Of a stretch of 64,000 nt of DNA, positions 1 to 64,000 are shown one piece after another. Source of the stretch: Parvibaculum sedimenti (GTDB lineage Bacteria; Pseudomonadota; Alphaproteobacteria; Parvibaculales; Parvibaculaceae); assembly GCF_009184905.1 (NCBI RefSeq), contig NZ_WESC01000002.1, forward strand, positions 248,001-312,000, read 5' to 3'. The first letter of the stretch is position 1. Each line of letters opens with the position of its first letter. Under the pieces are notes generated by a model that saw only the letters and a program-made list of their open reading frames with translations, ran no database searches and was not told where the DNA came from. The position numbers were made by a program, and so were the translations under genes.

Positions 1-274
1 AACGCGAAACCACATTGCCCTTCGAAAGGAAGGCAAGTTCCGCCGCGTTCGCCTCGCGATGGATAAGCCGCACATCAACGTCGCCGCCGAGAATTTCCTG
101 ACCGCGTTCCGCGAGCCCGCGCGTCAGCGCCGTTGAGACGGAACCGACGCCGGCAATGGCTGCAACGCCGAGCGCAAGGCAGGCAAGAAAAATGCGGAAG
201 CCCGCAAACCCTTGCGCGAGATTGGCGCGAAGTTCGCGCCGCGCCAGACGGAATGCGAGCGCGAGCGTGTTCAT
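1..274 (-). CDS. ABC transporter permease, YbbP-like (partial)
   Basis: Only the N-terminal 91 codons are in the window; the gene runs off the left edge. The start ATG (274-272) overlaps the stop of the upstream ATPase gene in an ATGA, so the two are translationally coupled. The visible protein has an amphipathic start rich in Arg and Leu, one hydrophobic membrane segment at about residues 27-47, and then an extracytoplasmic stretch containing GGDVDVRL. This is the usual opening of FtsX-type permeases of the YbbP group. With the adjacent YbbA-like ATPase and divergent tesA it reproduces the tesA/ybbA/ybbP neighbourhood of E. coli. The substrate is unknown; a lipid or lipoprotein role is inference from the neighbour. 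Confidence 0.85.
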   Translation of the reverse strand, partial: MNTLALAFRLARRELRANLAQGFAGFRIFLACLALGVAAIAGVGSVSTALTRGLAERGQEILGGDVDVRLIHREANAAELAFLSKGNVVSR

Positions 275-963
275 CGTGAGCCACCCGCCTCGATTTTTTC
301 GATGAGCCCGTCGCGGAGCCGGATCACCTTCTCACAACGCCCGGCCAGCACCTCGTCATGCGTGATCAGAACGAGCGTCGTTCCCTTTTTCGCATGAAGC
401 TCGAACATGAGTTCTATGATCTCCGCGCCCGTCGCCTGGTCGAGATTTCCGGTCGGCTCATCGGCGAGCAGAATTTCAGGATCGCCGACCACCGCACGGG
501 CGAGCGCCACGCGCTGCTGCTCGCCACCCGAAAGCTGGCCCGGATAATGCGCGAGGCGCGAGCCGAGACCCACGGCGCGAAGTTCCGCCTCCGCCCGCGC
601 GAAGGCATCGGCCCGGCCTGCGAATTCCAGCGGCACGGCGACATTTTCAAGCGCGGTCATGGTGGGGATGAGGTGGAAAGACTGGAAGACTATGCCTATA
701 TGCTCTCGGCGGAACCGTGCGAGCCCGTCCTCGTTCTGCCGCGAAAGATCTTCGTCCGCCACCGTCACACGGCCCGCGCTCGGCCGCTCGAGACCCGCCA
801 TCACCATGAGAAGCGTCGACTTGCCAGACCCTGAAGGACCGACGAGACCTGCCGTGCTGCCCCGCGCGACCTTGAGGTCGATCCCGCGCAATATGTTGAC
901 CAATCCGGCTGCGCTCGGCAGGCTCAGCTTCAAATCTTCAAGCTCGATGATGGTATCGCTCAA
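271..963 (-). CDS. ABC transporter ATP-binding protein, YbbA/LolD-like
   Basis: A 230-residue ATPase of the MacB/LolD/YbbA class, which energises a permease working on substrates in the periplasm or outer leaflet. Walker [10 protein letters not shown] is near residues 42-50, the Q-loop is in IVFQSF, the signature LSGGEQQ is at about 144-150, and Walker B ILLADEPT is followed by an H-loop in ITHD. The frame stays open far upstream to 1599, but that extension is antisense to tesA. A TTG at 963 gives the normal family length and is the chosen start. The stop overlaps the permease start. Divergent from tesA with little more than a promoter-sized gap. Confidence 0.92.
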
Positions 964-1017
964 TTGACCGCCCGCTTTTCCCTGCCGAACCTTGCCCGCG
1001 CCTTCGGGCGATATGGC

Positions 1018-1704
1018 ATGTTTGCAGCGATTTACAAGCAAGCGCCAGCGGCGATGCTCTGCCTCCTGCTCGCATTTCCGGCGTTGGCCGCGGAGAAGCC
1101 GCTGACCCTCGTCGCGCTCGGCGACAGCCTGACGGCCGGCTATCTGCTCGGGCCGGACGATGGCTTCGTGCCGCAGCTCGAAAAGGCGCTGAAGGCCAGG
1201 GGCTATCACAATCTCGTTATCGTGAATGGCGGCGTTTCGGGCGATACGAGCTCTGGCGGGCTTTCGCGGCTTGACTGGACGGTGGTGCCCGATGCCGATG
1301 CCGTGATCGTGGAACTCGGCGCGAACGACGCGCTGCGGGGTATAGATCCGAAGCTCACGCGGCAAAATCTGGAAGAAATCCTGACACGCCTCCAAGCGCG
1401 GCATCTGCCCGTTCTGCTCGCGGGCATGATCGCGCCGCCCAATATGGGCGCTGACTACGGCAAGGCCTTCAATGCGATCTATCCGGAGCTTGCCGCCGCC
1501 AATGGGCTCGTGTTCTATCCGTTCTTTCTCGACGGCGTGGCGGGCGAGCTGAGCGGCAAACCCGCCGCCGCCGACCTCACCCTTGCCGACGGCATACATC
1601 CGAATTCGAGGGGCGTGGCGATCATGGTCGCGCGCATCCTGCCGAAAGTTGAGACGCTTATCGCTGAAGCGCAGAAAGCGCGCGAGAAGCGTGCACAGAA
1701 ATAA
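1018..1704 (+). CDS. tesA: Arylesterase / lysophospholipase-type SGNH hydrolase
   Basis: Secreted esterase of the TesA (acyl-CoA thioesterase I, protease I, lysophospholipase L1) family, 228 residues. A signal peptide occupies about residues 1-25 and ends in ALAA. The SGNH blocks are all present: GDSLTAGY with nucleophile Ser37, the block II glycine in NGGVSGD, GAND at about 101-104, and DGIHPN with Asp191 and His194. An in-frame TTG at 964 would abut the ATPase start on the other strand; the ATG at 1018 is preferred because it starts the signal peptide directly. Divergent from the YbbA/YbbP-like exporter, a pairing conserved widely in proteobacteria. Confidence 0.92.
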   Translation: MFAAIYKQAPAAMLCLLLAFPALAAEKPLTLVALGDSLTAGYLLGPDDGFVPQLEKALKARGYHNLVIVNGGVSGDTSSGGLSRLDWTVVPDADAVIVELGANDALRGIDPKLTRQNLEEILTRLQARHLPVLLAGMIAPPNMGADYGKAFNAIYPELAAANGLVFYPFFLDGVAGELSGKPAAADLTLADGIHPNSRGVAIMVARILPKVETLIAEAQKAREKRAQK

Positions 1705-1724
1705 TCATCGAAATGGGGGATCTC

Positions 1725-2768
1725 ATGGAATATCGCGAACTCGGCCGAACGGGGATCAAGGTCAGCTCGATCTGCCTCGGCACCATGACCTGGGGCCAGC
1801 AGAACACCGAGGCCGAAGGTCACGAGCAGATGGATTACGCGGTGGACCAGGGCATAAATTTCTTCGACACGGCGGAAATGTATTCCGTGCCGCCGAAGGC
1901 CGAGACGCAGGGATCGACCGAGAAGATCGTCGGCTCATGGTTCAAGGCCCGCGGCAAGCGCGACAAGGTGATCCTCGCGACCAAGATCGCCGGTCGCGGC
2001 CCAATGAACTGGCTGCGCGACGACAAATCCGGCACCGAGCAGAGCCGCAAGCAGATTTTCGAAGCGGTGGACAAGAGCCTTAAACGTCTGCAGACGGATT
2101 ATATCGACCTTTATCAGCTTCATTGGCCCGACCGCCCGGTCAGCCTTTTCGGCTCGGGCGGCCTCACCTACAAGCATACCGACGAGATCATCCAGATCGA
2201 CGAAATCCTCGACGCACTGAACGATGTGGTGAAGGCGGGCAAGGTGCGCCATATCGGCCTCTCCAACGAGACGCCATGGGGCACGATGAAATTCCTGCAC
2301 CATGCCGATACGAAGGGCCTGCCCCGCGTGCAGTCGATCCAGAACGCCTATAACCTCGTCAACCGCGTCTTCGAACTCGGCGGCGCGGAAATCGCGCATC
2401 GCGAAGGCGTCGGCCTTCTCGCCTATTCGCCGCTGGCGCAGGGCTATCTCACCGGCAAATATCAGAATGGCGCCCTGCCCGTCGGTTCGCGCAAGCAGCT
2501 CTTCAACCGTCTCCAGCGTTATGAGTCGCCGCAAGCCAACAGCGCCATCGAGAGCTACCTTGCCATCGCGAAGAAGCACGGGCTTGATGCCTCGCAGCTC
2601 GCCAATCAGTTCGTGACGACGCGTTCCTTCGTGACGTCGAACATCATCGGCGCGACGACGATGGAGCAGCTGAAACTCGCCGTCACCTCGCGCGAGATTC
2701 CCTGGACCGACGAGCTGGAGGCGGATGTGAACGCCGCCCATCAGGCCCAGCCGAACCCCTGCCCGTGA
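1725..2768 (+). CDS. Aldo/keto reductase, Tas/YajO-like
   Basis: NADPH-dependent aldo/keto reductase of 347 residues with a (beta/alpha)8 barrel. It opens with YRELGRTGIKVSSICLGTMT. The catalytic tetrad region is visible as the Asp and Tyr in FFDTAEMYS, the Lys in ATKIAGRG and the His in YQLHWPDRP. The insert with VPPKAETQGSTE matches the Tas (tyrosine auxotrophy suppressor) subfamily rather than potassium-channel beta subunits. Start chosen at 1725 because GGGGGA lies 4 bases upstream; an ATG at 1713 has no such site. It lies just downstream of tesA on the same strand and 4 bases before thpR. Physiological substrate unknown. Confidence 0.92.
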   Translation: MEYRELGRTGIKVSSICLGTMTWGQQNTEAEGHEQMDYAVDQGINFFDTAEMYSVPPKAETQGSTEKIVGSWFKARGKRDKVILATKIAGRGPMNWLRDDKSGTEQSRKQIFEAVDKSLKRLQTDYIDLYQLHWPDRPVSLFGSGGLTYKHTDEIIQIDEILDALNDVVKAGKVRHIGLSNETPWGTMKFLHHADTKGLPRVQSIQNAYNLVNRVFELGGAEIAHREGVGLLAYSPLAQGYLTGKYQNGALPVGSRKQLFNRLQRYESPQANSAIESYLAIAKKHGLDASQLANQFVTTRSFVTSNIIGATTMEQLKLAVTSREIPWTDELEADVNAAHQAQPNPCP

Positions 2769-2772
2769 CCTC

Positions 2773-3324
2773 ATGATCCGCCTTTTCACCGCGCTGGAAA
2801 TTCCCGACGAGATCGCGGAGCGGCTGGTCCGGCTCCAGCGCGGCATCGAGGGCGCACGCTGGATCGAGCAGGAGGATTTTCACATCACGCTGCGCTTCAT
2901 CGGCGATATCCCCGAGGATGTCGCCGATGACGTTGATGCGGCGCTGGCGGAGATTCCCTTCACGCCTTTCGAGCTGGAACTCGAAGGCGTGGGCGCATTC
3001 GGCGGCACGAAGCCTCATGCCGTATGGGCGGGCGTGAAAATGACCGAGCCGCTGAAGCTTCTGCAGCAGCGCCACGAAAGCGCCATCCGCCGCGCCGGCC
3101 CTCCGCCGGAAACGCGGAACTACACGCCGCATGTTACGCTCGCGCGCCTCAGAGGCCGCGAGGCGGATGAAGTCTATCGCTACATCGAAGCGAACAATCT
3201 CTTCGCGAGTCCTCGTTTCGAAGTCACGCGCGCCGTGCTCTTCTCGTCGCGCGCAAGCACGGGCGGCGGACCTTACGTGGTGGAGCGCACCTATCCCGAC
3301 GAAACATTCGGCGAGGAGGACTAG
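2773..3324 (+). CDS. thpR: RNA 2',3'-cyclic phosphodiesterase (LigT/ThpR family)
   Basis: 183-residue 2H phosphoesterase that opens 2',3'-cyclic phosphates on RNA ends. Both HxTx signatures are present, HITL at residues 37-40 and HVTL at 120-123, which define the two-lobed active site. Length is normal for the family. It follows the aldo/keto reductase by 4 bases and is probably co-transcribed. Its stop TAG lies in a CTAG palindrome shared with the stop codon of the convergent metallopeptidase gene, so the two coding regions overlap by 4 bases at their ends. Confidence 0.93.
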   Translation: MIRLFTALEIPDEIAERLVRLQRGIEGARWIEQEDFHITLRFIGDIPEDVADDVDAALAEIPFTPFELELEGVGAFGGTKPHAVWAGVKMTEPLKLLQQRHESAIRRAGPPPETRNYTPHVTLARLRGREADEVYRYIEANNLFASPRFEVTRAVLFSSRASTGGGPYVVERTYPDETFGEED

Positions 3325-3725
3325 CGCCCGGCCTTGCCCTCGATCGCATGCATGGCGGCATCCGACAGGCCGAAATGGTGCCCGATCTCATGGATCAGCA
3401 CATGGGTGACGAGTTGGCCCAGCGTCTCGTCGTAATCCGACCAGTAGTCGAGCATGGGGCGGCGGTAGAGGAAGACCATGTCGGGGAGCCTGGTCGTCTG
3501 ATGCGACATCTCGTAGGGCTCGCCCGTACCGTGATAGAGGCCGAGAAGATCGAAGGGACTTTCAAGTCCCATCTCGTCGAGAATTTCCTCGCTCGGAAAA
3601 TCCTCGATCCGGATGACGAGCCCGTCGCAACGCGCGCGGAACTCTGAGGGGAGCCGTGCGAAAGCGTCCGCGGCAATCTCCTCGAACTCCGCGAGGCTTG
3701 GGGCCTTGATCGTTCTCCAGTCCAT
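3321..3725 (-). CDS. Zincin-like metallopeptidase (DUF1025 / PF06262 type)
   Basis: Small cytoplasmic protein of 134 residues with a complete minimal zinc-protease signature [11 protein letters not shown] at residues 112-122 (HExxHxxGxxD): three zinc ligands and the catalytic Glu. Start taken at 3725, where AGGAGG is spaced 6 bases from the ATG; the frame is open further upstream but lacks a ribosome site. The family is common in alphaproteobacteria and actinobacteria, and its substrates are not established. Convergent with thpR and divergent from the pterin dehydratase gene. Confidence 0.92.
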
Positions 3726-3789
3726 CAGATCCTCCTTGCACTCAAAGATTAGGCGGGCGAGGCTCTGGCCGCAATCGAAGGAGATGGAC

Positions 3790-4098
3790 ATGATCGAGAG
3801 ACTGAGCGGCGCGGCGCGCGAAAAGGCCCTTTCAGAACTCAAGGGCTGGACCAAGGTGAGGGGCCGCGATGCCATCGAAAAGACCTATCTCTTCAAGGAT
3901 TTCAACGAGGCGTTCGGCTTCATGTCCCGTGTCGCGCTCGCGGCCGAAAAGGCCGACCACCACCCCGAATGGTTCAACGTCTACAACAGGGTCCATGTGG
4001 TGCTAACGACGCATGACGCCAAGGGGCTTTCGGAGCGCGACGTGAAGCTCGCCAAATTCATGGACAAGATCGCAGGCAAGGCCGGCAAGGCGAGGTAA
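3790..4098 (+). CDS. phhB: 4a-hydroxytetrahydrobiopterin dehydratase (pterin carbinolamine dehydratase)
   Basis: 102-residue PCD/DCoH-family enzyme that dehydrates 4a-carbinolamine pterins formed by aromatic amino acid hydroxylases. The substrate-binding segment DHHPEW is at residues 56-61 and the second motif [12 protein letters not shown] follows at about 73-84. The start at 3790 has GAAGGAG spaced 6 bases upstream; the ATG at 3784 lies too close to that site. No phenylalanine hydroxylase is adjacent, so recycling of another pterin cannot be excluded. Followed by a clear terminator hairpin. Confidence 0.92.
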
Positions 4099-4120
4099 CA
4101 ACCGCTGCCGCGCCAAACAA

Positions 4121-4148
4121 AAAGCCCCGGAGTTTCCTCCGGGGCTTT
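4121..4148. terminator. Bidirectional terminator hairpin
   Basis: A perfect 12-bp stem with a TTTC tetraloop. It is flanked by AAACAAA on the left, which gives a T-tract when read on the minus strand, and by TTT on the right. It separates the convergent phhB and 3-hydroxyacyl-CoA dehydrogenase-like genes and can serve both. Confidence 0.85.
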
Positions 4149-4171
4149 CGCATTTCCGATACTGGAAAATA

Positions 4172-4954
4172 TCAGCGCGGCGCCATACGAATTGCGCCGT
4201 CGAGACGAACGGTCTCGCCGTTGAAATAGCCGTTCTCGACCATCTGGATGGCGAGCGAAGCATATTCGACCGGGTTGCCGAGACGCGAGGGGAACGGCAC
4301 CTGGGCGCCAAGCGCCTGACGGACCTTTTCCGGCGCGCCGGCGAGGAGCGGCGTGTCGAAGATGCCCGGGAGGATCGTGTTGATGCGGATCGCTTCACGC
4401 GACAGGTCGCGCGCGATCGGGAGCGTCATGCCGACGACGCCGGCCTTCGAGGCGGAGTACGCCGCCTGGCCGATCTGGCCATCGACGGCCGCGACCGAGC
4501 CCGTGTTGACGATCGCGCCGCGATCGCCATCCGGCAGCGGGTCGAGCGTCAACATGCCGGCCGCCGACTTGGCGATGCAGCGGAACGTGCCGACGAGGTT
4601 GATCTGGATGATGAGGTTGAACTTGTCGAGCGGGAAGTGCTCAGGCGCGCCCGTCTCCTTGTTCTTCGACGCGGTCTTGATCGCATTGCCTGTACCGGCG
4701 CAGTTGATGAGGATGCGCTCCTGGCCATTGGCCGCGCGAACCTTCGCGAAACCGGCATCGACGCTGGCTTCATCGGTCACGTTGACCTTCGCGAAGCAGC
4801 CGCCAATTTCCTTCGCGAGGGCTTCGCCCTTGTCTTCCTGAAGGTCGAAAATGCCGACCTTTACGCCCTTTGCCGCAAGCGCGCGCGCCGTGGCGGCGCC
4901 GAGGCCCGAAGCGCCGCCGGTAACGATGGCGCTGATGCTGGAATCGAGTTTCAT
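4172..4954 (-). CDS. SDR-family 3-hydroxyacyl-CoA dehydrogenase (type II, HSD17B10-like)
   Basis: 260-residue short-chain dehydrogenase. The NAD-binding TGGASGLG is at residues 12-19, with an acidic residue in IFDLQ after beta-2, which indicates NAD(H). The structural NCAG is at about 84-87, and the catalytic set is Asn119, Ser153, Tyr166, Lys170. The sequence TASKNKETG between the NCAG strand and helix 4, and the closing RLDGAIRMAPR, match type II 3-hydroxyacyl-CoA dehydrogenases, which act in beta-oxidation of fatty or branched acyl-CoA. Single transcription unit with the terminator at 4121-4148. Confidence 0.9.
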   Translation of the reverse strand: MKLDSSISAIVTGGASGLGAATARALAAKGVKVGIFDLQEDKGEALAKEIGGCFAKVNVTDEASVDAGFAKVRAANGQERILINCAGTGNAIKTASKNKETGAPEHFPLDKFNLIIQINLVGTFRCIAKSAAGMLTLDPLPDGDRGAIVNTGSVAAVDGQIGQAAYSASKAGVVGMTLPIARDLSREAIRINTILPGIFDTPLLAGAPEKVRQALGAQVPFPSRLGNPVEYASLAIQMVENGYFNGETVRLDGAIRMAPR

Positions 4955-5205
4955 GGTCTAGTCCCTTCTGTGGCGAGCCGGAAAACCGGCCATCTCCCGT
5001 TTGGCGCCTTATCGTCCGGCACCGGATTGGCGCCGATTTAACAAATTCGCGGAGCCCAACGCGAGCCAAAAATGCTGAAAACAAAAGGAATTAGCGTCGC
5101 AAGGCTTTGACGCAGCGTCCGCCTTGGCTTGCAGCGGGGGCATCCGCGCCCCATCTTTCGCTTTGAAGCCCGGTTAACCCGATAGCCCCCGGACAGCAGA
5201 CGTAC

Positions 5206-5604
5206 ATGTCGCAGCAAGACATTGAGACCGAACTTGAAAGCCCGGCCCTGAGCCTGCCCGCCGTGATCGCAAAAAACGAGAAGACGGTCGAGGAAGGTTT
5301 CTGGAGGAAGATGGCCCGCGTCGCCGGAAAGATCCCCTTCGCGGAGGACGCGGCGGCGGCCTGGTTCTGTACGCGCGACCCGGCGACGCCCCTTCGCGTC
5401 AAGGCGACGCTGCTCGCGGCGCTGGCCTATTTTGTCCTGCCCACGGACATCATTCCCGACTTCATTGCCGGCTTCGGCTTCACCGACGACGCGACCGTGC
5501 TCATGGCAGCGGTCGGTCTCGTCTCCAGCCATCTCAAACCGGAACATCGCACGGCCGCCCGCAAGGCGCTCGGCCTTCCCCCGAAGGAAAAGGCCGAGGG
5601 TTAG
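5206..5604 (+). CDS. YkvA/DUF1232 family protein
   Basis: 132-residue protein with the short DUF1232 core at about residues 65-105: a hydrophobic helix, the hallmark VLPTDIIPDF turn, then GFTDDATVL and a second hydrophobic helix. Function is unknown; members are usually small membrane-associated proteins. The N-terminal 45 residues are charged and probably cytoplasmic. It ends 3 bases before the stop of the convergent serine hydrolase gene. Confidence 0.88.
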   Translation: MSQQDIETELESPALSLPAVIAKNEKTVEEGFWRKMARVAGKIPFAEDAAAAWFCTRDPATPLRVKATLLAALAYFVLPTDIIPDFIAGFGFTDDATVLMAAVGLVSSHLKPEHRTAARKALGLPPKEKAEG

Positions 5605-5607
5605 GCG

Positions 5608-6840
5608 TCACAAGGCCCAGGCGCCGCTCTGATTGGACCGGTAGCCGAGTGCGAGATAGGCGGCGTCGATGAGCGTCTGGGCACGGTCGTTGACGAGAAT
5701 GCCGTTGCCCATCTTGTTCATGTTGTAGCCGAAGCTCATGCGCGCCTCGGGATCGGCAAAGCCGATCGATCCGCCCATGCCGACATGACCGAAAGCCGCA
5801 TCCGACATGATGCAGCTCATGTTGCTCGCATTCGGCACCTTGCGGTTGTCCATCGACTTCATGAAGCCCAGCGCGAAGCGCGACGGAATCATCAGCGTCG
5901 CATCCTCATGCGTCGCCATGGCGACACGGCCCATGCGGTCGAGCGTATCCTTCGAGACGAGCTTGCCGCCGCCATTGGCCAGCGGCGCATAAAGCCCCGC
6001 AAGGCCACGCCCGTTCGAGATGCCGTTGGCCGATCCGATTTCGGCAGCGTGGCATGCGCGCGAGTTGAAATTGGCGTTGCCGTTATTGCCGAGGAAAAGC
6101 GCCGAGGGCGACTGCGGATCGGAAAGGATCGCCTGCGTGAATTTCGACTTCATCGTCGCCTCGTCGGGCACGGCATAGATCATCGGCGCGACGCGCGCTT
6201 CATCCGCTTCCGGCAAGCCGCCGATCTGGAAGTCGATCCCAAGGGGCTTCGCCACCTCGTCACGGAAGAACTGACCGAGACGCTTTTTCGCGGCGCGATG
6301 CACGATCTCTCCCACCGTCCATGCGAAGCTCACGCCGTGATAGCCGTTGCGCGTTCCGGGTTGCCAGAAGGGCTTCTCCTTCGCGACGAGATCGACCATG
6401 TAGTCGTAATCGTAATAGCCGCCTTCCTTCACTTTCTCGCGCACATGCGGCACGCCGACGGAGTGGTCGAGCATCATCGAGACGATAGCCTCTTCCTTTC
6501 CGTTGACGGCGAATTCCGGCCAGTATTTCGCGACCGGCGCATCGAGATCGAGCGCACCGCGATCGGCGAGCATATGGGCGCAGATCGCCGTCGCGCCCTT
6601 GGTGCAGGAAAAGACAATCGACACGGTATCGCGCGTCCAGGCCCCGCCACCCGGCGTCTTGCGTCCGCCCCAGATGTCGAGAACGGTCCTGCCTTCAAGC
6701 GTGATCGAATGGCTCGCGCCGACTTCCTCGCGCGCTTCGAAATTCTCGATGAATGCGTCGACCACGCCCTGAAACTTCGGATCGAACTCGCCTTCGACGA
6801 GACCTGCTTTGGTTTCCTTCGAAATTTTCTGCAACGCCAT
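5608..6840 (-). CDS. Serine hydrolase, class C beta-lactamase fold (EstB-like)
   Basis: 410-residue esterase or peptidase of the beta-lactamase/penicillin-binding fold. The SxxK motif SCTKG (near residue 78) supplies nucleophile and base. The second motif is NGYHG, and the C-terminal HVGMGGSIGFADP region corresponds to the KTG strand. There is no signal peptide, so it is likely cytoplasmic, as for EstB carboxylesterases, and not an antibiotic-resistance enzyme. GGGAGAA precedes the start at a good distance. It is followed on the same strand, about 40 bases upstream, by the SGNH-like gene. Confidence 0.9.
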   Translation of the reverse strand: MALQKISKETKAGLVEGEFDPKFQGVVDAFIENFEAREEVGASHSITLEGRTVLDIWGGRKTPGGGAWTRDTVSIVFSCTKGATAICAHMLADRGALDLDAPVAKYWPEFAVNGKEEAIVSMMLDHSVGVPHVREKVKEGGYYDYDYMVDLVAKEKPFWQPGTRNGYHGVSFAWTVGEIVHRAAKKRLGQFFRDEVAKPLGIDFQIGGLPEADEARVAPMIYAVPDEATMKSKFTQAILSDPQSPSALFLGNNGNANFNSRACHAAEIGSANGISNGRGLAGLYAPLANGGGKLVSKDTLDRMGRVAMATHEDATLMIPSRFALGFMKSMDNRKVPNASNMSCIMSDAAFGHVGMGGSIGFADPEARMSFGYNMNKMGNGILVNDRAQTLIDAAYLALGYRSNQSGAWAL

Positions 6841-6881
6841 TTCGTTCTCCCGTTTGTTCGTTTTTGTCGGCGCTTTCGCCG

Positions 6882-7604
6882 TTATTGCAGTTCGCTGCCC
6901 GTGCCGTAACCGGCCTTGATGAGCGTTGGCTTGATGATCTGCGTCAGCAGCGCATAACCCTTCTCGTTGAGCGAGAGCCCATCCCAGCGGAAAAACTCGT
7001 CGCGCAGATCGCCCTTCGCGTCGAAAAAGGATGTGGCGACATCGATGTAGTAAAGGCCCGGCGCCGTCTTCTCGTAATCCTGGATCAGCGCATTGGCACG
7101 CTGCGCGCCGAGCCAGCGCGAACTGCGCATCGGCGAAGGGCGGATCGAGACGAAATAGATCGGCGCGCTTATGCCATGGCCGCGAAGCGTCGCGACGAAT
7201 GTCTTGAAATCGTTGAGCACGTCTTCGGGCCTGCGGCCCCGCACGTCGGAGAGATCGGCCTCGCCGGCCATCAGCACGATGGCGCGTGGGCGATAGGGGA
7301 AGATGATACGCGGCGCGAAATGCGTGACATGCGCGATCTGCGCCCCGCCGAATCCGCGCTGGATGACCGGCACCGGCGCGAGGTCATAGGGAAGCGTAGC
7401 CCATTGCCGCACATCGTCCGCGCCAACGAAAAGCACCGCGTCCCGCGGCGGCGGGTTGGAGACATCGCGGCGCTCGAAGGCCGCGATGTCTCCTTCCCAA
7501 TAGGCCGGGTTGCCAGAGGCAAGCAGGACATAAAGGAGGAAGCCGAACAGGACGACGATTGCCAGCCCGATGGCAGCGCCGATGATCACGAGCAGTCGGC
7601 CCAT
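6882..7604 (-). CDS. SGNH-hydrolase fold protein lacking the catalytic residues (probable pseudoenzyme)
   Basis: 240 residues. An N-terminal membrane anchor (about 4-29) is followed by a periplasmic domain that keeps the family scaffold: RGFGGAQIAHVTHFA (block II), YRPRAIVLMAGEADL, SIRPSP and DGLSLNEKGYALL. The catalytic positions are changed. Block I, normally G-S/D-S, reads GADD (61-64), so Ser is Asp. Block III, normally GxND, reads GEAD (114-117), so Asn is Ala. The catalytic His in DGLHLN is Ser211. Asp208 remains. The reading frame is intact, so a binding or structural role is more likely than a decayed gene. The ATG at 7604 is chosen because a G-rich site precedes it; 7622 is an alternative. 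Confidence 0.85.
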   Translation of the reverse strand: MGRLLVIIGAAIGLAIVVLFGFLLYVLLASGNPAYWEGDIAAFERRDVSNPPPRDAVLFVGADDVRQWATLPYDLAPVPVIQRGFGGAQIAHVTHFAPRIIFPYRPRAIVLMAGEADLSDVRGRRPEDVLNDFKTFVATLRGHGISAPIYFVSIRPSPMRSSRWLGAQRANALIQDYEKTAPGLYYIDVATSFFDAKGDLRDEFFRWDGLSLNEKGYALLTQIIKPTLIKAGYGTGSELQ

Positions 7605-7642
7605 CGGCGCGTCCCCCTTCATTCCGAACCGTCAGGCAGCCG

Positions 7643-8647
7643 CTAGCGCGACGGCACCAGAACGATCTTGCCCTTCACCTTGCGCGCCGCCATGTCGTTC
7701 AGGGCCTGCGCCACTTCCTCGAACTTGTAGGTGCGCGAGACATGCGGGCGCAACTTGCCCTCCTTGAACCATGTCATCAGTTCCTTGAGATTTTCCTGAT
7801 GACGGGCGGGCTCGCGGCCGGTGAAAGCGCCCCAGAAGACGCCGACGATCTGGCAGCCCTTGAGCAGCGCGAGGTTGAGCGGCACCTTCGGGATCGGACC
7901 CGCGGCAAAGCCGACGACGAGGAAACGGCCTTCCCAGTTCGTCGCACGGAGCGCCGCTTCGGAATAATCGCCACCGACCGGGTCATAGACGACATCCGCG
8001 CCCTGCCCGCCGGTGAGTTCCTTGATGCGGTCCGTCAGCGCCTTCTGCTGATCCTTGTCGAGCGAGCCCGTGGGATAGAGGATCGTCTCATCGGCGCCAT
8101 GCTCGCGGCAGACCTGAAGCTTGTCTTCCGAGGAAGCCGCCGCGATGACGCGCGCGCCCATCGCCTTGCCGAGTTCGACGGCGGCAAGGCCCACGCCGCC
8201 GGCCGCGCCCAGCACCAGAAGGTTCTCGCCCGGCTTCAGATGCGCGCGGTCCTTCAGCGCGTGATGCGACGTGCCATAGGTCATCAGGAAGGCAGACGCC
8301 GTGACATAGTCCATTTCACCCGGAATGGGCGTGACGCGGGCTTCGTCGAGGACGAGTTCCTCGGCAAAGCCGCCCCAGCCGGAGGAGCCGATTACCCGGT
8401 CGCCGACCTTCACCTTGGTGACGCCCTCGCCGAGCTTCGTGACCACACCCGAGACTTCGCCGCCCGGAGAGAAAGGCAGCGGCGGCTTGAACTGGTACTT
8501 GTTCTCGATGATGAGCACGTCGGGGAAATTGACGGCGGCGGAATGGACCTCGATCAGGACCTGCCCCTTTTTGGGCTCAGGCGTCGGCACCTCTTCGATG
8601 ACGAGCTTTTCCGGCGGTCCGTATTCCTTGCACAAAATCGCTTTCAT
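7643..8647 (-). CDS. NADPH:quinone oxidoreductase family (zinc-free MDR superfamily)
   Basis: 334-residue medium-chain dehydrogenase/reductase. It has the GroES-like N-terminal domain with SAAVNFPDVLIIENKYQ and PFSPGGEVSGVV. The Rossmann domain carries LVLGAAGGVGLAAVELGKAMGARVIAAASS, and QGADVVYDPVGG is the quinone-oxidoreductase signature. The structural-zinc cysteines of alcohol dehydrogenases are absent. Related proteins reduce quinones or enoyl/acryloyl thioesters. A separate unit: 38 bases lie between its stop and the SGNH-like start. The 220 bases between its start and the next gene show no gene. Confidence 0.9.
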   Translation of the reverse strand: MKAILCKEYGPPEKLVIEEVPTPEPKKGQVLIEVHSAAVNFPDVLIIENKYQFKPPLPFSPGGEVSGVVTKLGEGVTKVKVGDRVIGSSGWGGFAEELVLDEARVTPIPGEMDYVTASAFLMTYGTSHHALKDRAHLKPGENLLVLGAAGGVGLAAVELGKAMGARVIAAASSEDKLQVCREHGADETILYPTGSLDKDQQKALTDRIKELTGGQGADVVYDPVGGDYSEAALRATNWEGRFLVVGFAAGPIPKVPLNLALLKGCQIVGVFWGAFTGREPARHQENLKELMTWFKEGKLRPHVSRTYKFEEVAQALNDMAARKVKGKIVLVPSR

Positions 8648-8866
8648 GGGTCGCTCCCTGCCTTTTTGCGGCCATAAGGGCCTGTTTCAATATCGGTGTT
8701 CCTCATTACCACAGGGGGGGCCGAACCTGCCAGATGAGCCGGGCGCCGCGCCTGCCCGGTTTCTGCCCAAGCTGTCTGGAAATCACCCGCCTTGCCCGTT
8801 ATGGTCGTCGCCTGTTCCATGAGCAATGCCCGACGCAGACCCCCAAGCAGAGATGAGTTCTCATAA

Positions 8867-9430
8867 ATGCTGACACGCACACGCTTTCTGGCTTCCGCCG
8901 TCGCATTTGCCGCGCTGCTGGCGGCCGCGCTCGGCGGATTGGCCCTGGGGGGAGCGGCCGAAGCCGCCGACGCCCCGAAGCTTCTGGGAAAGTTCGACGA
9001 CTGGGCGGCCTATACCTATGGGGCCGACGCCGACCGCATCTGCTACGTGCTTGCCGAGCCCAAAACGCAGGAGCCCAAGGGGGCGAGGCGCGGGGACGTC
9101 TATTTCATGGTCACGCATCGTCCCGGCCGGAACGTCAGGAACGAGATCAGCATGCGCGCGGGCTACACCTTCAGCCCGACCTCGAAGCCCTTCGCCACCA
9201 TCGGCAAGGCGAAATTCCAGATGTTCACGGGCGTTTCCGAGGGTGGCGAGCACCAGTACTGGGCCTGGCTCGACAAGACGAGCGACGAACCCGCCATGGT
9301 GAAGGCCATGCGCAGTGGCTCGACCATGATCATCAAGGGCACTTCGGCTCGCAAAACCACGACCACCGACACCTATTCGCTGAAAGGCTCGGGTGCGGCC
9401 CTGAACAAGATCGACGAAGCCTGCAAATAG
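8867..9430 (+). CDS. Invasion-associated locus B (IalB) family periplasmic protein
   Basis: 187 residues with a strong signal peptide (about 1-33, cleaving after EAADA or just before). The mature domain matches the alphaproteobacterial IalB fold: an opening FDDWAAYTYGADADRICYVLAEP, a central beta-rich stretch with Phe/Tyr repeats, and a closing EACK, whose Cys can pair with the Cys of RICYVL. IalB was named for Bartonella erythrocyte invasion, but paralogues occur across free-living alphaproteobacteria, so no pathogenic role is implied. Upstream of rlmN on the same strand. Confidence 0.85.
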   Translation: MLTRTRFLASAVAFAALLAAALGGLALGGAAEAADAPKLLGKFDDWAAYTYGADADRICYVLAEPKTQEPKGARRGDVYFMVTHRPGRNVRNEISMRAGYTFSPTSKPFATIGKAKFQMFTGVSEGGEHQYWAWLDKTSDEPAMVKAMRSGSTMIIKGTSARKTTTTDTYSLKGSGAALNKIDEACK

Positions 9431-9541
9431 GCTTCCGGGGCCTTGAGCAGGCCTCATCTGGCGGAGTCGCGGGCGCGGTCCTATTTATGCTATGACCCCG
9501 GCGAAACGAGGCCCCTTTTCAGGCCCCGGCAGGATGAACAC

Positions 9542-10750
9542 ATGGCCACGACACTCGACATAGCGCACAAGCGGGACGAAGCGGCGGAAGCCGCCCCCGC
9601 GCGCGCGGCCAAAACGAACCTTCTCGGCCTGACCCGCGACGGCCTCGCCGAGGCGCTGCGTGCCTTCGGCCTGCCGGAAAAGCAGATCAAGATGCGCGTC
9701 GGCCAGCTCTGGAACGCGATCTACAATCGCGGCCTTTCCGACTTCGCCGACATGACGACACTATCCAAGGACATGCGCGCCCAGCTCGCCGAAGCCTTCG
9801 TGGTCGAGCGGCCGGAAGTCGTGGTCGAGCAGAAGTCGGTGGACGGCACGCGCAAATGGCTGATGCGTCTCGCCTCCGACAAGCCCGGCGTTCCCGGCCC
9901 TGAAATCGAGACTGTCTATATTCCCGAGGAAGGCCGCGGCACGCTCTGCATTTCGAGCCAGGTCGGCTGCACGCTGACCTGCACCTTCTGCCATACCGGT
10001 ACGCAAAAGCTCGTCCGCAACCTGACGGCGGGCGAGATCGTGGGCCAGTTGCTCGTCGCCCGCGATGCGCTCGGCGAGTGGCCGAATTCGGACCGCAATT
10101 CCGACGACCGCATGGTCACCAACATCGTCATGATGGGCATGGGCGAGCCGCTCTACAATTTCGAGAATGTGCGCGACGCGCTCGACATCATTTCCGATGG
10201 CGAGGGGCTCTCGCTCTCCAAGCGCCGCATCACGCTCTCGACTTCCGGCGTCGTGCCGATGATCGAACGCGCGGGCGACGAAATCGGCTGCGGCCTCGCC
10301 ATCTCGCTCCACGCCGTGAACAACGAGACGCGCGACAAGCTCGTGCCGCTCAACAAGAAATATCCGATCGACGAATTGCTCGACGCCTGCCGCAACTACC
10401 CCGGCCTCTCGAACGCGCGGCGCATCACCTTCGAATATGTGATGCTGAAAGGCGTGAACGACAGCCTCGCTGATGCGAAGGAACTCGTCCGCCTGCTGAA
10501 GGGTATTCCGGCGAAGATCAACCTGATCCCCTTCAACCCCTGGCCGGGCTCGCCTTACGAATGCTCGGACTGGGCGCAGATCGAGAAATTCGCCGATGTG
10601 GTCAATCGCGCGGGCTATGCGAGCCCCGTGCGCACACCGCGCGGCCGCGATATCATGGCGGCCTGCGGACAGCTCAAGAGCGAAACGGTGAAGAAGCGCG
10701 CCAGCGAGCGCTTCAGGGAAGAAAAGGCGGCGGCCCAGCCGACCGCCTGA
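9542..10750 (+). CDS. rlmN: 23S rRNA (adenine2503-C2)/tRNA methyltransferase
   Basis: 402-residue radical-SAM methylase that makes 2-methyladenosine at A2503 of 23S rRNA and at A37 of some tRNAs. The cluster motif CTLTCTFC has Cys143, Cys147 and Cys150. [10 protein letters not shown] is the SAM-binding strand, and AACGQL near the C-terminus holds the Cys that forms the covalent RNA intermediate with the conserved partner Cys. Start taken at 9542, with a GGCAGGA site upstream; the longer frame from 9443 adds an unconserved 33-residue leader. Length is slightly long because of a low-complexity Ala-rich N-terminus. Confidence 0.96.
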
Positions 10751-10790
10751 AACAGCGACGAGCTTTCAACCCGGATCGTGGAGGACTGGC

Positions 10791-11120
10791 ATGTTCGCCG
10801 TCATCTACCGTTGGCGTGTCGACGAAAAAGACGCCGAGGAATTCCAGCGCCGCTGGCATGAGATCACCGTCGAAATCATGACGCATCATGGCGGCGGAGG
10901 GTCGCGCCTTCACCTTGCCGAGAATGGCAACTGGGTTGCCTATGCACGCTGGCCCTCGAAGGACCATCGCAACCGCGCCTTCGCTGAATTGTTGAAGAAG
11001 ACGACCGCGACGCCGCAGCGCGAAGGCATGGCGGTACTTATCGAAGAGACCTGGCTCAAGATCGCCGACGATCTGCTGATCCCCGAAGCGGACCTCCCCG
11101 CGACATTTCACAAATCCTGA
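10791..11120 (+). CDS. Antibiotic-biosynthesis-monooxygenase (ABM) domain protein
   Basis: 109-residue single-domain protein with a dimeric alpha+beta ferredoxin-like pattern: FAVIYRWRV strand, a DEKDAEEFQRRWHEIT helix, and RLHLAENGNWVAYARWPS strands. Such proteins range from quinol monooxygenases to haem degraders; no catalytic signature allows a choice here. It follows rlmN by 40 bases. Its last 13 bases overlap the 3' end of the convergent isomerase-like gene. Confidence 0.8.
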   Translation: MFAVIYRWRVDEKDAEEFQRRWHEITVEIMTHHGGGGSRLHLAENGNWVAYARWPSKDHRNRAFAELLKKTTATPQREGMAVLIEETWLKIADDLLIPEADLPATFHKS

Positions 11121-11713
11121 GTCAGGCGCGCCGCAGCCCAGGCAATCGCATCGTCGAGCCGGTCATTGCCCCAAAAAAGTTCATCGCCGACTGTGAAGCT
11201 CGGCGAACCGAACACGCCCTTCGCGATCGCCTCCCCGGTCTGCACCTTGAGGCGTTCCTTGTTTTCCGGCGTGCGCGACCGGGCGATGGCATCCGACGCA
11301 TCGAGACCGAGAGATGTCAGGAGTTCGGCGAGCACCGCCTCATCTGAAATGTCCCTCTGCCCGGCGAAATTGGCGAGATAAACGGCGCGGGTGAAGCCCG
11401 GCGCCCAGCCCTCCTCGGCACCCAGAAGAGCAAGCCGCGCGGCGTTCAATCCATTCTGGGGGAAACGGACCGGTTCCTTCAGAACGAGACCCTGCGCCGC
11501 GCAGATCCGCGCCATGTCGCGCCACATATAGTGGCCCTTGGCGGGGTAAATGTTGAAAGGGCTGTCGTTCCAGCCTTGCGCCCCGAAGATCGGCCCCAGC
11601 AGAAAGGGCCGCCAGCGCAATTGCACGCCTGCCTTCTCCGCCGCCGCCTCGACGCGCATCGCGGCCGGATAGGAATAAGTACTGGCGAATTCGTACCAGA
11701 AATCGACGATCAT
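11108..11713 (-). CDS. 2-hydroxychromene-2-carboxylate isomerase family (DsbA/kappa-GST fold)
   Basis: 201 residues. It opens with the typical VDFWYEFASTYSYPAAMR, where the Ser in this loop replaces the thioredoxin CxxC and activates glutathione. The helical insert contains FLLGPIFGAQGWNDSPF, and the C-terminus has GVFGSPSFTVGDELFWGNDRLD, the cis-Pro loop of the fold. The founding member acts in naphthalene degradation. Most chromosomal paralogues have unknown glutathione-dependent substrates, so the activity is only family-level. It converges on the ABM gene with a 13-base overlap. Confidence 0.87.
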   Translation of the reverse strand: MIVDFWYEFASTYSYPAAMRVEAAAEKAGVQLRWRPFLLGPIFGAQGWNDSPFNIYPAKGHYMWRDMARICAAQGLVLKEPVRFPQNGLNAARLALLGAEEGWAPGFTRAVYLANFAGQRDISDEAVLAELLTSLGLDASDAIARSRTPENKERLKVQTGEAIAKGVFGSPSFTVGDELFWGNDRLDDAIAWAAARLTQDL

Positions 11714-11860
11714 CTCCGTTCCCCTCGTCCTATTAGTGCCTTCTGCGAATTGGGTATTTCACTTGGGTTACGCAAGTGTTCCGGCAGCTCTTGCCGCTCG
11801 ACCGGATTTCCCTATGATGCGCCGCAAAATCGACCATGACGGTGCCCCGAAGGTGAATCA

Positions 11861-13093
11861 ATGAGCGGCGCGACGAAGAACGTGAAGAAGGTGGTGCTTG
11901 CCTATTCGGGCGGGCTCGACACCTCGATCATCCTGAAATGGCTCCAGACGACCTATGGATGCGAGGTCGTGACCTTCACGGCCGATCTCGGCCAGGGCGA
12001 GGAGCTTGAGCCGGCCCGCAAGAAGGCCGAGATGCTCGGCATCAAGGAAATCTACATCGAGGATCTGCGCGAGACCTTCGTCCGCGACTATGTGTTCCCG
12101 ATGTTCCGGGCCAATGCTCTTTACGAGGGCGTCTACCTCCTCGGCACGTCCATCGCCCGCCCGCTGATCGCCAGGCGCCAGATCGAGATCGCCAAGGCGA
12201 CCGGGGCCGACGCCGTCTGCCACGGCGCGACCGGCAAGGGCAACGATCAGGTTCGCTTCGAGCTTTCCTATTATTCGCTCAATCCGGAGATCAAGGTCAT
12301 CGCCCCCTGGCGCGAATGGGACCTGACCTCGCGCACCAAGCTCCTCGAATTCGCCGAGAAGAACCAGATTCCGATCGCCAGGGACAAGCGCGGCGAAGCG
12401 CCCTTCTCGGTCGATGCGAACCTTCTGCACACCTCCTCCGAGGGCAAGGCGCTCGAAGATCCTTCGCAGGAAGCGCCCGAATTCGTTTACCAGCGCACCG
12501 TTTCGCCGGAAGAGGCCCCTGACAAGGCTACCTATATCGAGGTGGGCTTCGAAAAGGGCGATGCCGTCTCCATCGATGGCGAGCGTCTCTCGCCCGCGAG
12601 CCTGCTCACGAAGCTCAACGAGCTCGGCGGCAAGAACGGCATCGGTCGCCTCGATCTCGTCGAGAACCGTTTCGTCGGCATGAAGTCGCGCGGCATCTAT
12701 GAAACGCCGGGCGGCACGATCCTGCTCGCCGCCCATCGTGGCATCGAGTCGATCACGCTCGACCGCGGCGCGATGCATCTCAAGGACGATCTGATGCCGC
12801 GCTATGCGGAGCTGATCTATTACGGTTTCTGGTGGTCGCCGGAGCGCGAGATGCTCCAGGCCCTGATCGACAAGAGCCAGGAAATGGTCACCGGCACCGT
12901 CCGCCTCAAGCTCTACAAGGGCAATGTGGCGGTCGTCGGCCGCACTTCCCCCTATTCGCTCTACTCGATGGCCCATGTGACCTTCGAGGAGGACGCCGGC
13001 GCCTACGACCAGAAAGACGCCGAAGGATTTATCAAACTGAACGCGCTCCGGCTTCGTCTTCTCGCCGCGCGCAACAAGCGGATCAAAGGTTAA
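11861..13093 (+). CDS. argG: Argininosuccinate synthase
   Basis: 410-residue cytoplasmic enzyme that joins citrulline and aspartate using ATP, the penultimate step of arginine biosynthesis. The PP-loop SGGLDTS is at residues 16-22 and the citrulline/aspartate site is in [13 protein letters not shown]. The C-terminus has YHRGTxx-type features and [18 protein letters not shown]. Length is normal. The stop TAA overlaps the ATG of ppa by one base (TAATG), so the two are translationally coupled. Confidence 0.97.
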
Positions 13094-13632
13094 TGCGTAT
13101 CGAAGCCATCCCTATCGGCAAGAACCCGCCTCACGACGTCAACGTCATCGTCGAGGTGCCGCATGGCGGCCATCCGGTGAAGTATGAGATGGACAAGGAG
13201 TCGGGCACGCTCTTCGTCGATCGCTTCATCCACACGGCGATGCAGTATCCGGCGAATTACGGCTTCATTCCGCACACGCTGTCCGATGACGGCGATCCGG
13301 TCGACGTGCTCGTCGTGAGCCGCATTCCGGTTGTCCCCGGTGCCGTCGTGCGCGTGCGCCCCATCGGCGTTCTGATGATGACGGACGAGGCGGGCCAGGA
13401 CGAAAAGATCCTCGCCGTGCCGGTCGAGAAGCTGAACCCCTATTACAAGAACGTGCGCAGCTATACCGACCTTCCGGAAATCCTCATCCGCCGCATCGCC
13501 CATTTCTTCGAGCACTACAAGGATCTCGAGGAAGGCAAGTGGGTGAAGATTCAGGGCTGGCAGGGTCCGGAAGAGGCGGAGAAGATCATTCTCAGCGCCA
13601 TCGAAGCCGCGAAGCAGGCAAAGAACGCCTGA
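13093..13632 (+). CDS. ppa: Inorganic pyrophosphatase (family I)
   Basis: 179-residue soluble pyrophosphatase that hydrolyses PPi to phosphate and pulls anabolic reactions forward. The family signature DGDPVDVLV is at residues 66-74 with the metal-binding aspartates; [14 protein letters not shown] near the C-terminus is also characteristic. The ATG at 13093 is fused to the argG stop. The coupling makes sense because argininosuccinate synthase releases PPi, though joint regulation is inference. Confidence 0.96.
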
Positions 13633-13656
13633 GATAAAGCGCATCCGGCGTTGCCC

Positions 13657-15132
13657 TCAGGGCAACGCCCATACGCCGTCGCGGCCGAGCACGTTGCGGA
13701 CCACCTGCTGCGCAAGCTCGCTGCCGCTGCGGCTGTTCGTCAGCACGACGACACCTGTTCTCTGCGCCGGGTCGATGACCATCAGGCTCTCGAAGCCGAG
13801 GCTCGACCCGCGCGTCCAGAGCGTCTCTCCCGCCTGATCCTTGCGAATGCCGATGCCGAGGCCCCATGAGAATGTGGGATCGACAATAACGCGCTCGCTC
13901 ACCATGCGATTGCGCATCGTCTGGCCGATCTCTTGCCCGTCGACGATCTCGATCATGAATCGCGCCATGTCTTCCGCATTCGTGCGGAAGGAATTTGCGG
14001 CATTGGGCGTCGTGTCATCAAGAAGCGCGAAGCGCGGCACGCCAAGCGTCCAGTCGAGAAACGCCAGACTGACGACAAAGGCCGAAAGGAAGGCGAAGGC
14101 GAGCGCCATCTCCGGCGAGCGGCTGCGTCCCCGAGCGATGACACCCTGACGCGACCGCACGAAGCCGACGACATAGATGAGATAGAAAATGAACCCGCCC
14201 AGCGCACCCAGCCCAAGCGCATAGACGACCGCGACGCCGATCATGAAGGCGGCATTCGCAAAGCCGAGCCCATACCAGACGAGCCCGATTGCAAAGGCCA
14301 GCGCCAGCACGAGCGGCCAGAGGAGATCGGTCGTCTCGACGCGGCCCGGCCTCATGGTGAAGCGCATGACGGCCCAGACGACACCCAGCACACCGAGGAA
14401 GGCTGCCATGAAGGGCAGATAGAAAACCGCTACCGGAAAACGCAACGGCACATAGCCCCGCGCCTCGATGCCGCTCCGCGACCGATCCTCATAGGTGGAC
14501 GACGTCATGCCGAGCGGCCCGAAGACGCGGGCCTTCATCACATCGTCGAAGGGCTTCTTCTCGATCGTCTCCATGACATGCTGGAGATAGAGAAAGCCGA
14601 CGCCGGAATGCGAGAAGCGCTCGCCGGGCTCGAAGCTCGTGCGTCGCGAAGGATGGGCCACATTGTCGGGCAGGCCCGACGTATGCGTCAGCACCTGGCG
14701 CAGCGTGACCAACCGATCGTCGGATTCGCGCGACAGCCAACGCGACGGCAGATCGCGAGAAAGCGGCGCATCGAGAAAGAGAAGCTTGTCGCGCGCAAGG
14801 CTCAATGCGCCATAGGCGGCGAGTGTTTCGCCGAGTTCGCCAGCCTTGAACAACGTCTGCGATGTGACGGGAGTTCCCTTCCGCCTGTCCGCAGTTCCGA
14901 AACTCGCTGAATAAACGATCTTTCCATCCGCGACGATGGCGACGCTCGCTCCCGGCACGTCGAGCGCGTTCATGCGCTGCGGAATGAAAATGCCGAGCGC
15001 GCGCACCATCTCGTCATGCGGCCAGGCGATCATGCCGTCTGCAGCCCGCTGGTCCGCCGCATACGCAGGCAAGCCCGCAAGGGGACCCGCCAGCACCGCC
15101 GACCAGAAAAGGAAGAGAAGGCCGCGCTTCAT
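13657..15132 (-). CDS. Membrane-inserted beta-lactamase-fold protein with degenerate active site
   Basis: 491 residues. A signal peptide (1-26) is followed by a beta-lactamase/class C esterase N-half with VLTHTSGLPDN intact. Where SxxK is expected the sequence reads AGELGETL (97-104), so Ser and Lys are both replaced by Glu. The YSN position reads FSH (173-175), and the third motif reads LWTRG instead of H/K-T-G. After residue 230 comes a hydrophobic block of four or five membrane helices (about 233-257, 268-290, 293-325, 341-362). Then the domain resumes with NAANSFRTNAEDMARFMIEIVDG and ends in VVVLTNS. Its start overlaps the stop of the upstream aldo/keto reductase gene (ATGA). Function unknown; probably non-catalytic. 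Confidence 0.85.
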   Translation of the reverse strand: MKRGLLFLFWSAVLAGPLAGLPAYAADQRAADGMIAWPHDEMVRALGIFIPQRMNALDVPGASVAIVADGKIVYSASFGTADRRKGTPVTSQTLFKAGELGETLAAYGALSLARDKLLFLDAPLSRDLPSRWLSRESDDRLVTLRQVLTHTSGLPDNVAHPSRRTSFEPGERFSHSGVGFLYLQHVMETIEKKPFDDVMKARVFGPLGMTSSTYEDRSRSGIEARGYVPLRFPVAVFYLPFMAAFLGVLGVVWAVMRFTMRPGRVETTDLLWPLVLALAFAIGLVWYGLGFANAAFMIGVAVVYALGLGALGGFIFYLIYVVGFVRSRQGVIARGRSRSPEMALAFAFLSAFVVSLAFLDWTLGVPRFALLDDTTPNAANSFRTNAEDMARFMIEIVDGQEIGQTMRNRMVSERVIVDPTFSWGLGIGIRKDQAGETLWTRGSSLGFESLMVIDPAQRTGVVVLTNSRSGSELAQQVVRNVLGRDGVWALP

Positions 15133-16139
15133 AGGGGCGCGTCGAGCGGAAGACGTGGCACCTGCCGCCGGAGGCCGAGCGCATCGATACGCCGGACGAT
15201 CTCCGCATCGAGCGGCCCTTTCGCCTCGGCATCGAGAATGTCAGTCAGCTCGCGGCGATTCTTGACGCCGAGAACCACAGTGTCGACACCTTCCATCGCG
15301 AGCGCATAACGATGGGCGAGGACCGCCGGGTCTTCTCCAAGCTCCGCCGCAAGCGAGCGGTAGGGCGCGGCCTTGGCGTAATCCTTCGTTTCGGCGCTGT
15401 CGGCGGGAAGTTCCCTGTCGATCTGCGCCGTCAATGCGCCCGCCTGCACGGCGCGAATGCCCATCACGCCGACGCCGTTGTTCTTCGCCGTGCGGATGAT
15501 ATTGCGCGGCTCCGGCGGTTCTTCGTAGCGGCGCATGTCGCCCGCGGAATCGAGAAGATTGGCGACCGCCTGCACGACGGCGGGCTTCGGCTCATGGCGC
15601 AGCGCGTCCATGATCATGCGTGGTAGGCCGACGCCGGTAATGCCCCAGTCGCCGATAAGCCCCTGAGCCTTGAGGCGCTCGAAGGCAGGCACCACAGCTT
15701 CGACATAGAGCAGCCAAGGCAGCGCCCAACGGCCCTGCGTCTCCGCATTCTTCAAATAGGTGTAGCCGACGGGATGGATGTTCGAATGCAGGAAAAAGAG
15801 ATCGACCTGCTCGCGCCTGAGCGTTTCGAGGCTGCGGCGCAGCGAACGCTCGAGGCGTTCATGCACCTCCGACGCCGGCAGATTGGCGAGGATGCATTTC
15901 GTCGTGACCCGAAGCCCACCGGGCCATGCGCCATCGAAAGCCTCTCCGGCAACCGTCTCCGCCTCGCCCCGCCCGTAGGAAGGCGCGAGATCGAGAAGCG
16001 TGATGCCGCGCTCGACGGCGAGGCGAACCGTTGCCACGGCCTCGTCACGATCGGTCTTGCCCCAGATCTGTCCGAGGCCGCCGCCGCCCAGCGTCAATGC
16101 GCTGACCGGCCACAGATCACCTAGCCTGCGCGTCTCCAT
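15129..16139 (-). CDS. Aldo/keto reductase
   Basis: 336-residue barrel enzyme of the L-galactose/pyridoxal dehydrogenase-like branch. The active-site set is visible: Asp and Tyr in LLDLAPSYGRGEAE, Lys in VTTKCIL and His in LFFLHSN. The NADP-binding end is VVLGVKNRREL. It lies between folD (10 bases upstream) and the membrane-inserted protein (overlapping start), so the three genes form one minus-strand operon. Substrate unknown. Confidence 0.9.
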   Translation of the reverse strand: METRRLGDLWPVSALTLGGGGLGQIWGKTDRDEAVATVRLAVERGITLLDLAPSYGRGEAETVAGEAFDGAWPGGLRVTTKCILANLPASEVHERLERSLRRSLETLRREQVDLFFLHSNIHPVGYTYLKNAETQGRWALPWLLYVEAVVPAFERLKAQGLIGDWGITGVGLPRMIMDALRHEPKPAVVQAVANLLDSAGDMRRYEEPPEPRNIIRTAKNNGVGVMGIRAVQAGALTAQIDRELPADSAETKDYAKAAPYRSLAAELGEDPAVLAHRYALAMEGVDTVVLGVKNRRELTDILDAEAKGPLDAEIVRRIDALGLRRQVPRLPLDAPL

Positions 16140-16149
16140 ACCCTGCTCC

Positions 16150-17061
16150 TCAGAAATCCTTCGGCAGCGCGATGCCGTTCTGGCGGCAGGCGGCGATGAC
16201 CGTGTTTCGCATGAGGCAGGCGACCGTCATCAGGCCCACGCCGCCCGGCACCGGCGTGATCGCGCCCGCGACCTTCACCGCCTCGTCGAAGGCCACGTCG
16301 CCGACCAGGCGCGTCTTGCCCTCGCCCTTTTCGGGCGCAGGTACGCGGTTGATGCCCACATCGATGACGATGGCGCCGGGCTTCACCCAGTCGCCGCGCA
16401 CCATGTTGGGCCTGCCGACCGCCGCGACCAGAATATCGGCCTGACGTGCGAGGCCAGGCAGATCGTGCGAGCGGCTATGCGCGATGGTCACCGTGCAGTT
16501 CTCCTTGAGCAGCAATTGCGCCACCGGCTTGCCGACGAGATTGGATCGACCGATCACGACCGCATGCTTGCCCGAAAGATCGCCGCCCGCGAGCTTCGCC
16601 ATGATGACGCAGCCTTCCGGCGTCGCGGGCACCATGGCGGGCAAGCCGCTGGCAAGCCTGCCAGCATTGAGCGGGTGGAGCCCGTCCGCATCCTTGTTCG
16701 GGTCGATGGCGTCGATCACGGCCTGCTGACTGATCTGGTCAGGCACCGGGAACTGCACGAGAAACCCGTGGACGGCAGGATCGGCATTGAGCTCGCGCAC
16801 CTTGGCGAGAACCTCGTCCTGACTGGCCGTGCCGGGCAGACGATACTCGAAGGAGTTCATGCCCGCTTCGACCGTCGCGATGCCCTTGTTGCGGACATAG
16901 ACCTCGCTCGCCGGATCGTTGCCGACGAGAACGACGGCGAGGCCGGGCGTCAGCCCATGCTCGGCCTTCAGCCGGGCGACTTCTGCCGCGACGCGCGCCT
17001 TGAGCGCGGTGGCAATGATCTTGCCGTCGATGATCTTGCCGTTGCTCGGGGATGTAGACAT
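16150..17061 (-). CDS. folD: Methylenetetrahydrofolate dehydrogenase / methenyltetrahydrofolate cyclohydrolase
   Basis: 303-residue bifunctional enzyme interconverting 5,10-methylene-, methenyl- and 10-formyl-tetrahydrofolate with NADP. The catalytic YxxxK is in YVRNKG, followed by [19 protein letters not shown], the nucleotide-binding [18 protein letters not shown], and the closing [16 protein letters not shown]. Length is typical (about 300). First gene of a three-gene minus-strand operon. The region upstream (17062-17266) contains a palindromic repeat and no gene. Confidence 0.97.
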
Positions 17062-17176
17062 GGGGGCACCTCAATGTTGAGACGGGGGTGCCCAGGCGAG
17101 CGGCGGTATCTTCCTGCGCTTCCCGGTGGTCATGCCCACCTCGCCTCGCCAGTCACGCAGAACGGGGCGGATAATA

Positions 17177-17219
17177 AGCATGATCCCGAAAAGTGGGAAC
17201 CGGTTTTCGGGATCATGCT
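17177..17219. repeat. 43-bp REP-like palindrome
   Basis: Two perfect 16-base arms (17177-17192 and 17204-17219), beginning AGCATGATCCC, flank an 11-base GTGGGAACCGG spacer. This matches the intergenic palindrome family I know from many Rhizobiales genomes, built on GATCCCGAAAA and its complement. It sits between folD and the DUF167 gene, both minus strand. As RNA it would form a strong hairpin, but there is no T-tract. Confidence 0.85.
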
Positions 17220-17266
17220 CAAAATAGCAGGCACCCGACCCGCCCCATGCGATCGCCGGAATGGTC

Positions 17267-17587
17267 CTATTCCGGCAATGCGCCGAACCAGGCCTCCAGC
17301 CGCTCGTAACGCCCCTCTCCGCGCAGGACCACGGTCTTGACCCGGCCCGTGTCGCCAGCGGCAATCTCGACGGCACTTGGGGGGAACCCCCATGCCTTGG
17401 CGAGGAGCTTGATGACGGCGGCGTTGGCCTTGCCCTTCTCGGGCACGTCCTTCACCCGGAGCTTCAGGAAGCTCCGCCCCTCGGCGTCGGCGCCCAGCCC
17501 GTCGATTCGGTCTGCGCCGCCCTTGGGCGTCACCCTGATCGTCACGGCGACGCCGTCGGGCAGTTTGCGCAGCGGCAGGGAGGACAT
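17267..17587 (-). CDS. DUF167 (YggU) family protein
   Basis: 106 residues with the family core VTPKGGADRIDG near residue 20 and the highly conserved LKLRVKDVPEKGKANAAVIKLLAKAWG. Structures of the family show a small alpha/beta domain; function is not established. It follows the YggT gene by 7 bases. The yggT-yggU pair is conserved across proteobacteria, often near proC and yggS, which are not present here. Confidence 0.9.
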   Translation of the reverse strand: MSSLPLRKLPDGVAVTIRVTPKGGADRIDGLGADAEGRSFLKLRVKDVPEKGKANAAVIKLLAKAWGFPPSAVEIAAGDTGRVKTVVLRGEGRYERLEAWFGALPE

Positions 17588-17594
17588 GGAAGCC

Positions 17595-17891
17595 TCAGAA
17601 GCTCGCCATATAGGAGCCGTAGATTTCCCAGATCAGGTTCTGGAGGAAATAGAGGAGGAGCAGCAGCACGACCGGCGAAATGTCGATGCCGCCCAGATCG
17701 GGCAGGAAGCGCCGGATGGGCCTGAGCGCGGGCTCCGTCACCCGGTAGATGATATCGACGACGGAATAGACAAAGCGGTTATGCGTGTTGATCACACCGA
17801 AGGCGATGAGCCAGCTCAGCACGGCGCCGATGATGATGACCCATGTGTAGAGCTGGATGACCTGGGTAATCAGGATGAGAAGGGATTGCAT
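17595..17891 (-). CDS. YggT family integral membrane protein
   Basis: 98 residues with two hydrophobic segments (about 4-27 and 70-90) separated by the conserved cytoplasmic loop VTEPALRPIRRFLPDLGGIDISP. One YGGT repeat is present, where E. coli has two. Family members have been linked to membrane and osmotic homeostasis, without a defined mechanism. Likely co-transcribed with the DUF167 gene downstream. Confidence 0.9.
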   Translation of the reverse strand: MQSLLILITQVIQLYTWVIIIGAVLSWLIAFGVINTHNRFVYSVVDIIYRVTEPALRPIRRFLPDLGGIDISPVVLLLLLYFLQNLIWEIYGSYMASF

Positions 17892-18055
17892 GGGCCTCTG
17901 CTTTTCGACGCTAGACGGGCATGCCTTGCGGCTGGGTGCCCTGGGATCGGCGGGTTCGATCCAGATGTAAAGGGCGGGGCTCCCCGGTTCAAGCCGCAGC
18001 TCGAAACTCGATGCCGACAGTCTCTTGACACCCGGCCCGCGTCCGCCTAAAGAAC

Positions 18056-18161
18056 CGGCTCAATTCCGGGGCCGTAGCTCAGTTGGGAGAGCGCCTCGTT
18101 CGCAATGAGGAGGTCAGCGGTTCGATCCCGCTCGGCTCCACCATTCCCGGGAATTGAGCCG
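18056..18161. repeat. 12-bp inverted repeats flanking tRNA-Ala
   Basis: CGGCTCAATTCC at 18056-18067 ends exactly at the first base of the tRNA. Its perfect complement GGAATTGAGCCG lies at 18150-18161, six bases after the CCA. In a precursor these would pair and extend the acceptor stem, which could matter for RNase P or 3' processing. Their origin is unknown. Confidence 0.7.
18068..18143 (+). tRNA. tRNA-Ala (anticodon CGC)
   Basis: 76 bases with encoded CCA. A 7-bp acceptor (GGGGCCG with CGGCTCC, one G-T pair), a D arm GCTC..GAGC, an anticodon arm CCTCG/TGAGG around loop TTCGCAA (anticodon CGC, reading GCG), and a T arm AGCGG/CCGCT with TTCGATC. The cloverleaf is complete. The 3' end of the dehydrogenase-like gene on the other strand overlaps it. 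Confidence 0.96.
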
Positions 18162-19581
18162 TTGAAGGCTCTGCAAATGCCGCTGCCGGCCCTTCGTAAA
18201 GGCCGGTCGGCGTCATCATGAGCTCAGGAAGCTCCAGGGCCGGCATCGACGCCCCGGCTGATGCTCCTACCGACGCAACATCCGCCCCCTTGCCCGTCCA
18301 GCGCACGCGCCAGATCACATCCGAAACATCGTCGGAAACGAGCAGCGCGCCGTCCCCGGCCTGCGCGAGCCAGACAGGCCGCCCCCAGATGCGCGACGGC
18401 GAGCCGGGCTTCGGCCGCGATTTTTCCTCGAATCCCGCCATGAACATTTCGTAGCCCGGCTCAGGCCTGCCGTCATGGAAGCGCACCCTTACGATTCCAT
18501 GCGCGGGCGGGTTGCCGTCTTCCTGCCAGGAGCCATGCAGCGCCACCAGCGCGTCGCCCTGATAGTCGGGCGGGAAACCCTCGCCCTTGCAGAAGAACAG
18601 CCCGAATGGGCCCGAGCGCGGCATGAAAAGCATATCGGGTGTTTCGGTGACCTTGACCAGATCCGGGCGCAGGTCGCCGAATTGCGGATCTGGATGAGAC
18701 CCCAGATAAGCATAGGGGAAGCCGTAGAATGCGCCCGGCTTCACACGCGTCAGATAATCAGGCACAAGCCCGGCCCCCAACCCTTCGCGCTCATCGACCA
18801 CGGCGTAGAGATCATCCGTTCCCGGATAGAATGCAAGCCCTACCGGATTGCGCAAGCCCGTGGCGACGCTCGCCTGCATCTGGCCATCGGCGCGGAAGAG
18901 CTGGATCGTGGCGCGCGGCGCTGGATCTTCGCCGACATTCGTTTCGCTGCCGATAGAGACAAAGAAATGGCTGCCATTGGGCTCGAAGAGAAGCTCCCGC
19001 GTGATATGGCCGCCGCCTTTGCCCAATGCGCCGGGCCGCGTCACCATGATGCGCGGATTCGCCTTCAATGTGGCCGGATCGAAATCGACGCGCCAGACCG
19101 CGCGGCGGTCAGCGACATAAAGCGCGCCATTCGCATAGGCGATGCCGGAGGGTTCGCGAAAGCCCGAAGAAAAAACGGTCTCTGTTTCGGCGAAGCCGTC
19201 ACCATCGGCGTCACGCAGGGCGATGATCTCGCCCTTGAGCATCTGCGTGACGAACACGATTCCGCCCGGCGCGACTGCCATTTCACGCGGGCCCGAAAGC
19301 CCTTCGGCAAAAACACCAACCTCAAATCCCGGAGGCACCTGCGGAAGCACCTCTTGCGCCCTCTCGATATGTTCGAGCGGCACATGCTCTGCATCGGGCG
19401 CAGCATCCGACTGGGTGAGAGATTGATAGGGCGCTGGAAGATCGGAAAGCCGCACTTCGAAATGCGCGCCGACAAGGCCCGCATTCGCAGCATGCGCCGT
19501 CGGCGCAACAACAAGGGCGGCGAGGAAAGTGAACCGCCGCAGCGCCGATATCGTCGATGGTAACGCGTGATGGCTTTTCAT
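18079..19581 (-). CDS. Glucose/sorbosone dehydrogenase-like protein (PQQ-type beta-propeller)
   Basis: Exported six-bladed propeller protein. A signal peptide follows MKSHHALP, and the domain opens at PPGFEVGVFAEGLSGPREMAVAPGG with GLRNPVGLAFYPGTDDLYAVVDEREG and ALHGSWQEDGNPPAHGIVRV further on. These are sorbosone-dehydrogenase family hallmarks; substrate and cofactor are unproven. The conserved domain ends near DVIWRVRW. The frame then runs on for about 65 low-conservation residues with no stop and terminates at 18081-18079, inside the antisense of tRNA-Ala. The C-terminal tail is therefore antisense-tRNA sequence. Start at 19581 gives the signal peptide; the frame is open to 19626. Confidence 0.8.
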   Translation of the reverse strand: MKSHHALPSTISALRRFTFLAALVVAPTAHAANAGLVGAHFEVRLSDLPAPYQSLTQSDAAPDAEHVPLEHIERAQEVLPQVPPGFEVGVFAEGLSGPREMAVAPGGIVFVTQMLKGEIIALRDADGDGFAETETVFSSGFREPSGIAYANGALYVADRRAVWRVDFDPATLKANPRIMVTRPGALGKGGGHITRELLFEPNGSHFFVSIGSETNVGEDPAPRATIQLFRADGQMQASVATGLRNPVGLAFYPGTDDLYAVVDEREGLGAGLVPDYLTRVKPGAFYGFPYAYLGSHPDPQFGDLRPDLVKVTETPDMLFMPRSGPFGLFFCKGEGFPPDYQGDALVALHGSWQEDGNPPAHGIVRVRFHDGRPEPGYEMFMAGFEEKSRPKPGSPSRIWGRPVWLAQAGDGALLVSDDVSDVIWRVRWTGKGADVASVGASAGASMPALELPELMMTPTGLYEGPAAAFAEPSTAQFPGMVEPSGIEPLTSSLRTRRSPN

Positions 19582-19627
19582 GGCTGAACTCGCTGCAACG
19601 ATAGCGCCGCCGCCGCGCCCGCGCAAA

Positions 19628-20326
19628 TCAGACAGGCTGGGCCTCGCCTAGCCAGTGATCGAGAAAGTTCGACAGCCACGCCTTGAGCGCAGCATCATAT
19701 TGCAACCGCCCGCGCCGCTGATGCTCATCGGGCTGAGCGCCGGGCTGAGTGAGGCGATGACGCGCCATAATCAGCCAGGCATTCATCATCAGCGACGTCA
19801 ATTCGGGATGGAACTGAATGCCATAGGCCGACTTGCCATAACGCATTGCCTGCACAGGAAAATCGTCGCCCTCCGCAAGCTGCACTGCGCCGCACGGCAG
19901 ATCGAACCCTTCGCCATGCCACTGATAGACATATTGCGGATTGTTGAAGAGATGCTCGCCATGCTCGGTCGGACGGATCGGAAAATAACCGACTTCGCAG
20001 CGCTGGTCCTCGCGGCCATAAACGCGGGCGCCGAGATTTTTCGCCATGAGCTGCGCGCCGAGACAGATGCCGAGATAGGGCTTCTCTTCCTTCAGCGGCA
20101 CCGAGATCCAGTCCGTCTCGGCACGGATGAAGGGAAGATTGTCGTTTGCGCTCATCGGCCCGCCGAAAATCACCGCTGCCGAATGCTCGCCCATCGTCTC
20201 AGGCAAGGGATCGCCGAGCGAGGGGCGGCGAATATCGAGCTCGCAGCCTCGCGCGCGAAGTTCCTGGGCCACTCGGCCCGGATTGGAACGCTCCTGATGG
20301 AGGACGATGAGAACGCGGCGGGTCAT
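19628..20326 (-). CDS. Class I glutamine amidotransferase (GATase1-like)
   Basis: 232 residues. The nucleophile elbow GICLGAQL (Cys near residue 88) and the downstream YGIQFHPELT provide the Cys-His-Glu triad. The oxyanion segment is in VIFGGPMSAND. Free-standing proteins of this type include GMP-synthase-like and gamma-glutamyl hydrolase-like enzymes; no synthetase partner is adjacent, so the acceptor is unknown. The ATG at 20326 begins the conserved RRVLIVLHQE strand; upstream in-frame codons are not conserved. It lies 46 bases upstream of the dehydrogenase-like gene on the same strand. Confidence 0.88.
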   Translation of the reverse strand: MTRRVLIVLHQERSNPGRVAQELRARGCELDIRRPSLGDPLPETMGEHSAAVIFGGPMSANDNLPFIRAETDWISVPLKEEKPYLGICLGAQLMAKNLGARVYGREDQRCEVGYFPIRPTEHGEHLFNNPQYVYQWHGEGFDLPCGAVQLAEGDDFPVQAMRYGKSAYGIQFHPELTSLMMNAWLIMARHRLTQPGAQPDEHQRRGRLQYDAALKAWLSNFLDHWLGEAQPV

Positions 20327-20451
20327 GCTGTGAACAGTCTTGCTTCGACGCCGCGCGGTTTCAAGGCGGCCAGAAGGCAAAATTATGTTCCCCGCCTTCT
20401 TAAGCGAAGGCGAGGGACATTTTGGTCACAGTGAGAGCGCCGCCGCGCCCG

Positions 20452-21234
20452 TCACATGGCGCTGATGCCGCCATCCAGCTTGAGTTCGGCGCCGGTCATG
20501 AATTTTGATTCATCCGAGGCCAGATAGAGAACCGCATAGGCGATGTCGTCCGGCTCGCCAATGATGCCGAGCGGCACCTGCTTGGCGAGCTTGCGGGTCA
20601 GCTCTTCCCTGGACATGCCCCGCGCCATGCCGTCGAGGATCGGCGTGTCGATGAAGGTCGGGTGGATCGAGTTCGAGCGGATGCGATAGCCGCGCTTGGC
20701 GCAATGGAGCGCCACCGACTTCGACAGCAGCCAGACGCCGGCCTTGGCGGCGTTATAAGCAGCCATGTTGTGGCCGGCGATCAGACCCGCAATGGAGGAC
20801 GTGTTGATGATCGAGCCCGGCGCATGGGGCACCATGTAGGGGATCGCATATTTGCAGCCAAGGAAGACCGAATCCACGTCGACCGCCTGCACCCTCTTGA
20901 AGGTCTCGAAATCCGTGTCCTCGACCGTCGTGCCACCACCGATGCCGGCATTGTTGAAAAGTACGTTGATGCCGCCCATGGCCTTGTCGGCCTCGGCAAG
21001 CGCGGCCTTCCACTCATCCTCGCGCGTAACGTCCAGCGAGACGGCAAAAGCCTTGCCCGGATAAAGCGCGTTGATCTCGTCCGCGGCGGCGGCGGCACCC
21101 TTTGCATTGATGTCGGCGACGGTGACCTTGGCGCCTTCCTTTGCCAGCATCAGCGCCGCTGCCTTGCCTAGCCCCTGCGCGCCGCCAGTGATGAAGGCCA
21201 TCTTGCCTTCGACGCGCCCTTTGCGTTCCGCCAT
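20452..21234 (-). CDS. Short-chain dehydrogenase/reductase (cyclohexanol/3-hydroxysteroid type)
   Basis: 260-residue classical SDR: TGGAQGLG at 16-23, an Asp in VADIN specifying NAD(H), NNAG at about 94-97, and catalytic Ser147, Tyr160, Lys164. The C-terminal LKLDGGISAM is typical. Last gene of a five-gene acyl-CoA catabolic cluster on the minus strand; one base separates it from the enoyl-CoA hydratase gene. Substrate range in this group spans alicyclic alcohols, steroids and hydroxyacyl-CoA. Confidence 0.9.
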   Translation of the reverse strand: MAERKGRVEGKMAFITGGAQGLGKAAALMLAKEGAKVTVADINAKGAAAAADEINALYPGKAFAVSLDVTREDEWKAALAEADKAMGGINVLFNNAGIGGGTTVEDTDFETFKRVQAVDVDSVFLGCKYAIPYMVPHAPGSIINTSSIAGLIAGHNMAAYNAAKAGVWLLSKSVALHCAKRGYRIRSNSIHPTFIDTPILDGMARGMSREELTRKLAKQVPLGIIGEPDDIAYAVLYLASDESKFMTGAELKLDGGISAM

Positions 21235-21235
21235 C

Positions 21236-22027
21236 TCATTCTCCTGTGAAGTTTGGTTTGCGTTTCTCGAGGAAAGCGCTGAGCGCCTCCTGCTGATCCT
21301 TTGAGGTCGCGGTCAGCGCGAACTGATCGCGGTCCATATAAGTGACGGCGGCGTTGAGCGCCTTGGCCGCCATGTCGATCGACTGCTTGGACATGCGCAC
21401 GGCAACAGGCGGCAGCGCTCCGAACTTCCGCGCCAGCGCCAGCGCCGCGTCGAGCGCCGCTCCATCTTCCGATACCTCCTCCACGAGGCCCCATTCGAGC
21501 GCCTGGGGCGCATGGAGTTTTTCGCCGAGGATGGTGAAGAGTTTCGCCCGCGCCGGCCCCATCAGATTCACCAGACGCGGATTGCTGTGCCAGCTCATAT
21601 TCATGCCGAGCGGAATTTCCGGCAGGCGGAAATAGGCGCTCTTCGCCGCAACGCGAAGGTCGCAAGCGGCCGCAAGCGCCGTGCCGCCGCCAATGCAGAA
21701 GCCTTCCACCGCAACGATCGTGACCTGTTCCAACCGCTCCCATGCGTCGCACATGTCGGGCCCGATCTTCATTGCGTGACGTCGGGCGAGAAGCCCCTTC
21801 TCCTTGCGAGAGGCGGTCTCGGGATCGGTGAGATCTGCGCCTGCCGAAAAGCAGCGCTTCGTTCCCGTAAGCACGATAGCCGTCGTTTCAAGGTCGTCCT
21901 CGAAGCCGCGGGCAATGGCGGTAAGCTCGCGCATCGCCGCTGCGGATAGCGCGTTGAGGCTGTCGCCGCGATCGAAATGCACAATCGCCACGCGCCCCTC
22001 GCGCTCGATGCGTGTGAAGTCGCCCAT
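21236..22027 (-). CDS. Enoyl-CoA hydratase/isomerase family protein
   Basis: 263-residue crotonase-fold protein. The CoA oxyanion hole segments are in CFSAGADLTDPE and in the VEGFCIGGGTALAAACDLRVAA helix. The Glu pair of classical hydratases is not complete: the second position falls at PEIPLGMN, where a Glu is present but the first is not obvious, so isomerase, hydratase or thioesterase action are all possible. It sits between an acyl-CoA dehydrogenase-like gene (11 bases) and an SDR gene (1 base), consistent with a beta-oxidation-like series. Confidence 0.88.
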   Translation of the reverse strand: MGDFTRIEREGRVAIVHFDRGDSLNALSAAAMRELTAIARGFEDDLETTAIVLTGTKRCFSAGADLTDPETASRKEKGLLARRHAMKIGPDMCDAWERLEQVTIVAVEGFCIGGGTALAAACDLRVAAKSAYFRLPEIPLGMNMSWHSNPRLVNLMGPARAKLFTILGEKLHAPQALEWGLVEEVSEDGAALDAALALARKFGALPPVAVRMSKQSIDMAAKALNAAVTYMDRDQFALTATSKDQQEALSAFLEKRKPNFTGE

Positions 22028-22038
22028 ATTTCCCTCGC

Positions 22039-23220
22039 CTAGAGCATCGCCGTATTGGTCGGCATGCCGAGAAAGAGACGGCCCGTCAGCTCATAGGTCG
22101 CCTCGCTTACCATCATGTGCTGCGTGGCGACATGAACATCGCGGAAATGCCTTTGCAGCGCTGAGCTTCGATAGACCGAGCTGCCGCCCGCCAGCGTATA
22201 CATGAGATCGACGGCGCGCGCAGCGGAACGCACCGCATGCGTCGTTGCGAGCCTGATGTCGCGGCGATGCCCAATCGTGATTGCACCATCGCGTGATGCG
22301 GCATCCCATGCGGCATTGACCGCCACATCGAGAAAGGCGCGGGCCGAGCGAACCAGTGCCTCGGCCTCCGAGACGTCGATCTGCGCCTTGGCCCGCGTCG
22401 CAAGAGGCTTCGACGAACCTTGCGGAGTCTTGCCGCCCGCCAGCGCCACGAGCTCGCCGATCGCGCCCCGCGCAAGGCCGAGCGCGACGCCCGCAATGCC
22501 GATGCCGAGAAGGCCGAATGTGGGAAAGCAATAGAGTGGCAAAGGCAGCGGCTTGTCGCTGATGAGGCTGACCGCACGGGACGCGGGCACGAACACGTCC
22601 TTCACCTCGAAATCCGTGCTGCCTGTGCCAGCAAGGCCAGACACATCCCATGTGTCGAGCATGGTCACCTGGTCGGCCGGGAAGATCATCATGCGGTTCT
22701 GGGGAATGCCTTCCGGCGTCATCTCGGGCTTGCCGTCATCGCCAGGAGTGAGCGCTCCGCCCATGATCCAGCGGGCATTGCGCGAGCCTGAGCCCCATTG
22801 CCAACGCCCGCTGACGCGGTAGCCGGGAACGCCGCCCTCCACCGCCCGGACGGCCTGTCCGCGCGGCGCGAAGACGCCCGCGACGATCGTCATGGGATCG
22901 CCGAAGATCGCCCGCGCTTCATCGGCGGCGAGAAAGCCTGAGGTCATCCCCGAGGTCGCGCCGATAAAGACGCACCAGGCCGCAGAACCATCCACACGGG
23001 CGAGCCGCTCGACCACATCGACCAACACCAGCGGATGCGCCTCATGCCCACCATAGACGGCGGGGATGCAGAGCCGGTGGAGGCCGAGCCGCGCCGAGAG
23101 GTCGGCGAGATCCTGCGGCAGGAAACGGTTGCGCTCGATTTCGATGGAGCGCCCCGCGAGCACCGCGGCATAGGTCTCCGCCGCTTCGAGCGGATCGGGC
23201 AGAATGGTGGCGGATGGCAT
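22039..23220 (-). CDS. Acyl-CoA dehydrogenase-fold flavoprotein (HsaA/HpaB-like group)
   Basis: About 394 residues. The acyl-CoA dehydrogenase fold is shown by CIPAVYGGHEAHPLV, the flavin-domain strand GRWQWGSGSRNARWIMGG and the C-terminal YTLAGGSSVYRSSALQRHFRDVHVATQHMM. That last segment is typical of the branch with class D flavin monooxygenases and related desulfurisation or steroid enzymes. The catalytic Glu of mainstream dehydrogenases is not evident. The ATG at 23220 is preferred because GGGGGAG is 9 bases upstream; 23226 is an alternative. In an operon with another acyl-CoA dehydrogenase gene upstream. Confidence 0.85.
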   Translation of the reverse strand: MPSATILPDPLEAAETYAAVLAGRSIEIERNRFLPQDLADLSARLGLHRLCIPAVYGGHEAHPLVLVDVVERLARVDGSAAWCVFIGATSGMTSGFLAADEARAIFGDPMTIVAGVFAPRGQAVRAVEGGVPGYRVSGRWQWGSGSRNARWIMGGALTPGDDGKPEMTPEGIPQNRMMIFPADQVTMLDTWDVSGLAGTGSTDFEVKDVFVPASRAVSLISDKPLPLPLYCFPTFGLLGIGIAGVALGLARGAIGELVALAGGKTPQGSSKPLATRAKAQIDVSEAEALVRSARAFLDVAVNAAWDAASRDGAITIGHRRDIRLATTHAVRSAARAVDLMYTLAGGSSVYRSSALQRHFRDVHVATQHMMVSEATYELTGRLFLGMPTNTAML

Positions 23221-23248
23221 GCTCATCTTCTCCCCCTCATCCTCTCCA

Positions 23249-24436
23249 TTAGGCACCCAGCTTCAGGCGATTGGCGATGTTGTTCTTCTGCATGTTGGAC
23301 GAGCCGCCGACGATGGGCAGGCTCACCGCGTCGCGGACATAACGTTCCATGTCCATGGAGTCGGAAAGCCCGTAAGCCCCCGTGACGCGCTGGCACAGCT
23401 GCGTGACTTCCGCGGCCGCCTCGCAGCAGAAGAGCTTTGCCATGGAGGTTTCGACCGAGCAAGACCGCCCCTGATCCGCCAGCCATGCGGCGCTGTAGAG
23501 CATCAGCCGCATGGCGCGAACCCTGGTGCGCGCATCCGCGAGCGTGTGGCGGATGGCCTGATGATCGGCGATGGCGCGGCCGAACTGCACGCGCTCCTCC
23601 GCGTAAGTCCACGCATCGGCGAGGGCCGCTTCCGCAAGGCCGAGGGCGCAGGCGGAAAGCTCCAGCTTCTCGACTTCGAGGGCCCGGCCCGCGAGCTGCT
23701 CCCAGCCGCGGTTCCACATTTCCTCGCCACCGAGAATATTCGCCGCCGGTACGCGCACCTCGTCGAAGGACACGTCTTTCGTCTCGACGCCGCGAATGCC
23801 GAGGTGGCCGAGCGGCGTGACGGAGATGCCTGGCAGCGTCGGCGGCACGAGCACGATGGAGAGATTCTTGTAGCGCGCCTCCTTCGGGCCCGAGCGCAAC
23901 AGGCAGAAAATGTAATCGGCGATATGGGCGCCGGTGCACCAGCGCTTGGAGCCGTTGATGACGATCTCGTCGCCCTCGCGTCGCGCATGCGTTTCAACGG
24001 AGGCGATATCCCCACCGACATTGGGCTCGGAGAGACCATAGGCAAAAAGAAGATTGCCCGATGCGACCTTCGGGAGAAGCGCCTGCTTCTGCGCCTCGCT
24101 GCCGCGCTCGCCGAGATTCATCCCCGCATAGCAGACCGCCATGATGTAGGGACAGGCAACCGCGACGGATCGCTTCGCAAGCTCCTCGATCACGGCCATG
24201 GTCGCATAGATGTCTATGCCGGCGCCGCCGTAACGCTCCTCGGTGGTGAGGCCCATCATCCCCGTGGCACCGAGCTTCGCCATTACCTCGCGTGGAAAGA
24301 TATTGCCGCGATCCCATTCCCGCGCTTTCTCGCGCGGCATTTCCGCATCGACGAAGCGGCGCATGCTGTCGCGCAGCATGCGGACATGTTGCGGCTCGTC
24401 AAAATTGAGCGGCTGATCTTCCGTGAGGGCATCCAT
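23249..24436 (-). CDS. Acyl-CoA dehydrogenase
   Basis: 395-residue FAD enzyme that introduces the alpha-beta double bond into acyl-CoA. It has GLTTEERYGGAGIDIYATMAVIEELAKR, the FAD-binding FAYGLSEPNVGGDIASVETHARR, the second signature region RVQFGRAIADHQAIRHTLAD, and the C-terminal GAYGLSDSMDMERYVRDAVSLPIVGGSS in place of the common YGG.G helix. Length is normal. Two bases separate it from the enoyl-CoA hydratase gene upstream. The chain length or branched substrate cannot be told from sequence. Confidence 0.92.
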   Translation of the reverse strand: MDALTEDQPLNFDEPQHVRMLRDSMRRFVDAEMPREKAREWDRGNIFPREVMAKLGATGMMGLTTEERYGGAGIDIYATMAVIEELAKRSVAVACPYIMAVCYAGMNLGERGSEAQKQALLPKVASGNLLFAYGLSEPNVGGDIASVETHARREGDEIVINGSKRWCTGAHIADYIFCLLRSGPKEARYKNLSIVLVPPTLPGISVTPLGHLGIRGVETKDVSFDEVRVPAANILGGEEMWNRGWEQLAGRALEVEKLELSACALGLAEAALADAWTYAEERVQFGRAIADHQAIRHTLADARTRVRAMRLMLYSAAWLADQGRSCSVETSMAKLFCCEAAAEVTQLCQRVTGAYGLSDSMDMERYVRDAVSLPIVGGSSNMQKNNIANRLKLGA

Positions 24437-24438
24437 GC

Positions 24439-25248
24439 TCAGCGCCCCTTGAATTGAGGCGCGCGCTTTTCGAGAAAGGAATGCACGGCCTCGCGATGAT
24501 CCCCGGTCGCGAAGGTCTGCATCTCATAGGCGATGGAGGCGTCGAGGATCGAGTGGGCAAGCTGCTTCAGCCCGATATTGACCGCAACCTTGGAATATTT
24601 GATCGCCATGGTCGCACCGCCCGCGAGCCGCGCCGCGAATGCGTCGACCTTCGCGTCGAGTTCGGCATCGGGCACGACATGATTGATGAGGCCGATGCGT
24701 TCCGCCTCTGCGGCCGGGACGGGATCGCCCGTCATCAGATATTCCTTGGCCCGCGCATAGCCGACGAGTTGCGGCCAGATGATCGCGCCGCCGTCACCCG
24801 CGACGATCCCAGCCCGCACATGAGGATCGGCGAAGCGGGCATTGTCGCTGGCGAAGATCACATCGCACATCAGGGCGAGCGTCGCGCCAAGGCCGACGGC
24901 TGGCCCGCGCACCTTGGCGATGATCGGCTTTTCGAGATCGAGAAGTGAAAAGACGATGCGCTTTGCTTCTGCTGCATCGGGGCCGATTTCACCCACTTCG
25001 AAGGAGCGCTTCATCCAGTTGAGATCGCCGCCCGCGGAAAAGGCCTTGCCCTCCCCCGTCAGCACAATGACGTCGGAGTGAGGATCGTCGGCCGCGTCGA
25101 GAAAGACCTGCGACAGCTCGCGATGCATTTCGCCGTCGACGGCATTCATCAAGGCCGGATTCGACAGCGCGAGGGTGAGTACGCGTCCCTGGCGGCTTGC
25201 CTTGATACGCGTGTAGCGCGCGAAATCTGCGGCGCCGGTTCCCGACAT
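24439..25248 (-). CDS. Enoyl-CoA hydratase
   Basis: 269-residue crotonase-family protein. FSAGGDLNWMK provides the first oxyanion element. VRGPAVGLGATLALMCDVIFASDNARFADPHVRAGIVAGDGGAIIWPQLVG contains the second, with Asp-rich rather than Glu-rich catalytic positions, so the reaction is uncertain (hydratase, isomerase or cyclohydrolase type). First gene of the minus-strand cluster echA-acd-acd-echA-SDR. Upstream (25249-25390) only a terminator is seen. Confidence 0.9.
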   Translation of the reverse strand: MSGTGAADFARYTRIKASRQGRVLTLALSNPALMNAVDGEMHRELSQVFLDAADDPHSDVIVLTGEGKAFSAGGDLNWMKRSFEVGEIGPDAAEAKRIVFSLLDLEKPIIAKVRGPAVGLGATLALMCDVIFASDNARFADPHVRAGIVAGDGGAIIWPQLVGYARAKEYLMTGDPVPAAEAERIGLINHVVPDAELDAKVDAFAARLAGGATMAIKYSKVAVNIGLKQLAHSILDASIAYEMQTFATGDHREAVHSFLEKRAPQFKGR

Positions 25249-25332
25249 TCTTCCCTCCCCGTTTTATTTATTGCATCGATTTTGACCTGCAGCTCCAGCA
25301 ATGGAAAGCACGCTATGGCGCGGCACAAAGAA

Positions 25333-25359
25333 AAACCCCGGCCACAAGGGCCGGGGTTT
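25333..25359 (-). terminator. Terminator after the YCF48-like gene
   Basis: An 11-bp perfect stem, AAACCCCGGCC with its complement, around a 5-base loop. Read on the minus strand it is followed by TTTTT, 30 bases after the YCF48-like stop. It separates the envelope-protein genes from the acyl-CoA cluster. Confidence 0.88.
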
Positions 25360-25390
25360 CAATGTCAGGGCGATGCTGGTGGCTGGCGCC

Positions 25391-26446
25391 TTAGCTGCCC
25401 GAGGTGAAGTGGAAGCCGACGGCCTTTTCCGCTTCGACGGGCGTATCGGGCTGAACCTTCACGCCGGGCTCGCCATAGACCACGATCTGGCCCGCCGGGC
25501 CCTGCGTGACCGCGGCGTAGCCCAGGCGATCAGCGCGCACGACTTCGGTGAAGTTGGCGCCCTTGTCGCTGCTGTAGCCCACATAGCCCTGCAGACCGAC
25601 GAGCACGACCGTGCCATTGGGAAGCTCGACGCCGCCGCTGACTGACTTGTCGGTGCCGCTGTTCACCTTGGCCCAGGTCACGCCATCATCCGTGCTGCGA
25701 TAAACATTGCCGCGCATGCCGAAGATCAGCGCGGAACCATCAGAGAGCGCGAGGCCGCCCCAGAACGAGCCTTCATAACCCGTCTTGATTTCCTGGAAGG
25801 TCTTGCCCTTGTCGGTCGAACGGAAGACCGAGCCGAATTCGGCGGCGACGAGGACGGTGCCGCTCTTTTCGCCGAAGACCATGTTGAGGTGCGAGTCGAG
25901 ATCGCTGCCCTCGACCAGCTTGCGCTGGTTCCAGGTCTTGCCGCCATCCGTGGTCTCGATCACGAAGGCGAAGGCGCCCATGGCGAAGCCGTGGTTCGCG
26001 TCCTCGAAATAGACCGACATGATCGGCGACTGCGCCTTGACGTCGTGATAGGCAAGCGTCCAGTTGACGCCGCCATCGTCGGTGCGCAACACCGTGCTGT
26101 CGTGACCGCCGGCAAAGCCGACCTTGTCGTTGACGAAGTAGACGCTGGTGAGTGTCACCTGCGTCGGCACCTTGGCCGCCTGCACCCAGGTTGCGCCCAT
26201 GTCGTCGGAATAGACGACATGGCCGAACTCACCAACCGCAACGAGGCGGTTGCCGACCTTGGTGGCCGCGAGCAGGAGATCCTTGGTCGCAAGTTTCGAC
26301 GGCGTCGCATATTCGACGGCATCGGCCGAGGCGTCTTCGGCATGTGCGCTCTGTGCGCCGAGCGGCGCCGCCGCGAGAACCAGCGCGAGGGCAGCGGCCA
26401 TGACCGGACGCTCGAGGACGGTCCGGAAAAACTGATGGAATTTCAT
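25391..26446 (-). CDS. YCF48/HCF136-like exported beta-propeller protein
   Basis: 351 residues. A signal peptide (about 1-36, ending AHAED) is followed by a seven-bladed-type propeller with repeated BNR/Asp-box motifs: SDDMGATWVQ, TDDGGVNWTL, TTDGGKTWNQ, STDKGKTFQE, STDDGVTWAK and SSDKGANFTE. YCF48 aids photosystem II assembly in phototrophs. In non-phototrophs this version is recurrently found beside DUF1329, DUF1302 and RND-exporter genes. Here it is third in a DUF1302, DUF1329, YCF48 order, but no RND gene follows: a terminator does. Role unknown; periplasmic. Confidence 0.88.
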   Translation of the reverse strand: MKFHQFFRTVLERPVMAAALALVLAAAPLGAQSAHAEDASADAVEYATPSKLATKDLLLAATKVGNRLVAVGEFGHVVYSDDMGATWVQAAKVPTQVTLTSVYFVNDKVGFAGGHDSTVLRTDDGGVNWTLAYHDVKAQSPIMSVYFEDANHGFAMGAFAFVIETTDGGKTWNQRKLVEGSDLDSHLNMVFGEKSGTVLVAAEFGSVFRSTDKGKTFQEIKTGYEGSFWGGLALSDGSALIFGMRGNVYRSTDDGVTWAKVNSGTDKSVSGGVELPNGTVVLVGLQGYVGYSSDKGANFTEVVRADRLGYAAVTQGPAGQIVVYGEPGVKVQPDTPVEAEKAVGFHFTSGS

Positions 26447-26634
26447 ATGACTAGGGCTCCTAACTCGGGCGTTTCCGCTGCGTCGGCGTCGCAGTACCGT
26501 CCGGTTTGGCGGTCGCGGCGCGCTCTATTGATGTCCGGCTCTTTATGACCGGTTTGGTTGCTACTTTACAGGCCGGCGAGCCTGAAGTCCGCAAGCGCGG
26601 CATGCCAGCCAGCGCAGGGGTTCAGACAGAAAGA

Positions 26635-26666
26635 AGGCCGGGCCTCGGTTCCCCGAGGTCCGGCCT
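26635..26666 (-). terminator. Strong hairpin after the DUF1329 gene
   Basis: A 14-bp stem with one G-T pair and a 4-base loop lies 20 bases after the DUF1329 stop. The following minus-strand sequence is TTCTTTCTG, only a weak T-tract. It may partially terminate, or protect the DUF1329 message 3' end and so set the ratio to the YCF48-like gene. Confidence 0.75.
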
Positions 26667-26685
26667 ATATAGATTAGGCGCTTTT

Positions 26686-28044
26686 TTAGCGCACGCCAAG
26701 CTGACGAATGGCGTTCGGCGTATAGCGGCTCGGATCGAGCTCGTCGGCGGCGTAGTTAACCGGCGGCTCTTCGTTCTGCATGCCCAAGGCAAGGTAACGG
26801 CCCGACTGCAGATCGTACACGGCTTCCGTACCCGTGCCGCAGAGCGGAACCTGGTAGCGCTGAAGCTCCTGGACTTCCTGGACGCGCCAGAGCTGGCCAC
26901 GGCCGTCATAAAGCTCGGCCACCGAGACTTCCCAGGCGTCTTCATGATTGTGATAGACGCGGCGGGCGTAGACGTGGCGAGTGTTCGGACGGAGCTTCGC
27001 CTCGAAGTTCCAGGTGCGCTGCAATTCGTAGCGGATCGAATCCTGGTTGAGGTGGAGCGGCTTCACGTAGTCCTTGTACTTGGTCGATTCCGCCTTGTAG
27101 TCGTTGACCGGAATGATCATCGGCTTCTTGTCGATGACGGTCCAGTCATAGCGGTCGAGAGCGCCGTTGTAGCCGTCGAAGGCGTCCGACGTCGACAGAC
27201 CGTCCGTGTTCGTGCCGGGATTGTCGTAGGCGATGTTCGGAGCGCGGCGAACGCGACGCGTACCGGGGCTGTACTGCCAAGCCTGGCGACCGCCATTGAG
27301 CGTCGCGTTCAGGGCCTCGTACACGAGGATGACGTTGCCTGCTTCGCGCGCCGGAGCGATCGTGTTGGCGAGGTAGTAGAGCGAGATGTTGTTCAGATCT
27401 TCAGCCGACTTCTTCGACGGATCCGACCACTGCAGAATGGCTTCGTCCTGCACGATGTTGAGCGTGTAGTCGCCGCCGCGCGTCACAGGCGCCGCCGCGA
27501 ACTGCCGCGTCAGCTTGAACGAACGATAACGCAGCGTGTGGTTCCACATGATCTCGTAGGCATTGTTCGGGATCGGGAACGGGAAGCCCATGATCGCCTT
27601 GCCCACGCCCGAACCGCCACCGGTAAGCTCACCGATCTTGGCGTTGTTCTTCGTCGCGGCATAGACACGATCCGGATAGGCGCAGCTGCGACGCGACGGA
27701 TAGACGTTCAGCTTGTAATCCGGATAGGCCTTCATGAGGGCCTTGTGGCCGTCGGTCAGCACATTGGCGTACTGAGCCTCGTTGGCCGGCGTGATCGTGT
27801 ATTTGATCGGATCGCTGGCAAACGGATCGGGCACACGGTCGCCGGGCTTGTAGGTGACATTGCTCGGAACCGTCGAAAGACCGCCGGTCCAGGCCGGAAT
27901 ATCGCCTTCGCCCGCCTTTTCGGCACCGATCGGGGTGAGATCGTTCCCCAGGCGGTTGACTTGGGCATCCGGCACTGCGGCCAGCGCACTCGTGCCGAGC
28001 GCACCGAACACCAGGGCGGAGACCAACAAGGTCGTCCTTTTCAT
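26686..28044 (-). CDS. DUF1329 family exported protein
   Basis: 452 residues with a signal peptide (about 1-20, cleaving after AAVPDA or nearby). The family core includes GKAIMGFPFPIPNNAYEIMWNHTLRYR, ARRVYHNHEDAWEVSVAELYDGRGQLWRVQE and the closing PSRYTPNAIRQLGVR. The fold is related to LolA/LolB-type lipid-binding half barrels, so a periplasmic carrier for a hydrophobic compound is the favoured inference. Start at 28044 has GGAGGG spaced 7 bases away; the frame continues 5 codons upstream. DUF1329 and DUF1302 genes are near-constant neighbours in lipid- and steroid-degrading bacteria. Confidence 0.9.
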   Translation of the reverse strand: MKRTTLLVSALVFGALGTSALAAVPDAQVNRLGNDLTPIGAEKAGEGDIPAWTGGLSTVPSNVTYKPGDRVPDPFASDPIKYTITPANEAQYANVLTDGHKALMKAYPDYKLNVYPSRRSCAYPDRVYAATKNNAKIGELTGGGSGVGKAIMGFPFPIPNNAYEIMWNHTLRYRSFKLTRQFAAAPVTRGGDYTLNIVQDEAILQWSDPSKKSAEDLNNISLYYLANTIAPAREAGNVILVYEALNATLNGGRQAWQYSPGTRRVRRAPNIAYDNPGTNTDGLSTSDAFDGYNGALDRYDWTVIDKKPMIIPVNDYKAESTKYKDYVKPLHLNQDSIRYELQRTWNFEAKLRPNTRHVYARRVYHNHEDAWEVSVAELYDGRGQLWRVQEVQELQRYQVPLCGTGTEAVYDLQSGRYLALGMQNEEPPVNYAADELDPSRYTPNAIRQLGVR

Positions 28045-28243
28045 ATAACTTCCCTCCACTTGATTTCTTGTCTGACACCCGATGGTTTTCCATCGGGGCT
28101 GGGTTTCCCGCCAACTTTCTTGAGATCATATCAAAACGGCAAAACGGCACAAACACAAATCCACGTGCGATTCTGTCGTCATCCAGCATCCTGCGCGACC
28201 GAAAGTCCGAGCCAACAGATAGCCAAGCTCTTTATCGACTTCC

Positions 28244-28267
28244 TCCGTAAACAGAGTATTCCGTAAA
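28244..28267. promoter_or_regulatory. Direct repeat in the DUF1302-DUF1329 gap
   Basis: TCCGTAAA occurs at 28244-28251 and 28260-28267, a 16-base period (about 1.5 turns), in a 324-base intergenic gap (28045-28368) that holds no gene. Read on the minus strand it is two TTTACGGA boxes about 200 bases before the DUF1329 start, so a regulator site is possible but untested. Confidence 0.35.
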
Positions 28268-28331
28268 GGTGCGGTACGCCCACCTGTTGGACCACTTCGC
28301 TCTGCTTGCGTGAGCCGAAGTGCGAAGAAGC

Positions 28332-28360
28332 CGGGACCGGCGGAAAGTCCGCCGGTCCCG
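28332..28360 (-). terminator. Hairpin after the DUF1302 gene
   Basis: A perfect 13-bp GC-rich stem with a 3-base loop (AAG) begins 8 bases after the DUF1302 stop. No T-tract follows on the minus strand, so this may act as an attenuator or mRNA-stabilising stem between DUF1302 and DUF1329 rather than a full terminator. Confidence 0.6.
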
Positions 28361-28368
28361 ATGTTCGG

Positions 28369-30486
28369 TCAGAACGCGTAGGAAACGTTGAACTGCGCGA
28401 AGTCCTTATCGTGCATCATGTCCTGGAACTTGTTGCCAAAGCTGGATGTCCAGTTGGCGGACACGATCCAGGTGTTCTGCAAGGAACCCGAAACACCAAG
28501 GGTCACTGCCTTGCGACCTTCGATGAAACCGGGACCCGTCGGTCCTGCGGAATAACCGCTGACGTCATGCGCCCACTGAATGGACGGAGAAACCGTCCAC
28601 GCCGTGTTGAAAGCATTGTTGTAGTTAGCAGTAGCGATCAGACGGTAACCCCACGAGAAAGTGCTGGCGAACTGGGCGTCAGGACATGAAGCGGTAGACA
28701 GGTTGAGCGCATTTGTCGCCGGACCGCCAGGGCAGGCGCCCGAGCCAAGCATGTAATCGACAATGGCATTGTTCGAATATGAGCCCGACATCGGAACGGC
28801 GAGGTTCTTGTGGGTGCCATTCAGATATTGAAAGCCGACATTGGCGATGAGCGGCACCAGATCCGCGCCCAGAAATTCCGTCACCGGATTGGACGTGGCA
28901 AGTGTCGAAATCGTGTAAATCTGGCCCGTCATGACGCGATGGCGATCATAGCCCGGGTTCACTTGACCGGCTCCGACGAGGGGACGGCCATTGGTCAGAA
29001 CGGTCGTCGGCGTACCGCCATGAAGAGCGGCCTGCGCCTGCGCAATAGAATTGGTCGGATTCGCCGCAATATAAGCGGCAAGCTGCTCGCTCAAAGACAG
29101 AGCCAGGCTGTTGGCGTTAATCGTTGTGTCGGCAACCTGGAAGGGCATGTTGGGCGAGTAGGTCAGTTCACCTGAAAGAGCCGTACCGCCCAGAAGATCG
29201 GCAAGGGTCGTGTTGAAACTCGCGCCAAACATATGGATGTCTTCAGGATACTGAGCAAGTGTGCGAATTTTCCCATAATGGGCGCCACCGATCAACACTG
29301 CGCCAGCCAACGGGCCCAGGCATGCTGCGACAGGAGTAGTAGCAGGGTCTAAACTCGCACCGGCTGCGGCACCGGCGCAAAAATCGGCCCCATTCATACC
29401 CGGTACGCCTGCCGCCGTGAAAGTACCGATCGGCAGATTGGCGTGGAAGTTAGTGTAGTATACACCCAGATCGGTGCCATCGTTGAGCCAATCGGCGTAA
29501 TAGCTGCCCTTGACACCCCACTGGCCGGAATTGCGGGCATACTCCGACGCTATGCGCGGGACGAACACGCCCTGATAACTCTGGGACGGAATGCCGCCGA
29601 GCGCCGCAACGGAATGATTATACTCGTAGGCGTTCATGACGTATGCGCCGCCTTCGCAATAGGCATCACTCCCGGAAAAGAATGTTCCGCATGAATCGAG
29701 ACGCGTCCGGGTCCAGGCGAATTCATAAAAGGCTTCGATGCCGAAATTTCCCGGCAATCCAAGCTGGGCGTAAATCATCGGAACCGGCTGATAGGCTTCC
29801 TTGAGCTGCGAACCGGGCGTACGGATCGCCGCAACGTCGATCGGCAGGAACGAATTGATGCCACCCTGCAAAATCAGGCTCTCGCCCCAGTTGACGACCT
29901 GATTGCCAAGGCGAACGTTGAGCGCTTGCCCGCCAACAGTGAAATTACCATAGACGAAGGCATCGAGCAGCTTGATGCCGTGGCCTGCGCCATTGTTGTT
30001 ATCGGTTATGCCATTGCCACGGGCAGCGTCATTCAGCGGACGCGTACCGTAACCGGAGCTGTGCTCACCCACCTGATGAGCACCCCAATAATCGTAAAAG
30101 GCTTTGCCGCGAATAAAGGCGCCGTAATTCTGCCAGTCGAGCTGTAGTTCGGACGTTACCTTCGCGATGGTGCTATAGGGCCGCCACCGGCCATTGTTGA
30201 TATTGCCGTCATCATTGTTGACGCCAAAGCTATAGCCTGAGCCCGTAGCTCCCAACGTACGCGCCGACTTTGCACCGGTCGTCGTGCAACCGCCGTTGTC
30301 CAGAGCGATCTTGGAACAGTCGATACCTGAGGTCCTGATGCCGACACCAACGGACACGGTCGTGTCGAGTTTGGCGTCAATCTCCCCGAACTTGAAGTCG
30401 ACAGCTTGGGCGGTTCCCGCTCCCAGCAGCATGACCGCGCCGGCCAAGCTCCCCATCAGCCACGTATTCACGTGCCTTGTTTTCAT
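28369..30486 (-). CDS. DUF1302 family outer-membrane protein
   Basis: 705 residues. A signal peptide (1-27) ends in TAQA, followed by VDFKFGEIDAKLDTTVSVGVGIRTSG. Alternating amphipathic strands run throughout, and the protein ends QFNVSYAF with a terminal Phe, the sorting signature of outer-membrane beta-barrels. NQVVNWGESLILQGGINSF and FGIEAFYEFAWTRTRLD are typical DUF1302 segments. The start at 30486 has GAGGAGG 8 bases upstream. With DUF1329 it probably handles hydrophobic molecules at the outer membrane; direction of transport is unknown. Confidence 0.9.
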   Translation of the reverse strand: MKTRHVNTWLMGSLAGAVMLLGAGTAQAVDFKFGEIDAKLDTTVSVGVGIRTSGIDCSKIALDNGGCTTTGAKSARTLGATGSGYSFGVNNDDGNINNGRWRPYSTIAKVTSELQLDWQNYGAFIRGKAFYDYWGAHQVGEHSSGYGTRPLNDAARGNGITDNNNGAGHGIKLLDAFVYGNFTVGGQALNVRLGNQVVNWGESLILQGGINSFLPIDVAAIRTPGSQLKEAYQPVPMIYAQLGLPGNFGIEAFYEFAWTRTRLDSCGTFFSGSDAYCEGGAYVMNAYEYNHSVAALGGIPSQSYQGVFVPRIASEYARNSGQWGVKGSYYADWLNDGTDLGVYYTNFHANLPIGTFTAAGVPGMNGADFCAGAAAGASLDPATTPVAACLGPLAGAVLIGGAHYGKIRTLAQYPEDIHMFGASFNTTLADLLGGTALSGELTYSPNMPFQVADTTINANSLALSLSEQLAAYIAANPTNSIAQAQAALHGGTPTTVLTNGRPLVGAGQVNPGYDRHRVMTGQIYTISTLATSNPVTEFLGADLVPLIANVGFQYLNGTHKNLAVPMSGSYSNNAIVDYMLGSGACPGGPATNALNLSTASCPDAQFASTFSWGYRLIATANYNNAFNTAWTVSPSIQWAHDVSGYSAGPTGPGFIEGRKAVTLGVSGSLQNTWIVSANWTSSFGNKFQDMMHDKDFAQFNVSYAF

Positions 30487-30792
30487 TGAGTGATCCTCCT
30501 CGATCCTCGATGGCTTCACTAACTTTGCAGCTGGATCGGGAGGTTGAATCGGTTGTCGACTGCCCCCCAGCCAGTCAGCATCCCTCAACGCCTAGCCCAC
30601 CTGCAAAGTGCGCCCAAGTCAAGGCGGAGATCGCCACCCTCGCCCATTATGCGGATACTATTGACTCCCTCTATTGCAATTTTGACACGTATAGGAATAA
30701 AAAACCTAAGTTACTTGAACCTACACATTTCAGGTGCGTTCATTTTCTTGTTGCGCCGCAACAACTTCTTCTATCGCAGCGCAAAAACAAGA
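30487..30792. other. Intergenic region upstream of DUF1302
   Basis: About 300 bases without a supported gene. The part from 30650 to 30790 is clearly more AT-rich than its surroundings, and is where a minus-strand promoter for the DUF1302 gene would lie. I see no convincing box pair on the minus strand. TTGAC occurs twice on the plus strand, but no plus-strand gene follows. Confidence 0.5.
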
Positions 30793-30822
30793 ACGCCCGG
30801 CCCTTCGAAAGAGGCCGGGCGT
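30793..30822 (-). terminator. Terminator after the PCu(A)C gene
   Basis: A 10-bp stem (ACGCCCGGCC and complement) with a 10-base loop, 30 bases after the stop. Read on the minus strand it is followed by TCTTGTTTTTG. Confidence 0.85.
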
Positions 30823-30851
30823 AAAATATCCGTATCCGGAATAATATGGGG

Positions 30852-31418
30852 CTAGTGCATGCCTTCCATGCCGGGCATTCCCTCCATGCCGCCACTGCCT
30901 GATGGCTGCTCCTCGCCCTTCCGCATCTCCTCCGGCGTCTGAACATAGACCGACACATCGACGGCGCCCGCCTTCTCGAAGACGAGCTTCATCGGGAACT
31001 TGTCACCCGCCTTCAGAGGCGCCTTGAGGCCGATGAGCATGATGTGAATGCCGCCGGGTGCAACGGCGACGCTTTGGCCGGCGGGAATTTCCAGCCGGTC
31101 GAGTTCGCGCATACGCATCACATTTCCATCCATCGTCATGGTGTGGATCTGCGCCTTGTCGGCGACATCTGTCTCGACGCGCAGCAGAGCATCAGCCGTC
31201 GTGCCGCTGTTCTTCACGACGAAATAAACCGCGCCCGTCTTGCCGACTGCGGGCCGCGCCCAGGGATGATGAATATCGAGCGTGCCGAGCTTGTAGGCAT
31301 GCGCGAAGGCCGGCGGCGCCGCGAAGACGCCCAGGAGAACAAGTGCGAGAAAAACGGAGAGCGAGCGCCCTGTCCGGCCAAGGCGGAAAGGCATTGATGA
31401 CGGTACGGGAGTCTGCAT
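30852..31418 (-). CDS. Periplasmic copper chaperone PCu(A)C family
   Basis: 188 residues. A hydrophobic export signal (about 16-40) is followed by HAYKLGTLDIHHPWARPAVGKTGAVYFVVKNSG, the family opening. The copper-binding set is present: His and Met in IHTMTMDGNVMRM, then GGIHIMLIGL (H(M)x10Mx21HxM type). The tail GGMEGMPGMEGMH is Met/His rich and could add Cu(I) affinity. Such proteins deliver copper to the CuA/CuB sites of cytochrome oxidase. An internal ATG at 31394 is an alternative start. Confidence 0.92.
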   Translation of the reverse strand: MQTPVPSSMPFRLGRTGRSLSVFLALVLLGVFAAPPAFAHAYKLGTLDIHHPWARPAVGKTGAVYFVVKNSGTTADALLRVETDVADKAQIHTMTMDGNVMRMRELDRLEIPAGQSVAVAPGGIHIMLIGLKAPLKAGDKFPMKLVFEKAGAVDVSVYVQTPEEMRKGEEQPSGSGGMEGMPGMEGMH

Positions 31419-31553
31419 GTTGGTCTGCCTTCGGTGATTGGAGCGACGATCCTAAACCACTCAGGCGCCTCATGCGACCGAGGCACAACTTCGCAGCCGC
31501 GCTCACCTTCGCAACTGCAATATATTACCGCGGCACTCAGGCCGCCGGTGCGA

Positions 31554-31679
31554 TCAAAGCCGATTTTTGACCCAGCGCGACGTGTCGGAAATATCCTGAC
31601 CGGCGCCTTCGACGGTGCTGCAGGCGGTAACGGCAAGGGCCGTGAGCAACATCAGGATAGCGGCGATTTTTCTGTTCAT
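31554..31679 (-). CDS. Entericidin A/B-like small lipoprotein
   Basis: A 41-residue product. MNRKIAAILMLL is a lipoprotein signal, VTAC the lipobox, and CSTVEGAGQDIS the hallmark of the entericidin EcnA/EcnB family (typically CNTVxGxGxDI). The C-terminus, DTSRWVKNRL, is short and basic. E. coli entericidins are an antidote/toxin lipoprotein pair, but in alphaproteobacteria single copies are common and unproven. GGAG lies 12 bases upstream of the ATG, a rather long spacing. Between the PCu(A)C gene and the HugZ-like gene. Confidence 0.85.
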   Translation of the reverse strand: MNRKIAAILMLLTALAVTACSTVEGAGQDISDTSRWVKNRL

Positions 31680-31801
31680 TTGAAAGGCTTACTCCAGTTA
31701 AGGAAGCGTCATCATACTATCATTCGCGGCAGCCCGGGAAAAAGGGGGCGTCGCGGCGAGGGGCCCCACCAACGGCCCGCACATTATCCCCGGAGCTTCA
31801 A

Positions 31802-32266
31802 ATGACCGCCGACCACTCAGCCGTTTCAACTGCCGCCCGCCACATCCGGGAGGCAAAAACCGGCGCCCTCGGCACCCTTCTGCCCGGCGGACAGCCCTGC
31901 GTAACGCTTGTCAGCATCGCTGCAACCCAAGCGGGTGAGCCGCTGTTCCTGCTTTCAACCCTTGCGCTTCACACACGCAACATCGCCGCCGACCCTCGGA
32001 TCTCCCTCTTGCTGAAGGGAAGCGAAGCGGCAGAAGGTGACGATCCGTTGACCGCCTCCCGGCTGACCCTGATCGGCAGCATTGCCCGCATGGAATCGGC
32101 CGAGGCCCGGGAGCAATACCTGAGCGCCCACCCCGAAGCGGCGGATTATGCGAATTTTTCGGATTTTGCCTTTTACGCCATGACGATCGAACGCGGACAT
32201 CTCGTCGCGGGATTTGGCCGGATCGTCGATATAGACGGTGGGGAGCTTCGCGCTCTTTTTCGCTGA
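31802..32266 (+). CDS. HugZ/pyridoxamine-5'-phosphate-oxidase-like split-barrel protein
   Basis: 154 residues. The N-terminal ARHIREAKTGALGTLLPGGQPCVTLVSIA is the opening helix-strand of the FMN split-barrel, followed by LFLLSTLALHTRNIAADPRISLLL, typical of haem-utilisation HugZ-like and related proteins. The C-terminal DUF2470 haem-binding domain of full HugZ is missing, so haem oxygenase activity is doubtful. The protein ends one base before the stop of the convergent dehydrogenase gene. Confidence 0.85.
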   Translation: MTADHSAVSTAARHIREAKTGALGTLLPGGQPCVTLVSIAATQAGEPLFLLSTLALHTRNIAADPRISLLLKGSEAAEGDDPLTASRLTLIGSIARMESAEAREQYLSAHPEAADYANFSDFAFYAMTIERGHLVAGFGRIVDIDGGELRALFR

Positions 32267-32267
32267 G

Positions 32268-34712
32268 CTACATCCGCACCCGCGCCGATTTCGGGTCGTA
32301 GAGCGGCTCAAGGTGGATCTCGCAAGGCACCCGCGCGGTCGCGACCTCAAGCTCGTAACGCCCTTCGAGAAGCCAGTCGCGGCTAAGGCCTTCGGCACGG
32401 CGCACATAACCGATGCCGATATTCTTCGCCACCGTATAGCCATAACCGCCGCTCGAAAGCCAGCCGACGCGTTCGCCATTGCGCAGGATCGTCTCGCGGC
32501 CCCACAGCGTCACATCCGGCTCGTCGACCGTGAAGCAGGCGAGCATCTTGGAAAGCGGCGACGCGCTCTGAGCGACAAGCGCCTCGCGCCCGAGGAAGGG
32601 AATATCCTTCTTGAGCTTCACGGCCCAGCCAAGCCCCGCTTCGAGCGGCGTATGGTCGGGACCGATATCGGAGCCCCAGGCGCGATAGAACTTTTCAAGA
32701 CGCAGAGACTCGATCGCGCGGTAGCCCGCATCGACAAGTCCGAAAGCCTCGCCCTCGCGCTTCAGCGCCTCGTAAACCGTCAGCGCGAATTCGGTGGGAA
32801 TGTGAAGCTCCCACCCCAGCTCGCCCTCATAGGTCACACGCAAGGCCAGCGACGGCGCGCCGGCGATGACGACCCCCCGCACATGGCCGAAGGGAAAGGC
32901 CTCATTCGAAATGTCGTCCCGCGTGTTCCGCGAGAGCACGTCGCGCGCACGCGGCCCCATCAATGACAGCGTCGCATAACCGGACGTCACGTCGACGAGT
33001 TCCGCCTCGCAACCTTCCGGGATGTTTCGCGCGATCCAGTCGAAATCATGCGTCGCAAAGCCGGTGCCGGTCACGATATAAAACCGGTCCTCGGCAAGCC
33101 GCACGACGGTGAGATCGCATTCGATGCCACCCTTCGCATTCAGCATCTGCGTATAGGTCAGCGTGCCCGGCGCCTTGGTGACATGGTTGGAACAGATCCA
33201 GTCGAGCGCAGCGCTCGCGCCCTTGCCCACCAGCATGAACTTCGCGAAAGAGCTCTGGTCGAAAAGCGCCGCATGTTCGCGCGTCGCCTTGTGCTCAAGT
33301 CCGACCGCCTCGAACCAGTTTGGCCGCGCGAAGCTGTAGCGTTCCACGCGCTCGTCATCGTCGCGCGCAAACCAGTTCGGCCGTTCCCAACCGAGCTTCT
33401 CGCCGAAGACCGCACCATTCTCCTGCAGCCTGTCGTAGAGCGGCGAGCGGCGCAGCGGACGTCCGCTCGCATGTTCCTCGCCCGGCCATGCAATCGAATA
33501 ATGCTTTCCATAGAGTTCGAGCGTCCGCGCCCGCACCCAGTCCACATCGCGATGCGGGCGTCCGAAGCGGCGGATATCGACAGGCCAGAGGTCGTAAGGC
33601 TGCTCGCCGGCAACCACCCATTCGGCCAGCGCCTTGCCCGCGCCGCCTGCGGACGCGATGCCGAAAGCATTGAAGCCTGCGCCGACGAAACAACGCGGAC
33701 ATTCCGGCGCTTCGCCCAGAATGAAATTCCCGTCCGGCGTGAAGCTCTCCGGGCCGTTGATGAAGTCCTTGATGCCGACTTTTTCGAGCGCAGGCACGCG
33801 CATGATCGCGCGTTCCATGATCTGCTCGAAATGCTCGACATCATTGTTGAGAAGCGAGAAATGGAAGCCTTCGGGAATACCGTCGATCGCCCATGGCTTC
33901 GGGTTGGGCTCGTAGCCGCCCATGGTGAGGCCGCCAACTTCCTCGCGGAAGTAGATGAGATTGTCCGGATCGCGCATGGTGGGCAGATCGCGCGTCACGC
34001 CATCAATAGGTTCGGTGATGAGATATTGATGCTCGACGGAGACGAGCGGCACGTTGACGCCGAGCTCGGCTGCAACCGCGCGCGTCCACTGTCCGCCGCA
34101 GATCACGACATTCTCACAAGCGATGCGGCCGAAGGGCGTGACGACGCCGGTGATGCCCTTTGCGTCGCGCTCAATGGAAGTGACCGGGCAATCCTCGATG
34201 ATCTTCGCGCCGTTCATGCGCGCGCCGCGCGCCAGCGCCTGCGTGATGTCGGAAGGATTTGCCTGCCCGTCCGACGGCAGGAAGACCGCGCCGAGGACGC
34301 CCTTCAGATCCATCACAGGCCAGAGATCCTGCGCCTCTTTCGGAGACAGCACATGCATTTCGAGGCCGAAACTCCGCGCGGTCGTCACCTGGCGCTTGAG
34401 CTCGATCATGCGGGCTTCTGAACAGGCGAGCCGCAAACCGCCCGTCATGCGCCAGCCGGTCGCAAGCCCCGTCTCCGCTTCGAGCGCCGCATAAAGCGCA
34501 ACCGAGTGACCGAGAAGCTGCGTGATGTTGGCCGAGCTTCGGAGCTGGCCGACAAGGCCTGCGGCGTGAAACGTACTTCCGCTGGTGAGCTTTGCCCGTT
34601 CGAGCAGAACGACGTCTTTCCAGCCGAGCTTCGCCAGATGATAGGCGGTGGAGCAACCGACGATACCGCCGCCGATGACGACGGCGCGAGCCTGTGTAGG
34701 GATAGCTGTCAT
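32268..34712 (-). CDS. FAD-dependent dimethylglycine/sarcosine dehydrogenase-like enzyme with GcvT domain
   Basis: 814 residues in two halves. The N-terminal DAO-type FAD domain has VVIGGGIVGCSTAYHLAKLGWKDVVLLE, and SGSTFHAAGL with His49 at the position of covalent flavin attachment in dimethylglycine dehydrogenase. The C-terminal half is an aminomethyltransferase (GcvT) domain with DQSSFAKFMLVGKGA, GYRAIESLRLEKFYRAWGSDI and the closing barrel. The enzyme should demethylate an N-methyl glycine and pass the one-carbon unit to tetrahydrofolate. It lies 9 bases after a choline-kinase-like gene, consistent with choline or betaine turnover. Exact substrate not determinable. Confidence 0.9.
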   Translation of the reverse strand: MTAIPTQARAVVIGGGIVGCSTAYHLAKLGWKDVVLLERAKLTSGSTFHAAGLVGQLRSSANITQLLGHSVALYAALEAETGLATGWRMTGGLRLACSEARMIELKRQVTTARSFGLEMHVLSPKEAQDLWPVMDLKGVLGAVFLPSDGQANPSDITQALARGARMNGAKIIEDCPVTSIERDAKGITGVVTPFGRIACENVVICGGQWTRAVAAELGVNVPLVSVEHQYLITEPIDGVTRDLPTMRDPDNLIYFREEVGGLTMGGYEPNPKPWAIDGIPEGFHFSLLNNDVEHFEQIMERAIMRVPALEKVGIKDFINGPESFTPDGNFILGEAPECPRCFVGAGFNAFGIASAGGAGKALAEWVVAGEQPYDLWPVDIRRFGRPHRDVDWVRARTLELYGKHYSIAWPGEEHASGRPLRRSPLYDRLQENGAVFGEKLGWERPNWFARDDDERVERYSFARPNWFEAVGLEHKATREHAALFDQSSFAKFMLVGKGASAALDWICSNHVTKAPGTLTYTQMLNAKGGIECDLTVVRLAEDRFYIVTGTGFATHDFDWIARNIPEGCEAELVDVTSGYATLSLMGPRARDVLSRNTRDDISNEAFPFGHVRGVVIAGAPSLALRVTYEGELGWELHIPTEFALTVYEALKREGEAFGLVDAGYRAIESLRLEKFYRAWGSDIGPDHTPLEAGLGWAVKLKKDIPFLGREALVAQSASPLSKMLACFTVDEPDVTLWGRETILRNGERVGWLSSGGYGYTVAKNIGIGYVRRAEGLSRDWLLEGRYELEVATARVPCEIHLEPLYDPKSARVRM

Positions 34713-34721
34713 GGATGCACT

Positions 34722-35663
34722 CTAGAGCTGGCGGAAGGTCTGATAGGCACGGTCGAAACGCGCGAGATAGTCGAGCGTGTAGGCAGCATAGTCGAAGGCA
34801 ATCTTCGAGTGGAGTTCGGAAACCATGCTCCACATTGTTTCGCGCAGCAGCGAAGCAGCCTTCATGGCCGAGTAGCGTCGCCACAGATCGGCATCCACAG
34901 CACCGTCGAAATAGAGTGACAGCATGCGCCGTTCCTCCACCTCGCCGAATTCACTGTTCGAGGCAAGATTGGCCAGATCGAAAAGCGGGCTGTTGAACCC
35001 GGAATATTCCCAGTCGATGAGCCAGAGCCGGCTGCCATCGTCGATGATATTGCCGGGCAGAAGATCATTATGACCGAAGACGAGGTCGATCTTTCCGACC
35101 GCCTTTTCAAGCTCTTCGGCCCGGGCGACGAGCCCGTCGAGCTTCGGCTCATGCCGGCTCCCCTCCTCACGAAGACGCGCCGCATAGTCGCGCAGGACAT
35201 GGAAGACCCAGAAGGCGAGCACGGGACCGCGCAGATATTTCGGCACCTCGCGGTGGCAGGCCTTGAGAACGGGCATGAACCTCTCGATGAACCCCGCCGC
35301 TCTGACCCCATCCGCCGACAGCGCCCCGCCACCTTCGATGAAGCGCGCCACGATGACGCCCGGCCGCGCATAGACGATCTCGGGCGAGATGCCAGCCTTG
35401 AAAGCCGCCTTCGCCGCATTGACCTCGTTGAAGCGCATCACCTGATGGACGGGGATATCCTCGCCGATGCGCACGACGAAGTTCCGGCCGGCATCGGTGA
35501 CGCGGAAGTTGAGATTGGTGATGCCGCCCGTCAGCGGCTCAGGCTCGACCGGCCCCGACCAGCAATCGAGCCCCCGCACCAGGCGTTTTGCCTCCCCGAC
35601 CCGATCCACGCTCACGCCCCCGTTCACGCTCAAGACCCCCTTCGCTACCGCAACATCATTCAA
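34722..35663 (-). CDS. Choline/ethanolamine kinase-like phosphotransferase
   Basis: 313-residue member of the aminoglycoside phosphotransferase/choline kinase superfamily. GGITNLNFRVTD is the ATP-binding loop. The Brenner motif FGHNDLLPGN (His198, Asn199, Asp200, Asn205) and the metal-binding IDWEYSG (Asp217, Glu219) are intact, with the Glu and downstream FDLAN typical of choline kinases. It is first in a two-gene operon with the dimethylglycine-dehydrogenase-like gene, so choline is a reasonable substrate, but this is inference. Confidence 0.88.
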   Translation of the reverse strand: MNDVAVAKGVLSVNGGVSVDRVGEAKRLVRGLDCWSGPVEPEPLTGGITNLNFRVTDAGRNFVVRIGEDIPVHQVMRFNEVNAAKAAFKAGISPEIVYARPGVIVARFIEGGGALSADGVRAAGFIERFMPVLKACHREVPKYLRGPVLAFWVFHVLRDYAARLREEGSRHEPKLDGLVARAEELEKAVGKIDLVFGHNDLLPGNIIDDGSRLWLIDWEYSGFNSPLFDLANLASNSEFGEVEERRMLSLYFDGAVDADLWRRYSAMKAASLLRETMWSMVSELHSKIAFDYAAYTLDYLARFDRAYQTFRQL

Positions 35664-35819
35664 GAGTGCGACAGAACGGCAAAGGCAACAAGTGCATCGC
35701 CGAACGACCGATCATTCCAATTCGTTAGGTATTTGAACATTTTTCTTATCTGAAGCTTAAACGGGCTCGTTATTTGATCGAGGCGACGCAATTCCAGCCG
35801 CGCTTGGAGCGACGCCGAC

Positions 35820-36788
35820 ATGCAGATCATCGTTCTTGCCTCCCAGAAAGGGGGCTCGGGGAAAACCACCTTGTCCGGACATCTGGCCGTCGAGGCCGAA
35901 AAGATGGGCGCCGGCCCAGTGGCGCTGATCGACACCGACCCGCAGGCAAGTCTCTCGCATTGGTGGAACGCGCGCGGCGCATCGGCGCCTGCCTTCGCCA
36001 GGATCGCCATCGACGAGCTTGAAGAGGGGCTGGACCACCTCAGGCAGTCGGGCTTCCGCCTTGCCATCATCGACACGCCGCCCGCGATCACGCATTCGAT
36101 CTCCCGCGTCGTCTCCTTCGCCGACCTGGTCGTCATTCCGGCACGGCCGAGCCCGCATGATCTTCGCGCCGTGGGCGCGACCATCGACATTGCCGAAGCG
36201 CACAGGAAGCCGCTCATCTTCGTGATGAACGCAGCGACGGTGCGCGCCCGGATCACCGGCGAGGCGGCCGTCGCCCTTTCACAGCACGGCACGGTCGCTC
36301 CGATCACGCTTCACCATCGCGTCGATTACGCCGCAAGCATGGTCGACGGCCGGACCATCGGCGAGGTCGATCCCAAGAGCAAATCGGCGCAGGAAATTTC
36401 CGAACTCTGGGCCTATATCGCCAATCGCCTGGTCCGCATGAACGGCGCCATGGATGTCGAGCAGAAGGCCCGCGCGGCGGAGCTTGGCGTTCGTCCCCTT
36501 TCACCGCTCGGCAGCTCCGCGCCCGAGGCCGAGGTCGAAGAGGAAGAGTCCGTGCTCGTGACCGTTGCGGAAGAACGCTACTTTTCGCCCACGCCGCCGC
36601 CCATGCCGCAAGCGACCGCCACGGAATCCGTTTCGCCGATCGGCTTCGAACGCCGCAATGGCGAGGAACGCCGCAAGAATCCCGAGGGCCGTCCGCCCGC
36701 CGGAATGCCTGAGCGCCGCATGACTGTCTTCGGCCGCCGCAATGCCGACCGCGCGCCGCAGCCGGGCTTTGTGGAGAAGCGCAGATGA
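35820..36788 (+). CDS. ParA/MinD-family ATPase with basic C-terminal tail
   Basis: 322 residues. The deviant Walker A KGGSGKTT is at about residues 10-17, Walker A' is in DTDPQASLSHWW, and Walker B is LAIIDTPPA. The ATPase core ends near residue 215. A proline-rich linker with an acidic patch (EAEVEEEES) follows, then a tail with repeated basic elements: ERRNGEERRKN, ERRMTVFGRRN, FVEKRR. This tail is not part of the standard ParA fold. The downstream gene starts within its stop codon (ATGA). No parB or parS-like site is visible, so this is an orphan ParA that may position some other cargo. Confidence 0.9.
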   Translation: MQIIVLASQKGGSGKTTLSGHLAVEAEKMGAGPVALIDTDPQASLSHWWNARGASAPAFARIAIDELEEGLDHLRQSGFRLAIIDTPPAITHSISRVVSFADLVVIPARPSPHDLRAVGATIDIAEAHRKPLIFVMNAATVRARITGEAAVALSQHGTVAPITLHHRVDYAASMVDGRTIGEVDPKSKSAQEISELWAYIANRLVRMNGAMDVEQKARAAELGVRPLSPLGSSAPEAEVEEEESVLVTVAEERYFSPTPPPMPQATATESVSPIGFERRNGEERRKNPEGRPPAGMPERRMTVFGRRNADRAPQPGFVEKRR

Positions 36789-37303
36789 GCCGCAAATTCG
36801 CCAGCATCACGGGAAGCCTTCTCATGCGGAAAGGCGAAGCCGGACCTTCCTCCGGTATGCAGCTGCGCGATCCCCTGCCCCAGCATGCGCTGAGACAGCA
36901 GGAACAGCGCCCGCAGGAGAACTGGTACGAACGCGCGTCGCAACCGGCGCCGGACGCACCGGAGGTTGCACCGCAACGCGTCTCACCTCTGGTTGCGAAG
37001 TCGGAAGCCGCGAAGCCGCAGCCGGCCGCCAAACCAAAGGCGCACTCTTCGGCGGAGAGCGCCGCGCGGCACCGGATCGCGCTGCGCCTCACCGACGATC
37101 AGTTCCGCCGCTTGGGCATTGCCGCCGCGCGAACACATCTCACGATGCAGGAATTCATGGCGGAGGCTCTCGACGCCCGCGTCACAACCCTGGCCGAAAC
37201 CGAGCTTGCCGGATGCCGCTGTCTCCACGTCGGAGGAAGCTGCTCGGACGAGACGCAATCCATGCAATGCGGAACAACGACGGGCAACAAAACCGGGGAA
37301 TGA
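36785..37303 (+). CDS. Ribbon-helix-helix-like protein, partner of ParA
   Basis: 172 residues. The N-terminal 90 are low complexity (Gln, Pro, Ala, Lys) and probably disordered. Residues about 95-135 read HRIALRLTDDQFRRLGIAAARTHLTMQEFMAEALDARV, the strand-helix-helix pattern of MetJ/Arc/ParG-type DNA-binding dimers. The C-terminal tail carries four cysteines (AGCRCLHVGGSC then MQCG), unusual for this fold and possibly a metal or redox site. It overlaps parA by 4 bases and precedes the unknown gene by 1 base. A role as adaptor between ParA and DNA or cargo is inference. Confidence 0.7.
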   Translation: MSRKFASITGSLLMRKGEAGPSSGMQLRDPLPQHALRQQEQRPQENWYERASQPAPDAPEVAPQRVSPLVAKSEAAKPQPAAKPKAHSSAESAARHRIALRLTDDQFRRLGIAAARTHLTMQEFMAEALDARVTTLAETELAGCRCLHVGGSCSDETQSMQCGTTTGNKTGE

Positions 37304-37304
37304 G

Positions 37305-37952
37305 ATGGGGCAGACGATGAGAGGACAAGCAGGCAACGGACAGCCGCAACACGCGGGAGCGCGGACGGCGGGACTCGCTGCGAATGCCGGCGAGCTTCTC
37401 GAAGCCGATGAAGTCGGCCATGGCGGTTATTACGAGATTGTCGTCGATCTGGACAGCCATTCACGCGAGCGGTTGAGCGCGGCTTTCGAAGCTCTCTGGA
37501 GCCATCGCGATCTCACGCCCGGCGAGACCGCCGTGACGGGCGTACTACGCCGCCGCGGCAAGGCGCGGTTGCCGGACGGCGCGCTCGTTCCCGCGCTCGC
37601 CTTCACCGAGACCATGCGCGACGCGCGTGGTGAAACGGATTATCTGATTTTCGCACTGCCCATGCCCGCGCTCGAAAAAGCCTGCAGCCTCGTCGCCGAC
37701 ATGACGCCGGCGGGCGGCCTCGATCCACTCTGGCGCAGGGAGCTCGAAGCCTGGCTCGCGGCGCTTGGACGCCATGTCGATGGTTGCGTCGCTTTCAAGG
37801 CTGCCTATATCGGCTTCCTCCCCTTCCCCATCGGCGATGTCGAAACGGCGGAGCATCTCTTCGCGGGCGGCGTTCCTGCCGAGCGCTGTGTCGCCTATCT
37901 CTACCGCGAGGACGCCTCGCTCGAATTCTTCCCGACGACGCACTGGTCCTGA
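37305..37952 (+). CDS. Hypothetical protein, third gene of the ParA operon
   Basis: 215 residues with no family I recognise. The first 40 residues are Gly/Ala/Gln rich. The remainder looks like a compact alpha/beta domain beginning GGYYEIVVDLDSHSRERLSAAFEALW and ending CVAYLYREDASLEFFPTTHWS. There is no signal peptide or membrane segment, and no catalytic motif. Start at 37305 has GGGGA 5 bases upstream; a second ATG is at 37317. Tight coupling to the two genes before it implies a joint function. It converges on the truncated haemoglobin gene, with 6 bases between stops. Confidence 0.75.
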   Translation: MGQTMRGQAGNGQPQHAGARTAGLAANAGELLEADEVGHGGYYEIVVDLDSHSRERLSAAFEALWSHRDLTPGETAVTGVLRRRGKARLPDGALVPALAFTETMRDARGETDYLIFALPMPALEKACSLVADMTPAGGLDPLWRRELEAWLAALGRHVDGCVAFKAAYIGFLPFPIGDVETAEHLFAGGVPAERCVAYLYREDASLEFFPTTHWS

Positions 37953-37958
37953 AAGCGA

Positions 37959-38387
37959 TCAGCTCGAACGCAGCATGTCGGCCATGCGCAGAAACGCCTG
38001 GTCGAGAAGCTTGCGCACGGGTTCCGGCACATCCGTCTCGACCATCGCGCGGCTCATGCACATGAGCCACTGATCGCGCTCGGTCGCGCCGATGGCATAA
38101 GGTCTGTGCGCGGAGCGAATGCAGGGCCTGTCGGCGCGCTGAAAATAATCCTGCGGACCGCCGAGCCAGCCGCTCATGAACTCGAACAGCCGCTCCTTGA
38201 TCTGGCCAAGATCCTGCGCGTGCATCCGCCTTATGCCTGCCGCTGCTTCTTCCTCATTCATGATGTCGTAGAACCGGTCCGCAAGGCGGCGCACCGCCTC
38301 CTCGCCGCCGATGAGATCATAGGGCGTCAACGGCTTCGCCTCGCCGCTCTCCGGCGCATCCGCCGTCTGCATGTCCGCTTCGCTCAT
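37959..38387 (-). CDS. Truncated haemoglobin, group II type
   Basis: 142 residues. The globin core starts TPYDLIGGEEAVRRLADRFYDIMN (Tyr at the B10 position), continues with LFEFMSGWLGGPQDYF, and has the proximal His in IRSAHRPYAIG followed by ERDQWLMCM, where the Trp is the conserved G8 residue of group II. Family members bind O2 or NO and are implicated in nitrosative stress. The N-terminal 20 residues are a non-conserved acidic leader. The start at 38387 is conventional, although the frame is open to 38426. Confidence 0.9.
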   Translation of the reverse strand: MSEADMQTADAPESGEAKPLTPYDLIGGEEAVRRLADRFYDIMNEEEAAAGIRRMHAQDLGQIKERLFEFMSGWLGGPQDYFQRADRPCIRSAHRPYAIGATERDQWLMCMSRAMVETDVPEPVRKLLDQAFLRMADMLRSS

Positions 38388-38586
38388 GAAAGACCGCCTT
38401 CCGTCTGTTGGCGGCAAAGGTCCCACTGGCGAGCGCCGGGGGTCAACGCGGCAAAACGCGCAATTTCAGCGCCCGCGCGGGCGCGCAGGGCAAGGCAGCG
38501 CTGGCAAAACGCGGAGAATCCGGCACTATTCGAATGGCGAGGCACGGGGAGGTGCTTCGCCAGATGTCGCGCGAGGGAGGGAACGC

Positions 38587-39393
38587 ATGAGCATCGACAA
38601 CGCCGAGGCCCCGCAAAGGGCCCCCAGCATCGAAATCCGCACTGTCACCGTCAACAATATCCTGGAGGCATTGGCCGCCGGCATGCGCGACCTGCGTGCA
38701 GGCTTCAGCCACAGCATCGCCTTCGGCGCCTTCATTGCCACAGGCGGCTGGATTCTCGTGCTGCTGCTCATCAAGGCGCACCTGCCCTACCTCGTCTATC
38801 CACTCGCGATGGCCTTTGCGCTGATTGCGCCCTTCATCGCCACGGGGCTTTATGAGATCAGCCGCAGGCTGCAGGTGGGCGAGGCGGTGCGCTGGTCGGG
38901 CATCGCCGCGTCGATCCGCGCCGCCTCGGGCCGCGACATGGGATGGATGGCGCTCGTCACGTCTTTCACCTTCGTCATCTGGATGGATATTGCCGCGATC
39001 CTCACCTTCGGCTTTCTCGGCCTTTCGGCGACGAGCTTCACGGCCTTTGTCTCGATGGTTTTCTCGACGTCTGAGGGCTTCGCCTTCCTCATCGTCGGCA
39101 ATACGGTGGGGGCAGCGATCGCGCTCGCGGTCTTTTCCCTGACCGTCATTTCCTTCCCGATGCTCTTCGACCGCGACGTCGACTTCGTCACCGCCATGAT
39201 CACCAGCGTCCGCACCGTGCTCGCCAATCCGCGCGCCATGCTGACCTGGTTCGCGATCATCGGCTTCCTGAGCGCCCTGTCCTTCCTGTCGCTCTTCGTC
39301 GGCCTGGTCTTTTTCTTCCCGCTGCTCGGCCATGCCTCATGGCACATCTATCGCCGCGCGGTGGCACCGGCGGTTCGTCTCCCGAGCGCATAG
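38587..39393 (+). CDS. DUF2189 family integral membrane protein
   Basis: 268 residues with about six membrane helices. The N-terminal cytoplasmic segment IEIRTVTVNNILEALAAGMRDLRAGF is the DUF2189 signature, followed by helices around 45-65, 72-92, 125-147, 165-187 and 218-245. The loop FPMLFDRDVDFVTAMITSVR is strongly conserved in the family. Function unknown; restricted mainly to alpha- and betaproteobacteria. GAGGGAGG lies 5 bases upstream of the ATG. Confidence 0.9.
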   Translation: MSIDNAEAPQRAPSIEIRTVTVNNILEALAAGMRDLRAGFSHSIAFGAFIATGGWILVLLLIKAHLPYLVYPLAMAFALIAPFIATGLYEISRRLQVGEAVRWSGIAASIRAASGRDMGWMALVTSFTFVIWMDIAAILTFGFLGLSATSFTAFVSMVFSTSEGFAFLIVGNTVGAAIALAVFSLTVISFPMLFDRDVDFVTAMITSVRTVLANPRAMLTWFAIIGFLSALSFLSLFVGLVFFFPLLGHASWHIYRRAVAPAVRLPSA

Positions 39394-39480
39394 GGAGCAT
39401 CGTTCCGCCCCGGCCGAAACGGCGGCATGCGGACGCGCACCGATGACGACCGCGATCAAATCTCGGGAAAGGATGAAAAG

Positions 39481-39556
39481 TGGTGCCGCTTAGGTGACTC
39501 GAACACCTGACCCCCTCATTACGAATGAGGTGCTCTACCAACTGAGCTAAAGCGGC
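39481..39556 (-). tRNA. tRNA-Thr (anticodon CGT)
   Basis: 76 bases with encoded CCA. A 7-bp acceptor GCCGCTT/AAGCGGC, a D arm GCTC..GAGC, an anticodon arm CCTCA/TGAGG around TTCGTAA (anticodon CGT, reading ACG), and a T arm AGGTG/CACCT with TTCGAGT. The cloverleaf is complete. Together with the short flanks it fills the gap between the DUF2189 and hydrolase genes. Confidence 0.96.
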
Positions 39557-39668
39557 TCCGGCGTCTCGGTCCAAAACTGACCGTCGACGGGCCTTGAGAT
39601 ACCCCGGCCTCACCCCCTTTGGCAACAGGCTTGCGGGGCTTTTTGTGAGAACGGGGCGCCGAAAGCCC

Positions 39669-40721
39669 TTATTCAGGGCTGATGGGCATGACCTCGATCT
39701 TGCCATCATGGTGGACCGGGGCCGTTTCGACTGGCACCGGCGGCATCCCGGCGGCTTCCGCCGCGAAGGTGAGGCCGAGGAAGGCAGCCACGTCGGCGGC
39801 GCTCTTTTCGGGCACCTCCTCCATGGGGATATGGCCGACATCGGGGTAGATCACGACTTTCGAACCCGGAATGCGCTTGGCGAACTCGCCGGCATATTCG
39901 ACCGGGATGAGCCCATCCTTGTCGCCCCAGAGGATAAGGGTCGGCGCCTTGATCGCGCCAAGCTGCTCGGCGACTGCCCCGTCATCGGGCGGCAGGCGGA
40001 AGCGGATGCCGGTCGCCCGACGGTTGCCGTCATAAAGGGTCAGGTCGTAATAGCGTTCCACCATCTCGTCCGTGACCTTCGACTGGTCGACAAAAACCTT
40101 GTGAAGCCCCTCCGCGATCATCGAACGAGGCGTCACATAAAGCAGGATCTTGTTGAGGACGGGTATTTGCGCGAGGCGGAAGGCGAGCGGAATCTTGCCG
40201 CCCGGCTGGGGTTTGCGCGGAATACCGGCCGCATCGACCAGAACGAGGGCAGCCACCTCGTCGGGAAAACTTTCGGCATATTGGGCAGCAACGCCGCCGC
40301 CCATTGAATTGCCGCCGAGCGCATAGCGCGTGAGGCCGAGCCTCTGCGTCACTTCATGGACGAAGGTGACCATACCGGTACGGCTGTAGTCGTCATTGGG
40401 CACGGCGCCTGTGAGCCCGTGACCCGGCATGTCCATGGTGACGACGCGATAGCTTCCGCCGAGCAGCCTGGCCCAAGGCTCCCAAGTGTGGAGCGAGGCA
40501 TTGGAGCCATGGATGAGAACGAGGACGGGGCCCGTCTTGTTGCCCTGGTCGCGCACATGCGCCACCGCGCCGTCGGGCAGCGTGATGAACTGCGAGGCCT
40601 CATTGGCATACTTGGGAAGGAGTTCTTCCTTGCTCTTGTCGAAGCGGACGACCGAGCCTGCAATGACAAAGAGCGCAAGCAGGATCAGAACGCCTACGCC
40701 CTGCAGAATACGCTTCACCAC
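39669..40721 (-). CDS. Alpha/beta-fold hydrolase, membrane anchored
   Basis: 350 residues. An N-terminal hydrophobic anchor (about 5-25) precedes the hydrolase domain. LIHGSNASLHTWEPW is the oxyanion loop, the nucleophile elbow is GGNSMGGG, the acid is in LILWGDKDGLIPVEYA, and the His is in YPDVGHIPMEEVP. This is close to haloperoxidase/carboxylesterase-like hydrolases. It is last in the haem-biosynthesis minus-strand run and its start overlaps the end of hemY by 7 bases. No specific link to haem synthesis is known. Confidence 0.9.
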   Translation of the reverse strand: MVKRILQGVGVLILLALFVIAGSVVRFDKSKEELLPKYANEASQFITLPDGAVAHVRDQGNKTGPVLVLIHGSNASLHTWEPWARLLGGSYRVVTMDMPGHGLTGAVPNDDYSRTGMVTFVHEVTQRLGLTRYALGGNSMGGGVAAQYAESFPDEVAALVLVDAAGIPRKPQPGGKIPLAFRLAQIPVLNKILLYVTPRSMIAEGLHKVFVDQSKVTDEMVERYYDLTLYDGNRRATGIRFRLPPDDGAVAEQLGAIKAPTLILWGDKDGLIPVEYAGEFAKRIPGSKVVIYPDVGHIPMEEVPEKSAADVAAFLGLTFAAEAAGMPPVPVETAPVHHDGKIEVMPISPE

Positions 40722-42262
40722 TTTTGTCCCTCGTTCGCGCCGATATCGCCGTCGAATTCGTCGGCACCCGTCGGACCCGGATCGTCCGGCAGCGGCGGTG
40801 CGACGGCCAGCGCCTCATCTTCTTCGACCTGCGGGCGCAGATGGTGCTCCGCGACCCGCACAGGCTTTTCTTCCGCGATGGGCGCGACTGCCATCGGTAC
40901 CGGAACGGGCGCGGACGGCACGACGACGGGCGCAAGCCGCAGGCCCGGCGCACGCCATGTCAGCGCGTCGAATTCGCCCGTCACCGGGTTGATCGGCGAC
41001 CAGCGATGAGAGCGATAGGCCTCGCCCGCCCATGCGGCGTCTTCGGGCGCATGAAGCGCGCGGGCAAGCCATTCGCGCGCACTGCCGCGATCGCCATGCT
41101 CGCCTTCCTCGATCGCCGCCATGAGTTCACAGATGCGCTGCGAAGGCCGCTCGGTGGCGTTGGCGCCGACGAAGGGTTCGAGCGCGCCGCGAGCCGCGAG
41201 CCAATCGCGTGCCGCCACCGCCGCGCGCGCCAGCGCCACGCGACTTTCGATGTGATCGCGATTGTGACCGGCAAGCAGACGCACGCGCTTGAAGCGATCG
41301 TAAGCGCTCTCGCCCTCGATGAGGTTCATGTAAGCCTCGGCCAGATCGGGATGCGGATGCCGCGCCCAGAGCCCTTCGACAAGCTTCGCGCCGCGACGGA
41401 CGCGGCCGGTCTCGCCGCAAAGCTTCGCGGCAAGCGCCACTGCGGGCACGAAATCGGGTTCGAGCGATGCCGCATCGAGGGCAAGCGATAGCGCGCGTTC
41501 GCGCGGCACGCGCTTCGCTTCACCCACTTGCGCCACCGCCGCTTCTTCCGCCGTCTGCGCCAGCGCGGTCAGCAGCACGGCGCGGCGATGACGCGCGACG
41601 TCGCGTGTCAGGAGCTTCGCCGAAAGCATCCGGTCGAGCGTGGCAAGCGAGGCGTCCCAGTCTTCCTCCGACGTCTCGATCTCGAAAACGGCCTGAGCGG
41701 CCCAGGGCGTTTTGGGCCTCAGGGAAAAAGCGCGGCGAGCAAGTTCGAGCGCGCGCGCCTTGTCGCCCGCGCGGCGCGCTTGCACGAAGAGACCGCGAAG
41801 ACCGAGAAATTCGGTTTCCGGCGCGGCAAGCATCGCTTCGAAATAACCCTTGGCCGCGTCTTCCTTGCCTTCGAGCTGGGCGGCCTGCGCGGCGAGAAGA
41901 AGCGTCAGCGGCGTCTCGTCGAGAAAGCGTTTGGCGCGGCCTGCATAGCGCCGCGCTTCCGAAGCGTCGCCGGCGGCCACGGCGACCATGCCGCGCGTCA
42001 GGGCAAGAAAGCCGCGACGACGGCGGCTCTGGATGAAATAGGCGGAAACACCGGCAGGGGCCCGAAGCGCGCCCATCGCCAGGCGATAGACGAAGAGAAC
42101 GAGAAAGGCGACGACGACGAGAAGGCCGAGCCCGACGACAAAGCTGGTGCGGATCTCGTAGCCTCGCCAATGCATGACGAGATCGCCGGGATTATCGGCA
42201 AGCCAGATGGCCAGCGCCGAAAGCGCCGCGATGATGAGGAAGCTGTATAGCGCGCGCAGCAT
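40715..42262 (-). CDS. hemY: HemY-like membrane protein with TPR domain
   Basis: 515 residues. Two N-terminal membrane helices (about 3-20 and 40-62) bracket the conserved NPGDLVMHWRGYEIRTS. A helical tetratricopeptide-rich cytoplasmic or periplasmic domain follows to about residue 420, ending with the conserved GEAYRSHRWSPINPVTGEFDALTW. The C-terminal 90 residues are Pro/Val rich. This is the proteobacterial HemY of the hemCDXY cluster, not the Bacillus oxidase of the same name. The ATG overlaps the TGA of the mitofilin-like gene by one base. Its exact role in late haem synthesis is unresolved. Confidence 0.9.
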   Translation of the reverse strand: MLRALYSFLIIAALSALAIWLADNPGDLVMHWRGYEIRTSFVVGLGLLVVVAFLVLFVYRLAMGALRAPAGVSAYFIQSRRRRGFLALTRGMVAVAAGDASEARRYAGRAKRFLDETPLTLLLAAQAAQLEGKEDAAKGYFEAMLAAPETEFLGLRGLFVQARRAGDKARALELARRAFSLRPKTPWAAQAVFEIETSEEDWDASLATLDRMLSAKLLTRDVARHRRAVLLTALAQTAEEAAVAQVGEAKRVPRERALSLALDAASLEPDFVPAVALAAKLCGETGRVRRGAKLVEGLWARHPHPDLAEAYMNLIEGESAYDRFKRVRLLAGHNRDHIESRVALARAAVAARDWLAARGALEPFVGANATERPSQRICELMAAIEEGEHGDRGSAREWLARALHAPEDAAWAGEAYRSHRWSPINPVTGEFDALTWRAPGLRLAPVVVPSAPVPVPMAVAPIAEEKPVRVAEHHLRPQVEEDEALAVAPPLPDDPGPTGADEFDGDIGANEGQKW

Positions 42263-43551
42263 CAGTCCCCAATCCCGCCTGCTGCTGTCGCGCCCGCAGC
42301 CGTGGTAAGCCGGGCCGCGACATTCGCGGAAAGATCGCGAACGAGCCTGTCGGTGGCGATGCGCGCCTGCGCCCGGTCGAGCCATGGCTTCACCGCTTCA
42401 GCCGCCGGGCCCTTGAGCTTCACGCCGTCGTCGACCGCGCCTGCGAGGTCATCGAGCTTCAGCCGCTCTTCCATCCGCGCAATCACGGCTTCCGTGCTGT
42501 CGCCCTTCAGTTCGCCGGTGCGGCGCACGGTAACAAGCGAGCGCGCATTGGCGACGAAACGCGCCCAGAGGCTATCGCTCGTTGCGCGGCGTTCGGCATC
42601 GAAGACCGATTGCGCGACGGCCGGGAAATCTTCCTTCAGCCTTGCCCGCGTCACGGCGCCCTTCGCCGCGACGGGCGCGAGCCCGGCAAGCTCCGGTTCA
42701 TTGGGGAGGAACGCGGCGACCGCGTCGAGTTCCGCCTTGAAGGGGCCCGCCCCTTCGGAAGCCCGGGCGAGATTGGCCAGCGCAAGGCCGAGCGCGGCGC
42801 GGGCCGCCGCGTCAGGATCTTCCTTCTTCGCTTCGAGCGCCGCGAGCCGCGCCTGCATCGCATCGACCTTCGGCGTCAGCTGATCGAGCGCGCCGTTGAG
42901 AAGGCGCAACATCGCCTCAACCTTCGCCACCTGATCGGCAATGCCGGCGGGCGGCAACGATTTGCCCAGTTCGTCGAGCTTCTGTTGCGTCCCCTGCGAA
43001 GCCGCCTGCGCTTCGGCAAGCGACTGTTTCAACGCTTCCGTTTCCGCGGCGAGCTTGTCGAGCCGCGCATTCGCGGCGGCGATGCTTTCGGGCGCTTGCT
43101 GTGCAAGCGTCTGCTCGGCAGCAACAAGACGCGTATCGAGCTTTTCAGTCGCCTCGGTGAGCGAGCGTCCTGCCGCATCGTTCTTTTGTTCGAGCGCATC
43201 AATGCGCGAGCCGAGACCTGCAACCGCCTGCCCCGACGCATCGCCCATCTGGCCGATGGCGACATAACCTGCGGCACCCACCGCGACTGCGGCAGCAAGC
43301 GCAATGACGATCACAGTGCCGAGCCCGACGGATCGCGCCTGTTTCGCTACGGGAATCTCGACTTCGGGTGAAGCCGGTTGCGGGTCGGCCTCGGATTTGA
43401 CGCCGCCCGTCTTGCTCGAAAGCACTTCCGCCTCGCCGTCGATGATGGGCGGCTCCTTGCGCGGACGGGGCCCTCGCTCGGCCTTCTCGGGTCCAAGCAC
43501 TTCTGCCTCTGGCGAGGCGGGCGTCTCTTTGTTTCCGTTCGCGTCAGTCAT
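42262..43551 (-). CDS. Mitofilin/HemX-like inner-membrane protein
   Basis: 429 residues. The N-terminal 85 are charged and Pro/Glu rich. One membrane helix (about 72-95) is followed by a long Ala/Leu/Glu coiled coil (about 100-250) with repeats of LEQKND, ANARLDKLAAETEALKQSLAEAQ and QARLAALEAKKED. A conserved helical C-terminal domain contains LKEDFPAVAQSVFDAERRATSD. This is the alphaproteobacterial homologue of the mitochondrial cristae organiser Mic60, found between hemD and hemY. It probably shapes the inner membrane; the link to haem synthesis is positional. Confidence 0.88.
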   Translation of the reverse strand: MTDANGNKETPASPEAEVLGPEKAERGPRPRKEPPIIDGEAEVLSSKTGGVKSEADPQPASPEVEIPVAKQARSVGLGTVIVIALAAAVAVGAAGYVAIGQMGDASGQAVAGLGSRIDALEQKNDAAGRSLTEATEKLDTRLVAAEQTLAQQAPESIAAANARLDKLAAETEALKQSLAEAQAASQGTQQKLDELGKSLPPAGIADQVAKVEAMLRLLNGALDQLTPKVDAMQARLAALEAKKEDPDAAARAALGLALANLARASEGAGPFKAELDAVAAFLPNEPELAGLAPVAAKGAVTRARLKEDFPAVAQSVFDAERRATSDSLWARFVANARSLVTVRRTGELKGDSTEAVIARMEERLKLDDLAGAVDDGVKLKGPAAEAVKPWLDRAQARIATDRLVRDLSANVAARLTTAAGATAAGGIGD

Positions 43552-43692
43552 GGGCAGATGCGGCCTCTTCGGAAAATCAGACCCCTACTATAGAGAGGAT
43601 CGTGGCACCGGAAAGGCAGGATCGGCGGATTTCGGCCTTTTCCAGCTTCCGCGCCGCCCCATGCCACGAAATGACGCGGGATTCATGGCGCA

Positions 43693-44403
43693 TCATGCAA
43701 GCAATTCGAGCAGCGATGTCTGGCTCGGCTCAGCGGCAATCTCGACCGCCTTGAAGGGAAGTCCGGCCAGCGCGTCGGCAACTGCGGTGGAGAGACAATA
43801 GGCCGTCACCGTGACGAGTTCTTGTTCGAGACCCGCTATCCGCACCAGTTCGGCGAATTGACGGGCGGTTCGCGGAGAATAGAAAAGCGCGCCATCGACC
43901 CGGCCCTCGCCCAACGCCGAGGCAGCCGCTTCGGGAAGCTGCTCTGCCGTCACCGCCTCATAAAGCACAGCACGGTCGACGCTGAAGCCGCGCGCCTCGA
44001 GCATGCCCTTGAGATCGCCCGCCGTGACCGCCCCGGCGACGTGGAGGAGCGGACCTCCGCCCGGCGAAAGACGGCCAAGGACGAGCCCCGCCAGCGCATG
44101 AACATCGCCGTCCGCAGCCGTGACATCGGCGAAACCCGCGACGCGAGCGGCCGCCGCGCTCGCCTCGCCCACCGCGAGGACTGGAATCGGTGCGAGCCGC
44201 GCCATCTCGCGACGCGCGCCGATGGCCCGTGCGCCATTGGCGCTGGTGATCAGTACGGCCTGATATGGCGTATCGGGAATGACGGCATCGGCAACGGGTC
44301 TGATCGCGAGGAGCGGCGCGGCAATCGACTCATGGCCGAGCCCCGTCAGCGCCTCGACAAGCGGGCCTGCATCCTCGTCTGGCCGCGTGACGAGAAGGCG
44401 CAT
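43693..44403 (-). CDS. hemD: Uroporphyrinogen-III synthase
   Basis: 236 residues, the usual size. It opens LLVTRPDEDAGPLVEALTGLGHESIAAPLL and has the second-domain pattern RVDGALFYSPRTARQFAELV. Sequence conservation in this family is low, so the call rests on these segments plus its place 6 bases after hemC. It cyclises hydroxymethylbilane with inversion of ring D. The 141-base gap to the mitofilin-like gene may hold an internal promoter. Confidence 0.92.
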   Translation of the reverse strand: MRLLVTRPDEDAGPLVEALTGLGHESIAAPLLAIRPVADAVIPDTPYQAVLITSANGARAIGARREMARLAPIPVLAVGEASAAAARVAGFADVTAADGDVHALAGLVLGRLSPGGGPLLHVAGAVTAGDLKGMLEARGFSVDRAVLYEAVTAEQLPEAAASALGEGRVDGALFYSPRTARQFAELVRIAGLEQELVTVTAYCLSTAVADALAGLPFKAVEIAAEPSQTSLLELLA

Positions 44404-44409
44404 GGGATT

Positions 44410-45336
44410 TCAGACCTCGTCGAAGAAATGCGAGCCCGCGCGGCCCTTCAACTCCTCGCCAGCATCGGCGCCCAGCGCCACGGCATCCAAGGCAAGGCCC
44501 TCGCGCGAAGTCTCGATCACTTCCGAACCATCCGGCGAAAGGATCATCGCGCGCATGGCGAGTTTCTTGCCATCGATGAGCGCAAGTGCCGCGATAGGTG
44601 TGCGGCAGGAACCATCAAGCACCGCGAGCGTCGCGCGCTCGGCGGCAATGCGCAGCCCCGTTTCGACATGATGGAGTTTCTGCAGCAATTCCGCGACCTC
44701 GGCGTCGTTCACTCTACGTTCGACACCGACCGCGCCCTGCGCGACCGCAGGAAGGATTTCCTCGGTCGAGAGCGGCGCCGTCACCTTGTCGAGAAGGCCC
44801 ATGCGGGTGAGGCCCGCCATGGCAAGAAGCGTCGCATCGGCGACGCCATCTGCGAGCTTCTGCAATCGTGTATCGACATTGCCGCGAAAGGGAACGACGG
44901 TCACATCGGGTCGGCGCGCCTTCACCTGCGCTCCGCGGCGCAGCGACGAGGTGCCGACGATGGCGCCTTGGGGCAGCGTCGCGATGGATGTGGCCTTGGA
45001 CGAAAGGAAGGCGTCGCGCGGGTCGACGCGCTCCAGCGTGCAATCGATGATGAGCCCGTCGGGCAGAACGGTCGGCATGTCCTTCATCGAATGCACGGCG
45101 AGATCGATGCCGCCGTCGAGGAGCGCATCCTCGATTTCCTTGGTGAAGAGGCCCTTGCCGCCCAGTTCCGAAAGATTGCGGTCTTGCACACGGTCGCCGG
45201 TCGTCTTGATGACGACGATCTCGGCGGCCTCCTCTGCGGGAAGGCCGAGCGCGATGCCGATACGCCTTGCGACGTCATTTGCCTGAATGAGCGCGAGCTT
45301 GGAGCCGCGCGTGCCGATGCGGAGCCGACGTTGCAT
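44410..45336 (-). CDS. hemC: Hydroxymethylbilane synthase (porphobilinogen deaminase)
   Basis: 308 residues. It polymerises four porphobilinogens on a dipyrromethane cofactor. [24 protein letters not shown] and [17 protein letters not shown] are diagnostic. Cys244 in [12 protein letters not shown] carries the cofactor. First gene of hemC-hemD-mitofilin-hemY-hydrolase, divergent from tsaD with 106 bases between starts, the arrangement normal for alphaproteobacteria. Confidence 0.97.
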
Positions 45337-45442
45337 GAGCCTTCTTCCGGGTGTTATGCCAAGCCCGACAAGGGCCTGCCGCTCTTATAGACGATCGAGG
45401 CGGCATGGAAGACCCCTTTCCACCGGAAGAGCGACGGACAAC

Positions 45443-46549
45443 ATGACGCGCGAGGGCGTGCTCACCATTCTCGGGCTTGAGACGAGCTGCGACGAGACGG
45501 CAGCGGCCGTCGTGCGCCGCCATGCCGAAGAATCCGGCGGATTTCGGGGTGAAATCCTCTCCAATGCGGTCTTTTCGCAGATCAGGGAACATGCGCCCTA
45601 TGGCGGCGTGGTCCCTGAAATCGCCGCCCGCGCCCATATCGAGCATCTGGACGGCTTGATCGTCAGGGCTCTGGAAGAGGCCCATGTCGGCTGGGACGAC
45701 CTCGACGCCATCGCGGCGACCGCCGGTCCCGGTCTTATCGGCGGCGTCATTGTCGGGCTGATGACGGCGAAGGGCATTGCGCTTGCCCGCGGTCTGCCGC
45801 TCGTCGCGGTCAATCACCTCGAAGGCCATGCGCTGACGGCCCGGCTCACCGACGGGATCGCGTTCCCCTATCTGCTGCTTCTCGTTTCGGGTGGCCACAG
45901 CCAGCTTCTCGTGGTCGAGGACGTCGGGCGCTATCGCCGCCTCGGCACTACCATCGACGACGCGGTGGGCGAAGCCTTCGACAAGGTGGCGAAGATGATG
46001 CACCTGGGTTTTCCCGGCGGCCCCGCCGTGGAGCGCACCGCGAAGACGGGCGACGCCAGCCGTTTCCACCTGCCTCGCCCGCTCATGGGCAAGCCCGGCT
46101 GCGATTTTTCTTTCTCGGGCCTCAAGACGGCAGTACGCCAGCTCATCGAAGCACAACGAATTGAGGCTGAGGGCGAATTGACGGATCAGCTTCGCGCCGA
46201 TATCGCGGCGAGTTTTCAGGCAACCGTGGCGGACGTACTCGCCGACCGCGTCGCCCATGCGATGGAGATGGCGAACCTTCCCGAAGGATCGCGGCGCTTC
46301 GTCGTGGCAGGCGGCGTCGCCTCGAATCAGACGTTGCGCGCGCGCCTCGAAGCAACAGCTGCCGAGCGCGGCTACGACTTCATCGTGCCACCGGTAAAGC
46401 TCTGCACCGACAATGGCGCGATGATCGCCTGGGCGGGCGCAGAGCGTTTCGCGATGGGCATGGAAGACGGGCTCGATATCAGCCCGCTGGCGCGCTGGCC
46501 GCTCGACCCCACCGCACAGGCAAAGCCCGGCGCTGGTGTCAAGGCCTGA
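45443..46549 (+). CDS. tsaD: tRNA N6-adenosine threonylcarbamoyltransferase
   Basis: 368 residues. It transfers the threonylcarbamoyl group to A37 of ANN-decoding tRNAs, with TsaB and Tsa[13 protein letters not shown] is the ASKHA phosphate loop, the metal ligands are His125 and His129 in NHLEGH, and [15 protein letters not shown] and [14 protein letters not shown] are family signatures. The ATG at 45443 begins the conserved protein; upstream codons overlap the hemC promoter. gpsA, its usual downstream neighbour, is here separated by 1.8 kb. Confidence 0.96.
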
Positions 46550-46568
46550 CGAAAATCGGAAGCTGAAA

Positions 46569-46790
46569 CTAAAGCCGGGGCCGCCACGCTTCGGCGAATT
46601 GCGCCGCCTGATCTTCGGAGCGGAAGCAGAAGCGCACCACCTCGCGGCGATTGCGCGGACGCCAGTCCTCGCACCGGAAGACGCTCGAACACCACATCAT
46701 CATCGGCTCGATATGGATGGCACCGGCGCGGCGTTCGCGAACCGGGACGTCGATCGAGAAGGGATGGCTGTTTCGGGCGGTCATGTTCAT
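46569..46790 (-). CDS. Small hypothetical protein (73 aa)
   Basis: 73 residues of a pattern seen in small alphaproteobacterial hypothetical proteins: a short basic/aromatic start, the Met-rich IHIEPMMMWCSSVF, DWRPRNRREVVRFCFRSEDQAAQFAEAW and a Trp/Arg end. The closing VVRFCFRSEDQAAQFAEAW looks like a strand and helix of a small alpha/beta domain. Function unknown. An overlapping plus-strand frame (46536-46832) is less protein-like. No strong ribosome site precedes the ATG at 46790; a second ATG is two codons in. Confidence 0.6.
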   Translation of the reverse strand: MNMTARNSHPFSIDVPVRERRAGAIHIEPMMMWCSSVFRCEDWRPRNRREVVRFCFRSEDQAAQFAEAWRPRL

Positions 46791-46896
46791 GGGGCGATGC
46801 CACTACTGACTGGGAAGCTCACCCAAACCTAACCCCGTCATGGTTAAGAAGTTCCTGCGACCGCGCGCCACCCAAAGGACACGGCGGATAAAAAAA

Positions 46897-46922
46897 GCCC
46901 CGGCGTGAGGAGACGCCGGGGC
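46897..46922 (-). terminator. Terminator after the small-membrane-protein genes
   Basis: A 10-bp stem (GCCCCGGCGT and complement) with a 6-base loop. Read on the minus strand it is followed by TTTTTT. It lies 78 bases after the 34-aa gene, marking the end of that transcript. Confidence 0.9.
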
Positions 46923-46999
46923 AAGAGACCCGAGTTAGCAGGTCTTGAGTATGTCGGGCTCCGGGGAGGGAGGGGTAGAGCCCGACGGGAGAATCGAGA

Positions 47000-47104
47000 T
47001 CAGACGAAGTGGACGACGCCCGCCGTCTGCGCGAGGAGCGCGATGGAATAGGCGGCGAGGACCACAACGATGAAGCGGGTTGCGACGGTTTCAGTGAAGC
47101 TCAT
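47000..47104 (-). CDS. 34-aa single-helix membrane protein
   Basis: A short frame reading MSFTETVATRF, then one hydrophobic helix (about residues 11-30) and VVHFV at the end. AAGGAG is spaced 7 bases from the ATG, an optimal site, and a terminator lies 80 bases downstream, so this is very likely a real gene. Its 5' neighbour is a 70-aa membrane protein 73 bases upstream. I recognise no family. Possible roles: accessory subunit of a membrane complex or regulatory small protein. Confidence 0.75.
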   Translation of the reverse strand: MSFTETVATRFIVVVLAAYSIALLAQTAGVVHFV

Positions 47105-47177
47105 GACATGTCTCCTTCGAATTCAGTCTTGCAGGGCGACTGGGTCCGGTCAGGACCGCGCCCGGAATTGATTTTGC

Positions 47178-47390
47178 TCAGAACGCGTACTGCACACACA
47201 GATAGGCGAGGTTGAAGATCGCGTAGGTTGCGATCGCGGCGATTCCGAGATGGCCGCCCAACGTGTCGCGCACCGCCGGAGCTTTCCGGTCCGCATAGTC
47301 CGTCCACGAGAAAATCTTGGCATCGGAACGCAGAACGGCCTCTGCGGCGACGGGGCTTTCGAAGTGGGACTTGAGGGCTGCGAGCGTCAT
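47178..47390 (-). CDS. 70-aa single-helix membrane protein
   Basis: 70 residues. A charged N-terminal half (MTLAALKSHFESPVAAEAV, then SDAKIFSWTDYADRKAPAVRDT) precedes one membrane helix at about 47-68 that begins GGHLGIAAIATYAIF and ends CVQYAF. A ribosome site GAAGGAGAA lies 7-8 bases before the ATG at 47390. First of two small membrane-protein genes ending in a terminator. The His at the helix entry is notable but I cannot assign pigment or haem binding. Function unknown. Confidence 0.75.
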   Translation of the reverse strand: MTLAALKSHFESPVAAEAVLRSDAKIFSWTDYADRKAPAVRDTLGGHLGIAAIATYAIFNLAYLCVQYAF

Positions 47391-47599
47391 GGCGGCTTCT
47401 CCTTCAGTGCGGTCGGGGAGGAGGGAACTCCTTCGACGCCTCCTATCTAGGACGGCCCTGAACGGAAAACAATGAATGAAACGAAAAATATTCATCATTC
47501 ACGTCGAATGTTGCTGCATCGCAACACATTACGACGTTATGGAAGACCTTGGCCCTTAAGAATCAATGGTTTGTCAAAATTTTGCAATTCTGAATGAAA

Positions 47600-47616
47600 T
47601 TGCTGCTTCGCAGCAA
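47600..47616 (-). terminator. Hairpin directly after the TetR gene
   Basis: A 7-bp stem TTGCTGC/GCAGCAA with a 3-base loop begins 2 bases after the TetR stop codon. On the minus strand the next bases are TTTCATTC, so termination would be modest. The 110 bases further left are AT-rich and form the promoter region of the 70-aa gene. Confidence 0.6.
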
Positions 47617-47618
47617 AA

Positions 47619-48245
47619 TCAGGCCTCTACCACATCTCGGTGGGGGTCGATCATCGACACACCAGCCCTGAGGCTGCCGACGATGAGCTGATAGACGCCT
47701 TCAAGTTCCCGCTCGAGCTTGTCAAGCGGCAACCGCGTGAAAAGCTGCGGGTAGCTGAATTTGAGCGTCGCCGACTGGATCATCTCGGAGATGAATTCAG
47801 GGTCGGCCACCGAAAATTCGCCCGAGGCGTTACCGTATTCAACGATCCGCCGCAGCACCTCGCGCTCGCGGGCAAGCCCCTCATTATGAAACTCGGGTCG
47901 CTCCGAGGTTATGATCTGGGCCATTTCGACCAGTTTCGGGTCCCGTTCCAGCGCGTGGAAGGTTTCGCGGAGATCCTCGAACAGGAAATCATGCAACCGC
48001 TCCGAGGCGCTGCGTCCGGGCCGGGTCAGGATGCGCGAGAGTTGCCCCACCGTGCGGACCGAAGCTGCACGGGCGATTTCCTCGGCAATATCGAGCTTGC
48101 TGGCGAAATAGCGGTAGAGATTACCGGCAGACATGGCGCAATCGACCGCGAGATCGGCCATCGTCGTCTTGCCATAGCCGTAATGGGCAAAACGTTTCCT
48201 GGCTGCGTCGATGATTTTCTGGCGTGTATTGTCGGGAGCGTTCAT
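47619..48245 (-). CDS. TetR/AcrR family transcriptional regulator
   Basis: 208 residues. The N-terminal helix-turn-helix domain is RQKIIDAARKRFAHYGYGKTTMADLAVDCAMSAGNLYRYFASKLDIAEEIA, the classic TetR pattern. The remaining helical domain has no recognised ligand signature. Related proteins often control efflux or lipid genes. It is transcribed away from gpsA and toward the two small membrane-protein genes, which are candidate targets by position only. Confidence 0.92.
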   Translation of the reverse strand: MNAPDNTRQKIIDAARKRFAHYGYGKTTMADLAVDCAMSAGNLYRYFASKLDIAEEIARAASVRTVGQLSRILTRPGRSASERLHDFLFEDLRETFHALERDPKLVEMAQIITSERPEFHNEGLAREREVLRRIVEYGNASGEFSVADPEFISEMIQSATLKFSYPQLFTRLPLDKLERELEGVYQLIVGSLRAGVSMIDPHRDVVEA

Positions 48246-48352
48246 AGAGTAATTGTAAACTACCGCAGTAAATATTCAACGAATCGTTCAATCGTTAGAA
48301 GCGATGGCGTTGGGCGGTGGAAATGGAACAGGTGGGGCGGACTCTGCAAGCC

Positions 48353-49369
48353 ATGAAGGAATTCGAACATATCGGCGTCATCGGCGGCGGCGCCTGGGGC
48401 ACGGCGCTCGCCCAGGTCGCGGCGCGGGCCGGGCGAGACCAGACGCCCGCGCGAAAGGTGACGCTCTGGGCGCGCGAAGCGGAAGTCGTCGACACGATCA
48501 ACACGCGGCACGAAAACGCGCGCTTCCTTCCGGGCATCGCGCTTGACGAGAGCGTGCGCGCAACCTCATCGGTCGAGGAGGCGGCAAGCGCCGACGCGCT
48601 GCTGATGGTGACGCCTGCCCAGCACATGCGGAGCGTCTGCGCCGGGCTGAAGCCTTTGCTCAAGCCCGGCACGCCGGTCCTTCTCTGCGCCAAGGGCGTC
48701 GAGCAAGGCACGTTGAAGCTCCTCACCGAGGTGCTCGCCGAAGCGCTGCCGCAGGCCCTGCCCGCCGTCCTCTCCGGCCCGAGTTTCGCCGCCGAGGTCG
48801 CACGCGGCCTCCCAACCGCGATCACGCTTGCCTGCGCCGACGAGGAAATCGGCAAGGCGCTCGTCCACGCGATCGGTCTCCCGACATTCCGGCCCTATTA
48901 CGCCTCCGATCTCATCGGCGCCGAAATCGGCGGCGCGGTGAAGAACGTGCTCGCCATCGCCTGCGGCATCGTCGAGGGCAAGGGCTTCGGCGCCAGCGCG
49001 CGGGCCGCGCTGACGACGCGCGGCTTTGCCGAGATGACCCGTCTCGGCCTCTCGCTCGGCGCGCGCCCCGAAACGCTGGCAGGCCTTTCCGGGCTCGGCG
49101 ATCTCATCCTCACCTGCAACTCGCCGCAGTCGCGCAACATGTCGCTCGGCATGGCGCTCGGCCAGGGAAAAACGCTCGAGGAAATTCTGGGCAGCCGCCA
49201 TTCGGTGAGCGAGGGCGTATTCTCCGCCACCGCCGTCGTCGAACTGGCCGCGAAACACGGGATCGAAATGCCGATCTCGGAAGCCGTCGCAGGAATCGTC
49301 ACGGGCCGTCTCAACGTCGACGAGGCGATCCTCGCGCTCCTCACCCGCCCGTTCAAAAACGAAAGCTGA
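48353..49369 (+). CDS. gpsA: Glycerol-3-phosphate dehydrogenase [NAD(P)+]
   Basis: 338 residues. It reduces dihydroxyacetone phosphate to sn-glycerol 3-phosphate for phospholipid synthesis. The dinucleotide fold is [16 protein letters not shown]. The catalytic Lys is in [19 protein letters not shown], and [23 protein letters not shown] is diagnostic. The ATG at 48353 starts the conserved region; 48317 would add 12 residues. First gene of gpsA-YciI-EVE-Rieske, with 14-, 12- and 7-base gaps. Confidence 0.95.
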
Positions 49370-49383
49370 TACCGGAGAAACAA

Positions 49384-49665
49384 ATGCTCTTCTGCCTCAT
49401 CGGCACCGACAAGCCGAATGCCCTTGATGTCCGCCTCGCCAATCGCGAAGCGCATGTGAAATACTGGAACGAAAGCGGTCGCATTGCCGCCGGCGGCCCC
49501 TTCACCAGCGACGACGGCGCGACAATGACAGGCAGCCTCCTCATCATTGAGGCAGCCAACCGCGCCGAAGTCGAAGCGCTTGTCGCGGAGGATCCTTATA
49601 CGAAGGCCGGGCTCTTCGCGGCGGTCGAGATCCGCGCGTGGAAATGGGTTCTCAATCCGCGATAA
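49384..49665 (+). CDS. YciI-like protein
   Basis: 93 residues with the YCII ferredoxin-like fold: MLFCLIGTDKPNALDVRLANREAHVKYWNESGRIAAGGPF (including the conserved His-Asp type pair as D and H), then VEALVAEDPYTKAGLFAAVEIRAWKWVL. GGAG sits 6 bases before the ATG. Members are putative small enzymes of uncertain function. The tsaD, gpsA, YciI, EVE order is common in alphaproteobacteria. Confidence 0.93.
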   Translation: MLFCLIGTDKPNALDVRLANREAHVKYWNESGRIAAGGPFTSDDGATMTGSLLIIEAANRAEVEALVAEDPYTKAGLFAAVEIRAWKWVLNPR

Positions 49666-49677
49666 GGGCAAGAGACA

Positions 49678-50103
49678 ATGGCGTACTGGCTTTTCAAATC
49701 GGAACCTTCGACCTGGTCATGGGACGACCAGAAAAAGAAGGGCGCCAGGGGCGAACCCTGGAACGGCGTTCGCAATTATCAGGCGAACAACAACATGAAG
49801 GCGATGCGGAAGGGCGACCTTGGCTTCTTCTATCATTCGGTGGATGAGAAGCGGATCGTCGGCGTCGTCCGCGTCATCGGCGAGCATCGTCCCGACCCGA
49901 CCGACGAGACGGGCCGCTTCGGCCTTGTCGATATCGAGGCGGTGTGCGATGTGCCCAATCCGATCACGCTTGCCGACATCAAGGCCGAACCGAAACTCGC
50001 GGAAATGGCGATCCTGAAACAGTCGCGCCTTTCCGTGCAGCCCGTGCGCGACAACGAATGGAAACTCATCTGCAAGATGGGCGGCCTCGCGAAAGCGCCG
50101 TGA
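49678..50103 (+). CDS. EVE domain protein
   Basis: 141 residues covering one complete EVE domain, a relative of YTH/PUA-like modified-base readers. YWLFKSEPSTWSWDDQ opens it. WNGVRNYQANNNMKAMRKGDLGFFYHS holds the aromatic pocket segment, and KQSRLSVQPV closes it. The protein is proposed to bind modified nucleic acid bases; targets are unknown. In an operon with YciI-like and Rieske genes. Confidence 0.93.
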   Translation: MAYWLFKSEPSTWSWDDQKKKGARGEPWNGVRNYQANNNMKAMRKGDLGFFYHSVDEKRIVGVVRVIGEHRPDPTDETGRFGLVDIEAVCDVPNPITLADIKAEPKLAEMAILKQSRLSVQPVRDNEWKLICKMGGLAKAP

Positions 50104-50110
50104 CGAAAGC

Positions 50111-50482
50111 ATGAGACCGCCACCCGGCACGCCCCTCTGCCCGTTCGATTCGCTGGACGATCCTGGCGCCAAGGGATTCAGCTTCGGCAAGGGACAGACA
50201 CGCTTCGATATGTTCCTTGTACGGAGCAAAGGCGAGGCGCGCGCCTATCTCAACGAATGTCCACACGCCCATGCCCGGCTCGACAATTGGCCGGACAAGT
50301 TCCTGACACTAGATGAAACGCGCATCATCTGCGGTGTTCACGCCGCCCTCTTTCGCATCGAGGACGGCTTCTGCGTCTCCGGCCCATGCGCGGGGAAGCA
50401 CCTGACGCTAGTGCCCATCGAAATCGTCGACGGAATGATCTCCATCGCGCCAGAGGATCAGCTCGCGAGAAACCGTCGGTAG
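50111..50482 (+). CDS. Rieske [2Fe-2S] domain protein
   Basis: 123 residues. The cluster ligands are CPHAHARLD (Cys and His) and CGVHAALF (Cys and His), a standard CxH...CxxH pattern. GFCVSGPCAGKHLTLVPIEIVDGMI is the closing Rieske strand. This is a stand-alone ferredoxin-like protein; its redox partner is not in the window. Its last 25 bases overlap the convergent creatininase-like gene. Confidence 0.9.
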   Translation: MRPPPGTPLCPFDSLDDPGAKGFSFGKGQTRFDMFLVRSKGEARAYLNECPHAHARLDNWPDKFLTLDETRIICGVHAALFRIEDGFCVSGPCAGKHLTLVPIEIVDGMISIAPEDQLARNRR

Positions 50483-51204
50483 TCCTCAATGAGCCCCTTG
50501 GCGGCGAGCACGATCAGTTCGGCCCCGTTTTCGGCTTTCGCCAATGCCGGATCGGAGCCGATGCGGCCATCAGGGAACTTCGCGCGGTAGTCCGCCGCGT
50601 CGGTGAAGCGCCCTGTGGGGGCGACCTGCGGGCTCATTTCCACCTGCTTGACCGCTTCCGGATGGACCGCCCAGGTGATTGCGATTTCGGAGGGCGTCGC
50701 ATGGCTCCCGTGCGACGCGCCATATTTTGCCCGGCAGAAGTCCATCACGGGCCCGAAGTCCCACCAATTCGCGAGCTTGCATTTGACCGGCCCGCGATTG
50801 GAAGCATCGGCGCTGAGCGAGCGATCCGCATAGATTTCGGAAAAGGCCGCATTGATGGTTGAAACATTGCCGCCATGGCCATTGAAGAAATAGACGCGCT
50901 CGAAACCGTGCCGCGCCAACGACGCGACCCAGTCGTGGATTGCCGCGATCATGGTCGAGGGGCGCAGCGTGATCGTGCCGGGAAAGCCGAGATGATGCTG
51001 GGCAATGCCGACATTGAAGGTCGGCCCGACGAGGAATCCGGCTTCTTCCGCCGCGCAGGCGGCAATCGCCTCGGGGCAGATCGCATCCGTGCCTATGAGG
51101 CCCGTCGGCCCATGCTGCTCGGTCGAGCCGATGGGAATGACGATCCCGCGCGAGCGCATGAGATAGTCCTCGATCTCGACCCATGTCGAAAGATGAAGCT
51201 GCAT
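50458..51204 (-). CDS. Creatininase-family amidohydrolase
   Basis: 248 residues. The metal and catalytic residues appear in VIPIGSTEQHGPTGLIGTDAICPEAIA (Glu, His, Asp), YFFNGHGGNVSTINAAF (His, Asn) and GSHATPSEIAITWAVH with a conserved Glu. The family contains creatinine hydrolase, mycofactocin MftE and F420/riboflavin enzymes. No mycofactocin genes are visible here, so substrate is unknown. Convergent with the Rieske gene. Confidence 0.9.
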   Translation of the reverse strand: MQLHLSTWVEIEDYLMRSRGIVIPIGSTEQHGPTGLIGTDAICPEAIAACAAEEAGFLVGPTFNVGIAQHHLGFPGTITLRPSTMIAAIHDWVASLARHGFERVYFFNGHGGNVSTINAAFSEIYADRSLSADASNRGPVKCKLANWWDFGPVMDFCRAKYGASHGSHATPSEIAITWAVHPEAVKQVEMSPQVAPTGRFTDAADYRAKFPDGRIGSDPALAKAENGAELIVLAAKGLIEDYRRFLAS

Positions 51205-51412
51205 GGCGTCTCCTCTCGCCGCAACCGCGCGACGCAGCCATGAATATGGGGGTCGGCGAGCTCGCTCCCAACAAAAATAGGGGCATGGAGAGGCCGGGCG
51301 ACGTAGCGTCTCTCACGGATTGCCAGCCGAACGCCGGGGAAAGCTTGACGAATGCCCGGTTGAACGGGAAAAGCGTGCTAAAGCGCTTGGGGTGAGGCGA
51401 GTGGAGGACGAA

Positions 51413-52660
51413 GTGAGCGAGACGAAGAAACTCGAAACAGAAGTCACGGGGCCGCTCAAGGGCGTCCGCATTGTCGATCTCACCAGCGTCGTCTTCGGCG
51501 CCTATGCGACGCAGATCCTCGGCGATTACGGCGCGGACGTGATCAAGGTCGAGGCGCCCTCGCCTACCGGCGGCGGCGGCTTTGGCGGCGACATCATGCG
51601 CTGGCCGGGCCATCTGCCCGAAGGCGCCTCACCCGATCTCGGACCGATCTTCCTCACCATCAACCGCAACAAGCGTTCGGTGCTGATCGACCTCGCCAAG
51701 CCATCGGGCCGCAATGCGCTCCTGAAGATCATCTCCACCGCCGATGTGATGACCTCGAATATCCGCTACGCCGCGATGAAGAAGCTCGGCCTCGCCTATG
51801 AGGACATCAAGGCGGTGAAGCCCGACATCATCTTCGTCCATGCAGCGGGCTATGGCTCGGATGGACCCTATGCGGGCCTTCCCGCTTACGACGATCTCAT
51901 TCAGGCAGGCTCGGGTGCGGCCGAAATCCTGACCTATATGGACGGCAATCCGCAACCGCGCTACCTGCCAACCATCATGGCGGACAAGGTGTCCGGCCTC
52001 TTCTTCGTCTCGGCAGTCACCGCCGCACTCTACCACAAGGCGAAGACCGGCGAGGGCCAGTTCGTCGAAGTGCCGATGCTCGAGGCCGTCACCTCCTTCG
52101 TGCTGGCCGAACATTTCTACGATCACGTCTACGATCCGCCGACGGGCCAGTGGACCTATCCGCGCATCACCAATCCCGATCGCCGCCCCTACAAGACGAA
52201 GAACGGCCACATCGGCCTGATGCCCTATTCCGACAAGCAGTGGGAAATCTTCTTCGAGCTGGCGGGCCGCCCCGGCGTCTACGAGGATCCGCGCTTCTCG
52301 ACCTACAAGAAGCGCACCCAGAACATCCGCGAGCTTTACGCGATGATCGAGGAGCTGACGGAGACGAAGACGACCGAGGAATGGCTCGACCTTCTCCTGC
52401 CGCACAGCATTCCCGCCGTGAAGATGAACCGCCTCGACGATCTGCAGAACGATCCACACCTGAAGGCGGTCGATTTCTTCCAGCGCTACGACCACCCGCA
52501 TGCCGGGCCCTATTTCGCCCTGAAGCCGCCCGTGCGCTTCAGCGAGACGCCCGCGAACATCCGCCGCCATCCGCCGAAACTCGGCGAACAGACGGCGGAA
52601 GTACTGCGCGAAGTGGGGCTTGGCGACGAGGAAATCGCCGCGCTGACCGCTGGCGAATAA
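51413..52660 (+). CDS. CaiB/BaiF family (class III) CoA-transferase
   Basis: 415 residues. PLKGVRIVDLTSVVFGAYATQILGDYGADVIKVEAP is the conserved N-terminal CoA-binding region, and the catalytic Asp is in GLPAYDDLIQAGSG. RPYKTKNGHIGLMPYSDKQWEIFFELAGRPG is the second domain. It moves CoA between carboxylic acids, in carnitine, bile-acid or branched-chain metabolism. The GTG at 51413 is chosen because GGAGG is 5 bases upstream; the frame is open to 51320. Confidence 0.93.
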   Translation: MSETKKLETEVTGPLKGVRIVDLTSVVFGAYATQILGDYGADVIKVEAPSPTGGGGFGGDIMRWPGHLPEGASPDLGPIFLTINRNKRSVLIDLAKPSGRNALLKIISTADVMTSNIRYAAMKKLGLAYEDIKAVKPDIIFVHAAGYGSDGPYAGLPAYDDLIQAGSGAAEILTYMDGNPQPRYLPTIMADKVSGLFFVSAVTAALYHKAKTGEGQFVEVPMLEAVTSFVLAEHFYDHVYDPPTGQWTYPRITNPDRRPYKTKNGHIGLMPYSDKQWEIFFELAGRPGVYEDPRFSTYKKRTQNIRELYAMIEELTETKTTEEWLDLLLPHSIPAVKMNRLDDLQNDPHLKAVDFFQRYDHPHAGPYFALKPPVRFSETPANIRRHPPKLGEQTAEVLREVGLGDEEIAALTAGE

Positions 52661-52663
52661 GCT

Positions 52664-53506
52664 TCAGGTGCGCCAGGAGTCGGGCACACGCTCGCCAAAT
52701 TCCGCGCGGCAGAAATCATAGACCGGCGCAAAACGCTCCCGCGCGAGCGCCGCAAGCTTCGGGTCGAGTTTGGCGGGTTTGGGGGCGGCATTGGCCTTCT
52801 TGTCATATGCCCCGGGTACAAAAGTCAGGCCGAGGAAATCGCACAGACGCGCCATTTCTGCATCGCCGAAAAGGTTTTCGTAAAAGGCGATATGGATCTG
52901 GTCCTCGGTAAAAGCCGACCGAACGACCGGGAGAGTCTCTTGATAAGAGGTCTTGTCGATGTAGCGCGGCTCATTCAGGAACGAGACGAAGAGCTCTTCC
53001 TCACTCCCACCTTGCGCCCGGCCCGCCCGCAGGTTCATGCGCAGTTGCGAATAAAACCGGTCGACAGGGTCTCGCATCAGAAAGACAACTTTGGTCTGCG
53101 GGAAATATCGCCTGATGTTTTCGAAGACCTCTCGCGGAAGCAACGCGTATTCCGGCGTGATTTCACTGAAATGTGTGCACTCGGCCGGAACGTAGCGCTC
53201 GAAATACTTCACATAAGCCGCATCGTCGTTCATGCGCATCCGCGCCCTCAGATGCTCAAGACGCTTTTTCCGCCTTGCACTCGGCCAGATTTGTTGCCGC
53301 GCGAGAATGCCCTCTTTTCTCTTGAAGAGTGCGTCGATGTTCTCACGATGCCCAGGCACATATTTGGCGTCGAAGTAGTGCATCTCCATGAGGGGCGCCA
53401 TGAAGACTTCGGGGCGGCTATCCAGATACTCAGCGAGCCAGGTCGTGCCCGCCTTTTGTGCACCGATGCCGAGGATGAAGGTCTTACCGTCGAGAGCGTT
53501 CGCCAT
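52664..53506 (-). CDS. Sulfotransferase (PAPS-dependent)
   Basis: 280 residues. The 5'-phosphosulfate loop is GIGAQKAGTTWLAEYLDSRPEVFM, and the 3'-phosphate-binding segment is VVFLMRDPVDRFYSQLRMNL. Bacterial members sulfate glycolipids, lipo-oligosaccharides or other small molecules; the acceptor is unknown. Base composition in its upstream region is noticeably more AT-rich than in neighbours. It converges on the CoA-transferase gene with 3 bases between stops. Confidence 0.9.
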   Translation of the reverse strand: MANALDGKTFILGIGAQKAGTTWLAEYLDSRPEVFMAPLMEMHYFDAKYVPGHRENIDALFKRKEGILARQQIWPSARRKKRLEHLRARMRMNDDAAYVKYFERYVPAECTHFSEITPEYALLPREVFENIRRYFPQTKVVFLMRDPVDRFYSQLRMNLRAGRAQGGSEEELFVSFLNEPRYIDKTSYQETLPVVRSAFTEDQIHIAFYENLFGDAEMARLCDFLGLTFVPGAYDKKANAAPKPAKLDPKLAALARERFAPVYDFCRAEFGERVPDSWRT

Positions 53507-53684
53507 GGGCTGCCTGTACTCATTACGAAATTTTCATGTCGGTAAACTAATGGCCCCCATTCAGAATCGCAAAGAGAGATAATGCATGGCGCTCTGCGCT
53601 ATGATTGCCGAGCGCAAGGCGCTCGCTCATAATCCGATCAATTTACAAGACTAAAAAGACACGCTGCCAAGGAGACGTCCCACC

Positions 53685-55625
53685 ATGTCGAATGAAGTGT
53701 TTCCCGTTTCGCCGGAATGGGCGGCCCGCGCCATCATCGATGAGGCGCGCTACAAGGCGCTTTACGAGGCGAGCCTCCGCGATCCCGACACGTTCTGGCG
53801 CGAGGAAGCCCAACGCATTGACTGGATCAAGCCCTTCACCAAGGTGAAGAACGTTTCCTTCGATCCGAAGAACCTCCACATCAAATGGTTCGAGGATGGC
53901 GCGCTCAATGTCAGCGTGAACTGCGTCGACCGCCATTTGAAGGATCGGCCCGATCAGGTCGCGATCATCTGGGAAGGCGACGATCCGAAGAACGACCGGA
54001 AGATCACCTACAGGGAGCTTCACGCCGAAGTCTGCCGCTTCGCCAATGTGCTGAAGGCGCGCGGCGTGAAGAAGGGCGACCGCGTCACCATCTACCTGCC
54101 GATGATCCCGGAAGCGGCCTATGCCATGCTTGCCTGCGCCCGCATCGGCGCGGTCCACTCCGTCGTCTTCGCCGGCTTCTCGCCCGACAGCATCGCCGGC
54201 CGTGTCGTCGACTGCGACTCGACCGTCATCATCACCGCCGATGAAGGCCTGCGCGGCGGCCGCAAGATTCCGCTGAAGGCGAATACCGACGAAGCGCTGA
54301 AGAAGTGCCCCGGCGTTACCAGCGTCATCACCGTGCGCCACACGGGCGGCGATGTCGCCATGCAGGCGGGCCGCGATGTCTGGTATCACGAGGAGGCCGC
54401 CAAGGTTCCCGCAGATTGCCAGCCTGAAGTGATGAACGCGGAAGACCCGCTTTTCATCCTCTATACGTCCGGCTCGACCGGAAAGCCCAAGGGCGTGCTG
54501 CACACCAGCGGCGGCTATCTCGTCTATGCCTCGATGACACACCAATATGTCTTCGATTATCAGGACGGCGACATCTACTGGTGCACGGCGGATGTGGGCT
54601 GGGTCACGGGCCACAGCTACATCGTCTACGGGCCGCTCGCCAATGGCGCGACGACGCTGATGTTCGAAGGCGTGCCGAACTATCCCAGCACCTCGCGCTT
54701 CTGGGAAGTGATCGACAAGCATCAGGTCAACATCTTCTATACCGCGCCCACCGCGCTGCGCTCGCTGATGCGCGAGGGCGACGGGCCGGTGAAGAAGACG
54801 AGCCGCAAGTCGCTCCGCCTTCTCGGCTCGGTCGGCGAACCGATCAATCCGGAAGCCTGGCTCTGGTATCACCGCGTCGTGGGCGACGGGCGCTGCCCCA
54901 TCGTCGACACGTGGTGGCAGACGGAAACAGGCGGCATTCTCATCTCGCCACTTCCCGGCGCCATCGCGCAGAAGCCGGGTTCGGCGACGCTGCCCTTCTT
55001 CGGCGTGAAGCCCGTCGTGGTCGATACCGAGGGCAAGGTGCTCGAAGGCGAAACCTCCGGCAATCTCTGCATCGCGGATTCATGGCCGGGCCAGATGCGC
55101 ACCGTTTATGGCGACCATCAGCGCTTCATCGACACCTATTTCATCCAGTATCCCGGCATGTATTTCACCGGCGACGGCTGCCGCCGCGACGCGGACGGCT
55201 ATTACTGGATCACGGGCCGCGTGGACGACGTGCTCAACGTGTCCGGACATCGTCTGGGTACGGCGGAAGTCGAAAGCGCACTCGTCGCCCATGCGAAGGT
55301 GGCGGAAGCCGCCGTCGTCGGCTATCCCCACGACATCAAGGGCCAGGGCATCTATGCCTATGTGACGCTGAACGCGGGCGAGCAGCCGACGGAGGAACTC
55401 CGCAAGGAACTCGTGCAGTGGGTCCGCAAGGAGATCAGCCCCATCGCCGCGCCGGACCTCATCCAGTTCGCGCCCGGCCTGCCGAAAACGCGCTCCGGCA
55501 AGATCATGCGCCGCATCCTGCGCAAGATCGCCGAGGACGATTTCTCCAATCTCGGCGACACCTCGACGCTGGCCGACCCGACCGTCGTCGGCGATCTCGT
55601 CGACAACCGGCAGAACAAGGGCTGA
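53685..55625 (+). CDS. acs: Acetyl-CoA synthetase
   Basis: 646 residues, AMP-forming. The adenylation P-loop is [15 protein letters not shown], followed by [21 protein letters not shown] and [20 protein letters not shown]. The C-terminal domain has the catalytic [15 protein letters not shown], whose Lys is the site of acetyl-Lys control in homologues. AAGGAG lies 10 bases upstream of the ATG. It activates acetate for central metabolism, fitting an acyl-CoA-rich organism. The 700-base region after it is non-coding but structured. Confidence 0.97.
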
Positions 55626-55766
55626 GGCGCACGACGTGCGCCTCATAAGCGCGCCTAGTCATGCAATCACTTGCGATCTTGTCGGACTCAGATGCATAGA
55701 AAAGATTGCATGTGTGCAATTTGCGCTTGCGCGTTGAGTCCCAAGTGCAGCAATAATGATGCATGA

Positions 55767-55786
55767 ATCACTCATTTTTGAGTGAT
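55767..55786. terminator. Hairpin downstream of acs
   Basis: An 8-bp stem (ATCACTCA and complement) with a TTTT loop, 140 bases after the acs stop. No T-tract follows. A second small inverted repeat, GTCATTTA (55793-55800) with its complement (55819-55826), lies just after it. Either could be the acs 3' end. Confidence 0.45.
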
Positions 55787-55845
55787 AGAAGCGTCATTTA
55801 CGAAGGGTACGCCCCCATTAAATGACTGTTTCTGTAAAAAGCGGG

Positions 55846-56109
55846 TGGTGATCGCCACCTGACGGGGCGAAGCAGAGTCCTACGGTCCGCTAAAACTCAA
55901 AGGACATCTGTGTCGGCCAGCGGCGGGTGTGGGCACAAACGTGCTCATGCCTGCCGAGTCGATAGCGCTCATATGCTCGTACATGTACGCGCATACTTGC
56001 CTCCTATTCTCGAGATGGGATGAGCCCATCAACCCCGAATTGCACAATGCAACCCGCGCCGTACAGGCGCATTGCGGGCCTTCAGGAGAGAATCAGGTGG
56101 CGATCACCA
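55846..56109 (+). ncRNA. Candidate structured non-coding RNA (264 nt)
   Basis: A perfect 17-bp stem (55846-55862 with 56093-56109) encloses a chain of further helices. P2: 55872-55881 with 55901-55911 (10 bp, one bulge). P3: 55921-55936 with 55941-55956, 16 bp around an AAAC loop with four G-T pairs. P4: 55972-55981 with 55986-55995. P5: 56006-56011 with 56088-56093, enclosing P6 (56014-56019/56025-56030) and P7 (56049-56060 with 56066-56075, internal loop). The G-T pairs are stable only when transcribed as the plus strand. No open frame of protein-like composition covers it. No known family recognised; tmRNA tag coding is absent. A non-autonomous mobile element with 17-bp termini is the main alternative. 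Confidence 0.6.
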
Positions 56110-56153
56110 AAAACATGTTCTCTGCTTCGAGGGGTGCAGCGCAAGCAAAAGAC

Positions 56154-56171
56154 ATCCACACCTGTGGATAA
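56154..56171. promoter_or_regulatory. DnaA-box-like palindrome
   Basis: ATCCACA (56154-56160) and TGTGGAT (56163-56169) form a perfect 7-bp inverted repeat spaced by 2. The right half extends to TGTGGATAA, the complement of the consensus DnaA box TTATCCACA. Only one full box is present and no AT-rich unwinding region adjoins it, so a regulatory site is likelier than an origin. The rest of 56110-56343 holds no gene that I can see. Confidence 0.4.
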
Positions 56172-56343
56172 GCTCTTCCTACAAACTGCGCGGTATATGG
56201 CGAGTTCATACCAGCTCCCTCGCTTTGCCCCGCTATAGGCGCGGGCGTGGACGGCGCCTTCGCGCTCCTGCGGGCACTTTTCCCTTCAACTCCGGCGCGT
56301 CAAGACTCGCGAAGCGAACCGGAACGGACCGGAAACCCTGGCC

Positions 56344-56592
56344 TCAGAAATCGCTGACGATGCCTTTGACTTCCCAGTCGCCATAACGCGTCGGCTCGGC
56401 GCCGAGTTCGAGGCCCTTGGGGCCGTTGATCTCGCGGGGGGCGGGGGCGGCGGCGCGGGCGGCATCGGCGGCCCGGCGGCGTTCCTCAGCCTCGGCAAGG
56501 GCGCGCCGGGCGGCAGGGCTCAACACCTTGGGCGGCGTCGCTTCCGCCTGCTCGCCGGGCTCCTGTGCCTGATTTTCCGTTTCGCCGCTCAT
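56344..56592 (-). CDS. Succinate dehydrogenase assembly factor 4 family (DUF1674)
   Basis: 82 residues. The N-terminal part is Glu/Ala rich (ALAEAEERRRAADAARAA). The hallmark C-terminus GPKGLELGAEPTRYGDWEVKGIVSDF is the most conserved part of DUF1674/SdhAF4. This factor binds flavinylated SdhA and promotes complex II assembly; that role is established in eukaryotes and inferred here. Start at 56592 leaves a 119-base gap to htpX, transcribed in the opposite direction. Confidence 0.93.
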   Translation of the reverse strand: MSGETENQAQEPGEQAEATPPKVLSPAARRALAEAEERRRAADAARAAAPAPREINGPKGLELGAEPTRYGDWEVKGIVSDF

Positions 56593-56711
56593 GAGGCCAC
56601 TCGCTTGAAGGGGAGATTGCGGGGCTACATATAAGGTGTCGGCCCCCGCCGCGCCAGTTGCCGCCCGAATGCACCGGCGGCGCGGGGCGCGCAACAGGAA
56701 CCGAAAGACCG

Positions 56712-57578
56712 ATGAACACCGTCAAGACAGGCATTCTTCTCGCCGCTCTCACCGCCCTTTTCATGGGGCTCGGCTATCTGATCGGCGGCACGGGCGGCGC
56801 GACGATCGCCTTTTTCGTCGCTGCGGCGATGAACCTTTTCGCCTACTGGAATTCCGACCGCATGGTTCTCTCCATGTATGGCGCCCAGCGCGTGGATGAG
56901 ACGACGGCGCCGCAATATGTGCGCCTCGTCGCCCAGCTCGCGGAGAATGCCGGCATTCCGATGCCGGCGACCTACATCATCGAGAACGACCAGCCCAACG
57001 CCTTCGCCACGGGCCGCAACCCGGAACACGCCGCCGTCGCCGCGACAACCGGCCTTCTCCGGATGCTGACGCCGGAAGAACTCGCGGGCGTGATGGCGCA
57101 TGAGCTGAGCCATATCCGCAACCGCGACACGCTCACCATGACGATTACGGCGACGATAGCGGGCGCGATCTCGATGCTTGCGAATTTCGCCTTCTTCTTC
57201 GGCGGCAACCGCGAGAACAATGGCGGCTTCATCGGCACGCTGGCGCTCGCGATCCTCGCGCCCATCGCGGCCGGCCTCGTGCAGATGGCGATCAGCCGCA
57301 CGCGCGAATATGACGCCGACGCCGCAGGCGCGGAGATTTCCGGCCGTCCGCTCTGGCTCGCCTCGGCGCTGGAAAAGATCGACCGCGCGGCGCATGAGCG
57401 CGTGAACCTCGCGGCGGAGGCGCACCCGGCCACCGCGCATATGTTCATCATCAACCCGCTTTCGGGACATGGCCGCGACAGTCTTTTCTCGACGCATCCC
57501 TCGACCGCGAACCGCGTGGCGAAGCTCCGGGAACTCGCCGCCGCCGACGCGCGCGCGAATGGCAGCCCCTGGGGCTGA
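56712..57578 (+). CDS. htpX: Membrane zinc metalloprotease HtpX
   Basis: 288 residues. Two N-terminal membrane helices (about 5-24 and 29-47), then the M48 zinc site [10 protein letters not shown] (HExxH) with the third Glu ligand in [13 protein letters not shown]. Two more membrane segments lie at about 155-200. It acts on damaged inner-membrane proteins alongside FtsH. ATG at 56712 gives the normal length. Confidence 0.95.
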
Positions 57579-57649
57579 TCGTCAGCGGGCGAAGTTCCCG
57601 CATCAATCCGCCGCTGGCCCTCGCACCGCTCATGCGATAAGCCTGCCCC

Positions 57650-58975
57650 ATGAACGAAACGAACAATGAACCGGGCCTTCCCGCGCGGCTTGCCGCGCAG
57701 CGGCTGGTCGCGAGCGTTCTCGGCAAGGCGCGCGCGCTGGACGAGGCCTTCGCGGATGAAGTGACCAAGGGCGCGCTGCGCGACGCAGCGGCAGCCGACA
57801 AGGGCTTTGCCCGCGCCATCGCAGGCACCACGCTTCGGCATCTGGGCGAAATCGACCTCATCTTCTCGCGCCTCATCGAAAAGCCGCTGCCGAAGCGCGC
57901 GGGGCCCACACAGACGATCCTTCGCACCGCCATTGCCGAAATCCTCTTCCTCGGCGTCGCACCTCATGCCGCCGTCGATCTGGCCGTAGAGGCGGCAGCG
58001 AGCGACACCGATGCGCGGCATTTCAAATCGCTGGTCAATGCGGCCTTGCGCCGGCTCACACGCGAGGCCGATACGCTTCGCAACGGGATCGACGCCGAAC
58101 GCGCCTCACTGCCTGACTGGCTCTGGAAAAGCTGGGTCAAATCTTATGGCGAGGAAGCCGCCCGCGCGACGATCCGCAGCCAGTGGCGCGAGGCCCCGCT
58201 CGACATCACGGTGAAGGTGGAGGCAGACCGCGCCCTATGGGCCGAGCGTCTCGGCGCGAAGCTCATGCCGACGGGAAGCCTGCGCCTTGAAGCAGGCGGC
58301 CGCATCGAGGCCCTGCCCGGTTTCGAGGAAGGCGCCTGGTGGGTGCAGGATCTCGCCGCCGCGATCCCTGCCCGTCTTCTCGGCGATGTGAAGGGCCGCG
58401 ACGTGCTCGACCTCTGCGCCGCGCCGGGCGGCAAGACGCTGGAACTCGCAAGCATGGGCGCGAACGTGACCGCGCTCGACCGTTCGCCCCAGCGCCTCGA
58501 CCGGCTGCGCCGGAACCTCGCCCGCACCGGCCTCGACGCCGGGATCGTGGTGGAGGACGCCGCCCGCTGGCAGCCGGGCCGGACATGGGACTTCATCCTG
58601 CTCGACGCGCCCTGCACCGCGACCGGCACCGCCCGCCGCCACCCGGACGTCCTGTACCTGAAGACCCATGCCGACCGCGACCGGCTTTCGGCGCTCCAGA
58701 CGCGCATTCTCGACCATGCGGCGCGACTGCTCTCTGTCGGCGGCACGCTCGTCTATTGCACCTGTTCGCTCGAACGCCAGGAAGGCCCCGACCAGATCGA
58801 GCGCTTCCTCTACCGCCACGCAAACTTCGCCCGCCGCCCCATTGAGGCGGCGGAGGTTGGCGGCCTCGCCGAACTCGTGACACCCGAAGGCGACCTGCGC
58901 ACCCTGCCCTGCCATCTGGCGGAGGAAGGCGGCATGGACGGCTTTTATGCGGCGAGGCTCATCCGGCGCACCTGA
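57650..58975 (+). CDS. rsmB: 16S rRNA (cytosine967-C5)-methyltransferase
   Basis: 441 residues. The N-terminal NusB-like domain (about 10-150) is followed by a SAM-dependent methylase. Motif I is DLCAAPGGKTLELAS, motif IV DAPCTATGTARRHPD with one catalytic Cys, and motif VI VYCTCSLERQEG with the other. It methylates C967 of 16S rRNA. Follows htpX in the order conserved in Rhizobiales. Confidence 0.95.
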   Translation: MNETNNEPGLPARLAAQRLVASVLGKARALDEAFADEVTKGALRDAAAADKGFARAIAGTTLRHLGEIDLIFSRLIEKPLPKRAGPTQTILRTAIAEILFLGVAPHAAVDLAVEAAASDTDARHFKSLVNAALRRLTREADTLRNGIDAERASLPDWLWKSWVKSYGEEAARATIRSQWREAPLDITVKVEADRALWAERLGAKLMPTGSLRLEAGGRIEALPGFEEGAWWVQDLAAAIPARLLGDVKGRDVLDLCAAPGGKTLELASMGANVTALDRSPQRLDRLRRNLARTGLDAGIVVEDAARWQPGRTWDFILLDAPCTATGTARRHPDVLYLKTHADRDRLSALQTRILDHAARLLSVGGTLVYCTCSLERQEGPDQIERFLYRHANFARRPIEAAEVGGLAELVTPEGDLRTLPCHLAEEGGMDGFYAARLIRRT

Positions 58976-59086
58976 CCCTCGACCCAGCCTTGCGCCACAA
59001 GATTCAAGCTGTTAAGCAGGGAAACAGCCAAGATTTAGTGTTTTGGGCAGTTTTCCGCTGCCCGGTTCGGGTCTCGAGAGCGGTAT

Positions 59087-59758
59087 ATGAGCGGCAAATC
59101 TCCCATCAAGATCGCCCCGTCGATCCTCGCCTCCGACTTCGCGAAGCTTGGCGCGGAGGTTCGCGCCATTTCCGATGCCGGCGCCGACTACATCCATGTC
59201 GACGTGATGGACGGCCACTTCGTTCCGAACATCACCATCGGCCCCGATGTCGTGAAGGCGCTGCGCCCGCACTCGGAAAAAACGTTCGACGTTCATCTGA
59301 TGATCTCGCCGGTCGACCTCTATATCGAGGCTTTTGCCAAGGCGGGCGCAGACATCATCTCCTTCCATCCGGAAGCAGGGCCCCATCCGCACCGCACCAT
59401 TCAGGCGATCCGCGCGGCGGGCGCGAAGCCCGGCCTCGCGCTCAATCCGGGCACCCCGGTCGAAATGCTCTGGCCGCTCCTTGGCGATATCGACCTTGTC
59501 CTCGTGATGAGCGTCAATCCGGGCTTCGGCGGGCAGAGCTTCATCGAAAGCCAGTTGAAGAAGATCGAGATCATCCGCAAGCGGATCGATCAGGAGAATC
59601 CCGGCATCGACCTCGAAGTCGATGGCGGCATCAATTTCGAGACGGCGCCCCGCGCCATTGCGGCCGGAGCCAACGTGCTTGTCGCCGGCACGGCGACGTT
59701 CAAGGGCGGAGAGGCCGCCTATGCAAGAAACATCGCGACCCTTCGCGGAGCCGCTTGA
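59087..59758 (+). CDS. rpe: Ribulose-phosphate 3-epimerase
   Basis: 223 residues. It interconverts ribulose 5-phosphate and xylulose 5-phosphate. APSILASDFAKLGAE, HVDVMDGHFVPNITIGP, HLMI, MSVNPGFGGQSFI and EVDGGINFETAP supply the metal ligands and phosphate loop of the TIM barrel. The heparinase-like gene may start inside its last 40 bases. Confidence 0.96.
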   Translation: MSGKSPIKIAPSILASDFAKLGAEVRAISDAGADYIHVDVMDGHFVPNITIGPDVVKALRPHSEKTFDVHLMISPVDLYIEAFAKAGADIISFHPEAGPHPHRTIQAIRAAGAKPGLALNPGTPVEMLWPLLGDIDLVLVMSVNPGFGGQSFIESQLKKIEIIRKRIDQENPGIDLEVDGGINFETAPRAIAAGANVLVAGTATFKGGEAAYARNIATLRGAA

Positions 59759-61679
59759 AGAAGCGCGCACCGACAGCGGGAGGCCGCAGGCAAGCGGCAT
59801 GGCGCATATGACGGAAGTCGAGATCGATCCGCCTCAGCCGGGATCGCCCGTCGTGGAGGCGCAGTCTTCGCCTACCTATTATTCGATGCCGCCCGGCAAT
59901 CGCGCGGTCGACCTTGTCGGCGCCGCGCTGGTGCGCGCACGCGATGTGATGCTCGCCCGCACCTATGCGACATGGGCCTATGGCCAGACGCTGCGCGGCC
60001 CCATGCCCGACCACATGGTACTTTATCCGCGCGATCTCCGGCCCGGCCTCGCCGACAAGGCGGAGGCGCTCTTTCAGGGCCGCTGGTCGCTTCCCGGCGG
60101 GCAAGTGAAGACGGATGGCGGCTCGCCCTTCGCCGCAACGCCACCCACCGACGCATGGGCTGAAGAACTTCACGGTTTCTCCTGGTTGCGCCATTTCACC
60201 GCCGCGGGCGGCGACGCCGCGCGGACCTATGCGCAAACGCTCGTCGCCGGCTGGATGACGCAACAATCCGCCCATTGGGACCGGATTGCTTGGGCGCCGC
60301 ATGTGATCGGCCGCCGCCTCACCTCATGGGTTGCGAACGGCGCCCTCATCATCGACGGCTCGGACCTCATCTATCGCTCGACGCTGCTGCGCAACATGGC
60401 CCGGCAGGCGCGCCACCTCGCGCGAACGGCGGCGTTGGCACCTGCGGGCGAGAAGCGGCTGACGGCGGCGCTCGGCCTTGCCTTTTCCGGCCTCTGTCTT
60501 TCCGAAGGCGAGAAGCGCCTCGAAAAGGGTCTGCGCCTCGTCTGCCGCGAACTCAACCGTCAGGTGCTGGCCGATGGCGGCCATGTCAGCCGCAATCCGG
60601 CGGCAATCCTGTCGATCATGCTCGACCTCATCTCGCTGCGCGACGCCATGGCCGCGCGTGGGCTCGAGGTGCCGAAGCCCATCCGCGACGCCGTCGACCG
60701 CATGATGCCGATGCTGCGCTTCTTCCGGCATGGCGACGGACGGCTCGCGCTTTTCAACGGCGCGAATGAAGGTCTCGACGGCGCCATCGATGCCGTGCTC
60801 GCCTACGACGATACGCGCGGCAAGCCCTTCGGCTTCGCACCGCATTCCGGCTATCAGCGCATGGCCGCCGGTCATGCGCGGCTCATCGCCGATACCGGTC
60901 CGCCGCCCCCCGGCCGCTACAGCCACGACGCCCATGCGGGCTGTCTTTCCTTCGAGATCAGCTCGGGGAAATCGCGCCTAATCGTCAATTGCGGCACGAC
61001 CCGCGTGCTCGGCCCCGACTGGGAAGCCGCCAGCCGCGCCACCGCCGCCCATTCGACGCTGGTGCTCGCCGACACCTCGTCGGCCCGCATCCTGCGCGGT
61101 AAATTCACCCGCGCGCTGCTCGGTGCCCGCACCATGGAAGGCCCGACCCGGGTCGAAAGCCGCCGCCATGAGAACGACAGCGGCATCTGGCTCGAAGCGA
61201 GCCATAACGGCTACGAAAAGCTCTTCGGCCTCGTCCATCGCCGCCGCCTCTTCTTCTCAGGCGCGGGCGATGAACTGCGTGGCGAGGATCTGCTGGTCAC
61301 CAACGAGCCGCGCAAGGCCTTTCCGTGGCAGCGCCGCTACTGGCACAAGCCGCCCGAGGACCCAGCCTTCGCGATCCGCTTCCACCTGCACCCGGACGCC
61401 AAGCTCTCGCTCTCCCAAGAGGGGGCAAGCGCGCTGGTGCGGCTCGGCAATGGCGAGGGCTGGCAGCTCTACGCCCGGATCGCAGGCGTCGAAGTGCCGC
61501 TGACCATCGAGGAAAGCGTCTATCTGGGCGGCGGCGACACAACCCGGCGCGCCGAGCAGATCGTCGTCGTCTCCAAGGTTTTCCGGGGCGAAGCCAAGGT
61601 TAACTGGGCCTGGAAGCGGGTTTCAGGTGCTCCGGCCAAGCGGGAAGCACCCGAACTCCCCGAATTGCCCGATCTTTAG
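59721..61679 (+). CDS. Heparinase II/III-like protein
   Basis: About 652 residues from 59721, or 626 from the ATG at 59799. The first ATG has GGAGAGG spaced 6 bases away and overlaps rpe by 38 bases; the extra N-terminus is not conserved-looking. The alpha-toroid domain (about 100-370) contains FSWLRHFTAAGGDAARTYAQ and ADGGHVSRNPAAIL. The beta-sandwich domain opens with SHDAHAGCLSFEISSGKSRLIVNCGT. It has no signal peptide, unlike secreted lyases, and the family member linked to purH in Rhizobiales has unknown substrate. Confidence 0.9.
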   Translation: MQETSRPFAEPLEEARTDSGRPQASGMAHMTEVEIDPPQPGSPVVEAQSSPTYYSMPPGNRAVDLVGAALVRARDVMLARTYATWAYGQTLRGPMPDHMVLYPRDLRPGLADKAEALFQGRWSLPGGQVKTDGGSPFAATPPTDAWAEELHGFSWLRHFTAAGGDAARTYAQTLVAGWMTQQSAHWDRIAWAPHVIGRRLTSWVANGALIIDGSDLIYRSTLLRNMARQARHLARTAALAPAGEKRLTAALGLAFSGLCLSEGEKRLEKGLRLVCRELNRQVLADGGHVSRNPAAILSIMLDLISLRDAMAARGLEVPKPIRDAVDRMMPMLRFFRHGDGRLALFNGANEGLDGAIDAVLAYDDTRGKPFGFAPHSGYQRMAAGHARLIADTGPPPPGRYSHDAHAGCLSFEISSGKSRLIVNCGTTRVLGPDWEAASRATAAHSTLVLADTSSARILRGKFTRALLGARTMEGPTRVESRRHENDSGIWLEASHNGYEKLFGLVHRRRLFFSGAGDELRGEDLLVTNEPRKAFPWQRRYWHKPPEDPAFAIRFHLHPDAKLSLSQEGASALVRLGNGEGWQLYARIAGVEVPLTIEESVYLGGGDTTRRAEQIVVVSKVFRGEAKVNWAWKRVSGAPAKREAPELPELPDL

Positions 61680-61758
61680 CCGCTTCGATGGCGGATAAGA
61701 CCGTTTTGTGCTATCCGCCCCGGCATCACACCCCCTTCAAGCCTCGAAAGAGCAGCCC

Positions 61759-63375
61759 ATGTCCGTCTCCGCAAAACCCGCCCCCAAGGCCGCCGACATC
61801 CAGCCGGTGCGCCGCGCCCTTCTTTCCGTCTCCGACAAGACGGGGCTGATCGACTTCGCAAAGGCGCTGCATGAGGCGGGCGTCGAGCTCGTTTCGACCG
61901 GCGGCACCTCCAAGGCGATCGCGGCGGCGGGCCTGCCGGTGAAGGACGTTTCCGACCTCACCGGCTTCCCTGAGATGATGGATGGCCGGGTGAAGACGCT
62001 GCACCCCAAGGTTCATGGCGGCCTTCTCGCGGTGCGCGACGACGCCGAGCACAGGGCGGCGATGGAAGAGCACGGCATCGGCGCGATCGACCTTCTCTGC
62101 GTCAACCTCTACCCCTTCGAGGCGACGGTGGCGAAGGGCGCGGCCTATGACGAATGCATCGAGAATATCGACATTGGCGGCCCGGCCATGATCCGCGCAG
62201 CGGCAAAGAACCATGCTTATGTGGCGGTTATCGTGGAGGGTTCGGACTATGCCTCCGTCATCGAAGAAATCAAGGCGAAGGGCGGCACCTCGCTCGCGTT
62301 GCGAAAGCACCTTGCCCACAAGGCCTATTCGCGCACGGCGACCTATGACGCCGCGATCTCGAACTGGTTCGCCGAGGAACTGAAGGACACCGCGCCGGAC
62401 TATCGCGCTTTCGGCGGCCACCTGAAACAGACGCTCCGCTACGGCGAGAACCCGCATCAGATCGCGAGCTTCTACACCACGGGCGAGAACCGCGCGGGCG
62501 TTTCCACCGCAACGCAGCTTCAGGGCAAGGAACTCTCCTACAACAATATCAACGATACAGACGCCGCCTTCGAGCTCGTCGCCGAGTTCGACCCGAAACT
62601 CGCGCCGGCCATCGCCATTATCAAACACGCGAACCCCTGCGGCGTCGCGACCGGCGCCTCACTCGCCGATGCATACCGCAAGGCGCTGGCCTGCGATCCC
62701 GTCTCGGCTTTCGGAGGCATCATCGCCTCGAACCTGCCGCTCAACGGCGAGACGGCCGAAGAGATCGCCAAGATCTTCACCGAAGTCATCATCGCGCCCG
62801 ATGCCGACGAGGATGCGCGCCGCATCATCGGCGCGAAGAAGAATCTGCGCCTGCTCATCACCGGCGGCTTGCCGGATGCGGGCGCCCCCGGCCTCACCGT
62901 GAAGTCGGTCGCGGGCGGTCTTCTCGTTCAGTCGCGCGACAATGGCCGCATCGATCTGCTCGACCTCAAGGTGGTCACGAAACGCCAGCCGACCGCGCAG
63001 GAACTCGCCGACCTCAAATTCGCCTTCCGCGTCTGCAAGCATGTGAAGTCGAATGCCATCGTCTACGTGAAGAACGGCGCGACGGTCGGCGTGGGCGCAG
63101 GCCAGATGAGCCGCGTGGACTCGGCCCGCATCGCCGCCCGCAAGGCGCTCGATGCGGCGGAGGCCGTTGGCGCCTCGCAGCCCGCGACCATCGGCTCGGT
63201 CGTGGCGTCGGATGCATTCTTCCCCTTCGCCGACGGCCTTCTCTCGGCGGCGGAAGCCGGCGCGACGGCGGTGATCCAGCCCGGCGGCTCCATGCGCGAC
63301 GAGGAAGTGATCGCGGCGGCTGACGAAAAGGGCCTCGCCATGGTCATGACGGGAATGCGCCACTTCCGGCACTGA
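61759..63375 (+). CDS. purH: Bifunctional AICAR formyltransferase / IMP cyclohydrolase
   Basis: 538 residues, catalysing the last two steps of IMP synthesis. The cyclohydrolase domain (about 1-200) has [33 protein letters not shown] and [13 protein letters not shown]. The transformylase domain has [34 protein letters not shown] and [35 protein letters not shown]. The start at 61759 begins the conserved region. A strong terminator follows at 63396. Confidence 0.97.
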
Positions 63376-63395
63376 AGGCCGACCAACGCAATCGA

Positions 63396-63427
63396 AAAAG
63401 ACCCCGGGGTTCACCCCGGGGTCTTTT
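63396..63427. terminator. Bidirectional terminator after purH
   Basis: A perfect 14-bp stem with a TTCA loop. The arms begin with AAAA and end with TTTT, so each strand yields a T-tract. It lies between the convergent purH and transporter genes. Confidence 0.92.
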
Positions 63428-63457
63428 CATTTTCAGATTGCTCTGGCGAAGGTCGCC

Positions 63458-64000
63458 CTACTCGATCGCGGTCGCCCGCTCCTCGCGCACAAAGGAGAGC
63501 ATGGCGATACCGAGCACGATCAGCGGCACCACCACCATCAATCCAATGCGTTGGCTCCCGCTCAAGGACGTCACAAGGCCGATGAGCAAGGGCGCGACGA
63601 AGGTCGTCGCCTTGCCTGCCAGCGAATAGAGCCCGAAGAACTCCGTCATCATTTCGATCGGTGCAATGCGTGCAAGCATGGTGCGGCTCGACGCGATGGT
63701 TGGGCCCGCCATCAGCGCGAAGAAGGCTATGGTGATAAGGAAGCCCTGTTGCGGCAGCGTCGTGAAAGGCTTCGCGTCCGGCGCGACATCGACGTGAATG
63801 AAAAAGAAAATCTGGTCGCGGTCAAAGGACATCAACACCAGAAAAGCGACCAGCGCCAGCGCCAGCGAAACCATCAGCGTCTTCTTCGAACCGAAACGCT
63901 GATCCGTCCATCCGCCGGCAAAGGCGCCGAGCGCTGCAAAAAGCGTCGCCCAGACACCATAGACCGCCATCTCCATCGCGCCCCAGTGGAAGATCGAGGC
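63458..64000 (-). CDS. UMF1-type MFS transporter (partial, C-terminal part)
   Basis: The last 180 residues of a membrane transporter continuing past the right edge; the frame is open at 64000, so the ATG at 63976 is internal. GVWATLFAALGAFAGGWTDQRFGSKKTLM is the central loop and helix of the UMF1/Atg22-like MFS branch. FFGLYSLAGKATTFVAPLLIGLVTSLSGSQRIGL is the diagnostic C-terminal region. Six hydrophobic helices are visible. Substrate unknown; homologues may export amino acids or act as permease-like carriers. Confidence 0.9.
   Translation of the reverse strand, partial: ASIFHWGAMEMAVYGVWATLFAALGAFAGGWTDQRFGSKKTLMVSLALALVAFLVLMSFDRDQIFFFIHVDVAPDAKPFTTLPQQGFLITIAFFALMAGPTIASSRTMLARIAPIEMMTEFFGLYSLAGKATTFVAPLLIGLVTSLSGSQRIGLMVVVPLIVLGIAMLSFVREERATAIE

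Follow-up and report, generated by a model that had tools for sequence, protein, structure and literature searches.

A probable, patchily distributed small-protein gene with a likely end-paired, folded mRNA between acs and SdhAF4 of Parvibaculum sedimenti

The mRNAs of hok-like type I toxins fold back on themselves, and carry a small ORF in a transcript whose ends can pair. We describe here a locus of Parvibaculum sedimenti for which this arrangement is predicted. As first described, it lies between acs and SdhAF4, two genes named from their sequence by eye, in a stretch of 64,000 nucleotides referred to as the window. The likeness to hok has limits, since pairing of the ends is predicted for the alphaproteobacterial copies of the gene but is not convincing in phage copies. 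Moreover, while a hok-like toxin is a hydrophobic membrane peptide, the small protein encoded here is rich in arginine and histidine and is predicted to be all-beta. A second relative is PHROG 21154, a family of phage proteins represented by a profile of 47 positions, of which positions 17 to 45, approximately, are matched by the small protein. Unlike the members of this family, the 12 copies described here are chromosomal and are found within a long structured unit. The third system is PDC-M12A/B, a candidate defence pair of PADLOC whose PDC-M12A protein also matches the AbiLi and AriA models. This pair adjoins the small gene on two of the three plasmid loci tested, but no such pair was recognised by eye at the window. 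None of the PADLOC entries, judged by their descriptions alone, was recognised as the small protein, and no description recognisable as this gene was present among the titles and abstract openings in the literature. Genes as short as this are easily missed by annotation, and the sole family entry found for it is the PHROG, to which no function is assigned.

The original prediction was of a structured RNA on the plus strand, enclosed by a perfect long-range stem. The two arms of the closing stem (55846-55862 and 56093-56109) are indeed 17 nt long and 100% complementary, with 230 nt between them. The interior is filled, as had been claimed; the plus strand folds at -133.9 kcal/mol (z -7.2, with none of 200 shuffles as good), and this fold includes the expected 16-bp hairpin with four G-U pairs, counted by eye. 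The minus strand of the unit also folds far beyond shuffles (z -5.35). Comparison with 4227 Rfam covariance models gave no match inside the unit, either at gathering score or at E values up to 10. Identities as tRNA or tmRNA were rejected, as was 6S RNA, which was found elsewhere in the genome. Elsewhere in the window, Rfam identified a ZMP/ZTP riboswitch on the minus strand (17083-17166, 61.3 bits).

It had also been stated that no coding frame explains the stretch, and this proved to be wrong. The minus strand contains a 34-codon ORF from 55994 to 55890, with an ATG at 55994-55992 and a TAG stop codon at 55892-55890, and this ORF recurs in 12 accepted homologues. A Shine-Dalgarno sequence, AGGAGG, is located on the same strand at 56000-56005, 5 nt before the ATG, and reads CCTCCT on the plus strand. 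At 34 amino acids the product falls below the 70-aa cut-off of the ORF list first made in this analysis. A plus-strand loop acting as an anti-Shine-Dalgarno element had been considered but was abandoned, since the CCTCC of that strand is the Shine-Dalgarno sequence of the minus-strand ORF. This is a caution that a folded stretch carrying a CCUCC motif can simply mirror a small gene encoded opposite to it.

Fourteen covariance-model hits were read for an ORF, and the same small protein was encoded in 12 of them; the two without it were the weakest of the 14 (19.3 and 17.2 bits). Alignment of the 12 proteins, with start codons picked by the analyst, showed nine invariant columns (V, V, R, R, E, V, H, R and P), and an abundance of arginine and histidine was evident by eye. 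A Shine-Dalgarno-like sequence preceded the ORF in the four copies printed, namely the window's own copy (G000) and those of genomes G009, G240 and G428. Comparison of G000 with G009 gave a pN/pS of 0.29, with 12 of the 23 differences falling on third codon positions, and comparison of G240 with G428 gave a pN/pS of 0.14, with 5 of 7 substitutions at third positions. Substitutions in these two pairs point to purifying selection on the small ORF. The AlphaFold model of the protein (mean pLDDT 83.7, pTM 0.39) contained four short strands, with the C-terminal residues poorly modelled, and suggests a small all-beta fold. We are highly confident that the unit in the window is a coding gene.

Homologues were detected in several ways. 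A DNA search gave one clear relative, in G009, which is 76% identical and likewise placed between acs and SdhAF4. Covariance models built stepwise then led to full-length homologues in G097 and G159, followed by G240. A search of the order to which G240 belongs was positive in 6 of 18 genomes, G240 included, and added G428, G423, G432, G429 and G433. In the last family search 5 of 40 genomes had hits, of which G000, G009 and G011, the last with two copies, were accepted. The accepted homologues thus amount to 12 copies from four alphaproteobacterial families, a count that includes a partly circular step, in that the hits in G004 and G012 were dropped because they were weak and the ORF was absent. 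Other weak hits (G050, G019, G002, G013, G090, a second hit in G012 and low-scoring short matches) were not accepted and stand outside the 14 that were read for an ORF. The class-wide searches were each positive in at least 4 of 385 genomes, own genome included, with at most 4 candidates scored per genome; the four of the first such search included G090, which was not accepted. Up to 101 candidates per genome were scored in the order search and up to 45 in the last family search. Since so few candidates were scored per genome in them, the class-wide searches undercount, and none of these capped searches proves an absence. A pattern scan of genome contigs returned nine loci, of which only L068, on the same contig as the G009 copy, aligned along the unit, while pattern scans of viral contigs gave no match. 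DNA searches with the window's unit on plasmids and phages, and with three other copies on plasmids, also gave no match. The distribution of the small-protein gene is patchy. At the level of sequence, the ORF, its recurrence, purifying selection, a covarying stem and this patchy distribution are established.

We then considered the conservation of the fold. When ten copies were placed on the structural model, 88.6% of the cells were paired, compared to 68.5% in shuffles and 32-46% with slid partners. Changes on both sides were seen in 36 of the 53 pairs and, in at least one copy, in 11 of the 13 pairs of the closing stem (helix 1), as well as in 23 of the 29 pairs in the four helices that lie outside the ORF (helices 1, 5, 6 and 7), although the alignment was fitted to the structure and these figures therefore lean towards it. 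Helix 6, a hairpin of the 5' UTR at 56014-56030 with the arms GATGGG and CCCATC, showed two-sided changes in 4 of 6 pairs across the 10 copies. The 3' hairpin, which spans the stop codon and 3' UTR (55872-55913), corresponds to helices 2 and 3, and helix 3 had letters in only 3 of the 10 copies. The middle helix (helix 4) is constrained by the ORF itself. A sequence-based alignment of four copies likewise yielded the outer stem. Between the closest copies support from covariation is weak. For G240 and G428 two-sided changes are absent, 2 pairs show a one-sided change and 6 are broken in at least one copy; the corresponding counts for G000 and G009 are 4, 3 and 3. Most of the 11 copies whose energies were computed fold well beyond shuffles.

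The fold does not by itself reveal the strand. G-T pairs had been read as a sign of a plus-strand RNA, but this does not hold generally, because in 10 of the 11 copies folded it was the minus strand that reached the lower energy, with the window's own copy as the exception. The advantage of the minus strand was just 0.5 kcal/mol in G429, and the z-scores of the two strands tied or nearly tied in G000, G423 and a G011 copy (G011c1). The RNAalifold energy was better on the minus strand in all five sequence-based alignments, which are overlapping sets. When the structure that had been fitted to the plus strand was used as reference, there were more G-U than A-C cells (48 versus 26), which favours the plus strand. 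This excess, and the lower plus-strand energy of the window's copy, agree with the structured non-coding RNA on the plus strand that was initially proposed. That proposal is nevertheless very improbable, given the energies of the other copies, the identity of CCTCCT as the Shine-Dalgarno sequence of the minus-strand ORF and the purifying selection apparent in that frame. The part of the original prediction that stands is a fold conserved across four families with much covariation in structure-fitted alignments, while its assignment to a plus-strand non-coding class is probably wrong. Judged from these sequence comparisons, the transcript is probably the minus strand, as an mRNA for the conserved small protein, and it is very likely a structured mRNA under selection.

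An RNA with a dual function, in which a regulatory or protein-binding structure is the main function and a small ORF is also carried, would account for the two-sided changes in the helices outside the ORF and for folding well past shuffles in most of the 11 copies. However, the protein is the part most widely shared, since tblastn reaches plasmids and phages where DNA searches find none (plasmids were queried with four copies and phages with one), and several plasmid and phage copies show no clear closing stem. We regard a dual-function RNA as rather improbable.

The likely explanation is a patchily distributed small-protein gene with a folded, end-paired mRNA, found at times in defence or mobile loci. 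The mRNA would run from about 56109 to 55846 on the minus strand, and would comprise structured leader hairpins, the Shine-Dalgarno site, the 34-codon ORF and a 3' tail, with the closing stem, the 5' UTR helices and the 3' hairpin forming the predicted folded unit (55846-56109). Its 5' end would be the arm at 56093-56109, with which the 3' tail may pair back through the arm at 55846-55862, closing the message end to end. The 3' arm is followed on the minus strand by CCCGCTTTTT, and a terminator-like site at 55859-55844 overlaps it. The closing stem could limit or time translation, or it could protect the message. By analogy with hok-like mRNAs, control of translation through this folding back is plausible, in our estimate slightly short of an even prospect. 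The arginine-rich, predicted all-beta small protein would be the active product, and the gene may travel as a short cassette, at times inside mobile or defence loci. On the SdhAF4 side, a terminator-like hairpin with a T run is present at 56153-56170 on the minus strand, perhaps serving SdhAF4, and contains TTATCCACA, which we take to be a DnaA-box-like word.

Analysis of the flanking DNA showed an enrichment of GANTC, the CcrM site. The flanks of ten copies, 2,000 nt in all, contained 34 sites, and the 12,753 nt of intergenic DNA taken from elsewhere contained 32 (17.0 versus 2.5 per kb, p 2e-13). GANTC was the most enriched among the 16 palindromes of its form. A site was found within 8 nt of the likely 5' end of the mRNA in 8 of the 10 copies; the window's copy is without one. 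A guess from this motif would be a promoter tied to CcrM/GcrA in Alphaproteobacteria.

Mobility of the gene was suggested by its context. In the Parvibaculum genome G009, about 610 bp holding the gene are placed between two convergent stop codons, and G002 and G021, whose neighbouring DNA is 94% and 87% identical to that of G009, respectively, have only a few bases at this position. Genes for IS1595-type transposases adjoin two copies, one of the genes being truncated, and G011 has two copies of the unit. A functionless MITE-like element or transposon end, with the arms of the stem as terminal inverted repeats, could be expected to give such a picture. The extra segment in G009, however, extends well past the stem arms on both sides; no target-site duplication was established for the copies; and a conserved ORF with interior helices is unexpected for a MITE. 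The many dispersed copies such an element might have were absent, as a DNA search of the window's genome (3.7 Mb in 41 contigs) found a single copy. We therefore consider this explanation extremely improbable, and what remains of the suspicion of a MITE is that mobility is reasonable for a patchy gene with one copy in a present/absent segment. Membership of the unit in IS1595 elements was also considered and rejected, as only two copies had a recognisable transposase gene next to them, and no terminal inverted repeats of at least 13 nt enclosing both the unit and an IS1595 transposase were found in the stretches searched.

Several further features mark the DNA around the small-protein gene. 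Genomes G240 and G428 share a homologous stretch of 6.85 kb, which ends about 35 nt past the unit. At the window, a palindrome, GCGCACGACGTGCGC, is present at 55627-55641, on the far side of the unit and directly after acs. This palindrome (GCGCACGNCGTGCGC) occurs beside all four Parvibaculum copies and once in the 64-kb window. Among 115 fetched loci, 15 have an exact match to it, and every one of these bears the gene; it was not found beside copies outside Parvibaculum. The G+C content between acs and the unit is 47.5%, compared to 63.2% for the window. A 62-bp stretch at 56240-56301 is 85% identical to the interior of an ORF that occupies this place in G015, the genome with the SdhAF4 closest to that of the window. 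The G015 ORF has 168 aa and looks like a nuclease by eye, and the stretch in the window is probably a remnant. In G097, a 13-nt near-perfect direct repeat (TTGGATTCTAATG and TTGGATTCTGATG) flanks the unit (L094, near 9700-10020).

Relatives of the protein were found beyond the Alphaproteobacteria. Four of the 12 proteins were scanned, and all four matched the PHROG 21154 profile, with E values from 1.4e-3, for the window's own protein, to 3.5e-8; this family of unknown function was the only one matched. A tblastn search with the G159 protein gave 27 plasmid records at E values up to 0.1, 20 of which were listed, and 5 phage records at E values up to 1. The three phage records at 5e-4 or better represent two phages, since two of them are both phage Oslo. 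In a duplex test of low power, 2 of 60 shuffles were as good as the ends of the window's unit and 1 of 60 was as good as those on the E. coli plasmid. Shuffles did as well more often for the two phages (24 and 39) and for the plasmids of Pseudomonas (32) and Croceicoccus (49). Arms that match exactly were 9 nt long in the E. coli, Acinetobacter and phi-8 copies and 12 nt long in the Croceicoccus copy, and none were seen in phage Oslo or the Pseudomonas plasmid. The closing stem is therefore uncertain outside Alphaproteobacteria.

Several of these copies have defence-type neighbours. Among the three plasmids tested with PADLOC, those of E. coli (L116, 4.4 kb) and Acinetobacter (L120, 17 kb) carry PDC-M12A and B next to the small gene, which is on the opposite strand to the pair and unannotated in its frame. 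On the Pseudomonas plasmid an IetA-like ATPase is encoded near the small gene. The copy on the Croceicoccus plasmid has annotated multiubiquitin and ThiF genes in its vicinity, and that of Salmonella phage Oslo is near cI, N and sieB. Among chromosomal copies, that of G097 adjoins a dCTPase-type deaminase and that of G423 has a TIR protein one gene away, while the G240 and G428 copies come after a 173-aa ORF that gave no family match. At the window the neighbours are housekeeping-like genes by eye, and ordinary genes with no obvious defence locus were seen by eye beside the copies of G000, G009, G159 and G011, so that the defence link is not general. The gene names htpX, gyrB, glnD, murJ, purH and mnmE were assigned by eye, except for mnmE of G433, which was named by family match.

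We think that the likeliest role of the predicted small protein is related to defence, and tentatively suggest that it could be a toxic effector, a trigger or an accessory subunit. Should the protein act together with defence systems, it would supply several of these with a part that had been missing, and the folded mRNA would provide a testable infection switch. A bolder proposal is that tiny all-beta proteins of a family spread across the Proteobacteria, translated from mRNAs that close on themselves, serve phage-defence loci as a mobile third component. The message would be shut until infection disturbs it, and the protein would then trigger or arm a neighbouring ATPase, TIR or deaminase system, or act alone as a toxin. 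We consider this broader scheme unlikely as it stands.

An Rfam scan of five related loci gave one match, outside the unit, at 1891-1927 of L088; it is weak, at 27.3 bits below the threshold of the CRISPR direct-repeat family concerned. Three copies of the gene are adjoined by small proteins that, by eye, have a coiled-coil-like start and a winged-helix-like end (near 2184-2629 of L103, 3736-4185 of L104 and near 1960-2421 of L107).
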